From the NCBI GenBank assembly GCA_034401795.1, contig CM067360.1:53803768-53867767 (forward strand): DNA of 64,000 nt, read 5' to 3'. The translations under genes were made by a program, and so were the position numbers. The DNA comes from Chaetoderma sp. LZ-2023a. Taxonomy: Eukaryota > Mollusca > Caudofoveata > Chaetodermatida > Chaetodermatidae. Shown here in pieces: positions 1 through 64,000 of the stretch (positions are counted from its first letter, which is position 1; each line of letters opens with the position of its first letter). The notes below the pieces were generated by a model. That model did not search any database and was not told where the DNA came from. It saw only the letters and a program-made list of their open reading frames with translations.

Positions 1-56
1 TCTTTTTAAATCTGAGTTTTTATTGAATGAAAACCGATATTTAGCAATATCAAAGA

Positions 57-135
57 GTATTAGGGAGGTAAGTATCAACTCTCGTGAAAAAAGAAATCTG
101 TGATTTCATTTAATTTCAGTTCCGTTTAATTTCAA
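57..135 (+). repeat. Copy of the DIRS-like terminal sequence
   Basis: The motif TTAGGGAGGTAAGTAT followed by CTCGTGAAAAAAGAAA also occurs, inverted, at about 1927-1945, as a facing pair at 6169-6262 and again at 6632-6680. It is therefore a dispersed end sequence, probably a solo or deleted terminus of the same family. The rest of 1-760 shows no coding signal. Confidence 0.5.
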
Positions 136-464
136 GAGAAAATATATGTATTCAAGCGTAGGAGAATCAGCTAGATCTATTGCTTTTCAGAGTCTCATTT
201 CTAAGGTGGTCACCACTAGACCTTCCTCCCCATTTGGTGGAAGGTGACACACTGTCCGGAATCACGCCATATACATTAGTTCCCGCCCGATATCATTCAG
301 CCTGGCTGTGCCACTGACAATGACAATTAACATGCAATATTTAGGTTTCAATCAAATTATGTACAAGTGTATTGTGAGACACTTGCTTTTCATGGTGAAG
401 CAGTTAAATACATGCATGCAATTTGGATTTCGGATTCCTTGCCACTCTTACTTGCATGTTTCAA

Positions 465-467
<3 letters not shown>

Positions 468-503
<36 letters not shown>
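468..503. repeat. (AT)n microsatellite
   Basis: Uninterrupted AT dinucleotide run of about 36 bp. The short frame that crosses it (308-568) is not a gene. Confidence 0.95.
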
Positions 504-505
<2 letters not shown>

Positions 506-760
506 TTTCAACTAGGATATCCAGACTTTACTCAAAGTACACAATTGTTATTTCCTGCTTGTCCATAATAGATCCATTAGCTAGACTAATAGAGTGCGCA
601 GAAACAACTGAACCTGAGTCTGTGAATATGTATTTCAGATTTTTTTCACAGGTTGTGCAAGGTGTTCGCACCTAACGACACTGTCTCGCGATGCCACTGC
701 TTTCATCCCTGAAACGAAATATTTCAATTATGTCAAGGCAGTCATACAAGACATATTTTA

Positions 761-970
761 GCCCTTTAATTACCAAATAATGTAATCAAAAATTTGAGTC
801 TAAGTATTTGTTTGCAGGCCAAGAGAAGACTATTTTTGAAAATTTACCACACAAAATTTATTCATTGTTGGGATAAATTGTCAAAAATAGTCTCTTGGCG
901 TGCAAATGGACATTCCTGAACACCACTGTCCAGAGGCCAGTTTTTGCTGGCTTTATCATAAAAGGTTTAA
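761..970. mobile_element. piggyBac-like MITE, copy 1
   Basis: Starts CCCTTTAAT and ends AAAGGTTTAA. The two arms are GCAGGCCAAGAGAAGACTAT and its imperfect complement ATAGTCTCTTGGCGTGC, both followed by the ATGGACATT/CACTG motifs of the family. Copies with intact ends (10447-10676, 19589-19814, 53941-54174) show TTAA at the border next to CCC/GGG, the piggyBac hallmark. It has no coding capacity. It lies just upstream of the first visible nicalin exon. Confidence 0.6.
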
Positions 971-1014
971 TTTGAAATGTTATGAAATACCATTTATTTT
1001 GTTTTGAACTTTAG

Positions 1015-1205
1015 AGCATGGAGGAAGTTATCAAGCTATTTTATCCGGAGATGTCTTTCAAACTTGTTCATAAGAAAATTAACCTGGCTGAGGACATGTT
1101 AGCGTGGGAGCATGAGCGCTACAGTATGAAGAGAATGCCGGCATTTACACTGTCACATCATGAAAATCCTAAACTGCTGAATAGAGGCACTGTACTAGAT
1201 ACTAG
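1015..1205 (+). CDS. NCLN: Nicalin, internal exon (first in window)
   Basis: Encodes a nicalin segment recognisable by LVHKKINLAEDMLAWEHERY and RMPAFTLSHHE. Nicalin is a type I ER membrane glycoprotein related to nicastrin. It works with NOMO and TMEM147 in the translocon-associated complex that helps multi-pass membrane proteins insert. This segment lies in the lumenal aminopeptidase-like domain. The acceptor is best placed at TTTAG 1010-1014 (start 1015), with 1017 as an alternative. The ATG at 1018 is internal, because the family continues well upstream; earlier exons lie outside the window. The frame runs on through CAG|GT at 1209/1210, but a splice there leaves the next exon out of phase. 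Ending at 1205 with a GC donor (AG|GCAGGT) gives the homologous spacing, ...LDTR-YKVDKSKL.... Identification is firm; the exact donor is inferred. Confidence 0.93.
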
Positions 1206-1926
1206 GCAGGTCTACTTATGATGATTTAACAAGCTATCATAATATATCATGGAGTATATGCTCACCGGTACTAAAAATAGCATTTTCCTTTCTACATCAA
1301 AATGGTAACTCAACCTTATACTTGATATAATTTGATTGCTACTTGTTGCTGGTGATAGCAGCACCAATTTTCCTTCAAATTATTTTGGACATAATCAGCA
1401 GAAAAATACACGTGCCACTATCTAACATTTTGAAAAAGATTTGACTAAAATCATTGCTGCAACAGCTTTCAACCAAATTGTTCTCAAAATAATTTCAATG
1501 GATTTCAAGGATTTTCAATGTAGTAACACTTTCTGAAGATGTTTCGAGCAATTCGATTGACATGCATTGCTAACTAAAGCAGCAACAACTTGATCAAATT
1601 CTCTGAATAATCGATGTCACACTTTCAATGTTGTTAGCTAACAGCTGTACCTACAATTAGTTAGGCCTCTGCCATATACGTTATCAAGATCGGTGCAAAA
1701 TATGTTTGAAAGTGCTCAATCATTAAGTAACCATGTCACTGCATTTGAGCTTTTGCATGTTCTTGGGAGACTTGCTCGCCTAGCAAAATATATTTCATGT
1801 CAGATGTTGATTACGTATATGATACAGGCCTACCTACAACTGTTATGTAACTCTTACAACATACTATACAGGTAGATCCGCTCACCTCGGAGGCCAACCG
1901 TACACTGACTATTTTCACATAGAGAA

Positions 1927-2064
1927 CATACTTACCTCCCTAACACTTGATATACTAGTATATCGGCTCTAAATTCCATAATATTCAGAATAATAAAAAG
2001 TTAGGCGGCCCTACTGGGCAGGTGGAATGTACACAGTCATGCGCATGTCAGACACCACCTCTGC
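1927..2064 (+). repeat. Left inverted terminal repeat of DIRS-like element
   Basis: About 135 bp that recurs in reverse complement at 6353-6655. Shared blocks include CTTACCTCCCTAACAC, TTGATATACTAGTATATC, AATAAAAAGTTAGG and GGGCAGGTGGAATGTACACA, with few mismatches. The right copy is longer only because of a 160-bp insertion at 6441-6600. Confidence 0.75.
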
Positions 2065-2180
2065 ACTTGCACTTACTGCTGCTTCCATTTTCTAATATAT
2101 TGGCTTCAAAGCAACTTGGAAAACAATTTTTAAGCTCTTGTTTTGTGAATTTTCAATTCTATTTCCATCCATCTATCGTT

Positions 2181-2228
2181 ATGGCTGATGTTAATACGCC
2201 TGAGGAGTCTGCCTCATCATCTAATAAG
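2181..2228 (+). CDS. Gag-like ORF of DIRS-like element, exon 1
   Basis: An ATG at 2181 opens a 16-codon exon (MADVNTPEESASSSNK) that ends exactly at AAG|GTGATA. The intron is phase 0 and joins the acceptor CTCATTGCAG at 4701-4710. The hydrophilic acidic/serine start is typical of a Gag-like N-terminus. Confidence is limited because the exon is very short and I identify it mainly by the matching phase. Confidence 0.4.
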
Positions 2229-3152
2229 GTGATATTCTTCCATATATTTATTTAAGACTTGTAACAATGATACGTTACCGGTTTTCATAACGCGGCCGCC
2301 CGGCGCTAGCGCAATTTTAGGCATTGGGAATCCTTGTTAAATTATCCTAGCACCTAAATTCTACTAATCCTTTGTGTATTTGGCTCATCTTATGGTGGTA
2401 CAGCTCCTGTTCTTCACTCAGAGTTTGATCACGTCTCCCTTTTTTTTTGACATATCAAATAATTATGCCTACGGGTCAGAGATCTAAAACGAAAAAGATC
2501 TCCCACCTTTTGTCCCATCCCCTCATCAGACTCTACAGATTCGGCAGATGGTATGAACATGATTTTCTGCACAAGAGGACTGTTTACCTTTGTTCAGGAT
2601 AAGGGAGTTTATTAGTTATGGCACCTAATTATTTGAAATTTTTATAAATTTTTGCTGCCGTCTTTATTGCACTGTATTCTCTCTTGTGTTTGTGCATGTG
2701 TTCTCAGATATATAATTATAGTATTATATTATTCTTGAGTGATGAATGTATGTAGTCCTAAGTATTTCTTGCATTCATAATCTGATATCTCCTCCCCTTG
2801 AAGGGGCTTTTGCATTGTGGTTTGATGTCATAATCAGCCAGTATTCCCTTTATCTTGACGTATAATCTCTTGTTTATTAGAGGGTTCTTGATGTCATTAT
2901 CATCTTATGTTATGAATGTGTAGAGTTAACTTGGTGTCATAATTGGCCTCTCACAAATTTTCTAACATTCTCTTTACCCCTGGCTGTGTTTATTCGTTAT
3001 TATTTTGAGGACAACTGTCCCTTCGGGGTTTTCAGTAATAGTAGTTGTCTTCTATCTCTAGTTTGTTTTTAAATTTTTAAACAAAATTAACAAACTAGAA
3101 TACTCATTCTCTTCGTGTGTCTCCCTTTCAGAAGTCGTCATGCGACAGACAT

Positions 3153-4593
3153 CTTAAAGTTCTCATTTCCCATTAAATATAGCCCCGTTTGCACGAAATA
3201 TGAGATGCCTGCTGATATCTGTTGAATTTACCCAGCATGCTATACTACCCACCATGCAACGCTACCCAGCATGCAATTTCCTGACTCCGTAATCGTTGTA
3301 ACTATTGGATGCCATATTCGTTTAGTCTATTTTCTGTATAGGCCAGGATTTCTTAAATAAAACCAACCCGCCTGCACATGCAAATAGTCATTTCTCCTCC
3401 AGCTCTGGAAGCGTAAGCATGCTCGTAGGGCGTATTATTCACGACAATACAATCGACGGCCTGCATTTCAATACTGTTCAGCACAAGTGTGTCAATTTCC
3501 AGAAGAAAATTAGAGAAAGCTTTTATATATATTTTGACAATAATTTGCATGAAAGTTATTGTTATCAATGACAGCAACAACATTCAGTAAAATTATTGTC
3601 AAAATAATTATTAGGTAATGCGATTACTACCTGGTACAGATTTGATAATAATTTGAATGAAAATTGTTGCTACAACAGCTTTCAGTCGCTATATTCTAAA
3701 ATAATAATCATAAATTTTAGTCAACTCACGCTATGGATTTGAATAGCGATTTGACTAAGTTGTTGGTTTCTAAGGCACCAACAACATTGTCAAATTATTA
3801 TCCACACGTGCAATCAATATATTACTGTTTAGGTAATGTGAACGTAGGCCTATATACACTTTCTCGCCAAGAATGAATGCTTAGCAAGTGGCGTGTATGT
3901 TTCGATGACAGATTTGTGCATTTGTTTGAAATGCATTGATCGAACAGAAATGTAGACCCGGTAGCTAGGCGAAATATTTCCTTCGTGCAGGTAAAGTAAT
4001 AATGAGCGCCGTGTGATTCTATGGACAACAATTTGATAATGTTGTTGGTGCCTTAGTCAGCAACAACTTAGTCAAATTGCTCTTCAAATCTATTCCAGCA
4101 ACACTTCAATAAAAATTTGTATCAAATATATAGCAGGTAGTAATTGCATTACATACTAATTATTTTGACAACAATTTGACTGAATGTTGGTGCTGTCATT
4201 GATAGCAACAACTTTCAAGCAATTTACTGTCTTATGTCTATGAAAGCTTTCTCCTATTTTCTCCTGGACATTGACACACTGAACAGTATTGAAATACAGA
4301 CTGTCGAATGCACTGCCGTGAATATGCCCTACGTGCATGATTACGCTTCCAGAGCTGGAGGACAAATGACTATTTGCATGTGCAAGCAGTTTGGTTTTGT
4401 TTGAGAAATCCCGACTTGCGCAGACAATAGACTAAACGAATATGGCGTCTAATAGTTACAACGATTATAGAGTCAGGGCATTGCATGCTGGGTAGCATTG
4501 CATGCCGGGTAGCATTGCATGCTCGGTAAATTGAACAGACATCTCATCTCTCGTGCATAAGTGTCTATTTAATGGAACACGGGTGCTTTAAGG
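3153..4593. mobile_element. Foldback element, copy 1 (about 1.44 kb)
   Basis: Long imperfect palindrome. The left arm (CTTAAAG..., CATTAAATATAG, ACCCAGCATGC repeated) matches the reverse complement of the right arm (GCATGCTGGGTAGCATTGCA, CTATTTAATGG, CTTTAAG). The arms run about 650 bp inward to a central unpaired stretch of about 200 bp (about 3835-4030). Smaller hairpins around AACAACTTTCAGTCAAATTG are nested in the arms. The element sits in the intron of the DIRS-like Gag-like gene. The short open frames inside it are not genes. Confidence 0.8.
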
Positions 4594-4710
4594 CTCAATT
4601 CTTCCCCCACCTCTGCCCATCTTGTACCGACTGTAGGCCTAATAACATATGTGGTATTTGTAAAGAGTGGAGGAGAGGAAGATCTAACCTCTGAATTCTT
4701 CTCATTGCAG

Positions 4711-5118
4711 GCGAAGATGGTGATGGAAGACAGCAAGAGAGTGAGGAATGAGAAGGTTAAGAGGAACGCGTCCGAGAATGGCGAGCTGGAGGCCTTCAAA
4801 GTTGAGTTAGTGAGTGAGATGCGCAGGACGTTGAAGGACCTGATCGCTGACATGCTTCGCAGAATGTTGCCGGGCACAGGTGTTTCAACTTCCTGCGCAT
4901 CGACCTCCAAGCAGGTAGCCCCCGTCCCTGGATCATGCCGTCCTAGTTTGGACAACGTTTTCAATGATCCAGGGGCGGCCGACTCGGACCCAGGCTTGAT
5001 GTTCGCATCGCCTGGTGATCAAGCGGCGCGAGTAGCATCAGGCGGGGCCCGACCACGATCACTCACGGAGTACCCTCGTCATCTGCCTACGGGTCTTTTC
5101 CTGGTCAGTCTGGGTTAG
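4711..5118 (+). pseudogene. Gag-like ORF of DIRS-like element, exon 2 (broken)
   Basis: Begins after acceptor CTCATTGCAG, in phase with exon 1. It encodes a charged, probably helical segment (AKMVMEDSKRVRNEKVKRN, then EAFKVELVSEMRRTLKDLIA) followed by a Pro/Ser/Ala-rich linker. The frame stops at 5116-5118. A shift in the last 60 bp puts the likely continuation in another frame (FFANPE...). Patches of similar character continue to about 5900, for example 5640-5700 reading SLDNLPVPGAQVAL. A poly-C run (5262-5280) interrupts it. The composition is GC-rich compared with the AT-rich surroundings, as expected for an inserted coding sequence. The Gag assignment rests on style and context only. Confidence 0.4.
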
Positions 5119-5261
5119 CTTTCTTTGCTAACCCGGAGTCTAACTTTCATGACCAGGAAGCCGTTGGCCACCTCGGCTCAGTGTCTGCTGTATGGAGAGC
5201 ATATCGTAGATATGTTCGCAGCGGCAGCGGAGTCGATAAGACCGAAAGGTTGCCTCGTGAA

Positions 5262-5280
5262 CCCCCCCCCCCCCCCCCCC
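5262..5280 (+). repeat. Poly-C tract
   Basis: Run of about 19 C inside the decayed Gag-like coding region; likely length-variable. Confidence 0.9.
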
Positions 5281-6168
5281 TGCCCGCGAGGTTGCTAGAC
5301 GTTGACAGGTTACTGCTAGTCAGTACACTCGGTACGGTCTAGCTCCCAGACCGAGCGCGGAGGACTGCGCCGCTCTGGTAGAAGACACACGGCCAGGCTC
5401 TCATCTCATGCTGACCCGCGAGCGCTGTGCTCGGGCGCTATACGCTCAGCAAACGCAGCACTACATGACATGGAGAGTTCGCGGGCCGCAATCAGTGACT
5501 TTCCCACATCTCTCCGCTGCTATTAGGGGTAGTAGCAGCCTCGGTTTACCAGCAGTATAGTCCAGTTACAATCCAACGAGCCATCCAGGATGGTATCAAC
5601 CTGGCATTGGACTGCTTGACTACATCTGTGACCAAGTCACTGAGGAAGAGGTGCACGTTTTCTCTGGACAATCTGCCCGTCCCAGGAGCTCAAGTCGCGC
5701 TTACTGCAAGCGCCGATGTCGGACCCTGGTCTGTTTAGAGGTGAGGGTTGTCGGCACCGCCAAGAGTCAGTGAACCTGCACGCACAATTTGTTTCAGAAA
5801 CCTCTACGACCGCGCCAGCAGCAGCATGTTCCTGAACGTCAGCTAGGCAGCAGGCCACACACCGTGGAGCAGCTCGTGGTAACCGGGCCTGGTGGCCAAA
5901 TGCCCACTTCTAAAATTTATGTGCACCCCGCTATCCCTAGGTGCACCAGTGGGAGGTCGATTGACTTTTGCATTTGCCTTTCGATCAATCTCTTTTCATC
6001 GGTCGATTATCTGATGCTTAATTCTATTCCTGGTTGTGTTTTTGACACAATTTCAGATGTTTTAAATCTCTTGAAAATTCAAAGAGCTATTCTCTTCGAG
6101 GGTGAACTGATTTTAGGACCTTGCCTCCCTCCCACCAAATTTACTTTCAAATTCTGGCTTTTATCAAG

Positions 6169-6266
6169 AGTGTTAGGGAGGTAAGTATGTTCTCATGATG
6201 TGAAATAAGAAAATTTATCAAATTTCATTTTCACGAGTGAAATGACATACCTCCCTAACAGGATCC
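6169..6266. repeat. Short inverted pair of terminal motif
   Basis: GTTAGGGAGGTAAGTATG on the left and CATACCTCCCTAAC on the right face each other across about 70 bp that is itself partly self-complementary (CTCATGATG... and ...CACGAGTG). It looks like two ends of the DIRS-like/MITE family brought together. Confidence 0.6.
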
Positions 6267-6352
6267 CGGCCTCTCCACCCCACGGAGGCCTGATCCTTTG
6301 GTTATTTGAATAGTATGTCAGCCAATATTTAGTAACGGAAGTACCAGTATGC

Positions 6353-6655
6353 GCAGAGGTGGGGTCTGACATGTGTATGACTGTGTACATTCCACCTGCC
6401 CGGTAGGGGCACCTAACTTTTTATAATTCTGAATATTATTAGCTCACCTGGCCTGAAAGGCCTCAGTGTGGCGAGTTCAAATATGCCACTTTCGAGACTA
6501 TCGGATAAATGGTTTGCTGGCCATCTTGTTGATAAAGAGCATTCTAGTTGAAATGCCTATTGTCCAGCTGAGCGATACAGGCCTCTTGGGCCTCTTGTTG
6601 AATTTAGAGCTGATATACTAGTATATCAAGAGTGTTAGGAAGGAAGGTAAGTATG
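6353..6655 (-). repeat. Right inverted terminal repeat of DIRS-like element
   Basis: Reverse complement of 1927-2064, split by the 6441-6600 insertion. The outermost block TATACTAGTATATCAAGAGTG is followed by GTTAGGAAGGAAGGTAAGT, a small duplication of the terminal motif. Confidence 0.7.
6441..6600 (+). mobile_element. Small Helitron-like nonautonomous insertion
   Basis: Starts AGCTCACCTGGCC and ends GCGATACAGGCCTCTTGGGCCTCTTGTTG. The last part forms a GGCC-rich hairpin just before the 3' end. Comparison with the uninterrupted left ITR gives the empty site and shows no duplicated target bases. The same right end closes the large element at 17800-17843. The 3' hairpin and lack of a target duplication suggest Helitron-type transposition, but a canonical CTRR end is not present. 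Confidence 0.5.
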
Positions 6656-6787
6656 TCATCTCACTCGTGAAAAAGAAAGTTGATAAATTTCCGTATATTA
6701 CCGTTACCACTAATTATCAAACTCAAAAGACAATCATCACTTAAATTTTCAAATATTTTCCTAGTCTTATTGCTTTAGGATAACATT

Positions 6788-7253
6788 AAACCTTTATTAG
6801 TCAAGCCACCCAGAACTGGCCTTTGCACTGGTCTTAGAAATGTCTATTTACACACCAAAAGACCTTTTAAAAATGTACTACTGGAATGGCTGACTAGATA
6901 AACGAGTCGAGCATTTCAATGGTAAATTCTTTTAACCTTTCACTGAATACTTCCCTTTATATGTATCTCATTTTCAAGGCAGCCATACAGGAAAACTGTT
7001 GAATATTTAGAAATTGATTTGAGTGGAAGCCTTTGGTAGCAATAGCTTCCAGTCAAATTAATTTCTAAATATTCAACAGAATAAGTTTTATATTGTATAG
7101 AATTAACATGTGCTTTTTACTGATTTGTCGGTGAAAGGGTTAAGACTTCTCTTGACCTGTGAATGGACAATGAGAAAATATTTGGATTCGGTGGCGATTG
7201 TTAAAAATAGTCTCTGAGGCCTGCAGATCTGACATTCACTAAGCTAGAAAGGT
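6788..7253. mobile_element. piggyBac-like MITE, copy 2, split by a hairpin insertion
   Basis: Left part has AAACCTTTATTAGTCAAGCC and a partial arm. After an interruption (about 6960-7140) it resumes with AATAGTCTCTGAGGCCTGCA. The interrupting hairpin (6996-7080) belongs to the GTTGAATATTTTGAAA family. This orders the two families in time at this site: the hairpin landed later. Confidence 0.45.
6996..7080. mobile_element. GTTGAATATTT hairpin MITE
   Basis: Arms CTGTTGAATATTTAGAAATT and AATTTCTAAATATTCAACAG pair almost perfectly around a loop containing AGTGGAAGC...GCTTCCAGT. Confidence 0.7.
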
Positions 7254-7485
7254 AATTTTCTTGGCAAATCTTTGCCATGAAATGGCTAAATCACATTCCT
7301 GAAGAATAACTAAGTTCTATGAAAACGATTGTCTGCAGTAAGTGTGGCCTGGACCTACACTGGTTATTCTTGGACAAGAGGTGTGACATAATTGTGTAAA
7401 TTACCTCCATGAAGCATACTTGCTACATCAAACTAGGTTGAGAATGTGGGTGTTAGTTAATTAGTTCTTTGTTTTGTTTCTGCAG

Positions 7486-7603
7486 GTATAAAGTGGACAA
7501 AAGCAAACTTTCACGAAACATTCATGTAATAGCTGAGGCATTGGCTCGTTACTCTTATAACATGTCCAATATTCCACACTTCCAGTTATTCGACGAGGGA
7601 ATG
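7486..7603 (+). CDS. NCLN: Nicalin, internal exon
   Basis: Acceptor TTTCTGCAG|G, donor ATG|GTAAGA. The first base completes an arginine codon with the AG left by the previous exon. Encodes YKVDKSKLSRNIHVIAEALA then RYSYN, the conserved helical segment of nicalin just after the PAFTLSH loop, and ends at EGM in phase 0. The reading frame after the donor is intronic. Confidence 0.93.
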
Positions 7604-7999
7604 GTAAGATCACTAGACACTAGCGCTTCCAGTCCTGATATCCTACTATCTCAATTTTATTCCACTCTCAATTTGAAAAAGAATCATGCCGGAAAGCAGT
7701 ATTAATATTTTGAAAATAATTTCGGGGAGGCCATTAAAATTATTAAACATGTTTTCACATTTTCTTGAATTAGTTCTATGTACCATTCATCGATGTGAAA
7801 GAGAGTCACATTTCTTTCACATTATAGGGATGAAATAAACTAAATGTCATTGCATTCCTAAATATTCTTGCCATTTCTTATAAAATTTAACATTGAAATT
7901 GAAGCTAATTCACTATGACCCCTACTTTATAAATAGGATTATTTAATTGCACCTGAATCTCTAAATGATGCCTGGTCATATGCTGTTTTATATTCATAG

Positions 8000-8163
8000 A
8001 ATGTGCAGCATACGGTTATTGAGTCGTGGTTAACGCAGTTAACATCTCAGCCTCGAGCTGCGCAACTATTGCCGAAAGATCATAGTCTGTTAGTGATGCT
8101 CTCAGACACACTAAATCGATATTTAAAAGATGTTCGGGTATCGGTATTCAAAGCCGATAAACG
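8000..8163 (+). CDS. NCLN: Nicalin, internal exon
   Basis: Acceptor TTCATAG|AAT, donor CG|GTATGT. No ATG-initiated frame of useful length marks this exon; I found it from the conserved translation. The product includes SWLTQLTSQPRAAQLLPKDH and LSDTLNRYLKDVRVSVFKAD, both diagnostic for nicalin (the family has W-L-x-x-QPRAAQL and RYLKDV...KADKR). It enters in phase 0 and leaves two bases of an arginine codon. Confidence 0.93.
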
Positions 8164-8257
8164 GTATGTACCTTGATAATTTAAGTTCTCAAATAGAAAT
8201 GGGGTTTTCCAATTATAATTCTGGGAAGACTGCTATGTGGATACCTGGTGTGAATTG

Positions 8258-8560
8258 AGGGATCTATTTCTAGCTATGCCTCACCTATTTCTAGCTATGC
8301 CTCACCTATTTCTAGCTATGCCCAACTCATTTCTAGTTAGACCACACCCATTTCTAACTTTGAAGCCTGAATTCCTATAATCTAGGTTTCAAGGTAACTA
8401 TAAATGTACGTTGTTAAATATTTTGAAACTAAATTGGCTGGGTGGCTGTTGCTTCCTGTGCTAACAACAGCTCCCACTTCGTTTCGAAATATTCAGCAGG
8501 TTTAATAAATTCAAAGCCATAAAATTGGTACACTTTGTGACCTACTTTTTGATTTGCGTG
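8258..8560. mobile_element. Second MITE family, longer copy
   Basis: Begins with three to four tandem copies of TATTTCTAGCTATGCCTCACC, then a GAATTCCTATAATCTAGG block, then the hairpin pair TTAAATATTTTGAAACTAAA and TTTCGAAATATTCAGCAGG around the gapped motif CTGTTGCTTCC/AACAACAGCTCCC. It represents one arm plus the central hairpin of the full-length family. Confidence 0.6.
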
Positions 8561-8694
8561 ACAGAACTATACGTCATTTTGATTCTGACATCAGCTAACA
8601 TATGCTGTATTTTATTATGATGTTGGATACTTGCGTGATCGATCAGATTCATCTATCGCATTTCAGGAATGCAGAGAAGTGATGAAATTTTGTA

Positions 8695-8834
8695 TAACCC
8701 TTTAATGGTCATACCGGCCAAAACCAGCCTCTGCCAGGGTCTTGGGGAATATCCATTTACAGGCCAAGAGAATAAAAAATTTGAAAATTTACCACTGGAA
8801 TGACTGGCTCGATAACTGAACCATTAAAGGGTTA
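8695..8834. mobile_element. piggyBac-like MITE, copy 3 (shortened)
   Basis: Ends are AACCCTTTAATGGTCA and the matching ACCATTAAAGGGTT. One internal arm is deleted, so the copy is only about 140 bp. Confidence 0.65.
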
Positions 8835-8963
8835 TATAAACTAGGATATGTCATCTTTGCTCCTTATCTCATATGGATACAGATTCTGAGCAAGTGTCAT
8901 CAATCCTTAACCTTGTCACCAATGAATAGCCTGTATCTCAATCTCAGAGCAAACAAACAGGAC

Positions 8964-9058
8964 AGTTATTGAATATTTTGAAATTAATATGACGGAGCAA
9001 TTGCTGCCTTATGCACCAATAGTTTCCAGGCATATTAATTTCAAAATATTCAACAGAA
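8964..9058. mobile_element. GTTGAATATTT hairpin MITE
   Basis: Arms TTATTGAATATTTTGAAATT and AATTTCAAAATATTCAACAG around GCAATTGCTGCC. It sits less than 100 bp upstream of a nicalin exon. Confidence 0.7.
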
Positions 9059-9139
9059 TGTGCTATAAATCGTAGAGTTTAACTTTTTCAGGGATTTGTC
9101 GTTGATGAGGTCAATGGCTGTATTTTTCTTGCATTGTAG

Positions 9140-9193
9140 GGATCCGGAGTTTGTATTTTACACTGGAGCCGAGTTTACCATGTCTGCATACAA
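9140..9193 (+). CDS. NCLN: Nicalin, short internal exon
   Basis: 54-nt exon between TTGCATTGTAG and GTATGTAT. Its first G completes the CGG begun at 8162-8163. Encodes DPEFVFYTGAEFTMSAY, matching the nicalin DPEFVFYxxxxxxMxAY motif that precedes the membrane segment. It leaves AA for the next exon. Confidence 0.92.
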
Positions 9194-9199
9194 GTATGT

Positions 9200-10440
9200 A
9201 TCATTCAGTTATCTTTAATCTTTTCATTGTCAATAAACTTGAAGTCAGAGAAATGGGGAATATTTTGAAAACAAATTCACTGTAATTAACTCCAAAACAT
9301 TGAATATATTTCATGCATGTTGACTTTAAAACTGACACACTATCATGTCAGCGATGAAAGGTGTGGAATTATCCAATCTTTTATGTTTTGGGTAAATTGA
9401 AACAAACATGGTGTGCTATTATTGTGATGTATGAAGCAGTAACTGATTTAGCGACCGACTGGAATTTATTTAGTCTGTGTTGGAGCTTTAGAAGAGGATT
9501 ATTAGTAAGTTGGTAATAAGAAATTAAATTTTAATGTATATTGGATCGAAAAAACAATAACCAGATTGAAGTAATTAGTTTTGCAGTCTTAATTAGCAAA
9601 CACACCAGACCGATGCAACATGACAGCACGATATGATCATATCTGTGAAGGTTCACTTTGATATGTGCACGAAAATGACTAATGCGATACTTCATGAAAG
9701 CGACAGTTTGGCTAATCACCAGTCACCACCTGGTTGTACAACATGCTTTAAAATCACTCCAATTGCTGCCAATGAGCCCGTGATTACATCCTACTAGCCA
9801 ATGACGATGATTATTCCAATCATGTGATTGTTAGTAAACATAGAAACCTTTGGCATTGAAAAGCATAGGTTGTATCAAGTCACATTAATATGTTCATTAT
9901 AAAACCACAACACTGACACGAGGCAACTAGGAAGCGACAGATAGCGATAACGTTTTTGTCGCGTTGCTCTGTGTGCCTAGCTTTAGTATGCTTGGAACTT
10001 GACGTTCAAATCAGATTTAATGGAACAGTTATAGTCAGTAATTATTTCCAGACTAACACGCCGATCACAGCTTTGCAGCCCTTTAGTTGACATTAGTGTT
10101 CTACCTTGAAGTGAAAAGGGGCAGGGTGCTAAGAAACAAATGGCACTTTGCTGGAAGAAGATAAACAGGACACTTTGTTGGAAATTTGGATTTTTGCTGT
10201 CACGTTCAAAAGAATTGTGTTTACGGGCAGGGGTGCTCTAAAATTAGTGCAGGGTGGAGCGTCCTTAAAAATTTCAAGTTAGAGCACTGCACTGCTTTAC
10301 CTTGATTGACAAAAAGCCAGGCTGTTACAAGAGGTTTTGCTGTAAAATTAGGACATTTGTTGTCAAAGTTAAATAACTGAAATTTTAAGGCAGTTTTGAG
10401 CCCATTACGGTAAAACACTGTCATGAAAATTTAAATATCG
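9200..10440. other. Intron sequence, nothing recognised
   Basis: AT-rich nicalin intron. I see no exon, RNA gene or recognisable element here. The two open frames on the - strand (9531-9719 and 10221-10424) lack any family resemblance. Confidence 0.5.
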
Positions 10441-10446
10441 GTTTAT

Positions 10447-10676
10447 TTAACCCTTGAAATTCTTTAAGAAAATTTCTATTTTCTCAGAAAATGTCAATTT
10501 GCAGACCAAGAGAAGACTATTTTTGAAAATTGACCACTGGAATGACTGGCTCGGTTCTCCAGCCAGTTATTCCATTGGTAAATTTTAAAAAATAGTCTTC
10601 TTGGTCTGCAAATGGGCATTTCTCAAGACCACTGCAGAAACTGTTTTTGGCTGATACGAGTGTTAAAAAGGGTTAA
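10447..10676. mobile_element. piggyBac-like MITE, copy 4, TTAA on both ends
   Basis: TTAACCCTTGAAATTC at the left and GTTAAAAAGGGTTAA at the right give a clear TTAA plus CCC/GGG border. Internal arms GCAGACCAAGAGAAGACTAT and its complement, with ACTGGAATGACTGGCTCG at the centre. Confidence 0.75.
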
Positions 10677-10852
10677 TGTATATTTGCAGACCAAGAGATT
10701 ATTTTTGAAAATTTAACACTGGAATGACGGGATCTGTTATCAAGCCAGTCTTTCTGGTGGTAAAATTAAAAAAATGGTCTTTGCCTGCAAATGTACTTTC
10801 CTCAGAAAAACTGCAGAAAATGTTTTTGGCTGTCGACAATTATATAGGGTCA
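10677..10852. mobile_element. piggyBac-like MITE, copy 5, abutting copy 4
   Basis: A second, more diverged copy starts directly after copy 4 (TTTGCAGACCAAGAGATT, ACTGGAATGACGGGATC, TTTGCCTGCAAATG), so two copies lie in direct tandem. Confidence 0.6.
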
Positions 10853-10942
10853 ATTACAGATGTATTAGTACCATAACCGTTTAGATTATTTGAATATATA
10901 TAAACTAAGTAATGGTTTGTTCTATTATGTTTTATGTTTCAG

Positions 10943-11021
10943 TGTAAAGCCAGCCATCTTTGACTTGTTACTGGCTCTAGGTATTATTGCTTACCTGGGT
11001 GTAATGTACCTCGCTTCACAG
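10943..11021 (+). CDS. NCLN: Nicalin, transmembrane exon
   Basis: Acceptor TTATGTTTCAG|T, donor CAG|GTAAGA. The T completes an asparagine codon with the preceding AA. Encodes VKPAIFDLLLALGIIAYLGV then MYLASQ. This is the single membrane-spanning helix of nicalin, preceded by the conserved V-K-P-A-x-F-D-L-L-L. The exon ends in phase 0, so either downstream terminal exon (13990 or 18745) can be joined without a frame change. Confidence 0.95.
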
Positions 11022-11127
11022 GTAAGATATTCCTGATAGTTATTGTTTTCATGGAAACAATTATCCACAACTCGCCATCTTGACATCCACACCTGGTGCT
11101 TTGGGGCACATTTGGGTCTGGCCAAGC

Positions 11128-13134
11128 GGTAACGGACTCGCAAAAGAGCCACCTAAAGCAGCTTAATTTACCATAACTTTTTAATGCTGAAATTTAAAAC
11201 AAACTATTTAATATATCAATGTATTGTCCCATAATATAAATGAACTGATGTTCTGATCAATGAAGCTAACATAAACACATTGTAAATTTATGGTAACGGA
11301 CTCATGCAAATTTAGCATCATATATACAGTATTAGATGCATATGTATCTAACTAGCTGTTCTTCACATAAATTTCTCAAAATTCATATCAGATGTCTTTC
11401 ATGAGATAGTGATCTTCATTATCTTGGTTCACTTTTATTCAAATTGAGTTTTCATGAAATACTGATTTGAATTTTTGGAAGTAACGGACTCACATTTTTG
11501 TTGGTAACGTACCCGCATTTTTGTTGGTAACGTACCCGCACATCAGTCATATCCATCCAAAAATAGAAAAAGGTGGCAAAGCTGAACACAACTGATGGAA
11601 TTTGATAAATTTACAACAATGTACATGTAGATCTTATAATATAAGGGTTAGCAACATAGAATAGAGAACCATTTAATTAATTAAAGTATTAGATTGAAAA
11701 ATGTCATTGACCGATTCAAATTCTGAAATTCATAAATTGTGAAGTCTTTGGAACGGGTTTGTATCAAGTTCACAGAGACAGCAGTTACAGTTCTGTAAGT
11801 TTCTGCATCACAGTTTGTGAGTACCGTTCAATAAACTTCTGTATGACATTTTGGTAGTCAATGTCAGACAGTTTCAGAAGTTGTGTTGTGGTAGACGATG
11901 ATGGTGCAGGCAAAAATACCTATGCAAAGACATGGTTACTGGAAACGCACTCTGTGTCATTGGCCAGTTTGAAAGTATTAGTTTAATCACTGGTTTGATT
12001 TTTTTGCACCATTTTGCATCATGTTCCTGTTGACGTAGGGCATGACCAATATTGAGTTGGCTCCCGGTATACACCATACCACTGTCCAGAAATGGTCATG
12101 ACCTCTTCAGTTGTCAGATTATCCATTGGTACTACTGATGCATGATTGCATAGTGTATCTGTTAGTGCGCTATGTGACAAAAGCATATGAGTGACACCAT
12201 CATTTAATGAATAGTTCACCACTAAGATATGTCCGTAACCTAATGTTCAGATGCAGTGCTGAGACAGTTCTTGGCACTGCCACAACAAACTCACACATGG
12301 TAGCAAGACTTTTTGTCTGTTACTGTGGTGCTATCTAGAAACTAAGTTGTTGATGAGCCAACTAGAGCCTGGGCACATTCAGCATAATCTCTAGGAGTAC
12401 TGAAGTGGTGGCGACGAGTTTTAATTGCACTGAAAACTGCTCTCTACAGTACCACCTACACCATCTACAGCCCCTTTTCTGTGCGAGGTAGCAAATAAGT
12501 GCCAATTAGCTCTTAATTTCTGCTTTTCTTGCTGGCATACATGAACATAGACTTTTGTTTAAAATGTTGAGCTGCTCCATCGCTAAAAATATCAATTTCA
12601 GCAAGCTTTGTACTCCTCTTTGTCTGCAATGTATCTAGCACAGAGTCTATAAATGTCGCTGCCACATATTTATCATGTGAAAGATAGTCTGATGTTACAC
12701 AGAAAGAGTAAGTGGCATCTTGTGGCAATGCCTTCGCGGTGAAGATCGCTACTTGAGCACGAGTCCAATGAGTACGTTGTATCCCATCGTGGTCAATAAT
12801 AGTATCATTTTCACTGAAGTCAATCGGGAGGACTGCATGGTGTGACTTGGGTAATTCATGAAGGTTTTTGAATTCCATAGCTTGTTTGCATTTAATGAAA
12901 CTGTAATTTGAATGAAGGTAGCTTATCTGATAGTGTCAGTAGACACTGTACATTGTCTGGTTCCCCTTCTGTATGTATCCACTCGTACCATTTAATGTGT
13001 TCCTCCTATATGTAGGATTAGATACATACTACCATTGTTCCTCATGCACACGTGTCTTGTCCAACTGAGCATACGTAAAACAGGGTGCTACAAAACTATC
13101 ATTTACATCCCTCTATAAATGTGAGTCTGTTACC
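11128..13134 (-). mobile_element. About 2-kb element with GGTAACGGACTC ends
   Basis: The motif GGTAACGGACTC starts at 11128. Its near-complement GAGTCTGTTACC ends at 13134 and is followed immediately by another GGTAACGGACTC at 13135-13146. Further copies lie inside the left end (about 11294 and 11490, then diverged GGTAACGTACCCGCA copies at 11512 and 11526). Terminal inversion plus subterminal repeats is the layout of a cut-and-paste transposon. The centre carries a decayed ORF on the - strand (11874-13030). I cannot assign a superfamily. The target duplication is not clear. Confidence 0.55.
11874..13030 (-). pseudogene. Broken ORF of an unnamed transposon-associated family
   Basis: Read on the - strand the pieces run in order: a Trp/Glu-rich part (about 13000-12895, YEWIHTEGEPDN), then 12878-12513 (HHAVLPIDFSENDTIIDHDG, THWTRAQVAIFTAKA, IDIFSDGAAQHFKQKSMF). 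After a frame change at about 12513 comes NWHLFATSHRKGAVDGVGGT (12500-12440). A Trp-Tyr-Gly-containing tail follows (12222-12019, then 12077-11874 in another frame). The order DFxEN, then SDGxxxQxK, then ATSHxKGxxDGxGGTV is known to me from hypothetical proteins repeated in many invertebrate genomes. The invariant Asp residues could belong to an RNase-H-like nuclease; that is inference. At least three frameshifts make it a pseudogene. Confidence 0.6.
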
Positions 13135-13839
13135 GGTAACGGACTCGCCAGAATACGGTGATAATAAACAAAGTGAAAAATAAATAATAATAAATAAATG
13201 TTCATGGACTCTGAGGTCTACACTTAATGTCCTTGTTTTTTTTAATATGGTTATAATACACATAAATGTATTAAAGAATCAGCTTGATAGATATTTCTCT
13301 TATTTTTAGCTTGAGTAGTCAAAAAGTATGAAAAGAAGCATATTTCATCAACCAAGTCTGATGTCATCCTTTGTACAACAGATTACAGATGACAAAATAT
13401 TAGAGATTACGCCTAAACGTGCATGATTCCACAAAATATACATCTTTAACTACATGTATAAAAAAATGTTAATCTTTAAAATTTATTGTTGATTTTAAAT
13501 TTTGACTTAAACGTTAACATCCCCATGGCATTTGGGCTTTTGTCCATGTAGATTAGGTTTCGCTTTGGGACACATTTGGAGTTGCGTCCAGGTAGATTAG
13601 ATTTCGTTTTCTGTTGGAGAATTTAGCTTCAATTTTTCTTATGTTGGTGAAACTTCATAAAGATAGGAAGAACCCTGCTATTATATGTATCACTCCATCC
13701 ATCGGAGTAGATATGGGTAGTATATGTCCTGCCGACCATGTGTCTGTCATTGTGTGCGTGCATGCCTAGATTTTATTTTAGCTTAAAATATTTTCTCACA
13801 ATTGTGATTAAGTAATTCTGCTCTCATTATATGGAATTA

Positions 13840-13930
13840 TGAGAGTTTTACGTTTAACTGGAGGCAGTTAGGCATGTTAGGGAGCAATACTTCCAGTTAA
13901 CTTATTTCCAAAATATTCAAGAAATTACTT
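13840..13930. mobile_element. Diverged hairpin MITE
   Basis: Imperfect arms around GAGAGTTTTACGTTTAACTGGA and TTCCAGTTAACTTATTTCCAAAATATTCAAG, about 60 bp before the nicalin terminal exon. Confidence 0.4.
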
Positions 13931-13989
13931 TTGAATGGTTTCTTTGAAATTGAAAGTATTGATATATGAATATTGTCTCTTCCTTTCAG

Positions 13990-14055
13990 CATTTTTACCT
14001 GGTCTCTGGTCTGTTACAGAAAATACTTGGTGGCGATAAGATAAAAAAACACTAA
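13990..14055 (+). CDS. NCLN: Nicalin, terminal exon (canonical C-terminus)
   Basis: Acceptor CTTCCTTTCAG|CAT. Encodes HFYLVSGLLQKILGGDKIKK then H and TAA at 14053-14055. The start HF...L and the basic end match the short cytosolic tail of nicalin in other animals (Q-H-F-x-L...L-L-x-K-x-K), so this is the ancestral ending. With the exons above it completes a 223-residue C-terminal part. No strong AATAAA was seen just downstream. Confidence 0.9.
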   Translation, partial: HFYLVSGLLQKILGGDKIKKH

Positions 14056-14222
14056 CCAGTGATGGTGTATAGATCTATAGTAAGTTGTTTTGTTTGGTGC
14101 TGTCAGTCTGCTGTAATACAAGTATAACAGCACTTCAGGATGCACTGGAATGCAAGTTGATGGCAGATCTGTGTTAGATACACAACAATCATCATTTTTA
14201 CTGAAGCATTATTATGCGGATT

Positions 14223-14250
14223 GCCCCCCCTCCCCCCCCCCCCCCCCTCC
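14223..14250 (+). repeat. C-rich tract
   Basis: Nearly pure poly-C of about 28 bp, interrupted by two T, 170 bp past the nicalin stop, in the 3' UTR or the intron of the long isoform. Confidence 0.9.
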
Positions 14251-14924
14251 CACCAATGGATATGTTGCCGTTTCCATAGCATTTGCTTTGCTCATCCATC
14301 CGTTTGTTTGTCCATTAATTTGTTTGGCCACACAGACCTTTATATTCATACAATAACTACCGTTCTACTACAGGATCATCGCCAGACTTCGCGTGTGTGT
14401 TGCCCTTCGTGACCCGAAGAAACATATTAATTTCGGCGTCTAAATATCAAAGGTTAATATCATGATTACCCATTTAATGAAATTTAGTTATGTTTCCACA
14501 TGATAGCTCAAGTTTTACTGAAGGGATCATCAGCAAACTTGGCCTGTGTTTTGTTCTGTGGGGTCTGAAGAATTTAGGGGTCGAAAGGTCAATTTAATAG
14601 TGACCCATTTAAGGAAATTGTGTATGATTTTGCATATGTAAATAAGCCTGAACACAATATGCTGTGCACTTTCCTTTAACACTGCACTGCTGGACAATCT
14701 TAATGCTACATTGAGGCAGTGCATGATAGCGATGGTGAGCTTAGATTTCAGCAACCTCTCTCTGACTGTTGTTCTTGTTTATGTTTACATATTTCCAGAC
14801 TAATGCTCAGATTATGGAGTGGGGCATAGCTGGAAATGGTTCTCTATTGGGACATATCAAAGTCTAAAGCATTGGACGCTATCAATGAATTGAATATGGA
14901 ATGTACCTTTCCAGTTTATCCATC

Positions 14925-15285
14925 ACGCATATGATGTCATAATCAACTGCGTTACGTTTAGGATGACGTCATAATCAAAGATGTCATGAATAACGTAGAT
15001 AAGTACATCACGAACGCATGATTGGTGACATAAAGATGCTGTTGTATATTTTGAAACTAACTTGACTAGGCGCTGTTGCTGCAACATATGGCAGCAACAG
15101 CACCCAGTCCAATTAGTTTCAAAATAGTCAACAGATTACCTGTATAGCTATCTGGAAATTGATAGTCAGGGAGTTCAGAGATCAATTGATCCTAACACGC
15201 GATGTGTGGGTGGAGATTAGCTAGCGATGGGAGGGGCATAACTAAAACAGGAAAGGTCCATTGCACTGGACACTAAACCTAGTCC
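14925..15285. mobile_element. Second MITE family, near full-length copy
   Basis: Has GATGTCATAATCAACTGCG and GATGACGTCATAATC (CRE-like), the central hairpin TTTTGAAACTAACTTGACTA/CAATTAGTTTCAAAATA around GCTGTTGCTGC/GCAGCAACAGC, then TCTGGAAATTGATAGTCAGG and GGGGCATAACTAAAACAGGA. This is the same module order as at 17856, 42760, 49525 and 52815. Confidence 0.7.
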
Positions 15286-15456
15286 CATTTCGCATAATTT
15301 CCATCCACGTGTGTGCGCTGATGGCCGCAAATTATCAGCATGAAAAATAGATGCTCTCAAAAGTCTGATGGGTAGGATTTAGATATGGCCCAATAGAGGG
15401 AACTCTGTCTAGCTATGTATGCTTCACTTATTTCTAGTTAAATTCTGTCCACTTTA

Positions 15457-17843
15457 GCTCGCCGTGTGCTTATGTCGTGGCGACCGTCCGTCCGTCAACT
15501 TTTACTTTAAACGACTTCTCAAGAACTGCTGGGCCAATTTCAATTATATTTGGCAGGAAGCATCCTTAGGGCATAGGGATCCAAGTTTGTTCAAAGGAAG
15601 CCGATCAGCCAATTAGGCCGGTGGCCATCTCGGATTTTGACCGATTTTTAGAAACTTCTTTAAAAATCTTCTCCAAAGCTGCTTGAGGGATTGAAGGAAA
15701 CCTCATGAAATATCATCTAGGCAACCAAATTTGTTCAAGGGAACTTAATTGGTCAAATAGTTTGGTGGCCATCTTGGTTGACCTAGTTTTAGCGAAAATA
15801 ACTTCTCCAGAACCGCTGAAGGGATCAGGCCAAAATTTAGCAGATATGATTAGGGACTAACGGCCATTAAACTTTGTTCAAGAGAAGTTGATCTGTCAAA
15901 AAACATGGCCGCCATGGCCCAATCAAAATATAGCATGTTTGGCGGCCATGTTGGATTTTTTATTTGAATGATTTTGAGGCCGAAATTGGTTTTATATGGG
16001 TTTTTGGGTATTCTGATCTCAAATTTGCAATTTTCGAAACTCAGATAAACAGTTTGGTGGCCATCTTGGATCATTTTCCCGCCAAAAGCTCCCATACTAA
16101 AGCAATGGGAAATTAAAAATATCTCGAACTACTAGGCCGATTTCAATTATATTTGGCATGAAGCATCCTTACGGCATAGAGATTCAAGTTTGTTCAAAGG
16201 AACCCGATTGACCAATTTGGCCGGCGACCATCTTGTATCTCGGCTAAACATCTTCTCCCAAACCATTTGAGGGATCGATTCAAAACTCACGAAATATGAT
16301 CTATGGTAAGCGCTGAATCAATTTTCAAGGGAACTTGATTGACCAAATGGTTCAGCGGCCATCTTGGATGACCTAGTTTTCACAAAAACGACCTGCTCCA
16401 GAACCGCTGAAGCGATCAGGCCGAAATTTGTGATATATAATTAGGAACTACGGGTGATTAATGTTTGTTCAAGAGAAGTTGATTCGTCGAAAAACATGGC
16501 CGTGGTGGACCAGTCAAAATATAGTGTGTTTGGCAGCCATATTGGATTTTTTTATTTAATGGATTTTGAGGCCGAAATTCATTTTGTATAGGTTTTTGGG
16601 TATTCTGATGTCAAATTTGCAATTTTCGAAACTGTCGGGTAAATGGTTTGGCAGCCATGGTGGATCATTTTCATGCCAAAAGCTCCCATACTAATGCAAT
16701 GGGAAATTTAAAATGTCTTATCGAGAACTACTGGGCTGATTTGATTTATATGTGGCAGGAAGCATCCTTATGTCATAGAGATTTCATTTTGTTCAAACAA
16801 AGCCGATCGGCCAATTTGACCGGTGGCCATCTTGGATTTCGGCCGATTTTTAGAAATGTCTTTAAAAATCTCGTTCTCCATGGCTTGTGGAATCGATTCA
16901 AAACTTATGAAACCTCATTTAGGCAAAGAGGTAAGCCATGTTTGTTCAAGACAACTTGATTGACCGAATGGTTCAGCAGCCATCTTGGATGGCCTAGTTT
17001 TCTCGAAAACGACTTCTCCAGAACCGATGAATGGATCAGGCCAAAATTTGGGAGATATGATTAGGGACTAAGGGCCATTAAAGTTTGTTCAAGGGAAGTT
17101 GCTCCATCAAAAAACATGGTCGCCGTGGGTGTGTTTGGCGGACATATTGGATTTTTTTATTTGATGGATTTTGAGGCCAAAATTGGTTCTATATATGTTT
17201 TTGGGTATTCTGAGCTCAAATTTGCAAATTTCAAAACTGTCGGATAAACGGTTTGGCGGCCATCTTGGATAATTTTCTCATCAAAAGCTCCCATGCTAAA
17301 GCAATCGGAAATTTAAAATGTCTTCTCGAGAACTACCAGGCCAATTTCAATTATATTTGGCAGGAAGCATCCTTAGGGCATAAGGATCCAAGTTTGTTCA
17401 AATGAATCCGATTGGCCAATTTTCCCAGTGGCCATTTTGGATCTCGGACAATTTCACGAAATGTCTTTAAAAATCTTCTCCGAAACCACATGGGGAATCT
17501 TCATCTAGGCCAAGAGGTAAGCCAGGTTTGTTCAAGAGGACTTGATTGACCAAATGGTTCGGCGACCATCTTCGATGACCGGGTTTTCACGAAAATGACT
17601 TCCAGAACCGCTGAAGGGATCAGGCCGAAGTTTCGGCCATTAAAATTTGTTCACGGGAAGTTGATCCATCAAAAAAACATGGGTGCTGTGGGGCAATCAA
17701 AATGTAGTGTGTTTGGTGGCCATATTGCACTTGCAAAAATGTCCACAAACTCATTTAAAAGACTGCTAAACCACCCACCAACAATTTTGACAAAAATTGA
17801 TGGTGCTCCAGGTGAGCGATACAGGCCCCTTGGGCCTCTTGTT
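15457..17843 (+). mobile_element. 2.4-kb element of about four 600-bp tandem units
   Basis: Four diverged units start near 15510, 16110, 16705 and 17315. Each contains GAACTACTGGGCCAATTTCA, GGCAGGAAGCATCCTTAGGG, CAAGTTTGTTCAAAGGAA, GTGGCCATCTTGGAT, CAGAACCGCTGAAGGGATCA and AAAACATGGCCGCC. The left border TTAGCTCGCCGTGTG leads into GACCGTCCGTCCGTCAAC. The right border GGTGAGCGATACAGGCCCCT then GGGCCTCTTGTT is the 3' end of the Helitron-like class seen at 6600. The frames inside (15850-16095, 16648-16959, 17595-17903) have no known product. Confidence 0.7.
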
Positions 17844-17855
17844 ATTACATATGTT

Positions 17856-18200
17856 GGAATGGACCTTTCCATTTTTAGCTATGCCCCACCCATCACTAGC
17901 TAAGCTCCACCCACACCTCGCCGTGTTGGGATTGATCGATCCCCAAATGCACTACCTATCAATTTCCTGAAAACTGCAGGGAAGCTGTTGAATATTTTGT
18001 AACTAATTTGAGTGGGTGCAGCGCCCAGTCAAATTAGTTTCAAAATATTCAACAGAATATTTATCAAATAGTAAAGGCAAACAATTTGTACAACAACGCA
18101 TAGACCGTCTTCAAATATGCATTCGTGACGTACTTATCGACGTCATTATGATGTCATTGTACACATCGCGCAGTTCATTATGTCATATGATGGGTGGGTA
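17856..18200. mobile_element. Second MITE family, copy after the tandem element
   Basis: Runs GGACCTTTCCATTTTTAGCT, ATGCCCCACCCATC, GATCGATCCCC, then hairpin TGAATATTTTGTAACTAATT/AATTAGTTTCAAAATATTCA, then GACGTCATTATGATGTCATT. Confidence 0.7.
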
Positions 18201-18249
18201 CTCTGGAAAGGTGAATGAGTTGAACCTTTAATGCTGTCATTAGCACCAG

Positions 18250-18603
18250 TTAACCCTTTCCTCCCTGAAATATAAGTGTAAATTTCAAAGGAACACATTT
18301 TGTTAAAGATTTAGATTCTATGTTTACTGAAAGCCTTATGCAGCAGTAGTTTCCACTTAAACTAGTTTCAGAATATTAACCGATTAATGGCCAAATTTGG
18401 TTAAGAAATCAAAATATTTGCTCAATGAATGTCCATTTGCAGGCAGAGAGAGAGGACTATTTTTAAACATTTACCACTGGAAATGACTGGCTCGATTATC
18501 AAGCCAGGCATTCCAATGTTAATTTTCAAAAATAGTCCTCTCTTGGCCTGCAAATGGACATTCATTCAAGACCACTGTAGAGGCCGGCTTGGCCATTAAA
18601 GGG
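18250..18603. mobile_element. piggyBac-like MITE, copy 6, with nested hairpin
   Basis: TTAACCCTTTCCTCC at the left and GGCCATTAAAGGG at the right. The arms GCAGGCAGAGAGAGAGGACT and AGTCCTCTCTTGGCCTGC flank ACTGGAAATGACTGGCTCG. A partial GTTTCAGAATATTAACC hairpin is inserted in its left part. Confidence 0.65.
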
Positions 18604-18744
18604 ATCAAAGAGAATATTTTTGAAATCATTGGAAGTCTTTTGTGTTTTTTTGTTTGCAGGGTAAAAAATATTAACATGCTAAAGAGAACCTATTAGTATG
18701 AATGTATTGATAAAACACAGAACTGTTGATATTCTTTCTTGCAG

Positions 18745-18840
18745 ATCCATAAGTTTGTTTCTCACCAAGCAGCTGTCCGCATCCTGAGCATTCTGAGATC
18801 ACCTGTGGTTAATGCTGTCACTAGATTATTAGTGTCATGA
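18745..18840 (+). CDS. NCLN: Candidate alternative terminal exon of nicalin
   Basis: A strong acceptor (ATTCTTTCTTGCAG, 18731-18744) is followed by 31 codons, IHKFVSHQAAVRILSILRSP then VVNAVTRLLVS, and TGA at 18838-18840. It is in the phase-0 frame expected after the transmembrane exon (end 11021). Joined there, it would replace the 21-residue tail by a 31-residue basic, amphipathic one. An AATAAA lies 116 bp past the stop. It is not clearly homologous to the canonical tail beyond a basic R-L-L character. It could be a real second isoform, a decayed duplicate exon, or the last exon of an unrelated gene. Confidence 0.5.
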   Translation: MHKFVSHQAAVRILSILRSPVVNAVTRLLVS

Positions 18841-18955
18841 TTCTTAAACATAGACTAGCATTATGACCGTTGACCTCTAGAATCGGGAGCATTTACAGAT
18901 GTCATTGTTGGAATATACTTCCATTCGTCAATCCATATCAACCTTATTTAATTTA

Positions 18956-18961
18956 AATAAA
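18956..18961 (+). terminator. Possible polyadenylation signal
   Basis: AATAAA 116 bp after the TGA at 18838-18840. It would serve the longer nicalin transcript. No cleavage site evidence. Confidence 0.4.
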
Positions 18962-18969
18962 TCATCATT

Positions 18970-19580
18970 CCTATTTTAGCCATGTGTTTTCACTGATGTC
19001 AAGAAATGTAGCTCCTGCTTGCAATATGAATTTCTTGACCATAAAACGGTCAAAGAGTGTAGAGTTTGACATTTTTGTATTAAATATTGCTATGTGTGCA
19101 TCATGAACAGTTTTAAGATTTAATACTGATCCCCTAGCAGAAACTGGGAGATCAAAAATAGTATTATGAAATTCCATTCAGGCGATCGAGAGATCATTTT
19201 TTTATTTCCCCACTGTTTTGAGGCCTGGGCAGGTCGCTAACGAGAACTACATGCCTGTGCCAGAAGACGGCTAGTATTAAATACATACGGCATTCATTCG
19301 CCTTGAGATGAATTTTATATTAAACCGTATGAGTTATCTCTCTTGACACCTGTGTACAAATATGTGTAGTAAACCATGTTAATTCACAGTGGATATGTAT
19401 AATATTCAGTTTTATAGATGTAGAATGTAGTCATCTTTTTTTACCGAGATTATAATCAAACTGACGTTTTGATATGGTTTGTAATTATATATGGTGTTTT
19501 TGTCTGATAATGAAAACTGTCCAGCATTTCATTTCCTTCATTGCATATATAGCGAATGTATTAAAACTGTAATCAGAATA
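18970..19580. other. Non-coding, nothing recognised
   Basis: AT-rich sequence past the last candidate nicalin exon. No element or gene seen. Confidence 0.4.
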
Positions 19581-19588
19581 TGCATGAA

Positions 19589-19814
19589 CCCTTTAATGAC
19601 GAAGGCGGCCAAAACCGGCCTCTAGTGGTCTTGGTGAATGTCCATTTGCAGGCCAAGAGAAGAATGTTTTTAAAATTTACAACTGGATTGACTGGCTCGA
19701 TAACCACGCCAGTCATTCCAGTGGTAAATTTTCAAAAATAGTCTTCTTGGCCTGCACATGGACATTCAATAATTAAATATTTTAATATTGTAATCAAATT
19801 TCGTCATTAAAGGG
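19589..19814. mobile_element. piggyBac-like MITE, copy 7
   Basis: One of the cleanest copies: CCCTTTAATGACGAAG at the left and CGTCATTAAAGGG then TTAA at the right. The arms pair over GCAGGCCAAGAGAAGA and TCTTCTTGGCCTGC. The centre is ATTGACTGGCTCGATAACCA. Confidence 0.75.
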
Positions 19815-20039
19815 TTAACTAGTACTAATTATGTCATTTTCTTCAATACTTCTAGTGCATAAATTAACAGTAAATTTAGATCCGATTATCTATCGGTTTA
19901 TCAACCCTTTAACCATCGTAGCAAATTCTTTACCGTACATTGGTACAAGGAATATTCTGTTAAATATTTCGAAATTACACTAACTGGAAGCCGTTGCTGT
20001 TATCCAGTCGAATAAGTTTCAAAATGTCCAACCGTTCCT

Positions 20040-20430
20040 GTACTGTTGTCTTGGAACAAAGGGATCCATTTCTAGCTATGCCCCCACCTATATTTAGCTA
20101 AGCTCTGCCAATATCTACCTAAGCTCCACCCATATCTATCTAAGCTCTGTCCATATCCAGCTAAGCTCTGCCCATATCTAGCTAAGCTCCGCCCATATCT
20201 AGCTAAGCTCCGCCCACACATTGCACATGTTGGCATCGATCGAACCCTGAATTCAGAATCCCAATATCAAGTGAACTATACAGGTAAGCTGTTGAATATT
20301 TTGAAACTAATTTCAACGGAATGTTTTTAACATCAGCCTACATATGACATAAGTGATTATGACATCATATGCTTGATGAAAGATGGGATTCATCCATTGA
20401 TTGACACATTGGAATTTCACATGTTAAAGG
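20040..20430. mobile_element. Second MITE family with expanded 21-bp tandem
   Basis: The left module is expanded into about seven copies of TATCTAGCTAAGCTCCGCCCA (about 20071-20215). Then follow GATCGATCGAACCC, TGTTGAATATTTTGAAACTA and ATGACATAAGTGATTATGAC. The right hairpin arm is missing. Confidence 0.65.
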
Positions 20431-20460
20431 GTTAATGCGATAATAGTTTCTACCTGGAGT

Positions 20461-20690
20461 TTAACCGTCAGATTTGTTCAAGAAAATTTCAATTTTCTCA
20501 TAGAAAATGTCTATTTGTAGACCAAGAGAAGACTATGTTTGAAAATTTAACACGAATGACTGGCTCGGTTATAGAGCCATTCACTCTAGTGGTAAAATGT
20601 CAAAAATAGTCTTCTTGTTCTGCAAATGGACATTTCTCAATACCACTTCAGATGCCATTTTTGGCTGATATGAGTGTTAAAATGTTAATG
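20461..20690. mobile_element. piggyBac-like MITE, copy 8
   Basis: Subtype starting TTAACCGTCAGATTTGTTCA. Arms GTAGACCAAGAGAAGACTAT and ATAGTCTTCTTGTTCTGC. Confidence 0.6.
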
Positions 20691-20810
20691 GCTAGTTGTT
20701 GTTTATGTTAGGAGTGAATATCACACCTGCTCAAGAGTCCACTTATGTTAAAGAACCCATGGTATAGTGACCAATACATGTGACTTTCTGCAACCCTCAA
20801 ATCAAACCAT

Positions 20811-21043
20811 TTAACCCTCAAATTTGTTCAAGAAAATTTAAATTTTCCCATAGAAAATTTCCGTTTTCAGAACAAGAGATTATTTTTGTTTTTGAAAATT
20901 TACCAGGAAAATGACTGGCTTGTCTATGGAGTCATTCATTCTTGTGGTAATGTTTCAAAAATAGTCTTCTCTTGGTCTGCAAATGGACCTTTCTCAAGAC
21001 AACTGCAGAAGCTGTTTTTGGGTGTCTTAAGTGGTAACGGGAT
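20811..21043. mobile_element. piggyBac-like MITE, copy 9
   Basis: Starts TTAACCCTCAAATTTG, the same subtype as 20461 and 27042. Arms CAGAACAAGAGATT and AGTCTTCTCTTGGTCTGC. Confidence 0.6.
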
Positions 21044-21269
21044 AACCTGTAGATAAACAGGAGTAGAGACAATTTTGTTATGGCTTTGTAGCAATCTTGA
21101 CTGACTGACAAACCCACTGACATAGTAAATTATTCTAGCTGCGGGTCACAGTTAAAATAACTGTCACCAACGGTCTCACTTTGCCTATTATGTAGATGTA
21201 CATTGAGCATTTCAACACTGAAGTTCCAGGAGTGTGGAGTACCATTATTCTGTGAGGAGCATAATGGAG

Positions 21270-21560
21270 GAATTGCGTTTTAGCTAGGCCCCATGCGTCT
21301 TTAGGTATTCTACACCCACACTTAGCCCATGTTGAGATCGATCGACCCCTGAACTCCTTGACTATCAATTTCCAGAAAACTATACAGGTAAGCTGTTGAA
21401 TGCCTATGGCATGTTTATTAAATAGTAAAGACATGCAATTCTTGCAATCATGTAAACGTTTGGGACGAACTTGGCTACATCATTCATGACATAATTGATT
21501 ATGACATCAGCCTACACGTCACGTACTCTATTATGACATCATATGATCGACTAAGAGACT
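21270..21560. mobile_element. Second MITE family, 3'-deleted hairpin
   Basis: GATCGATCGACCCCTGAACT, TATCAATTTCCAGAAAACTA, GTAAGCTGTTGAATG, then the TGACATAATTGATTATGACA block. The hairpin core is lost. Confidence 0.55.
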
Positions 21561-22317
21561 GGATTCCTTCATTCCATGAATGCATTGCATGACTGTGGAG
21601 GTATCACATGTGCTGATGATGTGCCTCCCTTGAACACCGCATTGCTGTTTTACCATCTGGCTGATAAGAGTTTGCAGACAACATTGCAAGGATTATATCT
21701 CTGGACCTGCTAAATATTTTGAAAATCATTAGCCTGAAAATAGCCACCATCAACTTTCAGTCAAGTTGTTTTCAAAATATTCAGAAAGTCCAAAGTTTTT
21801 ACTCCTTGAAATTATTCTGTGGTGGTTTACAGCAGCGAGACACTAAAAAATCCAAAGTGGGGTACCCCAATGGTGCACATGTAATTTATAGCATACATTA
21901 CTTTTGTGGATAAGAACTGGACGTTTTAATGTCTGATATGCCTGAACTAACAATGGCTGTACGTGTAGAGAATCAATAGATAATTAGATAACACACATGC
22001 TTATAGACAATATTATTGCATGAGAATATAACCCTTTAATCATCAAGCCAGTCAAAGATGCCTTCTAACCAGGAAGGGGTTCAGTGATGGAATAACTAAT
22101 TGAACGTACAAAACATTACATTAAATTTTTGTTTTCATATCAGTCAAATGCATTGGAAGGCCCTGTGTTTTTATGTATCCTCAGTATTATGCTCCCCCTC
22201 TCACCTTACCTCAATTTCAAGCTAACCATTTCCGTAAGGTGTTGAATATTTTGAACTTAGAGGTAACAATAGCTTCCACTCAAATCAACTTTGATATAAT
22301 GAACTGGATATTTCCTA

Positions 22318-22319
<2 letters not shown>

Positions 22320-22373
<54 letters not shown>
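22320..22373. repeat. (AT)n microsatellite
   Basis: About 52 bp of pure TA repeat directly after a truncated MITE-2 arm (TTGAATATTTTGAACTTAGA). Confidence 0.95.
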
Positions 22374-22375
<2 letters not shown>

Positions 22376-22529
22376 ACTGTCATAGATTTTGAGCTGCTGT
22401 ATCAAATCCTCTATTTCAACCTTCATGGAGCTTCATAATCTAGTCGAGTTAAGTTGTGCATCCCTCCTCTTTCTTGCTCATTATGTTGACTATTGTTCAT
22501 GATGGAGTCTAGGGTGACACCTGTGTTGA

Positions 22530-22925
22530 TGCATACAGCTACGTCATGCAGTGCACTCATCTGTATCACCTCGATCACGAGGAATATCATTTAAATGACA
22601 CAATGGAGAGATTGGATTTGTCACTCAAGTTTATGATGTCATAATCAATTAAGTCACATGTGGGCTGATGTCACAATCAAAATGGGTAATGAATGATGTA
22701 TACTATTTAATAAAATCCATTGAATATTTCCAAACTAGTTTGACTGGGCACTGTTCCTGCCATAGTTTCAAAATATTCAACACCTTACCTGAATAGTTCT
22801 TAAAATTGGATTCTCGGAAGTCGGTGTTCAAAGTATATAAATCGATCCCAAGACACGCAAAGTGGCTGAGCATAAGTATACAATAAGTGGGTGTGGCAGA
22901 GCTAGAAATGGATCCCTGTATTTGA
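22530..22925. mobile_element. Second MITE family copy
   Basis: TATGATGTCATAATCAATTA, GGGCTGATGTCACAATC, hairpin ATTTCCAAACTAGTTTGACT and AGTTTCAAAATATTCAACA, then the right module GTGGCAGAGCTAGAAATGGA. Confidence 0.65.
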
Positions 22926-23479
22926 AGACCTAGCTGTCATAATTTCTTTTACCTAATACTCCAGATACTGAAACATTGATTCTAAACCAGACCTAATAAT
23001 TGAAAACTCATCTGTAGAGGTTATTGCGTGACATGATACTACCAAATATTTCCAAGTATTATAGCTAGCATTTTGAACAATCAGGATTTTGTATTATAAT
23101 TGTTTATGGCACCAAATATGATATGTTAAAACTGTATGACAACTTCACATAGTATTGTTCTTCAGAAAGATACATACGTTTGTGTTTAATGTAAAAGTTA
23201 TCAGTAATTTGTTCTGTACAGTACGAGTCAGAAATAAGCTACCCTGTTTTCAAAACAAACACAGAAACAAGTAAGAAATGTTCTGTTGCGTATTTTGAAG
23301 ACGCTAGGATTGGAAGATATATTGAGTAAATATTCAGCAGTACATTTTGTTTTGGAAACATGTTAAGTTTTATGGTGTGCTGTACTGTAGCTGGTGTATG
23401 ATCTTATTGTGTGTGTTTGGAGTTAACGCTCTAACTGCTGCAAGCCACCAAGCAATAACGTCAGTGCACCATAATTCTG

Positions 23480-23575
23480 GAGCTGGTAATTATTTTGAAA
23501 ACAATTTGACTGAAAGTTGTTGGTGACTGCCACCAACAACTTTCAGTCAAATTGTTTTCAAAATACTCAACATGT
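23480..23575. mobile_element. Hairpin MITE, AAAGTTGTTGGTG subtype
   Basis: Arms ATTTTGAAAACAATTTGACT and AGTCAAATTGTTTTCAAAAT pair perfectly around GAAAGTTGTTGG/CCAACAACTTTC. It lies 90 bp before the second foldback element, whose arms carry the same subtype. Confidence 0.7.
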
Positions 23576-23661
23576 CCAGATTTAAAAGCCGTGAAAATGT
23601 AGGCTGCAAAAATTCAGCAGCCAGACAGTTAAAATACATTCAATGTATCATCATCACTTGT

Positions 23662-25172
23662 TGGTTAAAGCGCTTGTGTTCCATTAAATATAGACACTTT
23701 TGCACGAGATATAAGATGCCTGTTCAATTTACCCAGCATGCAATGCTACCCGGCATGCAGTGGCCTGACTCCATAATTGTTGTAAATATTGGACGCCATA
23801 TTCCTTTAGTCTATTGTCTACACAAGCCAGGATTTCTCAAACAAAACCAACCTTCTTGCACGTGCAAATAGTCATTTGTCCTCCAGCTTTGGAAGCGTAA
23901 GCGTGCACGTATGGCGTATTAAAGGCAGTACATTCGACAGTCTGTATTTCAATACTTTTCAGAGAAAGTGTGTCAATGTCCAGGAGAAAATAGGAGAACG
24001 CCTTTATATACATTGACAGTAATTTGTGTGAAAGTTGTTGCTATCAATGACAAAACCAACATTCAGTCAAATTGTTGTCAAAATAATTAGTATGTAATGC
24101 AATTACTACCTGCTATATATTTGATACAAATTTTATTGAAAAGTGTTGCTGCAACAGCTTTCAGTCTATGTATTCTAAAATAATCATAATATTTAGTCAA
24201 CTCTCGCTACGGATTTGAAGAGCAATTTGACTGTACGTTGTTGGTTTCTAAGGCACCAACAACATTGTCGAATTATTATCCACACATGTGCAATCAATAT
24301 ACTACTATTTAGGTAAAGTGAGCGTAGGCCTATATACTCTTTCTAGCCGAGAATGAATGCTTAGCAAACGGCGTGCATGTTTAGTTGACGGATTTGTGTA
24401 TTTGTTTGAAATGCGTTGGTCGAACAGAAATGTACACCCCGTAGCTAGCCGAAATATTTCCTTTTGGCCATATATACTCACTCTACTTAGATAGTAATAC
24501 TGAGCGCCGTGTGATTCTATGGACAACAATTTGATAACGTTGTTGGTGCCTTAGTCAGCAACAACTAATTACAGTCAAATTGCTCTTCAAATCTGTAGCG
24601 AGAGTTGACTAAATATTATAATGATTATTTTAGAATACAGATGATTATTTTAGAATACAGACTGAAAGCTGTTTCAGCAACACTTCAATAAAATTTGTAT
24701 CAAATATATAGCAGGTAGTAATTGCATTACATACTAATTATTTTGACAAGAATTTGACTGAAAGTTGGTGCTGTCATTGATGGCAAAAACTTTCGCACAA
24801 ATTATTGTCAATGTATATAAAAGCGTTTTATTTTCTCATGGACATTGACACACTTTCTCTGAAAATATTGAAATACAGCCTGTCGAATGTACTGCCTTGA
24901 ATACGCCCACCGTGCATGCTTACACTTCCAAAGCTGGAGGACAAATGACTATTTACACGTGCAAGCAGGTTGATTGTGTTTGAGAAAGCATAGCTTGTGC
25001 AGACAATAGACTAAACAATTATGGCGTCCAACAGTTCCAACGATTATGGAGTCAGGGCATTGCATGCTGGGTAGCATTGCACGCCGGGTAGCATTGCAAG
25101 CTGGGTAAATTGAACAGGCATCTCATATCTCGTGCAAAAGTGTCTATTTAATGGAACACGAGAGCTTTAACC
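23662..25172. mobile_element. Foldback element, copy 2 (about 1.51 kb)
   Basis: Ends GGTTAAAGCGCTTGTGTTCC and GGAACACGAGAGCTTTAACC are mutual complements. Arms of about 630 bp surround a central block (about 24300-24510) that also matches the centre of copy 1 (GTAGGCCTATATAC, ATTCTATGGACAACAATTTG). A 20-bp direct duplication (GATTATTTTAGAATACAGAT) lies in the right arm at about 24620-24662. No protein that could mobilise it is encoded. Confidence 0.8.
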
Positions 25173-25179
25173 TATTCAC

Positions 25180-26490
25180 CTTCATATCAAAGTGCTTATG
25201 TGAAGTCTTTCTCACACTATGAATTACATCTGTACCATGTATCTGATAACGCATCTCTTATCATACTTGTGCTAATTTCATTCTAGGAAAGAAGAAGTCT
25301 AATTTCGTCACTCATTTCCAGAATCTTTTAGCCATAAACAGATAAATGTAATCAGTTTTTGTCGAGGTTTAATCAGAAATGTCTATAAAAGGCAGTGTTT
25401 GCCGTACAATATTCATTACAGAAGCCCAGTTCAAATTTTTTATAATATACTAAAATTGTTGATAAGTTGTGACAATAAGTATGATTGTATTATTATAATG
25501 AATGAATGTGTGATTTGTAACTGTCATCTGTTTAGTCTAAATAGGAAATGTCTTCCAAAAATTGTGAAATTTTCATAGACTTGAACCCTATTCTATATTT
25601 CTTTTGTTTTCATTTGGAGAGACTGCATTATAATTCCTTCAACATATTTAAGTCGATTTTAATGTGATATTTTTGTACTTCTTGCACATGTCCATGCATC
25701 CTTATCATTGCTGCATTCATTAATGCAAACATGAACCTAGTCTTGCCTACATTTATTCTCATCCATGTCATCAGTATAATTACCGCAGGGGTGTCATTGT
25801 CATGATATTGTTAAAAATCAGCTGTGCACAAATTACTGTTTTATCGTTATCCTACTTAATAATCTACACTTTATGAACACTGTAGAAAGACTAAAGTCTG
25901 TCTGTCTGTCTGTCTGTCTATCATAGACAATGCTGGCATGTTTCCAAAAATGGTGATCACGTCCCCAAGACAATTCATAATAAGGAAAATTAGTTACCTC
26001 TCCGGAATATTGAGTCAATGTGGATATTAAAATCTAGAAACACCAGACGAGGAATTCACCAGAACTGAGACGAGGTCTACCATATATTAGGTGTCTACCA
26101 GTTATTAATGCTGTCAAGTGACTCCACAAGAACTGACCAGAGTGATATTATATAGCCCAGCGCCCACCAGTTAGTGCTGAAGAAGTCATCGAGATGGTCA
26201 CCAAAGTTATACTCAAACAAATTCTACCTTCCATAAAGATAACTAATTTTTCTCATAATGCTGGCATGTTTTATCATTTCTTAACAGATTCAAACCAAAC
26301 TTGGTGAAAATGTACGAATAGACATCTCATATAAGCATTATGGACTAGATGTTGATTCGATTAGAATTTGTGTGTGACCGGGTTGAGTGCTAAAGGGGCT
26401 AAAGCAAATAACATGTCACAATTCACAATTCCCAAAATACAAGTGGTCTTCTCAAACAGGTTTATATGTATTTGTTGTTTCTGTTCTTCA
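25180..26490. other. Non-coding, minor microsatellite only
   Basis: AT-rich sequence without a recognisable gene. A six-unit (GTCT)n tract lies at about 25896-25920. Confidence 0.5.
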
Positions 26491-26496
26491 CAAAGA

Positions 26497-26560
26497 TGAA
26501 AACCCTCCATATGTATTGCAGTGATGAAAACCCTCCATATGTATTGCAGTGATCTCAACA
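26497..26560 (+). repeat. 31-bp tandem duplication
   Basis: GATGAAAACCCTCCATATGT followed by ATTGCAGT occurs twice with no intervening bases. Confidence 0.8.
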
Positions 26561-27041
26561 ACATTCTACCATTATTAATCAGAACACTTGGCGAGAATTA
26601 GATATGCAATCAAAATACAATGTATTGTTTAATCAATGATTTGTCCGAGTTGTCTTTCTTAACTAGACTGTTACACAGACTCCGCTTCGGAGGCCATCTG
26701 GGGACCAGTCTGTCTGTCTTCTGAGAGGGACTTTAAATACAGGCTATCTTTATGTCAATAGATTAATATTAATGTATGATGTCATAATATCAGCCAATCA
26801 AAGATCAACACAGCAGACATTGTCATGGCAAGGAATCCCATTATGAAATGATTCTGACTATCACCGCCATGGACACATCACATGTTAAACCGCTCACCGT
26901 GTGTGAGGCTGTGTTATAGACTAATGTCTAAACATGCAAAAAATGTCTTGATCATCGCTGAATCACTTCGGCATAAAGTCATCATCATCTCCGTCATTTT
27001 CTAATTCTAGACCATAGATAAAATTAAGACGGTCTTGACCT

Positions 27042-27270
27042 TTTAACTCTCAAATTTGTTCAAGAAAATTTAAATTTTCTCAAAAAATGTCAATTTGCAG
27101 ACCAAGAGAAGACTATTTTTTAAAGCTTGCCACTGGAATGAGTCTGAATGACTGGCTCGGTTATCAAGCCAGTATTTCCAGGGGTAAATTTTCAAAAATA
27201 GTCTTGGTCTGCAAATGGACATTTATCAAGACCCCTACAGATTCCGTTTATGACTGATGTGAGTATTAAA
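27042..27270. mobile_element. piggyBac-like MITE, copy 10
   Basis: TTAACTCTCAAATTTG start. Arms GCAGACCAAGAGAAGACTAT and ATAGTCTTGGTCTGC. A small duplication of GAATGA in the centre (AATGAGTCTGAATGACTGGC). Confidence 0.6.
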
Positions 27271-28149
27271 TGGCTAAGCGACCACTTTTTAGCAACCAGT
27301 CAGCGGTCAGGTGGTCTGTAATCGAATCCACATGCCAGTCATTTAAGGGGCGCCAAGATGGTGTTTCTTTAACCATTTAAACCTTAGTTGTTGCAAATCA
27401 GAAACAGTCAAGTTGTAATGAATATTGTCTTTGATACGTGTACCCACAAAAAAGCAAGGTGGGGTGGGGGGTATAGTATACACTTGACTGTGTGTGCATG
27501 TGTTTGTCCCCGATTCTTTGCCTGACCACAGCATCAAAGACTTCACTTAGTCACCAAACATAGTTTCTGGATGCACAAAAGCCTCGAGGTGTGTCATATA
27601 TCCAAAGCAGGTTAGCGTGACCTTTTTACAGTTCACTGAACATCATAGAAAATTCATGTACAGATTTTTCAATGGACATTTAATTCATTAAAGAATTTTA
27701 CTGATCATAATAAAACTACAGATTTGATCTATGAGTTCATTGCATCCAGGATCCAGTCTTCATATTTCAAATAATTTTCGCCTTGTGACCTTATTGTGTG
27801 TGTTTGGAGTTAGGTTTGGGGATCCCATTCAAGACTGGTCCATGCGTGAAATCCAATATGTACCCCAAACGACCATCATGAAAATTGTTTTCCATGTGAT
27901 AAATTTATATAATTCTGTTTGAAAACTTTGGAAATCTATTGGGTATGTTATGGCGAAGAGATCTTTCAAAACCGGTAGGAATTCGAAACCCAATCTGGCC
28001 ACCAGGCAGTCATCTTCAAAATTGCTTTCCAGGGTTTAAGTCTGTGTAGGTTTGACTGATTCAAAGCTAAAGGTCAAATCCAAAATGGCAACCAAACAGC
28101 CATTTCGGAAATCATCGTCACCGAAATCAATATTTGTAGTCTTGACCAA

Positions 28150-28440
28150 TAGAGGGATCCAGTCCAGCTATGTCACACCAATTTCTAGTTAAGCTCCGTC
28201 CACTGTGTTGCAGTTGATTTAAAATATTGAAATCCGAATTCCCAGAATCTAACTCGCACAGTAACTATGCAGGTAAGATTTTTAATATTTTGAAACTAGT
28301 TTGTGTAAGGGATTTTGCCCTGTGGCAGCAGCAACTCCAAATCAAGATGTTCAACAGAATATGTATTACGTTGTAAATACAGTAAAGACATACAATTTAT
28401 GCACATTGGTGACAGACTTCGATTTTCATAATGGAGACAC
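28150..28440. mobile_element. Second MITE family, decayed copy
   Basis: GAGGGATCCAGTCCAGCTAT, TCTAGTTAAGCTCCGTCCAC, TTTTTAATATTTTGAAACTA. The right hairpin arm is strongly diverged. Confidence 0.5.
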
Positions 28441-28555
28441 ATCATTTAAATTTAGACCAGGCGCTAGTTAATTTTATTTATGGGAAATATGGCTAAATGT
28501 TTACATGGATCATGACAGCCTTGGGTTTGAAGCTTCTTGAAAGTTGAAAGCTGGC

Positions 28556-28733
28556 ACGGCTCAGCCTGAGCCCATTGTGGTACGGCTCAGCCTGAGCCCA
28601 TTGTGGTACGGCTCAGCCTGAGCCCATTGTGGTACGGCTCAGCCTGAGCCCATTGTGGTACAGCTCAGCCTGAGCCCATTGTGGTACGGCTCAGCCTGAG
28701 CCCATTGTGGCACGGCTCAGCCTGAGCCCATTG
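28556..28733 (+). repeat. 26-bp minisatellite, seven copies
   Basis: Unit ACGGCTCAGCCTGAGCCCAT then TGTGGT, repeated about seven times with almost no divergence (one copy has ACAGCTC). Each unit holds GGCTCAGCCTGAGCC, which is nearly self-complementary, so each unit can form a small stem. Confidence 0.95.
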
Positions 28734-29464
28734 ACCTCAAGGGTCATCAAAATGGTCACCAGATGATATTTATTCATACTAATCCTGATTAAACTAAATT
28801 TACATATTACATAACATGCTTCTGTTATCTAGTGTTTCAGAAACCACCAGGACTGATTTCTGAATGACCTCGTTTCTGGACAGTGAACAGTTCTACGGCT
28901 CAGAAGTGGCATTTATTTATGGGAACATTGACATAGTCTAAGCTGTTGTTGCTGTTCTTCCCAATACATGTACAAATGAAAAATAACACTGACTGAATTG
29001 TCCTTGTTCTGGACAATGAACAATGCAATTTTCTGAAAGAATGGCGAATTGAGGTTATCTTATATGGTGGACGGCCCTGGAGTTGTGCCATTCCTACAGG
29101 CTTAATTTGCTAAATGTCTTAATCACAGATAATCATTAATGAATTTCAGCCCTCATCTAGAAATGATGTAGTTCTCAAGTGAATGAAAAGGATCATGCAC
29201 GTTGCAGCAGAAAATAGACAGGCATAGGCTATGTGTCCTATGATCTGGCATCTGCATTGAAAGCCTCAACTCAAGTTCTCAAATCTACACTGGACAACAA
29301 TTTAGTCATAATGCTCGTTGTTTTCCACCTTGAATTATCATCTCTTTTTTTTGGGAGGGGCCAGGGCAGTTTGTGTATGTACTGTAGTCCCGGTAGCGGT
29401 GTGCAAATTACGGAACAGCCGGGGCGCAGTCTCAAACCTGTGACGTCACTAAGAAGCGGTCTTC

Positions 29465-29665
29465 TCATGGTGTTGTTGCTCTCGGTCTGCCAGATCGTAG
29501 TCGGTCATTAACATGTCCAGTTTCCTGCTCACGTTGGTGGAGACGGGAAATTGTTGAGGCATGAACATTAAAATGTCGAGCAACAGCGCGAACGCTCTGC
29601 CCAGCAGCGAGTCTTCCCATTGCTTCATGGCGCTGATTTTCGGGTAGCCCTAGGCGGCGGCCCAT
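29465..29665 (-). pseudogene. Tc1/mariner transposase, N-terminal fragment
   Basis: 66 codons starting at ATG 29663-29665. The sequence (AMGRLAAGQSVRAVARHFNV, ASTISRLHQREQETG, DRLRSGRPRATTP) is the first helix-turn-helix of the paired-like DNA-binding domain of Tc1-type transposases, ending at the GRPR AT-hook-like motif. The next codon is TGA and similarity is lost within about 15 codons. The second HTH and the DDE catalytic domain are absent, so this is a dead 5' fragment. Confidence 0.85.
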
Positions 29666-30060
29666 GTTCGGTAGGGTAAACTTTTAAGAGTTTTGTGTTA
29701 ATGTTCGTTATCTGCTTTTGCAATATGGTGAATTTTTGCCTTCGCTACCCGCCAATGTGGGCCAGTGCATGAAAAATGCATTTTTACATGCAGTAAGCGT
29801 GCAGCCGAGAAATGCAAGAAATGATTTGCATTTCTTCATGATCAGGGAGACATTACATTGACGAAACATGTCTGCAAATTTGGTTATAAATGGACGCATG
29901 GAGGGCAAGTTATACAATTATATCCGCGGATTCATCAGCTGATTGCTGCAGTCACATAACACCTGCTGCTGAAAATGTACCTTATTCTGTCCGTATGAAT
30001 GTTGGGAAATAATGGAAGAAGTGTTGTCAAGGATAATTCACTGAACATCCTGTCTTCTGA

Positions 30061-30800
30061 TGTATACAAAGTCGCCATGGATGGTTTTGAGGACGTTTTT
30101 CATGGAGTAATCAAAGGTAAACACGGGAAGACATCAGAGTATTGGGGTACGTATATGTGCTCTTGATTCGTCGCCTTCACCGAATGCTTCAGCAGTCAGT
30201 CCGAACTAATGACGTGAATATGTCCATCACAATTCTGCTAATGGTCATTGACGTATTCTTTGCCCAAAATGGCCAAATGCACACTTTCTATGGCAACTCT
30301 GCCAGTTGTCACCAAAAGCATTCTAAGGTATGTTGCATTTTCTATAAAATACCTAACTGATTCATTGACTGGGAGTAGAAGACCGAAAACGGATCACAAA
30401 AGAATGTTCTGGTGATGGTATTTATAAAACGAATAGATAAACAGAAGGTTGAGAATTTTGCTGCGGAAAATATCAAGAGAAGGCCAACCAGACAAATTGC
30501 AACATTCGGCGTTGCAGAAACTATGCGAGATGCATTTGGACACCCGCTTACGGACGCTTCTTCAGCTAATGAAACCTTTGATTTGAGATGATTGACATAT
30601 TCAACTACCAGTGTGCCATTATCCATTGCTTAAAGTGATGAGATATTTTATAAGATCGACAAATCAAATTTAGTAGAAGAACTCGAAACTAAATTTGATC
30701 TTATTTATCCTGACTATCTGAATTGCATTGCAGCAGCAATTTTTGATGGAGTATGGAGTAATTGTCCGAGATTTCCTGGCAGCACTAACAAAGGTACCTG
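30061..30800 (+). pseudogene. Relic of a transposon-associated 'GKHGKT' family gene
   Basis: Fragments in one orientation but shifting frame: FHGVIKGKHGKTSEYWGTYM (about 30090-30156), then RLHRMLQQSVRTNDVN and DVFFAQNGQMHTFYGN (30170-30310), then KVENFAAENIKRRPTRQIAT with FGVAETMRDAFGHPL (30450-30555), then STTSVPLSIA and KSNLVEELETKFD (30600-30700). This order matches a large uncharacterised protein family spread in many invertebrate genomes and usually found with mobile DNA. I recall the pattern but no accepted name. Several stops and shifts make it non-functional. The gene ends abruptly before the Harbinger left end. Confidence 0.5.
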
Positions 30801-31131
30801 AAAGTCAAGCCCACCTGTGACCTGTTGTTAGATAAGTTCAGCATAGGCCTCCCTTCCATAAATGACTGAAAGTCTAATTAACCTGGGACTGGGGAGGGAA
30901 TACTTTGTCGTCATGGGTTCTGATCAAAGTCAGAAAACGAATGGTTGCCATGTTCACAAAGGTGTCGTTAAATAGGCTTGTTTAGCGATGTCGTTAACCA
31001 GGTTTACGACGCCATAGTGTTACTGTTTACGACAGTTAGACAAATGTGTCGTTATCTATTCGTTATTGCGTCGTGTACCTATTGTCGTTGGAAGGGGAAG
31101 CACACTGTCGTTGAAATGACATCGATAAATC

Positions 31132-31403
31132 ATGTGTAGGTTTCACTCTCGCCCCGTGCATGTGTTGACACCGACATCGACATTAACATTAACAACACCA
31201 TCAGCATCAGCATCTATAGAATCATCCACACTAGTATTAGCATCGAAATCATTATTGACATCAAAATCACTAACATCAACATCTAAAATTATCAACGAAA
31301 AGACACCTAGGAATGAACCATTTGAACGGCAACCACTCGGCGCTATCGATGGTCAACCGCCAAATGATGCCTGTCCGCCGAACAATCCTAAGCAATCTGT
31401 CAG
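31132..31403 (+). pseudogene. Harbinger accessory (SANT/Myb-like) gene, upstream exon
   Basis: Open frame rich in Thr/Ser (TPTSTLTLTTPSASASIESS) ending at the donor AG|GTAATC in phase 2. The spliced continuation at 31964 restores frame and gives the basic NKRKSSIV motif typical of this protein after the Thr/Ser linker. The N-terminal SANT domain is not visible, so the gene is truncated or its first exon is lost. The ATG at 31132 is not a convincing start. Confidence 0.5.
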
Positions 31404-31672
31404 GTAATCAACTATAAATATCATTGCTGGCTCCGATTTTTTTAAGCTTGCTTTTTACTAGCAAACTAACCCAAACTATTGATACACTTTTTATTAAGGT
31501 GGTAGTATAATTTGATGGGAAGCTGCGCGTGTGTGTGCATGCACGTGCCCGTCAGTCCGTTTGTTTGCCTGACTGTCTGTCGTTTGTTCAGTTACTCGGC
31601 ATGCCCATCAGTCAAACAGCCAGACGAACACGTGGACGGACAGAAGCGTGTATGAACACGCATCTACGTATC

Positions 31673-31674
<2 letters not shown>

Positions 31675-31765
<91 letters not shown>
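31675..31765. repeat. (CT)n microsatellite
   Basis: About 90 bp of pure CT inside the intron of the Harbinger accessory gene. Confidence 0.95.
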
Positions 31766-31769
<4 letters not shown>

Positions 31770-31963
31770 ATAATTGTTTGATTTAAAATTATATGCTTAT
31801 GAAAGCCATCACGTCGCTATTATGGTAACGTCGTTAGCCACCCAAATCTAATTGTCAACTCGGGATTCTTGTACTGGCATTTGTAGCCCATCATGCTATT
31901 CTGTCACTGCACATACATACAGTGATAAACGAATTGGTATGTTGTATTTTCTATGTATTATAG

Positions 31964-32178
31964 CAACAAGCGTAAATCATCTATCGTAAAGGAAGACCAA
32001 TCTGATTTTAGTCTTGATCTGCTGGATATTGAGCGGAAAAGACTGGCTGGAAACCGAGCTACTGGATGTTGAGAAGCAGAAACTAGATGTCGAAAAGCAG
32101 AGGCTGGCGCTTGAACAGGCAGAAAATTTCATTGCTCGAAAAGATCCTGAAACATTTGACGAGAGAGGGCACTCCTGA
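31964..32178 (+). pseudogene. Harbinger accessory (SANT/Myb-like) gene, last exon
   Basis: Acceptor ATGTATTATAG|C. Encodes NKRKSSIVKEDQSDFSLDLL then DIERKRL. After a one-base shift near 32040 it continues as a heptad-like coiled coil (ELLDVEKQKLDVEKQRLALE) ending at TGA 32176-32178. A basic patch followed by a Glu/Lys/Leu coiled coil at the C-terminus is usual for the nuclear-import and DNA-binding partner of Harbinger transposase. The frameshift marks it as broken. Confidence 0.6.
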
Positions 32179-32569
32179 GAATAATCAAGATTCAGATGCA
32201 ATTGTATATGATTTGATGCAGAAATATAAAAATATATAACATGATCGCATACATTAAACATGAATTGTGTTAAATGGATTTATCGTGTCTTTTAATATCA
32301 AGGTTAAGTTAACATTTTTCTCTTTAATATTTTTCGCTTAAACCAGTGCTACATGTGAGTAATAGACTCTTTATGTGGTGAGGTTCTTTTTATAATGCAA
32401 CCACCACCTACAACTGTCGTGTCGGCCTGACATCTCATACGCAATACACACATTTCTGTTCCTCTCCGTCCTATAATTTAGCATTCCTTTTCCATATACT
32501 CTGTCCAGTGATATTGTCATATGTACATGCATTGCTCAAAATATAGCAGTAATCGATAAAACAGGATTT

Positions 32570-32758
32570 TTGGTAAGGATAGGAAATCCAATTTTCTCAT
32601 GTACAGAGAATAGTCCATTTGCAGCCAAATGCAGGAGTGTGTTTGTTCACACTAGCCAGAAATATTTGGTTTTCAAAAATTGACGTTTCTCAGTCTGCAA
32701 ATGGACATTTTCTGAGAGCACTACAGAGATCGATTTTGTCCAGTTCAGGCATTAAAGG
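32570..32758. mobile_element. piggyBac-like MITE, copy 11, inside Harbinger
   Basis: TTTTCTCATGTACAGAGAAT, TTTTCAAAAATTGACGTTTC, CAGTCTGCAAATGGACATTT, CAGGCATTAAAGG. Diverged, and inserted between the two Harbinger genes, so it is younger than the Harbinger insertion. Confidence 0.5.
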
Positions 32759-33123
32759 TAGCCTTAAGCTAAACTGGCTGTGTATTAGCTATGTGCAAGT
32801 GTGCATTGGCAATGTTGCAATCGTATTCGGAACACATGAGCTAAAGGCCGTAGTATAAATTGGATGGGTGTGGAGTTTGTGATTTACTAAAATATGGTCC
32901 ACTTATGACACTACTCCATCCATGCTGTTTGATATAAAACGGTGGTGGGTGTCACTGTCATGTGTATGTGTGCGTGTGTTTCTATATGTACATATCCATG
33001 TGCGTCTATGACTGCGTGCGTGTAGAGACAGACATGCATGGCCCAACACGATATCTTTTATGATGATAGGGCAATTTGTAATTTTGTTGTTAACATTAAA
33101 AATATAAGTCATATCAAATACCT

Positions 33124-34158
33124 TTAGATGGTGAAGTAATTGTGTATGACCTGATTTCTTGTTCTGCGCTCATCTTCTAGAAGTGGATTGTTATCGTCAT
33201 TTTCTTCCCCGCCTAAATCACCATCTTCCTCTACTACTTCTAGGTCTGGATATCGAAGACGTCTCTCTTTACAGATGTTTTCCAACACGGTAGTGCAGAT
33301 GATAACTTTGAGACAGCGATCGGGCACACACATCATGCAGCCACCGGATTTATGTAGGCATCGCCAACGAGATTTCCAAATGCCAAATCCTCGCTCACAA
33401 GATGACCTGGTAGTCTTGTGTGCTTTGTTATAAGATCTCTCCGGTCTAGTTGTCGGTATTTGTATCGGCGTCAGTAACCACGGTAACAAGGGATAGCCTC
33501 AATCGCCTAGTAACCATCCTCCAGTTGTATTTCCTACCTCAAATTGATTAGATAATTCACAGTTTCTCCAAATAAGTGCATCGTGAGTCGCACCTGGCCA
33601 TCTAGCAACAACATCAAGGAATCAGCCATCTGAGGCTAGGAAACATTGGACATTAATGGCATGATATCCTTTATTGCTGAAATACAAATGCTCGTCTTCG
33701 GATGGTGCTTTAATAGGAATAGGTGTGCCATCCAATGCGCCGTACACATTTGGAAAGTTTGCTGGATTGTAAAAGCCCTCCTTGGTAGCTAGAATCTCTC
33801 TTTGCTCGAGTGGAAACTTTACATGTATTTCAAGTAATCTGTTCACGATCGACAGAGGCACAGCGTGTACGCACCGGGAAACTGAGAACCGACGAATTCC
33901 ATGAACATCACCGGTTACTGCTTGAAAACTGCCAGTGGCAAAATATCTCAATGCAGCAACTATTTGTATAGCGACTGGCAATGCTGATGAACGACGTGTA
34001 GGGTGTTGTAAGTCTGCCTCTAGTTGTCCACACAAATACAATATAGTGTCTCTGTCCAGACGATACCTTTCTATTAGAAGAGAATCTTGCATGAAGTCTA
34101 TAGGATTCAACCTATCCCTGATTATTCTCGGCCTTGGCAGTGCTCTTCGGCGCCTCAA
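33124..34158 (-). pseudogene. PIF/Harbinger transposase with two in-frame TGA stops
   Basis: A single frame of 345 codons from ATG 34156-34158 to TAG 33124-33126, interrupted only by TGA at about 33619-33621 and about 33490-33492. The N-terminal part carries SIVNRLLEIHVKFPLEQRE. The first catalytic Asp is in FPNVYGALDGTPIPIKAP. After the first stop come FLDVVARWPGATHDALIW and GWLLGD, with the second Asp next to the second stop. The third acidic residue is in SSCERGFGIWKSRW. This is the DDE layout of HARBI1-like transposases, and the length matches the family (about 340-350). Otherwise intact, so inactivation is recent. The acidic tail LEVVEEDGDLGGEENDDN is unremarkable for the family. Confidence 0.88.
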
Positions 34159-34438
34159 ATCTCTGAATTTGGAAAAACGCTGCTGCCATGACTGATAGTT
34201 ACAGTATTCTGTTAGGTCTGGCGGTATATACGTATAATACTAAGCATACAAATGTACGATTTCACTCCTAACAACACAGTCGTGCAAAAACGACATGCCA
34301 ACGACAGGTTACAGGCCACCCTTAAATTAACGACGTCGTTGACGAAATTCTCTCTTAACGACATGTTTGTGATCAATTTTTCTCAACGATACCATAACGA
34401 TGCCGTTAAGGCGAACGACACCTTTGTGAACACACCCC

Positions 34439-35160
34439 TGTTTAATTCACCGAAATTCATGGAACCGCTATGTGAGGTTTTTAAGAAAATGCCAGAGAAG
34501 TATTATGCACCTATGATGAGACTAAAAGCACTCTATTTCTCATGGTGGTGTCTGCTGTATTATAATAGTTAGTGATGAACTAGGTGAAATGGAAGTTACA
34601 TCGCCGCAGTACCAACGCTTACCGAGGAAGCTGACACTTTGATAGCCAAATACAGAATGGCCTAGTTTTAATTCGCTCAACCGATACAGACGTGGTACAA
34701 GAAACAACAGAATATATCGTGACCTTAGTAAACTGGCTGTCAACTGGAAAAGATAGAGGCTGGCTTGGGTCAAACATAGGTTGGACTTCACGGCCTTGCC
34801 AGAAGACGTGTTCCCATCACCTTAGGCGGGGTAGTTATGTCCATATCCTTTATCGATACACGAACACTGCCTGTTCAACGACACTGTCCATTGGATTGCG
34901 CATGGATAGAACCTGGACAACAATTAGAGTCGGAGTGGCGCAGTGGCTGCCACCTTCCGCCCATTTCTGCTGATCCTAATGCATCTGCATGGTGATATCA
35001 TCGGCTTAGAAATCACACCAGGGACATCAGATTATGAAGCGATTCACCAGGTCATGAATATGGAAGCTGATTCTGAGGTAGATGATTATGGTACCGAGAC
35101 GATTACAGAGGAGGACGAAGAATGTTCTGGTGATAGTGTACGAGTCTGATGGTGACGATG
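34439..35160 (+). other. Unassigned, possibly transposon-derived
   Basis: Several short + strand patches look protein-like but I cannot name them: SPKFMEPLCEVFKKMPEKYY (34450-34512) and YEAIHQVMNMEADSEVDDYG with an acidic tail to 35149. They may belong to the gene interrupted by the Harbinger insertion; no family support. Confidence 0.25.
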
Positions 35161-35569
35161 ATAACCAATAAGCATTCCAGTTTTTCAGTTAATAAGACAT
35201 TTTCATTTATGATTTATTCTTGAGGTAAACTAACATTGTTTCGATGAGTGGCAGTTAGTATTTTCGCAATCTTCATATCGCAAGCACACGGTTCAATACT
35301 ATGTGATTGGTGTGTGGTGTGAATTGGTTTTCTGTTTTAAGGAGAAGACATTTCTAAGGACTGCATCAGTTTTATCGAACTGGAAGTGAAGAGACATTAC
35401 GTTCATGCCGGCCACTACGACAAACCCGTATTAAGGCAAGGGCTAACGGGGCTAGAGCCCCGGGACACTGAAAAATAATGGATCCTCAAATTAAAAAAGA
35501 ATTATCGCATTTTATCCATTTGAACGTGATATCCCAGTATCTCACTTGTACATTCATGATATACACAAG

Positions 35570-35662
35570 CTGGTGAATATTTTGAAACCAATTTCACTGG
35601 AAGATGGTACTGCCCTGGGCAGTACCAGCTTCCAATCAAATTATTTTCAAAATATTCAACGT
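35570..35662. mobile_element. GTTGAATATTT hairpin MITE
   Basis: Arms GTGAATATTTTGAAACCAAT and ATTATTTTCAAAATATTCAA around GATGGTACTGCCCTGGGCAGTACCAGC, a GC-rich perfect inner stem. Confidence 0.65.
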
Positions 35663-35717
35663 AATTTTGACACATAGGTTACTTAACGAATTTATCACAT
35701 TTGGCAGAAGTAACAAG

Positions 35718-35944
35718 ATCAACATCATCATCAACAACATCATCATCAACAACATGATCAACAACATCAGCATCAACAACATCATCAACATTATCATCAA
35801 CATCATCATCATCAACATCAGCAGCAGCAGCAACATCATCATCAACAACATCAGCATCAACAACATCATCACCAACATCATCATCATCATCAACAACATC
35901 ATCATCATCATCATCATCATCATCAACAACATCAGCATCAACAA

Positions 35945-35982
<38 letters not shown>

Positions 35983-37198
35983 ACAACATCATCATCATCA
36001 TCATCAACACCATCATCAACATCATCATTAACATCATCATCAACATCATCATCAACAACAGCATCAACAACATCATCAACAACAACAACATCATCATCAT
36101 CAACAACATCATCAACAACATCATCATTAACATCATCATCATCAACATCAGCAACATCATCATCATCAACAACATCATCAACATCAGCAACATTATCATC
36201 AACATCATCATCATCAGCATCAGCAACATCATCATCAACAACATCAGCATCAACAACATCATCAACAACATCAGCAACATCATCATCAACATCATCAACA
36301 TCAGCAACATCATCATCATCAACACCATCATCAAGAACATCATCAACATCATCATTAACATCATCATCATCATCATCAACACCACCATCAACATTATCAT
36401 TAACATCATCATCAACATCATCATCAACAACAGCATCAACAACATCATCAACAACAACAACATCATCATCATCAACAACATCATCAACAACATCATCATT
36501 AACATCATCATCATCAACATCAGCAACATCATCATCATCAACACCATCATCAACCACATCATCAACAACATCATCAACATCAGCAACATTATCATCAACA
36601 TCATCATCATCAACATCAGCAACATCATCATCAACAACATCAGCAGCATCAACAACATCATCAACAACATCAGCAACATCATCATCAACATCATCATCAA
36701 CATCAGCAACATCATCATCATCAACACCATCATCAAGAACATCATCAACATCATCATTAACATCATCATCATCATCATCATCATCATCAACAACATCATC
36801 ATCAGCAACATCATCAACAACATCATCAACATCAGCAGCATTATCATCGACATCAGCAACATCATCAACATCATCATCATCATCATCAACATCATCATCA
36901 ACAACATCATCAACAACATCATCATCAACAACATCATCAACAACATCAACATCATCAACACCATCATCAACAACATCAGCAGCAACATCATCAACAACAT
37001 CATCATCAACAACATTATCATCAACATCATCATCATCAACATCAGCATCAACATCATTATCATCAGCAGCATCTTCATCAACAACAACATCAACAACATC
37101 ATCATCATCATTAACATCATCATCAACACCAACAACAACAGCATCAACAACAACAACAGCATCAACAACAACAGCAGCAATAACAACAGCAGCAGCGC
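35718..37198. repeat. 1.48-kb (ATC)n/(AAC)n array
   Basis: Mixture of ATC, AAC and AGC triplets in higher-order blocks. One block of about 375 bp (near 36000-36380) recurs almost unchanged at about 36370-36760, showing duplication of long segments. Because no triplet used is a stop, both strands stay open for over 500 codons (Ile/Asn on +, Met/Leu or Asp/Val on -). These are not genes. Confidence 0.95.
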
Positions 37199-37207
37199 CA
37201 TTCCCAC

Positions 37208-37276
37208 GATGACCCACCCAATAAGCACCCACCCACCCCACCCCCACCCACCCACCCCACCCCCACCCCCACCCCC
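37208..37276 (+). repeat. (CCACCC)n tract
   Basis: C-rich, pyrimidine-biased stretch of about 65 bp joining the triplet array to the Penelope-like element. Confidence 0.9.
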
Positions 37277-37429
37277 GCTTAATCAGGGTCTGACTACGAT
37301 TGCACAACATGCCACTGTCTGTGGCCAGCTTCCGAATAATGTTATTTTTAATAAGGTTCTTGGTAAGATCCCACAACCTTGTTTCACACCATCTCCGTTT
37401 TGTAAGCCCAGAAGACCCACCCGTCCCAC

Positions 37430-37963
37430 TGAGCTAGAGAACACCTTTTGGAAATTCCGGAACGAGTCTGTAAATAGACCCAATTGGCAGCTTCCCACTA
37501 TTTGTAAAAAAAATCTTGATTGTGGGAGCATCAAATCTCAGCAGAATCAACTTAGACCCGCATCCAGACATACAGGTGGCCTGCTTCCCTGGCGCATCTA
37601 TTAATGACATAAGAACTGTCATTAATCGATACACACAGGGTCAGTCCATCCTGAGAAGCTGTATCAATGACCGGAACAGTCCACTCTCAGAGACTGAGAC
37701 TCGACTGAGATTGATGTTCAGCATGAGTCCCTAAAACTATGATTTATTTCAGCCAATTGAACTTCTCAGCTACCTCGACCCCCAACCAGAAGGAAATTCT
37801 TGAGGCAATTAATCGAATTGCAGAGTCCCCTAGGTCCAATGTTGCTGTCATACCACGCCTGCCAATCGCAGATTTCCGTGTGTGTCGTGACAATATACAT
37901 TGGACTGACGGGACTGCTAACCCTATCTATAGCAATTGGCTAAATGTCCTTAATTTAAACTAG
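37430..37963 (+). pseudogene. SGNH-hydrolase-type ORF of the Penelope-like element
   Basis: Two overlapping frames give one protein. Frame A (37516-37734) contains IVGASNLSRINLDPHPDIQV then ACFPGASINDI: block I with GDSN changed to GASN, and block II. Frame B (37739-37960) carries NVAVIPRLPIADFRVC and DNIHWTDGTANPIYSNWL, the D-x-x-H block V with His. This looks like an SGNH esterase domain of the type carried by some retroelement ORF1 proteins; the substrate is unknown. A frameshift at about 37735 and the lost catalytic Ser neighbourhood make it non-functional. It ends about 70 bp before the RT-containing ORF, in the same orientation. Confidence 0.6.
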
Positions 37964-38034
37964 ATTCGGGTCAAGGTAGCTGCCATCCAGAAATTGGACT
38001 AGGCAGTAATATTGTCAAACTAGTTGGTTCTCAG

Positions 38035-40257
38035 TCAAGCGAAACCGAAAAATCGCTGCTTAATTTTGGATTAACCTTTGTACCAACTCCGAAACCCAAA
38101 ATTGGTTTGGATGCAGATTTAGAAAATGGCCTTATTGAAACTGCTGAATTTGGTCACCGCGTCAAATTGGCAGATTTTTTTCGAAACTTGAATAGCAACA
38201 TTCCACCATTCATTGAGAAAACAGGCTGGGCACCAAATTTGAAACTGGTAGACCCAGCAATCAGTAAAAGTATAAAACTGTATTCAGAGCGTATTAAAAA
38301 TACAACATTTCCAAATGATCAGCAAAATTTATCTTATGAGCAGCGCCATGCCTTACATGGCTTATCTAAAATAATAAAATTGTTATTAAACCTGCGGATA
38401 AAGGATCAGCTACTGTAATAATGGATAAGGATAACTATATCAAAGAAGCACATAGACAGCTTAGTAATCCGAAACATTACCAGAAGCTAAAGGAACCACT
38501 TTGGAAAAATAAATGTAGCAAATTTAATGAAATTGTCCAGAAAATGGTTAATAACAAGAAGATAAGAGAAAAGCAATTTAAATATCTCTTTGCAAAAGAT
38601 GATTCGAAACCACAAACATTTCATCTTCTTCCTAAAATCCATAAGTCTGTTGACTCGCGGACCGACCCAATGACCCCACCAGGGCGACCCATTATTTCAG
38701 ATTGTGGTTCGGAATCATATAGGATTAGTGAATTTATCGACTACCATCTTCAGCCAATTGCGAACAGACATTTTAGCTATCTGAAAAACACTGAGGACTT
38801 CCTAGCCCAGGTCTCTAAGATCTCGGTCCCTCCAAATTCATTCTTAATTACGATGGACGTCGATGCTATGTACACAAATATTGATATCGAAAAGGGTCTA
38901 AATTCAATTCGTAGAGCATTTGCCGACTACCCCGACACCAACAGGCCCGACAGAGAAGTAATAGCTCTATGGGAGCTTAGTCTGAAAGGCAATGACTTTG
39001 AATTTGCTGGTGAAATTTTCCAACAAATTTGTGGCTGCGCAATGGGTAAGCGTTTCAGCCCAGGTTTCGCTAACCTTTAAATTGCAGAGTGGGAAAAGGA
39101 AGCACTCAAAAAGTGTCCAAATCAGCCACTCATTTACCGCTTGTACCTCGATGACATTTTCATGATCGGGCAACATACCAAAGAAGCATTTAACGAATTT
39201 TTAGCCATTCTGAACAATCATGATCCGAATATCAAACTAAAAGCTGAAATTGATGAGATGTCCGTAGATTTCCTGGATGTAACCTTATACAAAGGTATAT
39301 TAAAGTATGAAACAACTGGTTACTTAGACTACAAGGTTTATTTTAAGCCAACAGACTCCCATCAACTACTGCATAAGAAATCGTTCCATCCACCGCATAC
39401 TTTCAAGGGACTTGTAAAATCACAAATAATCCGCTTTCATAGAAATTCGAGTGATAGGAAAAACTTTGAATCATCATGTTCGACCTTATTCAAAGCTCTC
39501 AGACCGAGAGGGTACTCTTCTCGGTTCCTACGTAAAATAAAGTCTGAAATTCTGCGTAATTTGGAACTCATTCCGGATAATGCCAGAAATTCTCGGCCTA
39601 CCAAAATTTGTCATAATCGTCCGATTGTAGGTGAAGGAGGATCTCGGAAATGCGAAAAGAAAAGGTGTAAATTGGATAGTTTTCTTCCTTCCCAGAGTAC
39701 ATTCACAAGCTTTCAAAACAAAAGCAAATTTCAAATTCAGTCAAATTTAGATTGTGATTCTAAAAATGTCATTTATTTAATTTCATGCAAATTGTGTCAA
39801 AATCAGTATGTCGGCGAAACGAAAAATCCACTAAGATGGCGTGCAACTATAGACACCTCTCAGATATTAGACTAGAGGAAGACACGCATGTGGCTGAACA
39901 TTTTAATCTTCCTGATCATTCAGTCACTCGTGACTTTGAAATTATGCCTATCGAAAGCTACCTCTTTCAGATACAACAGAGGAAACTGATAAACAAAGAA
40001 AACTAAGAGAATCGTTCTGGATTAAACAATTAGAAACACAATGGCCAAGGGGCATAAATTCTGACCCAGGCCTATTGGATCAAAGGGAGATTATCCCATT
40101 TACTTTCACATACAATCGGAAAAATGTTGTAATAGCCAAAATCCTAAAAGATGAATATCACAAATTACAGGACAATCTCAGACAACCTTTCAACAAGCGT
40201 CCAGTAATTGCGAATCCGAATCTACGTGACATCTTAGTAAAAGCCAAACTGAAATAG
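38035..40257 (+). pseudogene. Penelope-like reverse transcriptase with C-terminal GIY-YIG
   Basis: Reads LLNFGLTFVPTPKPKIGLD (38059 on), then after a frame change at about 38370 IVIKPADKGSATVIMDKDNY, FHLLPKIHK, PGRPIISDCGS, the RT Asp motif ITMDVDAMYTNI, CAMGKRFSPGFANL, then RLYLDDIFMIG (the catalytic Y-x-D-D box) and IDEMSVDFLDVTLYKG. The C-terminal nuclease starts NVIYLISCKLCQNQYVGETK. The tail ends with NPNLRDILVKAKLK and TAG 40255-40257. This is the order of Penelope-like retroelements, with RT followed by GIY-YIG endonuclease. Damage: a TAA at 39078-39080 in the thumb-proximal part and frameshifts near 38370, 39850 and 39970. About 740 codons, near family length, so it is a nearly complete recent copy. 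Confidence 0.9.
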
Positions 40258-40781
40258 GTTTTCGAAATACCACTCAGTGATTTATCATTGTGTGACAATT
40301 AGGCCATATGGCGTCACTAAAACATAATGACAATCTCAAGGAATAAAATAAACAAGAATTTTTTCAATTTTGAAAATTCTGAACCAGTACGTTTGACAAT
40401 ACGCACGCAGCAGCATCGGCCCAGTAACCTGCGTTATCAGGGATATATATAACTTTTTGCCATAATTCCCATAAATATAATTAGCTAGCGCTAGCTAGTC
40501 TATTACCCCTAAATGTTTGGACATTACATGGTTCGTGGCCTGGAGATGATCTCTATTGAAACTGGTCTGCGGATAGACATTTTACTCTGAATTGACAAAT
40601 AGATTCCTGGACTGTATTGCCGTATTCAGTCTCTACCGTTCCATCTGTACATACGGGACGTGATATACGTGATATTCGGCTTTAGGATTTGTACAGGCAT
40701 CAAGTTGTGATCAGAAATAACGCTATATTATTATTGGGGAAAATTATAATTTTCATCAATATGTCGATGGGTTCATTTACC

Positions 40782-41468
<687 letters not shown>

Positions 41469-41800
41469 CGTCCAATCTCGGTTAAGGTTAGGCCTATATC
41501 TCGGGATTGATTCACCCAAATGGGACTAAACTTGGACACATGCTTCCTTATATCAAGTGGATAGAGCACAGTGATATTGATGCCATGAGGTCAAATTTCA
41601 AGTCACTGTGACCTTGATAAAAGAACTACTTTTACGGGTATGTTTTTGGTTTAGCTCAGCATATCGTCTTATATCTCGGTTTGGCTTCACCTTATTGGGA
41701 CCAAACTTTGACGCATGCTTCCTTATATCAAAGGGATGAAGCACAATGGCATTGAGACCAAAGGTCAAGGTCATTGTACCATTTGATTTGTATCAAATGC
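41469..41800 (+). repeat. Tandem about 200-bp units flanking the (GTCT)n array
   Basis: Two diverged units share TATATCTCGG, TGGGACTAAACTTGGACACA or its variant, TGCTTCCTTATATCAA and TGAGGTCAA/AGGTCAAGGTCATTG. This type often sits beside (GTCT)n in invertebrate DNA, so array and units are probably parts of one nonautonomous element. Confidence 0.6.
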
Positions 41801-41819
41801 AGACATTAAGTTACTGGTA

Positions 41820-42740
41820 GATTCCTCTGCTTAGCTCACTTTGCCTTTATTTTGGAATTGGCCAAATTACTGGAGCTACGCATGGTCATACAGTTACCTC
41901 AACCAGTCGGAGCAGCACAAAGACATTCAGACTTCTGAGGTCAAAGTCATTGTGATATTGATACAAATCTAGATTGGCATTTGGAAATGCATAATGTCAA
42001 GATTTTCTCCAATATCCCATCAGTGTAACACTGCTGCATTGTCTCTTATTATTATGTTCTAAATGCACGCAATAATGTATCATTAAAAAACAAAGGTTTC
42101 GTAACAATGGCTTATATAAGATGAATGGATTTAAGATGTAAGCTTTATGCAGGAGCCATATAGCTAGATTCACATCAATGATCTTCTGGTGTCCGTCAGC
42201 ACAAGAACATTCACAAATGAATGCAAAATGATTACCACTTGATTGTGGCTTGCACACAATACAAAACCAAAAACTATTTGGCATAATTTATTCAAGCTTT
42301 CAATAAATTTCACAACTTTTTGGCTGCACATAAAACCAACATTTAAAATACAATAATCACTTATGTAGGAGAAACTAGAAAATAGTGACATGCCTTGCAC
42401 CCATTATCTGTGGTTTCTTTCAGTATCTATACATAAAATTACATGTAACATGTCTTGGAGAAGGACAGGCACCTTACATGTATTAAGTATTAATAGCATT
42501 GTGACTAGTCAGAGTTCTCTGACTTTATCCCATGAAAATTCTAATATGACGCCCATCGTCATAGGGAAGAGTCCGAGAACTTGGGATACATTGTGACAGG
42601 CATCATCCTGGAGTTCTTTGTGTCTCCACCATATAGAAATTCTGACGTGACTCATGTAGACATGAGAAACTGATAACTCGGACGACGTTACACCTTATCA
42701 AGGCTTTCTATTTATTTTAGCCAAAATGTTGTGCTCTTAC
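41820..42740. other. Non-coding, nothing recognised
   Basis: Intermediate AT content. The small frames at 41997-42284, 42170-42400 and 42390-42596 resemble no family I know. Confidence 0.4.
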
Positions 42741-42759
42741 AACAGGTATAGGCTAATTC

Positions 42760-43125
42760 ATGAATCCATTTCCTTAGTCAATCATAAGACGTCATAATCA
42801 ACTACATGACGTGTAGGCTGACGTCATAATAATGACGTCATGAATGATTCCAAATAGTCCGTCTTTAATGCGTAATACTCTGACACGTTGTACGAATTTT
42901 ATGTCCTTGCTATTTAATAAACATGATGTGGAATAATTTGAAACTAATTTGACTGGATTGCAGCAACAGCACCCAGTCGAATTAGTTTCAAAATGTTCAA
43001 CAGCTTACATGCATAGTTTTCTGGAAACTGATAGTCAGATAGTTCAGAGATCGATCAATCCCAATACGAGCGTGGGTGGAGCTTAGATATGGATGGGCGG
43101 GGCATAGCTAAAACTGGAAAGGTCC
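42760..43125. mobile_element. Second MITE family, full-length copy with three CRE-like sites
   Basis: GACGTCATAATCAACTACAT, GGCTGACGTCATAATAATGA then CGTCATGAA, hairpin TTTGAAACTAATTTGACTGG/CCAGTCGAATTAGTTTCAAA, TCTGGAAACTGATAGTCAGA, GATCGATCAATCCC and GGGGCATAGCTAAAACTGGA. Best preserved module order in the window. Confidence 0.75.
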
Positions 43126-43289
43126 ATTGTCTGATTTAATTAAATCTATCCTGATTCGATATGCCATATAAGGAATTGGACAATTCCTATCTAGTAATCA
43201 ACAACTAATATCTTTTCAATTTACTTTAAAAGCCGAAATTACGAATGATAATCATTCGAATTTCCTAAGAGTGTTTACAACAGAAAGCC

Positions 43290-43550
43290 AATGACCCGAT
43301 TGCATCTTTATGCTTGTTTCAAACTATGTTGAGATTGCAGATCACCACACCTACGGCAGTAACAGCCCCAGTCAAATTATTGACAGAAAGATTCAAACAG
43401 CTTACCTGTATTGTTTACCTTGCAAAATAGGTTCTGTAAATTGGGAGCTACAAAGTTCCAAAATTGATGCCAAAGCACGTAAAATGTGGACGAGGCTGAG
43501 CTAGATATAGGTGTGGCACAGCTACAGAAGTGGATCCCTGTATAGGGGTG
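43290..43550. mobile_element. Second MITE family, diverged copy
   Basis: CAGTAACAGCCCCAGTCAAA, CAGCTTACCTGTATTG, GCTGAGCTAGATATAGGTGT, CAGAAGTGGATCCC. The left arm is degenerate. Confidence 0.5.
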
Positions 43551-44152
43551 TGTATTGTTTATTTACAGTTAGCATCTTTCTTGACCCTCTGGACTCGAAT
43601 GAACAAAACGCCAAAAAAGGCACGCACGCGCACACGTGCTCACCAAATAATTGGTGCACTCTTTATCTAAAGAAATAATTCCTGCACAATTCTGTATTAA
43701 AAAACTATATTGATTTCAAATAACAAACAATGCAGATTTCCGTAACAAATAATACTAAGGATAGATAGAAAATATTGTGATAATTACCATTAGAATATAA
43801 TAATAACAACATATATTTGATAAATTATTTAACAAGACTAATTTAAAATAATTACCCTGAAAACTTCAATAAAGAGTATCGAATTTGTTGCCAGACGTGG
43901 ATTTCATAGCACCTAGCCAATCAAGAATTTCATTATTGAAAAATTGACGTGATAACTAAAATCTGGTAACTTGTGGCCATGACAAGGTTGTGACCATAAC
44001 ATCAACATAGAATATATAGAATATGTGTTTGCTGTTTATTTGCAGTCAACCCTGTCCATAACAGACACTTTCTTTTAGGACCGACTTTGAAAAGGATAAT
44101 TCTTTAATCCGACCATCTGGCTTAAGGAACGAATATCATTTGAGGGAATTGG

Positions 44153-44252
44153 TTTCACTAAAGCTTTGAAACCTGAATTCCCAGAATCGTTATTTCAAAA
44201 CGTTTCACTAAAGCTTTGAAACCTGAATTCCCAGAATCGTTATTTTAAAACG
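44153..44252 (+). repeat. 50-bp tandem duplication
   Basis: TTTCACTAAAGCTTTGAAAC then CTGAATTCCCAGAATCGTTA occurs twice, 50 bp apart, at the start of a MITE-2 copy. Confidence 0.85.
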
Positions 44253-44259
44253 ATCGTAC

Positions 44260-44365
44260 AGGTAAGCTGTTGAGTATTTTGAAACTAATTTGACAGGAAG
44301 CTGTTGCTGCCTATGGCAACAACAGCTTCCAGACAAATTAGTTTCAAAATACTCAACAGAATATT
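44260..44365. mobile_element. Hairpin core of second MITE family, near perfect
   Basis: Arms GTTGAGTATTTTGAAACTAA and TTAGTTTCAAAATACTCAAC with inner GGAAGCTGTTGCTGCC/GGCAACAACAGCTTCC; the cleanest hairpin in the window. Confidence 0.75.
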
Positions 44366-44419
44366 TATAAAATCGTAAAAGATTTTGGTGTTTTTAGCCT
44401 TCCGGGTTCAAAGGCCTAA

Positions 44420-44640
44420 AACTATAGAGGGTTTCATTTCTTTGTATGCCACGCCCATTACTGGCTAAGCTCCACCTACTTTGTACAGGCATTTGAATCG
44501 ATCTTAACAACTTGAAGCATGATGTCCCGGAAATCTCAATATCAATGTAACCATAGGCCTACAATTAGGCTGTTGAATATTTTGAAACTAATTTCACTGT
44601 GAGCTGTTGCTGCCATAGGCAACATCATGATTATTAAATT
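44420..44640. mobile_element. Second MITE family, left half only
   Basis: AGAGGGTTTCATTTCTTTGT, ATTACTGGCTAAGCTCCACC, GTTGAATATTTTGAAACTAA, CTGTGAGCTGTTGCTGCC. Cut off before the second arm. Confidence 0.55.
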
Positions 44641-45228
44641 GTAGTCATAGGCCATATTATGCCATATAACTCAGAGGTTACTATCGGCCCTTTCGAGTAG
44701 GATCTCTGCTCTCTGCTCAAGACGTTAGCCAACAAGTGACATATTTTCGTTCTAGCGTGATATATTATTTGAGTGACAGATAGGACACCTTCATTTAACA
44801 CGCTGTCTTGGAAAATTCTCGAAACCAATTCCCTCCTGCCTAGGCATATTACTTATTTAGAAGACACCCAATAGCCACCCACCCTACAGCGAATACATTT
44901 CAGATATTACACATGCACGCACGCGCACACACGCGTGCGCACTTTGTCGTATGACGCCCAACGTTGTGGAATCCTAGCGTATGTCACACATTTTCCCGTG
45001 TTAAAATGTGAGCCAAATCTCACCAGCATTTTCCGTGATATCTACTGATCTAGAATTTGATTGGATCCGGATTGTTTTATCTAGATCGTGACCAACGTCT
45101 GGAAATGCACGACAAGTTTCTTTGTTGTTTTAAAGTTTAAGCCACAATCGGATCAATAGTTTTTTTAGATGCGGCTGCGGGCATAGAGACAGACACACAG
45201 ACAGACCAGATCGCACTACCATCTTCCC

Positions 45229-45723
45229 CTTACGAGCAGTAGTGTAGCCAGGGGGAGCTGGGGGACCGCTCGCACACAACCACCACCCACCCACCCACCC
45301 ACCCTGGACCATCTTCCCAAATGTGGCGCCTAAATCATGTCCGTAACACATACAAGTTTCTGGACGTCCCAACTCCCAAGCTGCCTTTAACAAGTTAATC
45401 TACATTGAAAATTAGAACTATTGGAATTTACAACGTTGTTAATGTCTTCTTGTCATGCTTGTTCGTCTCTATGTTGAGACTTTTTGTTTTAATTACGCTG
45501 CATCGAGACACAAAATAGTAGAATACACGCTACTTCCTCGGTAGAATAAAACAATAGGCGACACTGGGATGCTATTTTCTCTTTATTAAAGAGATTTAAG
45601 CAGATTCCGACGCCTAATTTGTATGCGGGGTCGCGCCTTTTAAGTCCTCGTTCAAGTATGGTGACGCCTTTTTATACCTCGCTCCCCCTGACGTGAAAAC
45701 CTGGCTACGCCACTGCTTACGAG
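45229..45723. mobile_element. hAT-type nonautonomous element with 8-bp target duplication
   Basis: The element proper is 45237-45715 (479 bp). It starts CAGTAGTGTAGCCAGGGGG and ends CCTGGCTACGCCACTG, the CAGTGGCGTAGCCAGG-type end of animal hAT transposons. It is flanked on both sides by the perfect 8-bp duplication CTTACGAG (45229-45236 and 45716-45723). The interior has a (CCA)n tract and a C-rich end but no transposase. The open frame 45130-45393 that crosses the left border is fortuitous. Confidence 0.92.
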
Positions 45724-46217
45724 ACGAGGGTAAGTAGAGGTTTATCCAGAGATATGTTCCCTAGACTATGCACCTTGTTTTCAGGGACAGATATTTTGAA
45801 ATGTTTGTGGAACCCTGCTGTTGATTCACCTATTTCAGGGACGCATGGAGCCATATAACATTAAAGAATTTTTTACCACGTCTCAAAAAGCTTATTAGGC
45901 AAATTGCTGAATTGTGGCGTCACTTTCCTCTTTATAAGGTAATTAGCATGGTTCACACAAATTTGAAAAGTACTTGCATTTTGACATATGCCTTGAAAAG
46001 CCTTGAATATGATAATTCTTTTGAAAAGTACTTTAAAATTGTTATAATGAACTGAAAAGCCCTTGAGTTTATCAATTCAGCCCAAATTATTTTCATAGCG
46101 TACAAAAGTGGTGTCGTGAATCATCAGTCAAAATGAAGGAACTGCCTTCTCAAAGCAACTAATATTGAAATATTTGCATCAGCATCTCGGAGCTCCTTAT
46201 AAGTTGTATTGATTGGG

Positions 46218-46275
46218 GACACCCCCCCCCCCCCATCACCACCCTCACCCCCAACCCCACACCACCCCTCCCATA
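46218..46275 (+). repeat. C-rich low-complexity tract
   Basis: ACACCCCCCCCCCC followed by CACC/CCAACCCC runs. A similar (CCCCA)n tract lies at about 46627-46685. Confidence 0.85.
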
Positions 46276-46626
46276 ATTTCCCACGCCATGTCCAGCCTCA
46301 TATCAAGACCTTGAAGATTTTTAAATTGCGGACAATTCGTTGAAAATATCAAACCGTATGTTTGATTGACAGCTCTGTTATATGAATTATAATTAAATGC
46401 ATATCTCATTTGTAGCATATAGGCGTATTGCTCAGGTTATGCTGCCTGTACATTTGATGTTAATTACACGGCTACAGTACAGCTCATATATAAGTGACGT
46501 GTTTCCAAAACAAAAACAGAAACATCAACGGTGTATAGAATTAACATACTTTGACCGGGGGAGGGGCCCAATAGACTATGGGTGGGGCCAAAACCTCAGG
46601 TGTCCGTTATGGGGGATACACTGTGC

Positions 46627-46685
46627 GAGAGGTACCACCCCACCCCACCCCACCTCACCCCACCCCACCCCGCCCCCACCCCCGT
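46627..46685 (+). repeat. (CCCCA)n tract
   Basis: CACCCCACCCCACCTCACCC and similar, ending in GCCCCCACCCCCG. The frames read through it (Pro/His-rich) are not genes. Confidence 0.9.
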
Positions 46686-46719
46686 TCCTACGAGTATGAT
46701 TTACATGTACGTTCGTAAG

Positions 46720-46815
46720 AAATGTGCTTTTCAATACTTTGAACATAATTGGATTGGAAGGCATACATCCAATCCAATTATATTAAAAATATTTAAGAGT
46801 GCGTTTTATTTTGTT
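46720..46815. mobile_element. Hairpin MITE, short diverged copy
   Basis: CAATACTTTGAACATAATTG and CAATTATATTAAAAATATTT around the inner stem GATTGGAAGGC/ATCCAATCC. Confidence 0.5.
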
Positions 46816-46829
46816 TTGGAAACATTCTA

Positions 46830-47820
46830 AATTATTTCTGAGCTGTGCTATCAGCTATAAGCATATATATGGTGTGAGTACATAATCTGCGTACACAGTA
46901 GTTCTAGTAAATAGTCAACGCGTTACACGCAAACAATATTAACAACATACAAAACGTAAACTAATTGGATTTAAGCTTTGATCTTTTTCACCTACTTTGA
47001 TTACTTGAATAGACAGATATCCAGTAAATAATGATGAGCTATTCAGTGAACAGAATCTTATGGTAATTATTCTTTTATTAGAACAAAAATAACGATATGA
47101 TAACAGAAGCATTGAACAACGAAATGCAATCTCAGGAATACGAAATGTGTATGGATCACAGTCACGTGTCTGTTAGAGGGTCTCTAAATAAAGACCAGCT
47201 GAGATGTGGTGTATAAGATTATGACGCCATATTTAAGCGACAGATCGTATTACGTGATCATCTGTCTGCGCTCAAAGTTCTGGTTGACGATTTAAACATA
47301 TTTTATTGCACGGAAATGTGCAGTGGGGTCGGGTACAAGTTCTTCAAACTTAGATAAACCTTTTCCCAAAATAATTATTACTAGACAACATATAAATAAA
47401 GTGTATATAAGAATTCTATAGCATTTAATGAAAGGAAAAATATTTAAGTAGAAGCATAAGAGAATAAAAGCGCTGCGATAAAACGGAGGCGAGAGGGGTG
47501 GGGGGGCTGTTGAGTACTGGTTCTGGTGCCTGTTTATCTCCCCCCCAACCCAAAAAACCCCCAAAACACCGCAGCCCCCCCCCCACCACGCTTTCGCGAA
47601 AAGCGGGGTAATTATATTGTTCGGAGTGATTATGTTTTCGCTGCCATACGTCCGTGCGTCCGTCAACCACACACATGCTTCCGTTCAATAACTTTACTTT
47701 TGTTTGGAGTATCGTGAGGCAACTTAATGGGAAGGTTGGGCTGCCGTTGCGGGGTGGGGGTGACTTTGTCTAGTTTATTCTGGTAATATTGATAACAGGG
47801 TTCAAAGACCGTACACGTTA
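46830..47820. other. Non-coding with C-rich patches
   Basis: No gene seen. C-runs at 47539-47586. The stretch 47625-47670 (GTTTTCGCTGCCATACGTCC then GTGCGTCCGTCAACC) resembles the left border of the tandem-unit repeat family (compare 15480) but is cut short. Confidence 0.4.
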
Positions 47821-47833
47821 TCATTATTTATTC

Positions 47834-47915
47834 TGACGAGCTTTCGCGCATAAACGCGCTTCATCTGGCGCATCTTCAGCTGAAGCGCATTTACGAGCGA
47901 AAGTTTATCCGTATC
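47834..47915 (-). repeat. Compact double hairpin, ribozyme-like
   Basis: Read on the - strand it contains AGATGAAGCGCGTTTATGCG then CGAAAGCTCGTC. The outer parts pair with a second, similar GAAGCGCATTTACGAGCGAAAG stem on the + strand. The order GATGA, a GCGC stem, then GAAA resembles the core of a small hammerhead ribozyme as found in Penelope-like elements, but the invariant CUGAUGA reads CAGATGA here. Treated as a structured repeat with a possible ribozyme ancestry. Confidence 0.35.
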
Positions 47916-48365
47916 GAATGTCTATAGAGATTAATTGCGTGCGCTCCTTAAGGTTATCGTTTAGGACAGGTTTTACTGTTACTTAACCCATTCCATCCTG
48001 TATGACTGGTGTAGGCATATATAATATTTAATATATACCATCAATAAACTTGCTAAATATTTTTGGAAATAGTTTAGCTTACTAAAGTTCATTGTTGTGT
48101 CAAACCTTTTCAGACTGTTTAGCAGATTTCATGTTTATCTCCATTGAAAGCAAACGCATACGGATATAGAGTGAAATGGTTAGCTACACGTGCTTACAGT
48201 ATTTGCTGTTCTTCTCCGTTGTTTATTTCTGAGATTGAAGAATCGTTTGGCTAATATAATGATAACTTTGCAGGCTACCCGTCTCTGAAAAAACCAGGTG
48301 CGTGCTAATATACTAAGAAGCATAGATACCCGCCTAATGGATAGATTGGAATTAAATTATTTAAC

Positions 48366-48432
48366 ACCCCACCCCCATCCCAACCCACCCCACCCCACCC
48401 CCACACCCCCAACCCCCACACACCCCACCCCG
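48366..48432 (+). repeat. (CCCCA)n tract
   Basis: CACCCCACCCCCATCCCAAC and related, about 65 bp, abutting the next MITE. Confidence 0.9.
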
Positions 48433-48439
48433 TGTCAAC

Positions 48440-48622
48440 TTAACCTTTTAATGGCCAAACACGGCATCAGCAGTGGTCCGTAGGAATATCCATTTGCAGC
48501 TCAAGAGAAAACGTTTTTTGAAAATATACCACTGAAATGACTGGCTCGGTAACCGATCCCGTCATTCCAGTGGTAAATTTTCAGGTATTGTCTTCTCTCG
48601 GCCTGCAGATTGACATTGGCTA
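48440..48622. mobile_element. piggyBac-like MITE, copy 12
   Basis: TTAACCTTTTAATGGCCAAA start, centre CCACTGAAATGACTGGCTCG and its complement. Right end diverged and merging into copy 13. Confidence 0.6.
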
Positions 48623-48649
48623 AGCAAGCACTTGATTTTTTTTTTACCA

Positions 48650-48834
48650 GTAACCATTTGATGGTCAAACCGGAGAAAAACGTCATCCGCAGCGGTCTTG
48701 GTGAAATGTCCATTTGCAGGACAACAGAAAGCTTTTTTTTGTAAATTTCAGTAGTAAATTTACAAAAAAAAAAATTTTCTCTTGGTTTGCAAAAAGTATA
48801 ATTTTCTGGAAAAATCTTGACCATTAAAGGGTTT
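48650..48834. mobile_element. piggyBac-like MITE, copy 13
   Basis: TAACCATTTGATGGTCAAAC start and TTGACCATTAAAGGG end. Arms GCAGGACAACAGAAAGC and TTTTCTCTTGGTTTGC, with the centre shortened to a T/A-rich loop. Confidence 0.6.
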
Positions 48835-48893
48835 TAAATTAATATAATTATTATTGTGAGCGCTTTGAGGCGTCATTGACATGAGGGGTTAAA

Positions 48894-48995
<102 letters not shown>

Positions 48996-49524
48996 AACAA
49001 TAATAGTGCACTATTCAAGGATACCCAATTTTACAGTTTTCTTCAAACTGTTCTTGATAAACACATAAAACGTTGATAAACGCATAAAATCGTTGATGAG
49101 ACAAAAAACTTTGATAAACGCATAAAACGTTGATAAATGAGAAAAAGTTGAAATTAGATTCTCCTCAGATTATTACGTGTGGCCAATCAAAGTAATAGGA
49201 ATTTTAGTATGATAGGTCTATATAATTTGTAAAATTCCTGCGTTTGATCAAGAAAGCTAAGAAAGTAAAATCCAAAATTAGGTGCCCCGATAGTATTAGC
49301 GTATAATAACTTAGTAAGCGAAATCTAATTAGAGATTTCGCTTTAGCCTCAAACAGGTTCTAAACGAAATGTGTTATTGATAAACTCAATACCTGTCTGA
49401 GGCTTCAATGAAATCTCTTTATTTCGCGCGTATAGAAAAACCTTATTATATGGAGCGCAAGTGATTATAGTCCCGCTAGACAGATGCTCTGTAATAGGCC
49501 CTACAAATCACTGCTACGGCTTAA

Positions 49525-49900
49525 TGGACCTTTCCATTGTTAGCTATGCCCCGCCCATCTCTAGCTAAGCTCCACCCACACCTCGCTCGCGTTGGGATCG
49601 ATCGATCTTTGATCTCTCTGACTATCAATTTCCAGAAAACTATCCAGGTAAGCTATTGAATATTGTGAAACTAATTTGACTAGGCGCTGTTGCCGCAACA
49701 GCGTCCCTGAGTCATATTAGTTTTTAAATATTCAACAGCATGTTTATTAAATAGTAGAGACATACAATTCGTACAACGTGTCGGACTATTATGAGTTAGA
49801 GACGGGCCTAATGGAATCATTCATGACGTAATGATTATGACGTCATCCTACACGTCGCTTAGCTGATTATGACGTCATATGAAATCAGATTGATAGATAG
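49525..49900. mobile_element. Second MITE family, full-length copy
   Basis: ATGGACCTTTCCATTGTTAG, CCCCGCCCATCTCTAGCTAA, GATCGATCGATC, hairpin TTGTGAAACTAATTTGACTA/AGTCATATTAGTTTTTAAAT, then TGACGTAATGATTATGACGT and TGATTATGACGTCATATG. Opposite orientation to 42760. Followed by a partial copy at 49940-50040. Confidence 0.7.
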
Positions 49901-50129
49901 ATACTCTGGAAAGGTGAATTAACACTGTCATCTTTGAAATCCCAGTGTCTCAATTTCTAGAAACTTATTTGACTGGAATCCGTTGCTGGCATTAGCAGTC
50001 AGATTACTTTCAAAATATTCAACAGAGTATTCTCCAAATCATAAAGAATTTGTCATTTCTGATATATAATTGTTTACGGGTTACCCGTCTTGCTGCTGAA
50101 AGTCACCAGACAATAATTCCAATGAGCTA

Positions 50130-50225
50130 AAACCTGTGACGTGTCGGATGTTTTGAAAACAAATGGACTGAAAGTTATTGGTGGCTTACCAACGACATTC
50201 AGTCCAATTGGTTTCAATATAATTA
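50130..50225. mobile_element. Hairpin MITE, AAAGTTATTGGTG subtype
   Basis: Arms ATGTTTTGAAAACAAATGGA and TCCAATTGGTTTCAATAT around GAAAGTTATTGGTGGCTTACCAACGACATTC. Confidence 0.55.
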
Positions 50226-50817
50226 GCAGGTCGAGAGATATAACCCTTGGAATATGTCGTCTGCAAAAGCTCAGCAGTCAGACGGTAGTGCGGCCATATT
50301 TTGGCTCCGAAATGCAGGAGGTCTCTTGTGCAGGTTTGACTCTAATTCTGTAACATTCCGACTTGTTTTATGTAATTAGACTTCAGTCAAATTCTTCTCA
50401 AAATATCCACGAGGGTTTCTAGTAAGCTAACATTCTTGACATCGATGTCCTCAAATTGGAATGGAATGTAGAGAACTATAACTGGAGTAAGTATATACAG
50501 AGCGCTTGATGTGTATAAAGCAGTTACAATAATATTTTTGAGCATAAAGACGTTTTGCTAACATCAGTTCAGAAGAAACGATTCTGACTCAAATAACTGT
50601 ATTACACATGATGTACAGGTATGTTTTATAGCCGGATTAAGGCAAGGGCTGGCGATGCTACAGCCTCGGGGCCCCGAAAAATAAGCCCCCCCCCTCACCC
50701 AAAGAAACAACTAATGGCGTTTTACCCATTTTTTCCTGCCTTGGGCAGCACCCGCGTTCAGTCCAGTTTCAGAATATTTAACCATTTTAACATATACGTA
50801 ACGAATATTTATATTTG

Positions 50818-50987
<170 letters not shown>

Positions 50988-50989
50988 TT

Positions 50990-52013
50990 CAACTGGGAAA
51001 TTATATTTAAGAATTATTGCCCATTTGTGATTTAGTCGAACGCTACATTTTCGGACTATCTTGTCAGAAATTGATGCGTTGGATTGAAAAAACCAGTTAG
51101 GCCTTGGGCTAGCTATATTTCCCTCAATTCAACATAGTAACGCCGTTTGCGACTACATGCAACAAGACGCGCGATCAGAAATTGAAGATACTCGCTCTCA
51201 CGTCTTTGTCCAGGGTTTTCTTATTATCAATACTGTACTTTGCAATTTTCCAGATTTTTATGGAGTCCCCGAATGTAATACCCTCTTACCCTTATAATTA
51301 CATGATCCTTCATGACAAGAAATGTAACGATAATTAAATTAAATATCACATGGTCATTCTCGCTATCAAGTGCACTAGGGAGTGGGGACAAATATCATAC
51401 TGGGAACACTAGTAAGCTCTGGCATCTGGCGAATATCTCCCGAACATTGATGTCACCCAGCATTACAGACACATACCACATCTCCACTGACATGTAGCCT
51501 ACTGTGTGTTTATAACGACGAACACGATCCACTATAGCATCAGTGTTAACGAAAATTGCATCACATGTGGGTTTATATATACAGAAATAAAAACATATTT
51601 CATCTCAAAAAATCATTTAGAACAAAGGTTTAGGCCAAGTTAATGAATGCACATGGAGGTTTCACCAACAGTCTTAAGTTTCTCACAAACCAATCTAGTT
51701 ATACATGCACTGTACATGCCCTGTAAAATACACATGATCGATTCACGAACGCTTAATTCCATCGTCAAAACGAACATCGACAGCAAAAGAACCATTTTCC
51801 CGCAGAAAATCGGAATGTAACATCTGACATCTCGCCCATCTCGACATCTATGTTATAGATTTTAGCCTCTGGACTCTATCGCTAGAACCCGGTAGTTATT
51901 TTGAAAACAATTTGACTAAGATATATGGTCAGACTGTTTAGAAAATATCCAGCTGATTTCAAGCAGATTTTGGGTGAATTCCTTCTCAATGGAAAAATGT
52001 CGAATTATGATCG
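50990..52013. other. Probable 3' flank or UTR of the 52014 gene
   Basis: On the - strand this is downstream of the stop at 52014-52016. No clear AATAAA complement was found near the stop, so the 3' end is unplaced. No other gene seen. Confidence 0.35.
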
Positions 52014-52749
52014 CTAATACTGGTCATATTCCCACGTGATCGGGTTTCTTAATCTTGATGGCGGTGCACTTTTGCATCGTCTACCCGACCACGTACGTGA
52101 CTTATGTATAACAGGAGGCGGAGCTTTAGAATGACGATCATTTAATGTCAGCTTCTGAATAGTCATAGATTCTGACACCCAATCTGGATGGATTACGAAG
52201 AATTCTGGCCGTGTTGTGACGTCAGTGAAACATGGTCCTTGTGTGACGTAATTAGTCCCGACCGCGGACACGGGTCGACGAGAGAGCCCCGCAGCCCGCC
52301 TCTTGCTAGCGTTCTCCCAGCGTTGCGGTGAGTGCATGGCAGATGATGGCCGTGATGAAGGCTCACTGTATGATTGGGACATTCTCGTGGATGTGAGCCA
52401 ATCTTGAGGCTTCTCTTGGGCTTGGGTTCGTTCCCGTTCTGTAAGCTGCCCAGTTTGGTCGCGTGTACGATAGTGTCTCCTCCGGACTAATGATTCTTCG
52501 TAGCGCTCAGAGAGTGTTTGGTTGCCTGAACGACTAGGCGTTGCCCTATAAACCATACGTTCATTGGCTTGGTTACTGGTGATGGTGCTGGTGAGACCTG
52601 TACCCTTCTTTGGACTATTAGATGTAGCGTTTCTGGGATTATTTGATGTAATCTTTATTGGAATACTTGATGTAGTCTTCTTCGGACTTTTAGATGCCAT
52701 ACCGGCCGCTGCTGTCTCTGACACTCGACTCCCTAATGGAAGCTGAAAC
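52014..52749 (-). CDS. Last exon of an unrecognised basic, disordered protein
   Basis: Reading the - strand, the acceptor TCCTATTTCAACTTGCAG (ending at 52750) is followed by G, then an open frame FQLPLGSRVSETAAAGMASK and on to TGA at 52014-52016. That is 244 codons with a phase-2 intron upstream. The product is rich in Ser, Arg, Thr and Pro, with tandem-like SPKK/SIPIKITSNNP, ATSNSPKKG segments (potential phosphorylation or DNA/microtubule-binding motifs). A more ordered C-terminal part follows (CFTDVTTRPEFFVIHPDWVS, then GRRCKSAPPSRLRNPITWEY). Clean splice site, no stops and moderate GC contrast with the repeats support a real host exon. I do not recognise the family; a cytoskeletal or ciliary protein would fit the style only. 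Upstream exons are not found in the window. Confidence 0.75.
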
Positions 52750-52814
52750 CTGCAAGTTGAAATAGGAAAACAATTATTAAACTAAGTAATCTATATAAAC
52801 CACTTCAATGAATG

Positions 52815-53165
52815 AATCCGATCTGTGGATCAAGTATATGACGTCATAATAAATTACGTCACATGTAACTACTCACATCCTTTACTCCGTCACGAAGCTG
52901 GAATAGTATGTCGCGTGTACGAATTGTATATGTTTGATGCATCTACTATTTAAGGAACATTCTGTTGAGAATTTTGAAAGTAATTTGACTGCGCCATAAG
53001 CAGCAAAAGCACCCAGTTAAATTAGTTTCAAAATATTCAATAGCTTATATGTATAGTAACTTTGATATTGAATTCTGAGAATTCACGGTTCGATCGATCC
53101 CAACATGGGCAAAGCGTAGGCGGAGCTTAGGTATAAATGGGTGGGGCATGGCTAGACATGGATCC
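52815..53165. mobile_element. Second MITE family copy in the upstream intron
   Basis: ATGACGTCATAATAAATTAC, AAGTAATTTGACTGC, CAGTTAAATTAGTTTCAAAA, TATTGAATTCTGAGAATTCA, GGGGCATGGCTAGACATGGA. It begins about 65 bp from the splice acceptor of the unrecognised gene. Confidence 0.65.
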
Positions 53166-53259
53166 GTCTATTACAGTATATGTCTATATAGGCCTTAATA
53201 TTTGGTATTTAATATATTTATCTGTCAGATAAGATCATGATTTCCAAATGGATGAATCC

Positions 53260-53640
53260 AGTTTTATCCATACCCCGCCCACTTCTAGCTAAGCCCCACC
53301 CACGTTTTCCCCGTGTTGGGATCAATCGATCCCGGCACTCTCTGAATTCAGTTTCCATACCTATACAAATAAGATGTTGAATATTTTGAAACTAATTTGA
53401 CTGGGTGCTGTTGCTGCCGCCCCGTCAGATTAGTTTCAAAATATTCAACATACTTCATTAAATAATAACGATTTACAATTCGTACAACTTGACAGACTAT
53501 TAAGCGTTTCTGACGGACTAAATCGCGGCATCTGTGACGTAATTGATTGTGACCTCAGCCTACTCGTCAAATAGTTGATTTTAACGTCATATGATTTACT
53601 TACAAGCTGGATTCCTTAAATTAAGTAGGCCTACTAATCC
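53260..53640. mobile_element. Second MITE family, opposite orientation
   Basis: CCAGTTTTATCCATACCCCG, TTCTAGCTAAGCCCCACCCA, GATCAATCGATCCC, hairpin TGAATATTTTGAAACTAATT/ATTAGTTTCAAAATATTCAA, GTGACGTAATTGATTGTGAC. It faces the 52815 copy, so the pair forms an inverted arrangement about 100 bp apart. Confidence 0.7.
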
Positions 53641-53940
53641 ACTATAACAAGCTTGTAAATGAGTCATGGCAATACAGTTATCGCATACAGCCCTGATGTA
53701 TTGCGAATTAACATTACCCTTTTTTCACCACGACTCTCGATAGCCGTCAAGAAAATGTTTTTTGAGAGATGCCCTACGAAGCAACTGATTTGACTATATG
53801 CACAGTTACTTCCCAAATTCTACAATATGTTTACTGATATTGTGGTTTTGAAATTGTCAAAGCTTATTAATACCTGAAAACGATGCAATTTTGCTGATTG
53901 ATTTTAGATTCTTTAAATTCTTATTATTGGAGATTGTGCA

Positions 53941-54174
53941 TTAACCTTTTAATGGCTAAATTTGGTCAAGAAAATATAAATATTTACTTATTGAATGTCC
54001 ATTTGTAGGCGAAGAGAAGTCTACTTTTGAAAATTTACCACTGGAATGACTGGCTCGGTTATCGAGCCAGTCATTCCAGTGGTAAATAAAAAAAAATCTA
54101 TTGGCCAGCAAATGGGCATTCTTCAAGGCCACTGAAGAGGCCGGTTTTTGCCGGCTTCGAGATGAAAGGGTTAA
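53941..54174. mobile_element. piggyBac-like MITE, copy 14, with clean TTAA borders
   Basis: TTAACCTTTTAATGGC at the left and GATGAAAGGGTTAA at the right. Arms GTAGGCGAAGAGAAGTCTAC. The centre ATTTACCACTGGAATGACTG and its perfect complement form the family hairpin. Confidence 0.75.
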
Positions 54175-54373
54175 CAGGTAGCCTGAAAAGTGTTATATAA
54201 GCTAATCAAAGTGTTTGTAGCACGATCTTCCCACAGCACATGACAATGATTCAGTGGCGGCATATTGCGTTTTTGGAGGCCATCCAAACGGATGGGTTCA
54301 GAGGTCTCCGCAAACGTTTTCCCAAACGCCATCTCTTATATTCCGGGTAATAAATAAATCTTTGTTGCAAAAT

Positions 54374-54376
54374 CCA

Positions 54377-54416
<40 letters not shown>

Positions 54417-54420
54417 CACA
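54374..54420 (+). repeat. (GCAC)n microsatellite
   Basis: About 45 bp of CACG units turning into CACA. Confidence 0.95.
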
Positions 54421-55735
54421 CACCAAATCAACCACCACCCACCACCCGCCCGGCCCGCCATGATATGTGAGACCATGGGTGGTTGTCAGGTTTGCGCACT
54501 CATACTATTCAACTGCATGAGCTAACTATAGAGCTATCAATTTGACCCTCCAAGTCCATCGGAACATTTCGAGACTAGATATTGCAAAAACAACTAGCAC
54601 ATAGTCAACTATAGTTAACTATAGCTCGCCGGTCAAACAATAAAAATGTAACCTGGTTAGTGCATGCAATATTACCAGCATATATGTCACTAGCTGGGTC
54701 ACAATAACCTTTATACGTGCATAACTGATTGAGAGTACTGCTCACATCATATCATTATTAAAACACGTATCTGGAGCCTCTTCGAAAAGGCAACGGTTCC
54801 AAAGCGTATGTTACACGTGCAAAACCAGCGTTCCCCATTGATCACCTTGGATGGCGCAATAAGATGGTCTGTCGTTAAGTTAGAGGCGTATTCTATTTTT
54901 AGATTGCTGGCCAGATTGTCTAAGTGAGTTTATGCCATCGATCCATTGCCATTTTCTTTAGGTTCTCAAGAACCGCTGGGCTAATTTCAATTAAATTTGT
55001 CAGAACGCATCTTTTGGGAATAGAGATCCAAGATTGTTCAAAGGAAGCCGATTACTAGATTTGGGTGTCGGCCATATTGTACTATTCTAGAAGCGTAGTT
55101 AAACATTTCCGAAATCACGTGGTTGATTGCTTTTGACGTCAAGAAACGTCATCTGGGCTCAGATCTTAACCAAGTTTGTTCAAATGAACTTGATTGGTCA
55201 ATATGTCAGAGAGCCATCTTGGATAACCAAGTTTTCACGAAAACTAGTTCTCGTTCAGAACGGACAACGGAATGGCCTGGAACCTGGCTTAAGATGATTA
55301 GGGACTAAGGGTCATTCAAGTTTCTTCAAGGGAAGTTGATCTGTTCAAAACGGGGTCATTAGTCCGAAATGTTGTTTGGGTCAATATTCCGAAGGTTCGT
55401 AATTCCGAAGGTCCGTTAGTCCGATTTCAAAGGGTTCATTAGTCTGAAGGATCGTTAGTCCGAAGGTTCGGTAGTCCGAATTTTGATAGATCCGTGTACT
55501 TTTAGAACATTTGAGTTGGCTGGCTAGCTCACCGACAGACCAACTGACTAATGCTGTGATTTATGCGGTAATTAATTGTGTAATTGTGTAGGTGATTGAT
55601 AGTGTTGTTTTCCTGATTACCTTAGCAACAAGAACGAAATTCAAACCAACTGACAGCTTATTTATAATGTGTAATAACAACATACTGGGCGTGTCCGCCT
55701 ATGGTGGGCGTGTTGGTCCAGGTAAAGGGTGTTCC

Positions 55736-56468
55736 CTAACCCGCTAGATTGATGCCTATAGGCTTCATCGTGTGGAGCTGGTGTATCCCATGGTATTCCT
55801 TTTGTCTCCTCCACGGTGTGGAGTTTTCATCATCGGGGTCTGATGTGAGAACCTGTATGATTCTGAACTGTATATCTGTTCGTGAGTGTCCAGGTTTGTT
55901 GAAATGCCTGGCAACTGGGGTGTCCTATCTCTCACTTTTGTAGAGATTTGATACAGATCTCAAGTGTTCTTGAATTCGGACCTTAAAGGTGCGCAGGGAT
56001 TCTCTCACATATTGTTTGTTGCATTTGCTACATGTTAGTAGGTAGACAATGTTTCTTGTCTGACAGTTGCCTATTATTTTCGCCTTGTAGGATAGGCACG
56101 TGTGAGAGCTTGAGAAGAATCTGCTTTTCTGCATCCTTTGGCAGATGATACAGTATTTTGTTTTGCAGGCGATGAATGGGTTTCTGTGCGTTACAGGGGC
56201 GTGCTCTGCTGGGAGTTTGGCCCTGGTAATCGTGTCTTTGATTGTTTTGTTCTTCCTGTATCCAAACAGTGGTGTTTCTGGAAATCCTATCCTGAATTTG
56301 TTGCTGGCTTTCAGAATTGGCCAGTACTTCTTTACGGTTTTCTTTTTTAAAAATGCCTGTCCTGGTGAACTCACATACAAAGATTGGCCTTTGTGTATGG
56401 GTTTTGGCGGTTGCTTTTGGTGGTGAGTGAACGATTTGTTGTCTGTCTTGTGATCTGGCTTTGGCCAT
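55736..56468 (-). pseudogene. Penelope-like element 3' fragment, GIY-YIG end
   Basis: Read on the - strand: KKYWPILKASNKFRIGFPET, GYRKNKTIKDTITRAKLPAE, KTKYCIICQ, then the GIY-YIG core RNIVYLLTCSKCNKQYVRES and RIQEHLR, a TAG at 55925-55927, and an in-frame continuation (DTPVARHFNKPGHS) to a stop at 55736-55738. This matches the RT-tail plus endonuclease of Penelope-like elements. The usual Gly of YVGES is Arg here, which would harm the nuclease. It is a different lineage from 38035-40257. The RT part is missing because the copy is cut at the GATT repeat (56490), as expected for 5' truncation. Confidence 0.8.
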
Positions 56469-56489
56469 AAAAGGTACTAGCCAACTTTT

Positions 56490-56490
56490 A

Positions 56491-56566
<76 letters not shown>

Positions 56567-56627
56567 TCGGATTGATTAATCAACTGGTTGCGTATTTACA
56601 TACTCCACTCAATCAAATCTTTGTCTG

Positions 56628-56658
<31 letters not shown>

Positions 56659-57203
56659 GCCGCCGTCGTCGTCGTCCGTCCTTCCTTCCTCCATTCTTCC
56701 TTCCTTCCTTCCGTCAGTCCGTCCGTCCATCCGTCCGGTTATTCAGTTGAACAAACAAGCCAATCCAAGGATTGCTTGGTTGATCGATTGCAGAATCAAT
56801 CAATCAATTAGATGATCGATTGATTGGTCAATTGCTTGATAGATCGTTGAGCTAACCAATCGACTACCTGAGCAATAATATCAACTTATTGATTTATTAG
56901 ATATTTGATTTTTTATCAAACAATTAATTGAATGATTTTTTGATGGATCAATGATCCATTGATAGATTGCTTGCTTGCTTGAGTGATTGATTGATTGATT
57001 GATTGATTAATTGATGGATTGACGGATCATTGTTTACTTGGACAAGAGATTGATTAATCGACAGGTTATGTAAGTGATTTATTAACTGTTTGATCGATTA
57101 ACTGACTGATTGATTGGCTGCTAATCAACGATTTATCGAAGTGACTGATTGGGCGATTGCATGATTAATTGATCAAATGATTGATCGATTAACTGATCAA
57201 TAA

Positions 57204-57248
<45 letters not shown>

Positions 57249-58223
57249 CTGACCACTCACAGATTGATTAATCTACTGAATAATTGATTGATCGAGTGAG
57301 TGGGTGGGTGGGTGGCCAGGTTGGTGGGTGGGTGAATGACTGGGTGGATGAGTGAGTGTGGGTGGTTGAAGGAGGGAGAGAGGGAGGGATCGATTCAAAT
57401 ATTGCGGCATAATTGTTATATACGCCCGCGCAAAGCGGTGTCGTATTACGTGATGGCGCCCGCCGTCCGTCTGATTCGTGTCTGGGCCACACCCAGAATT
57501 TTGAACCAGATGTCTTAGGTATAGACAAAGCGTCATGATTTCATTTCGGCAAAATCCACCCATATTCGCCAGAGTTCTCTCCCCTTGAAAGGCTAAAGTT
57601 CATCAAAATTTCCTTGTCCGAGCCAAATCTCGAAGAGTTTTTAAACTATACTCATAATTTTTCCCCAGCCAATGTGTTAGGGATAGACGAAGTGTCATGA
57701 TTTCGTTTTGACAAATTCTGCCCATATTTGCCAGAGTTATCTCCCTTCAGAAGCTACAATTTGTCAGAATTTTCTTGTCCGGGCCAGATCTCGACGACTT
57801 TTGAACCTACACTCACCATTTCTTTTTGAGCAGATCTGTTAGGTATAGACGAAGTGTCATGATTTTGTTTAGGCAAAATCCGATCATATTTGATAGAGTT
57901 ACACTCACCATTTTTATTTGATGACCATCATATGAAAGCACTCCCCATCTGACCATCTGACCATTTTTTGCCCGGACAGCTCTAGTTGTAATTGTAATCA
58001 TCAATGCAGATATGACGATTTTTAGTGATGTCTTTGCCGTGAAGTCCAAATGTGTGCCTAATAGAAGTCAGCAACCCCCCCCCCCCCACCCTTCTCAGAG
58101 AAGTATCAAAGACTAACTATTCACATTCAGCATTCTTCAAACAAGTATGCTTGCGGGCGTATGTTGAGTTTCACTAAAACTCTTGTTTAATTAACTGATA
58201 AAGCGATTAATCTGCTGGTTAAG

Positions 58224-58254
<31 letters not shown>

Positions 58255-58380
58255 CTGGTGGGTTGATTTGACAATCAATTAATCAATCGATTGATTGATT
58301 TTAATTGATTCATTGCCTCAATGATTGGTCGATCCTTTAATCAATTGCTTGCTCGCATGCTTGCTTGCTTACTTGCTTGT

Positions 58381-58411
<31 letters not shown>

Positions 58412-60000
58412 ATTATCTGTTTGCTAGTTTGCTTGCTTGTACAACAGACGGATAGACTGCTTGTTTGACTGGTCAGGTAAATGACGGTTTGGTCGATTGA
58501 TTGACTGCCCGATCGATTGATTGATGGATGGATGGACAGATGGATTGAACAATCAGCTGATCAGTAAATTGAATTGTTTATCGATTGGTTGATTAAACAT
58601 TTGATCGATTGACAAATCAATTGACCAAACAATCAGATCAACAAATTGACCGATTGACCGAGTGATTCGTTTATCGACTGATAGATTAATCAATAGCTTA
58701 ACCAACTAAGTGGTTGATCAGGGTTAAATGACTGATTAGGTGGGTTCATTAATTCATTCATCAATCGATCGATCGATGTATAAATTGACAGATTAATCCA
58801 TTGGATGACTGATCGATTGGTGAATTGATTGATTGGTCGATCAATTAATTGATCGAATAACTGCTCAATAAATTAATTCAAAATTGATCCAGCAATGAAT
58901 CAACTGACTGATTAATTGACCGCCCTATTAAGCAATTGAACGATTTCCTGTTCGATCGATTGCCTGATCAATCAATTTATTGCTTGATTGCTCGATCAAT
59001 TGATTGATTGATTGACAGATTCGTGATTGATTGACTATATCTACTTGATAATTAATTGAGTTCTCGATTGATTGATTAATTAATTAACTGATTTCTAGAT
59101 TGCAGGATGGATTGACTGGCTGAATCTGCTTAATCTGCTGGTTAATTTCTTGATTCCTCGATCAAGTGATCGATCAATTATATGAGCAATCAATTTATTG
59201 TTTGATTGCTCGAGCGATTGATTGATTGACACATTCTTGATTGATATGATAAGTAACTGATAAACTGATTAATTGATTGATTGATTGATCGATCGATCGA
59301 TCGATCAATCCAGTGGTCAACTGAACAGCCAAGCATCGAATGATTGCTTGCTTGATCAAGTGAAGAATCAATCAATCAAATGATCGATTAATAGGTAAAT
59401 TGGTTGAATGACTGATCAATTAACCGACCGGCTACCCAATCAATGATTGATTGATTGATTGATTTGTCTGTTGCTTGAACATTGAATATTTGATTGATTG
59501 AAAGATCAATAAACGATCCATTGGTAGATTGCTCAATTGATTGATTAATTAATCAATCGTCCAGTTGACCGACCGACCGACCGACACGTTAATAGTTGAT
59601 TGGCTGATATATTGATTAATCAACTGTTTAAGTAATTGGCTGATTGATTGACTACCAGATCATTGATTGATTGGCTGATTGATCTTTTATTCGTCCTATC
59701 AATCTATTTAGTATATCGGTTGATTAATCTTTTTTTTACTTCTACGCCTGGTCGATTGTTTATTCAATTGCTTACTCGCTTAATTGATCAACTGGTTGAC
59801 CTCTTAATTGATTAGTTGATAAATCAATTGACGGCTTGATCGATCAATTGATTGATTAATGGACTGGTTTATGGACCATTAATTAGATGGTAGATTGATC
59901 AATCCACTGGTTCAGTAATTGGATTATTAATTGATTGATTGATTGCTTAATAATCTAATCACCCACTCAACGAATTGATTAATTAATTATTTCATTCTGT
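56490..60000. repeat. GATT-rich degenerate tetranucleotide domain, about 3.5 kb
   Basis: Starts with a pure (TTGA)n block (56490-56561), then hundreds of GATT/GATC/AATC words in both strand senses. Pure blocks recur near 56985, 57200, 58220, 59215, 59275 and 59450. Tracts of (GTC)n (56633-56680), (TCC)n and (CTTG)n (58346-58440) are embedded. No gene. Confidence 0.9.
57418..58190 (+). repeat. Diverged about 165-bp tandem units with CCCGC borders
   Basis: Left border TATACGCCCGCGCAAAGCGG, right border TGCGGGCGTATGTTG then CTCTTGTTT. Inside, three units share GACGAAGTGTCATGATTTCG, CATATTTGCCAGAGTTATCT and TTCTTGTCCGGGCCAGATCT. It is embedded in the GATT domain. Like the 15457 element it ends ...CTCTTGTT and opens with a GCCGTCCGTC-type motif. 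Confidence 0.6.
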
Positions 60001-60040
60001 GATTAAGAATGCGTATTTATTTGAATCTATCGATTGTATT

Positions 60041-60048
60041 TTGCCTGG

Positions 60049-60115
<67 letters not shown>

Positions 60116-60329
60116 ACTGCCTGCCTTCCTTCCTTCCTTCCTTCCTTCCTGCCTGCATGTCTGCCTGCCTGCCTGCCTGCCTGACTGACTGACTGACTGA
60201 CTGACTGACTGACTGACTGACTGACTGACTGTCTGCCTGCCTGCCTGCCTGCCTGCATGTCTGCCCGCCGCCACCCACCCGTCCGCCTGCCTGCCTGCCT
60301 GCCTGTGTGCCTGCATGTCTGCCTACATG

Positions 60330-60364
<35 letters not shown>

Positions 60365-60420
60365 ACATGTCTGCCTACCTACGTGCATGCATACATGCAT
60401 GCATGCCTGTCCACATACCA
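60041..60420. repeat. (CCTG)n/(CTGA)n/(CTTC)n compound array
   Basis: Successive blocks of TGCC, TTCC, CTGA and TGCA tetranucleotides. The GCAT-rich end (CATGCATGCATG) is palindromic. Its frames (Pro-Ala-Cys-Leu or Ser-Gln-Val) are artefacts. Confidence 0.95.
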
Positions 60421-61639
60421 TGCATGCAATTATACAACCGATTTATTTCATGTCCAGCTATTGCTTTTAATAAAAACTCGAATCTGTGCAATATCTACAA
60501 ATCCACCCATTCAGCGATCTCAGTCATTTTGTTCACGTGCATATTATTTACTTGAGCTGGAATTGAATCTATCTAATATCCTTTCAACAGCTTGCTGCTT
60601 CTATTATCTTCTTAGATTCGGCTTCTTAATCGTGCAAGTACGTATTCACAACGAATTCTCGCACATCGAACTGGTGCATGGATGTCGTCAAACAACGCAA
60701 GCTTGCTAAAATAATAGGGAGAAAATTTCGGAATCCTGAATTTAACCATGTATATAGTATTAAATATAAGCCTGAGAAATGCATATAAATTCGGACTAAC
60801 GAACTTTCGGACTAATAAACCTTCGGAATTAAGAACCTTCGGAATTACGAACCTTCGGAATTACGAACCCTAAGAATTTCGAACCAATGTACCTTCGGAA
60901 TTAAGACCATTTGTATTTTCGGACTAATGAACCTTCGGACCTATGAACCTTCGGAATATCGACCTGGACCCGTTAAAAACATGGCCGCCATTGACCAACT
61001 AAAGGCGAGCATTTGTTAGTTAATAGACTTGCAAGGGGAGGCACTTGTATATGATTAACTGAATAAAAAAAATCACTGAATCCACTTAAATCAGATTGTC
61101 AAGAAGCATTATGTGACAGAGAGATTGCTCAAACGAAGATAATTTCTCAGTATGGGCGGCAGTTAATATCTTCTGCTAAAGCGCTTGGCCGATTGCCATG
61201 AAACCCACAAAATTTCATTTAGGCCAAGAACTGAACCCAGTTTGTTCTAAAGAATCTTATTTATCGATTTGCGGGGCAGCCATCTTGAATGGCGTATTTT
61301 CTTTCCTCTTTTAACCTCCCCTGGAAGCGCTGAAGGGATAGGACCGAAACTTGGCAAATATAATTGGTGACTGACGTCTAAGAGCCTTAAAGTTACTATC
61401 GACCAATTAAAATTTAACTTTTGTTATTTGGTGGATTTTGAAAGAGAATATTACGATACATAGGGTTTGGGGCAATATCTTGTAGTTACTGCTATAATTA
61501 ATAAATCCGATCTGTCGCTCAGATAATTGTGATTCTTGGAATTCAGGATTCAATCTATATAAATCATTACCAACATGCGCAAAGCATGGGCGGAGCTTAG
61601 CTAGAGATCGGCGGGGTATAGCTAAAAGTGAATTCATCG

Positions 61640-62690
61640 GTATCTAGTCTTTTACAGTAATCTCGAGCTACTGGTGATATCGAGATGTCGATTAGAATGC
61701 ATGGGGCGGGCCTCAGATTCACTCTCACGCTCTTACGTTACAGTATTTTATTTTATTCTATAAGTGTGTGAATAACTGCCTGACAGTCTAACATCTGCCA
61801 ACTACATTGGAAATGTAAATTCTGAAAATAGAATAAAGTCAAGTGGTCCTAGAGTGCTTGTCGTTAATACACAATGTTTGGCAGAAAGGGTAAATTAATA
61901 GGATACTGGAATATATCAATTATCTTATCTATGACTTGATCAAACGGATTGCCAAAATTGTAGCTCCGTCGTCAGATCCCCACGCCAGCAATTTCGTTGA
62001 CAACTGGCGTGTGTTAGCGCAGTGTACAGCTCATGCCTTCTGGTTAGAATATCAATACGGCATTGATTTTGTTTCATGCTCTGTCAGGACTAACGATTGA
62101 TCATGTTATTGTGGACTACTATGGCACGCGAAGTAGGAAGGCTACACTGAGAGAAATGCCGACTTAGGCCTTAATTACTCTCTATTTTGCAAATGCATTT
62201 TGTGATCTTGTGACCTAGATATATGACAATTTTCGCTGAAACCCATCTTATTTCTAGTGCCATCCAATTTGAATAGATATGCCAATGTGGGTTATACTAC
62301 CCACTTGTACTCCAGAGTTACAAACAAAATGTGCATTCCTGTATCACTTAGTGACTCTATGTCCGAGATAGTTGACGCCGTACATTCTGACTAGCTCTAG
62401 CCGGACAAAACATGAATGGACGAGTTAAATTTGTCTTGCATTCCAGAATTATTGGAAATTGTGCATTCCAATATGCACTTAGCGACCACGTGACCTAAAT
62501 ATGTGACACTTTGATCTGAAACTCAAAGTATTTAGCTCATTACAATTTAAATGGATGTGCACATTTTGGTGATTCTACCTTCTTGTATTCCCGAGTTATG
62601 GGTCAAATGGGTGTGTTCCTGTATGCATTTAGTGACAATGTGATCTAAATTTGTTACCGTTTGACTTGGAAACTCACTCACACCCCACAT
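61640..62690. other. Non-coding, weak about 330-bp repetition
   Basis: No gene seen. 62200-62330, 62430-62530 and 62500-62650 share words such as TGTGCATTCCTGTAT, CACTTAGTGAC and TATGTGACA..TTGA.CTGAAAC, suggesting an old tandem of about 150-200 bp leading into the pyrimidine tract. Confidence 0.4.
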
Positions 62691-63015
62691 TTCTCCCTCC
62701 CTCCCTCCCTCCCTCCCTCCCTCTCCCTCCCTTCCTTCCTTCCTTCCTTCCATCCTCCCTCCCTTCCTCCCTCCCTCCCTCCCTCTCTCTCTCCCCCTCC
62801 CTTCTCTCCCTCCCCCTCTCTCTCCCCTCCCTCCCTCCATCCCTCCCTCCCGCTCTCTCTCCCTCCCCCTCCCCTCTCTCTCTCCTTCCCTCTCTCCCTC
62901 TCTCTCTCCCTTCCTCCCTCTCCCTCTCCCTCTCCCTCCCTCTTCTCTCTCCCTCCTCTCTCTCTCCCTCCCTCCCTCCCTCCCTCCCTCTCGCTCTCTC
63001 TCTCTCCCTCCCTCC

Positions 63016-63046
<31 letters not shown>

Positions 63047-63047
63047 C

Positions 63048-63101
<54 letters not shown>
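62691..63101 (+). repeat. Polypyrimidine (CCCT)n/(CT)n tract, 410 bp
   Basis: Almost pure C/T on this strand from (CCCT)n through (CTTC)n to (CT)n. Such mirror-like homopurine-homopyrimidine DNA can form triplexes. The Ser/Pro/Leu and Arg/Glu/Gly frames reading it are artefacts. Confidence 0.95.
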
Positions 63102-63104
<3 letters not shown>

Positions 63105-63109
63105 GGGAA

Positions 63110-63835
63110 ACAGCAGTTAATACGTAGGTCTAGGTACGATCCTATTCGTCAATATCTGAATGCAACAGTGACCTATTAAACATTGATTTGAAACAGCATC
63201 CTATTTTCGCGAAACATGTACCTTAGGCACCAGATCGAAGAAGAATCAATAGCTGGCCACAGTATATCATTATAACCTCGACAGCTATTTAAATTGATGA
63301 ATAGATTTTTGCTGCCATGCATACGGCTCTATGAATGTATGCCCTGATATGAGAGTATATACTGTACAAACCTGGTTCTTTTGTACATAGATGAGTAACT
63401 CAGCTGTGCCTTCTCAAAGCATTCGAACTCTCGAAGAATCCTAAGAATCGACTAATTTTATTATATTTCTACCATTCTAGCTTGGAGGGCGAGTTCAAGT
63501 CAAAAGAGATCAGGGGTGGATCGATCGATGAAAGGTGACAGCTGAGTGGATTAATTAATAGCTAACATTTCTCTCAGAATTGAATGCCGCTTCCTGCCGC
63601 TTTCTACTTTTCGTCGCGTTACTGTTATCTTAATATCTTGCAAAAATTGTTCATTCGATGTGGCGAATATATTAAACAAAGCTCCTGTTTATTAATTGCA
63701 TTGTGTTACTATGAAAATAAGATCGATGAATCTCCTGTGCGTGTTTGTATACATCTATAGAACGCATATCAGACCAATGTCTGTAATTTCTTTATTTTCG
63801 GTCAGTTCTGGCGACATTCTTAGTTCCGAGGCTTT
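63110..63835. other. Non-coding, nothing recognised
   Basis: Mixed composition; no splice-bounded frame or element that I can support. Confidence 0.4.
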
Positions 63836-63840
63836 AATAA

Positions 63841-63948
63841 CCCAGCAGGCACATGACATTGTTTCAACGTTGAATCCACATTGAAATCACGTCATGACGT
63901 GATTTCAACGTGGATTCAACGTTGAAACAACGTCATGTGCCTGCTGGG
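63841..63948. mobile_element. 108-bp palindromic MITE
   Basis: CCCAGCAGGCACATGAC to GTCATGTGCCTGCTGGG, two 54-bp arms that pair at all but two positions (both A versus G, CpG-decay type) with no loop; the centre is CACGTCATGACGTG. CCCAGCAGGCACATGAC-type palindromes are widespread in animal genomes. No clear target duplication. Confidence 0.85.
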
Positions 63949-64000
63949 AAGGAAAGATCATGACATGCATGAGTGACTACAGCAAGAAACGTTGCACAAC

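Follow-up and report, generated by a model that had tools for sequence, protein, structure and literature searches.

A decayed, most likely Sola-type DNA transposon and its intact relatives in one animal genome

The window element and its sister copies

The window, by which we mean the whole 64-kb stretch of DNA analysed here, contains a broken minus-strand gene set between copies of a short motif, with a terminal inverted repeat at one side and the same four bases, ATTT, beyond both ends. The features of this element are as follows.

11110..11113, no strand: left target-site duplication ATTT, by homology with the C16 (AGTT/AGTT) and C13 (ATAT/ATAT) copies
11114..13529, minus: whole element; 11114 is the 3' end and the transposase gene is on the minus strand; extent by homology with the C16 and C13 ends
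11114..11126, plus: 3' terminal inverted repeat GGGTCTGGCCAAG, from comparison of the C16 and C13 copies
11128..11141, plus: copy 1 of the subterminal motif, GGTAACGGACTCGC, 15 nt inside the 3' end
11292..11305, plus: copy 2 of the subterminal motif, 179 nt inside the 3' end
11480..11493, plus: copy 3 of the subterminal motif, 367 nt inside the 3' end
11503..11516, plus: copy 4 of the subterminal motif, GGTAACGTACCCGC, 390 nt inside the 3' end
11526..11539, plus: copy 5 of the subterminal motif, 413 nt inside the 3' end
12345..12443, minus: transposase remnant past the third Asp, RAVFSAIKTRRHHFSTPRDYAECAQALVGSSTT, translation frame 0
12424..12558, minus: transposase remnant carrying HRKGAVDGVGGT, third Asp codon at 12463-12465, translation frame 2
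12516..12935, minus: transposase remnant of 140 aa, with the DFSEN Asp at 12819-12821 and the FSDG Asp at 12579-12581
13121..13134, minus: 5'-side motif, inner half of an inverted pair lying ~395 nt inside the right end
13135..13148, plus: 5'-side motif, outer half of the pair; a similar pair occurs in the C16 copy and the family nearest the window
13512..13529, minus: element 5' end, its terminal repeat ~7 nt short compared with the C16 and C13 copies
13530..13533, no strand: right target-site duplication ATTT, from the window sequence and homology with C16 and C13

These limits were set by sister copies. A DNA search of the window's own assembly with positions 11100-13160 found three further places, designated C16 (83% and 86% identity to the window), C13 (82% and 85%) and C17 (89%, over the first 0.4 kb only), and the matches begin at base 9-14 of the query. 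The C16 copy reads AGTT/GGGTCTGGCCAAGC[GGTAACGGACTCAC]...CCTTGGCCAGGCCC/AGTT, its left end also being read as GGGTCTGGCCAAGCGGTAACGGACTCAC, and the C13 copy reads ATAT/GGGTGTGGCCCAGC...GCTTGGCCAGGCCC/ATAT, so that both of the sister copies in which the two ends could be read are bounded by a 4-bp duplication. Because of these ends and duplications, we place the window element at 11114-13529, flanked by ATTT; the position of its right terminus is inferred from the homology, the last ~7 nt being missing. A right end at 13574 with the duplication TTTG was dropped once the ends of C16 had been read. The C16 copy has an extra motif 169 nt outside its inverted pair, and the window lacks this motif and ~150 bp around it. 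Judging by how far apart the matched parts lie in C13, the window copy seems also to have lost ~1.7 kb of its gene, the alternative being an insertion in C13.

The sequence at the left flank, TGGCCAAGCGG, has some likeness to the consensus A box of tRNA genes. An insertion into tRNA-like sequence in the manner of Dada is scarcely credible on this ground, since the C16 and C13 copies show TGGCCAAGCGG to belong to the element's own end and ARAGORN found no tRNA in the window. Dada is likewise a DDE-type DNA transposon of invertebrates, yet its description gives 6-7 bp duplications, small-RNA-gene targets, introns and CCCC plus CCHC zinc fingers (PMC3706591), against duplications of 4 bp here.

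The 12-mer GGTAACGGACTC had been proposed in the preliminary description as the end of the element, its copies surrounding a broken ORF. The clustering stands: the 64-kb window holds three exact copies (11128, 11292 and 13135), all inside ~2 kb, and eight matches with up to two mismatches against 1.86 expected, a number reached by none of 100 shuffles. The minus-strand ORF is also real, with DFSEN and FSDG in the broken frame and HRKGAVDGVGGT in a different one, between the GGTAACGGACTC copies. The copies are not termini, as judged from the C16 and C13 ends; the motif is subterminal, 15 nt inside the 3' terminus, and its copies at 13123 and 13135 lie ~395 nt inside the other end. As a marker of the family across the genome the 12-mer fails: it has 40 exact occurrences, fewer than the 157 of its reversed control, and only seven of the 40 belong to the window family, which has four copies. 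Five other places were checked and had no similarity to the element; four of them match a dispersed repeat at ~13850-13960, outside the element, and this repeat matches L006, L010, L012, L013, L053 and L059.

Two further observations concern the surroundings. By eye, the stretches at about 10943-11021 and 13990-14055 look like exons of a plus-strand gene, with the element antisense between them. A 17-nt direct repeat, GCTTTGGGGCACATTTG/GCTTTGGGACACATTTG, lies at 11099-11115, where it extends over the left duplication into the element's first bases, and at 13563-13579, ~33 nt past the right end; it could be due to chance.

Intact families in the same genome

Intact, recent relatives of the window copy are present elsewhere in this animal's genome. 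When the 140-aa remnant was compared with the window's own assembly (2.44 Gb, 2753 contigs), 150 matches were scored among 1197 first-look candidates, with identities to genomic relatives of up to 42%. Among the scored matches, open frames of 721 codons occur at at least 23 places and frames of 718-721 codons at at least 26, and a 765-codon frame whose match contains no stop occurs at at least 12.

We retrieved 20 of the 26 places with 718-721 codons (L044-L063). Nineteen copies align to the remaining one, L044, over ~4.7 kb at 98.9-99.9% identity with sharp ends, six of them in two pieces. The ends of this 721 family read CATGAATTCCA.../...TGGAATTCATG, and across the intact families the termini are CATGAATTCCA or GGGCAATTCCA, about 11 bp. 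In 19 of the 20 copies the same four bases flank the element left and right, and in no copy are five bases shared; L058 is the sole copy whose duplication does not match. The left-side 4-mers, with L058 included, contain 14% G+C, compared with 37% in the next 50 nt outward (n = 20), and the duplications are not all AWWT. By eye, 4-bp duplications also flank all four copies inspected from two more families (L068/L069 and L070/L071). The preliminary description had called for recovering intact copies and defining the target duplication, which can now be given as 4 bp.

Elements of the 721 family measure 4656-4785 bp and those of the 765 family 4341 bp. One likely cause of the length differences within the 721 family is a short tandem stretch near base 4040-4110, deduced from repeated local matches in the 3' untranslated part of L044-L063.

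Ends and gene are linked across the genome. The 14-mer AATTCCAGCGTGAC, which joins the terminus to the start of the motif, occurs at 86 places, compared with one for its reversed control. Fifty of the 86 lie within 5 kb of a scored protein match, where ~0.05 would be expected, and each of these 50 is located on the 3' side, pointing inward; the other 36 have no scored gene within 5 kb, 150 of the 1197 candidates having been scored. Because near-identical intact ORFs sit in sharp-ended elements with 4-bp duplications, and given this linkage, the protein very probably serves as transposase for the element that carries it, as had been proposed from the broken copy.

A relative recorded outside the genome

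We take HGKGxxDGxGGxxK to be the conserved pattern of the protein family. In prokaryote genome contigs it occurs in three stretches, two of them by chance and one, L004, real. L004 (JAAEPJ010000558.1) is a contig of 4028 bases from a bacterial MAG record and holds an intact homologue in a 705-codon frame, to which the 140-aa window remnant is 31% identical over 120 residues (E 3e-16). A motif particular to L004, GTGTTGGACGTAC, is repeated on either side of the gene. The contig has 12-nt inverted ends, GGGCAATTCCAT/ATGGAATTGCCC, and the four bases outside them differ (AGAA, ATTT), giving no matching duplication; no second copy of the element was found in the same assembly. L004 resembles eukaryotic transposon DNA and is probably contamination of the bacterial MAG.

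Scans with short exact peptide patterns yielded no confirmed relative in the viral contigs and, in a further scan of the genome contigs, no relative. The pattern-fetched sequences L001, L002 and L077-L081, together with L003 and L005 from the genome contigs, had no match to the A4 transposase profile.

The subterminal motif array

For each family, we searched the motif adjoining the 3' terminus along its own element. Distances from the 3' terminus, in nt, are given below.

721 family: 14, 194, 379, 402
765 family: 14, 193, 380, 404
608 family: 14, 181, 369, 384
L066 (the family nearest the window): 13, 192, 377, 398
Window element: 15, 179, 367, 390, 413
L004: 14, 183, 371, 392 (the 392 site below the scan cut-off; each distance one less if GGGC is taken as the start)

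In all six families the first motif is 13-15 nt from the 3' terminus, and the successive gaps are 164-180, 185-188 and 15-24 nt. Two more copies of the nearest family (13, 192, 364, 385 and 13, 192, 382, 403 nt) and C16 (15, 190, 388, 412 nt) indicate that single copies can depart from the middle gap of 185-188 nt. At the 5' end, in six families or copies, the first motif is 374-413 nt from the terminus and a second cluster follows at 519-591 nt, with varying orientations. The motif itself differs among families (GTGACGGAATCAC, GTGACGGATTTAC, GTGACTCAGGTTA, GGTAACGGAATTA, GGTAACGGACTCG, GGTGTCGGACATA). None of 200,000 random placements matched the terminal distances, which were picked post hoc, so that the test gives no clean probability; the best common period of 50 mapped sites is 184 nt among the 120-260 nt tried, a descriptive figure that has no null and comes from non-independent sites. 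The array was not found in the short 3' flanks of L023, L025, L041 and L043 (0/4), in a scan that detected the 721 control; the terminus 14-mer of L043 lies ~660 nt outside the scanned piece, and in the other three the terminus was not located.

The motifs are probably sites gripped by the transposase. They could instead serve the promoter of the transposase gene or bind a host factor, given that they lie in untranslated flanks. We regard this as unlikely, since four copies or more are located beyond the 3' end of the gene, beginning 13-15 nt from the terminus in six of six families, and since the motif varies by family while the spacing is kept; one would not expect a host factor to change in step with the transposase. 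It is more improbable still that the array is a functionless legacy of shared DNA ancestry. One element is ancestral to all families, yet their 430-nt 3' ends barely align (the longest aligned piece, 36 nt, is the terminus plus motif of the 721 and 765 families) and the middle gap is nevertheless 185-188 nt in all six, one of which, L004, comes from an unrelated metagenome record.

The predicted transposase

Asp381 and Asp460 are present in 10 of 10 aligned rows and Asp502 in all nine rows that reach its position. The preliminary description had suggested that three acidic positions could form a nuclease centre and had proposed a fold prediction; in the predicted structure (mean pLDDT 66) the three Asp map onto an RNase-H-like core, that of a putative DDD nuclease. 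With Foldseek, the single match at E <= 0.001 was to a terminase nuclease, and TM-scores were low overall. The predicted core resembles that of retroviral integrases in its RNase-H-like fold and in the place of the first Asp. It differs in sequence, with 6-16% identity among the matches listed, in belonging to a single-gene DNA transposon, and in its last acidic residue, which is Asp here and Glu in retroviral integrase.

Searched against Pfam, PHROGs, NCBIfam and PDB sequences, the catalytic core gave nothing above cut-off; weak matches included PF25681 (E 0.037), PF22041 (E 0.043) and an N-terminal NCBIfam match (0.011). The sole sensible domain match is a PHD finger, at 18.6 and 17.2 bits, below the Pfam cut-off of 24. 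By eye, a PHD-like cysteine pattern is visible at the C-terminus in L044, L068, L023 and L043, and L004 and the family nearest the window (L064) have another C-terminal stretch, unlike this pattern.

Classification

We think it probable that the window copy is what remains, after decay and internal deletion, of a cut-and-paste DNA transposon; its superfamily is most likely Sola, within which it would be Sola2-like. Bao et al. is said to be the founding Sola paper. Duplications of 4 bp are not confined to Sola. PiggyBac and Kolobok do not fit: they duplicate TTAA, which we found in one of the 19 matched duplications of the 721 family. Sola elements, reported in 2009, have a 4-bp duplication, a DDD transposase, a size of mostly 2-9 kb and termini of 11-1124 bp according to PMC10741241, and Sola2 elements have AT-rich 4-bp duplications (AWWT in one case) and termini of 12-21 bp according to PMC3627910. 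We file the element here because it fits these descriptions in the length of its duplication, its AT-rich target, its DDD, its size and the length of its termini: it has a mostly AT-rich 4-bp duplication, inverted termini of 11-13 bp, a predicted DDD-type transposase and a size of 4.3-4.8 kb, the comparison being with published descriptions of the superfamily. The element type had been called undescribed-looking, a claim that these shared characters, including termini of at least 11 bp, make doubtful. The termini in the intact families are about 11 bp, those of Sola2 12-21 bp. Points of difference are the fixed-distance motif array and PHD finger, which are absent from those parts of the descriptions that were compared.

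A core without a match above cut-off in Pfam, NCBIfam or PDB sequences could also mark a separate, unnamed superfamily that shares the 4-bp duplication and DDD core with Sola by convergence. We hold this to be rather improbable, given that the characters just named all fit Sola as published. An abundant protein family lacking a Pfam-A or NCBIfam core match is now tied to defined ends, a 4-bp duplication and a predicted integrase-like fold, and its young intact copies could be tested.

Proposed mechanism

In our model, an intact element encodes one protein of ~600-770 residues, with a basic N-terminal part, a cysteine-rich middle and a DDD nuclease core of predicted RNase-H-like fold; some families add a PHD finger at the C-terminus. 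This transposase would bind the family-specific motif of ~13 nt at near-fixed sites, ~14, 187, 374 and 395 nt from the 3' end and ~390 and 550 nt from the 5' end; it would then pair the ends and cut at the short inverted termini, and the element would be inserted at AT-rich 4-bp targets.

More tentatively, the array may act as a ruler, with sites at nucleosome-repeat length, such that the transposase assembles on phased nucleosomes and chromatin order licenses transposition. We offer this as a speculation that is clearly less likely than not to hold up. The sites would fall at steps 0, 1 and 2 of ~185 bp from the 3' end and at steps 2 and 3 from the 5' end, the spacing would be kept across families while sequence and motif change, and the PHD finger, where a family has one, would read chromatin at the ends. 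A literature search, with most subscription journals outside its scope, found no conserved nucleosome-length site array. If the 185-nt spacing does reflect nucleosomes, these elements would be an example of a DNA transposon with chromatin-built end recognition.

Other repeats in the window

Short arrays occur elsewhere in the window. Three have related 17-nt units, at 3229-3276 (TACCCAGCATGCAACAC), 4478-4528 (GCATTGCATGCTGGGTA) and 25057-25107 (GCATTGCAAGCTGGGTA); the unit at 4478 is a near complement of TACCCAGCATGCAACAC, and these arrays are perhaps repeats of another element. Two arrays, at 8264-8356 and 20066-20216, have related 21-nt units (CTATTTCTAGCTATGCCTCAC/CCATATCTAGCTAAGCTCCGC), and those at 55386-55480 and 60790-60957 are built of 16-nt units rich in TTCGGA/TCCGAA.
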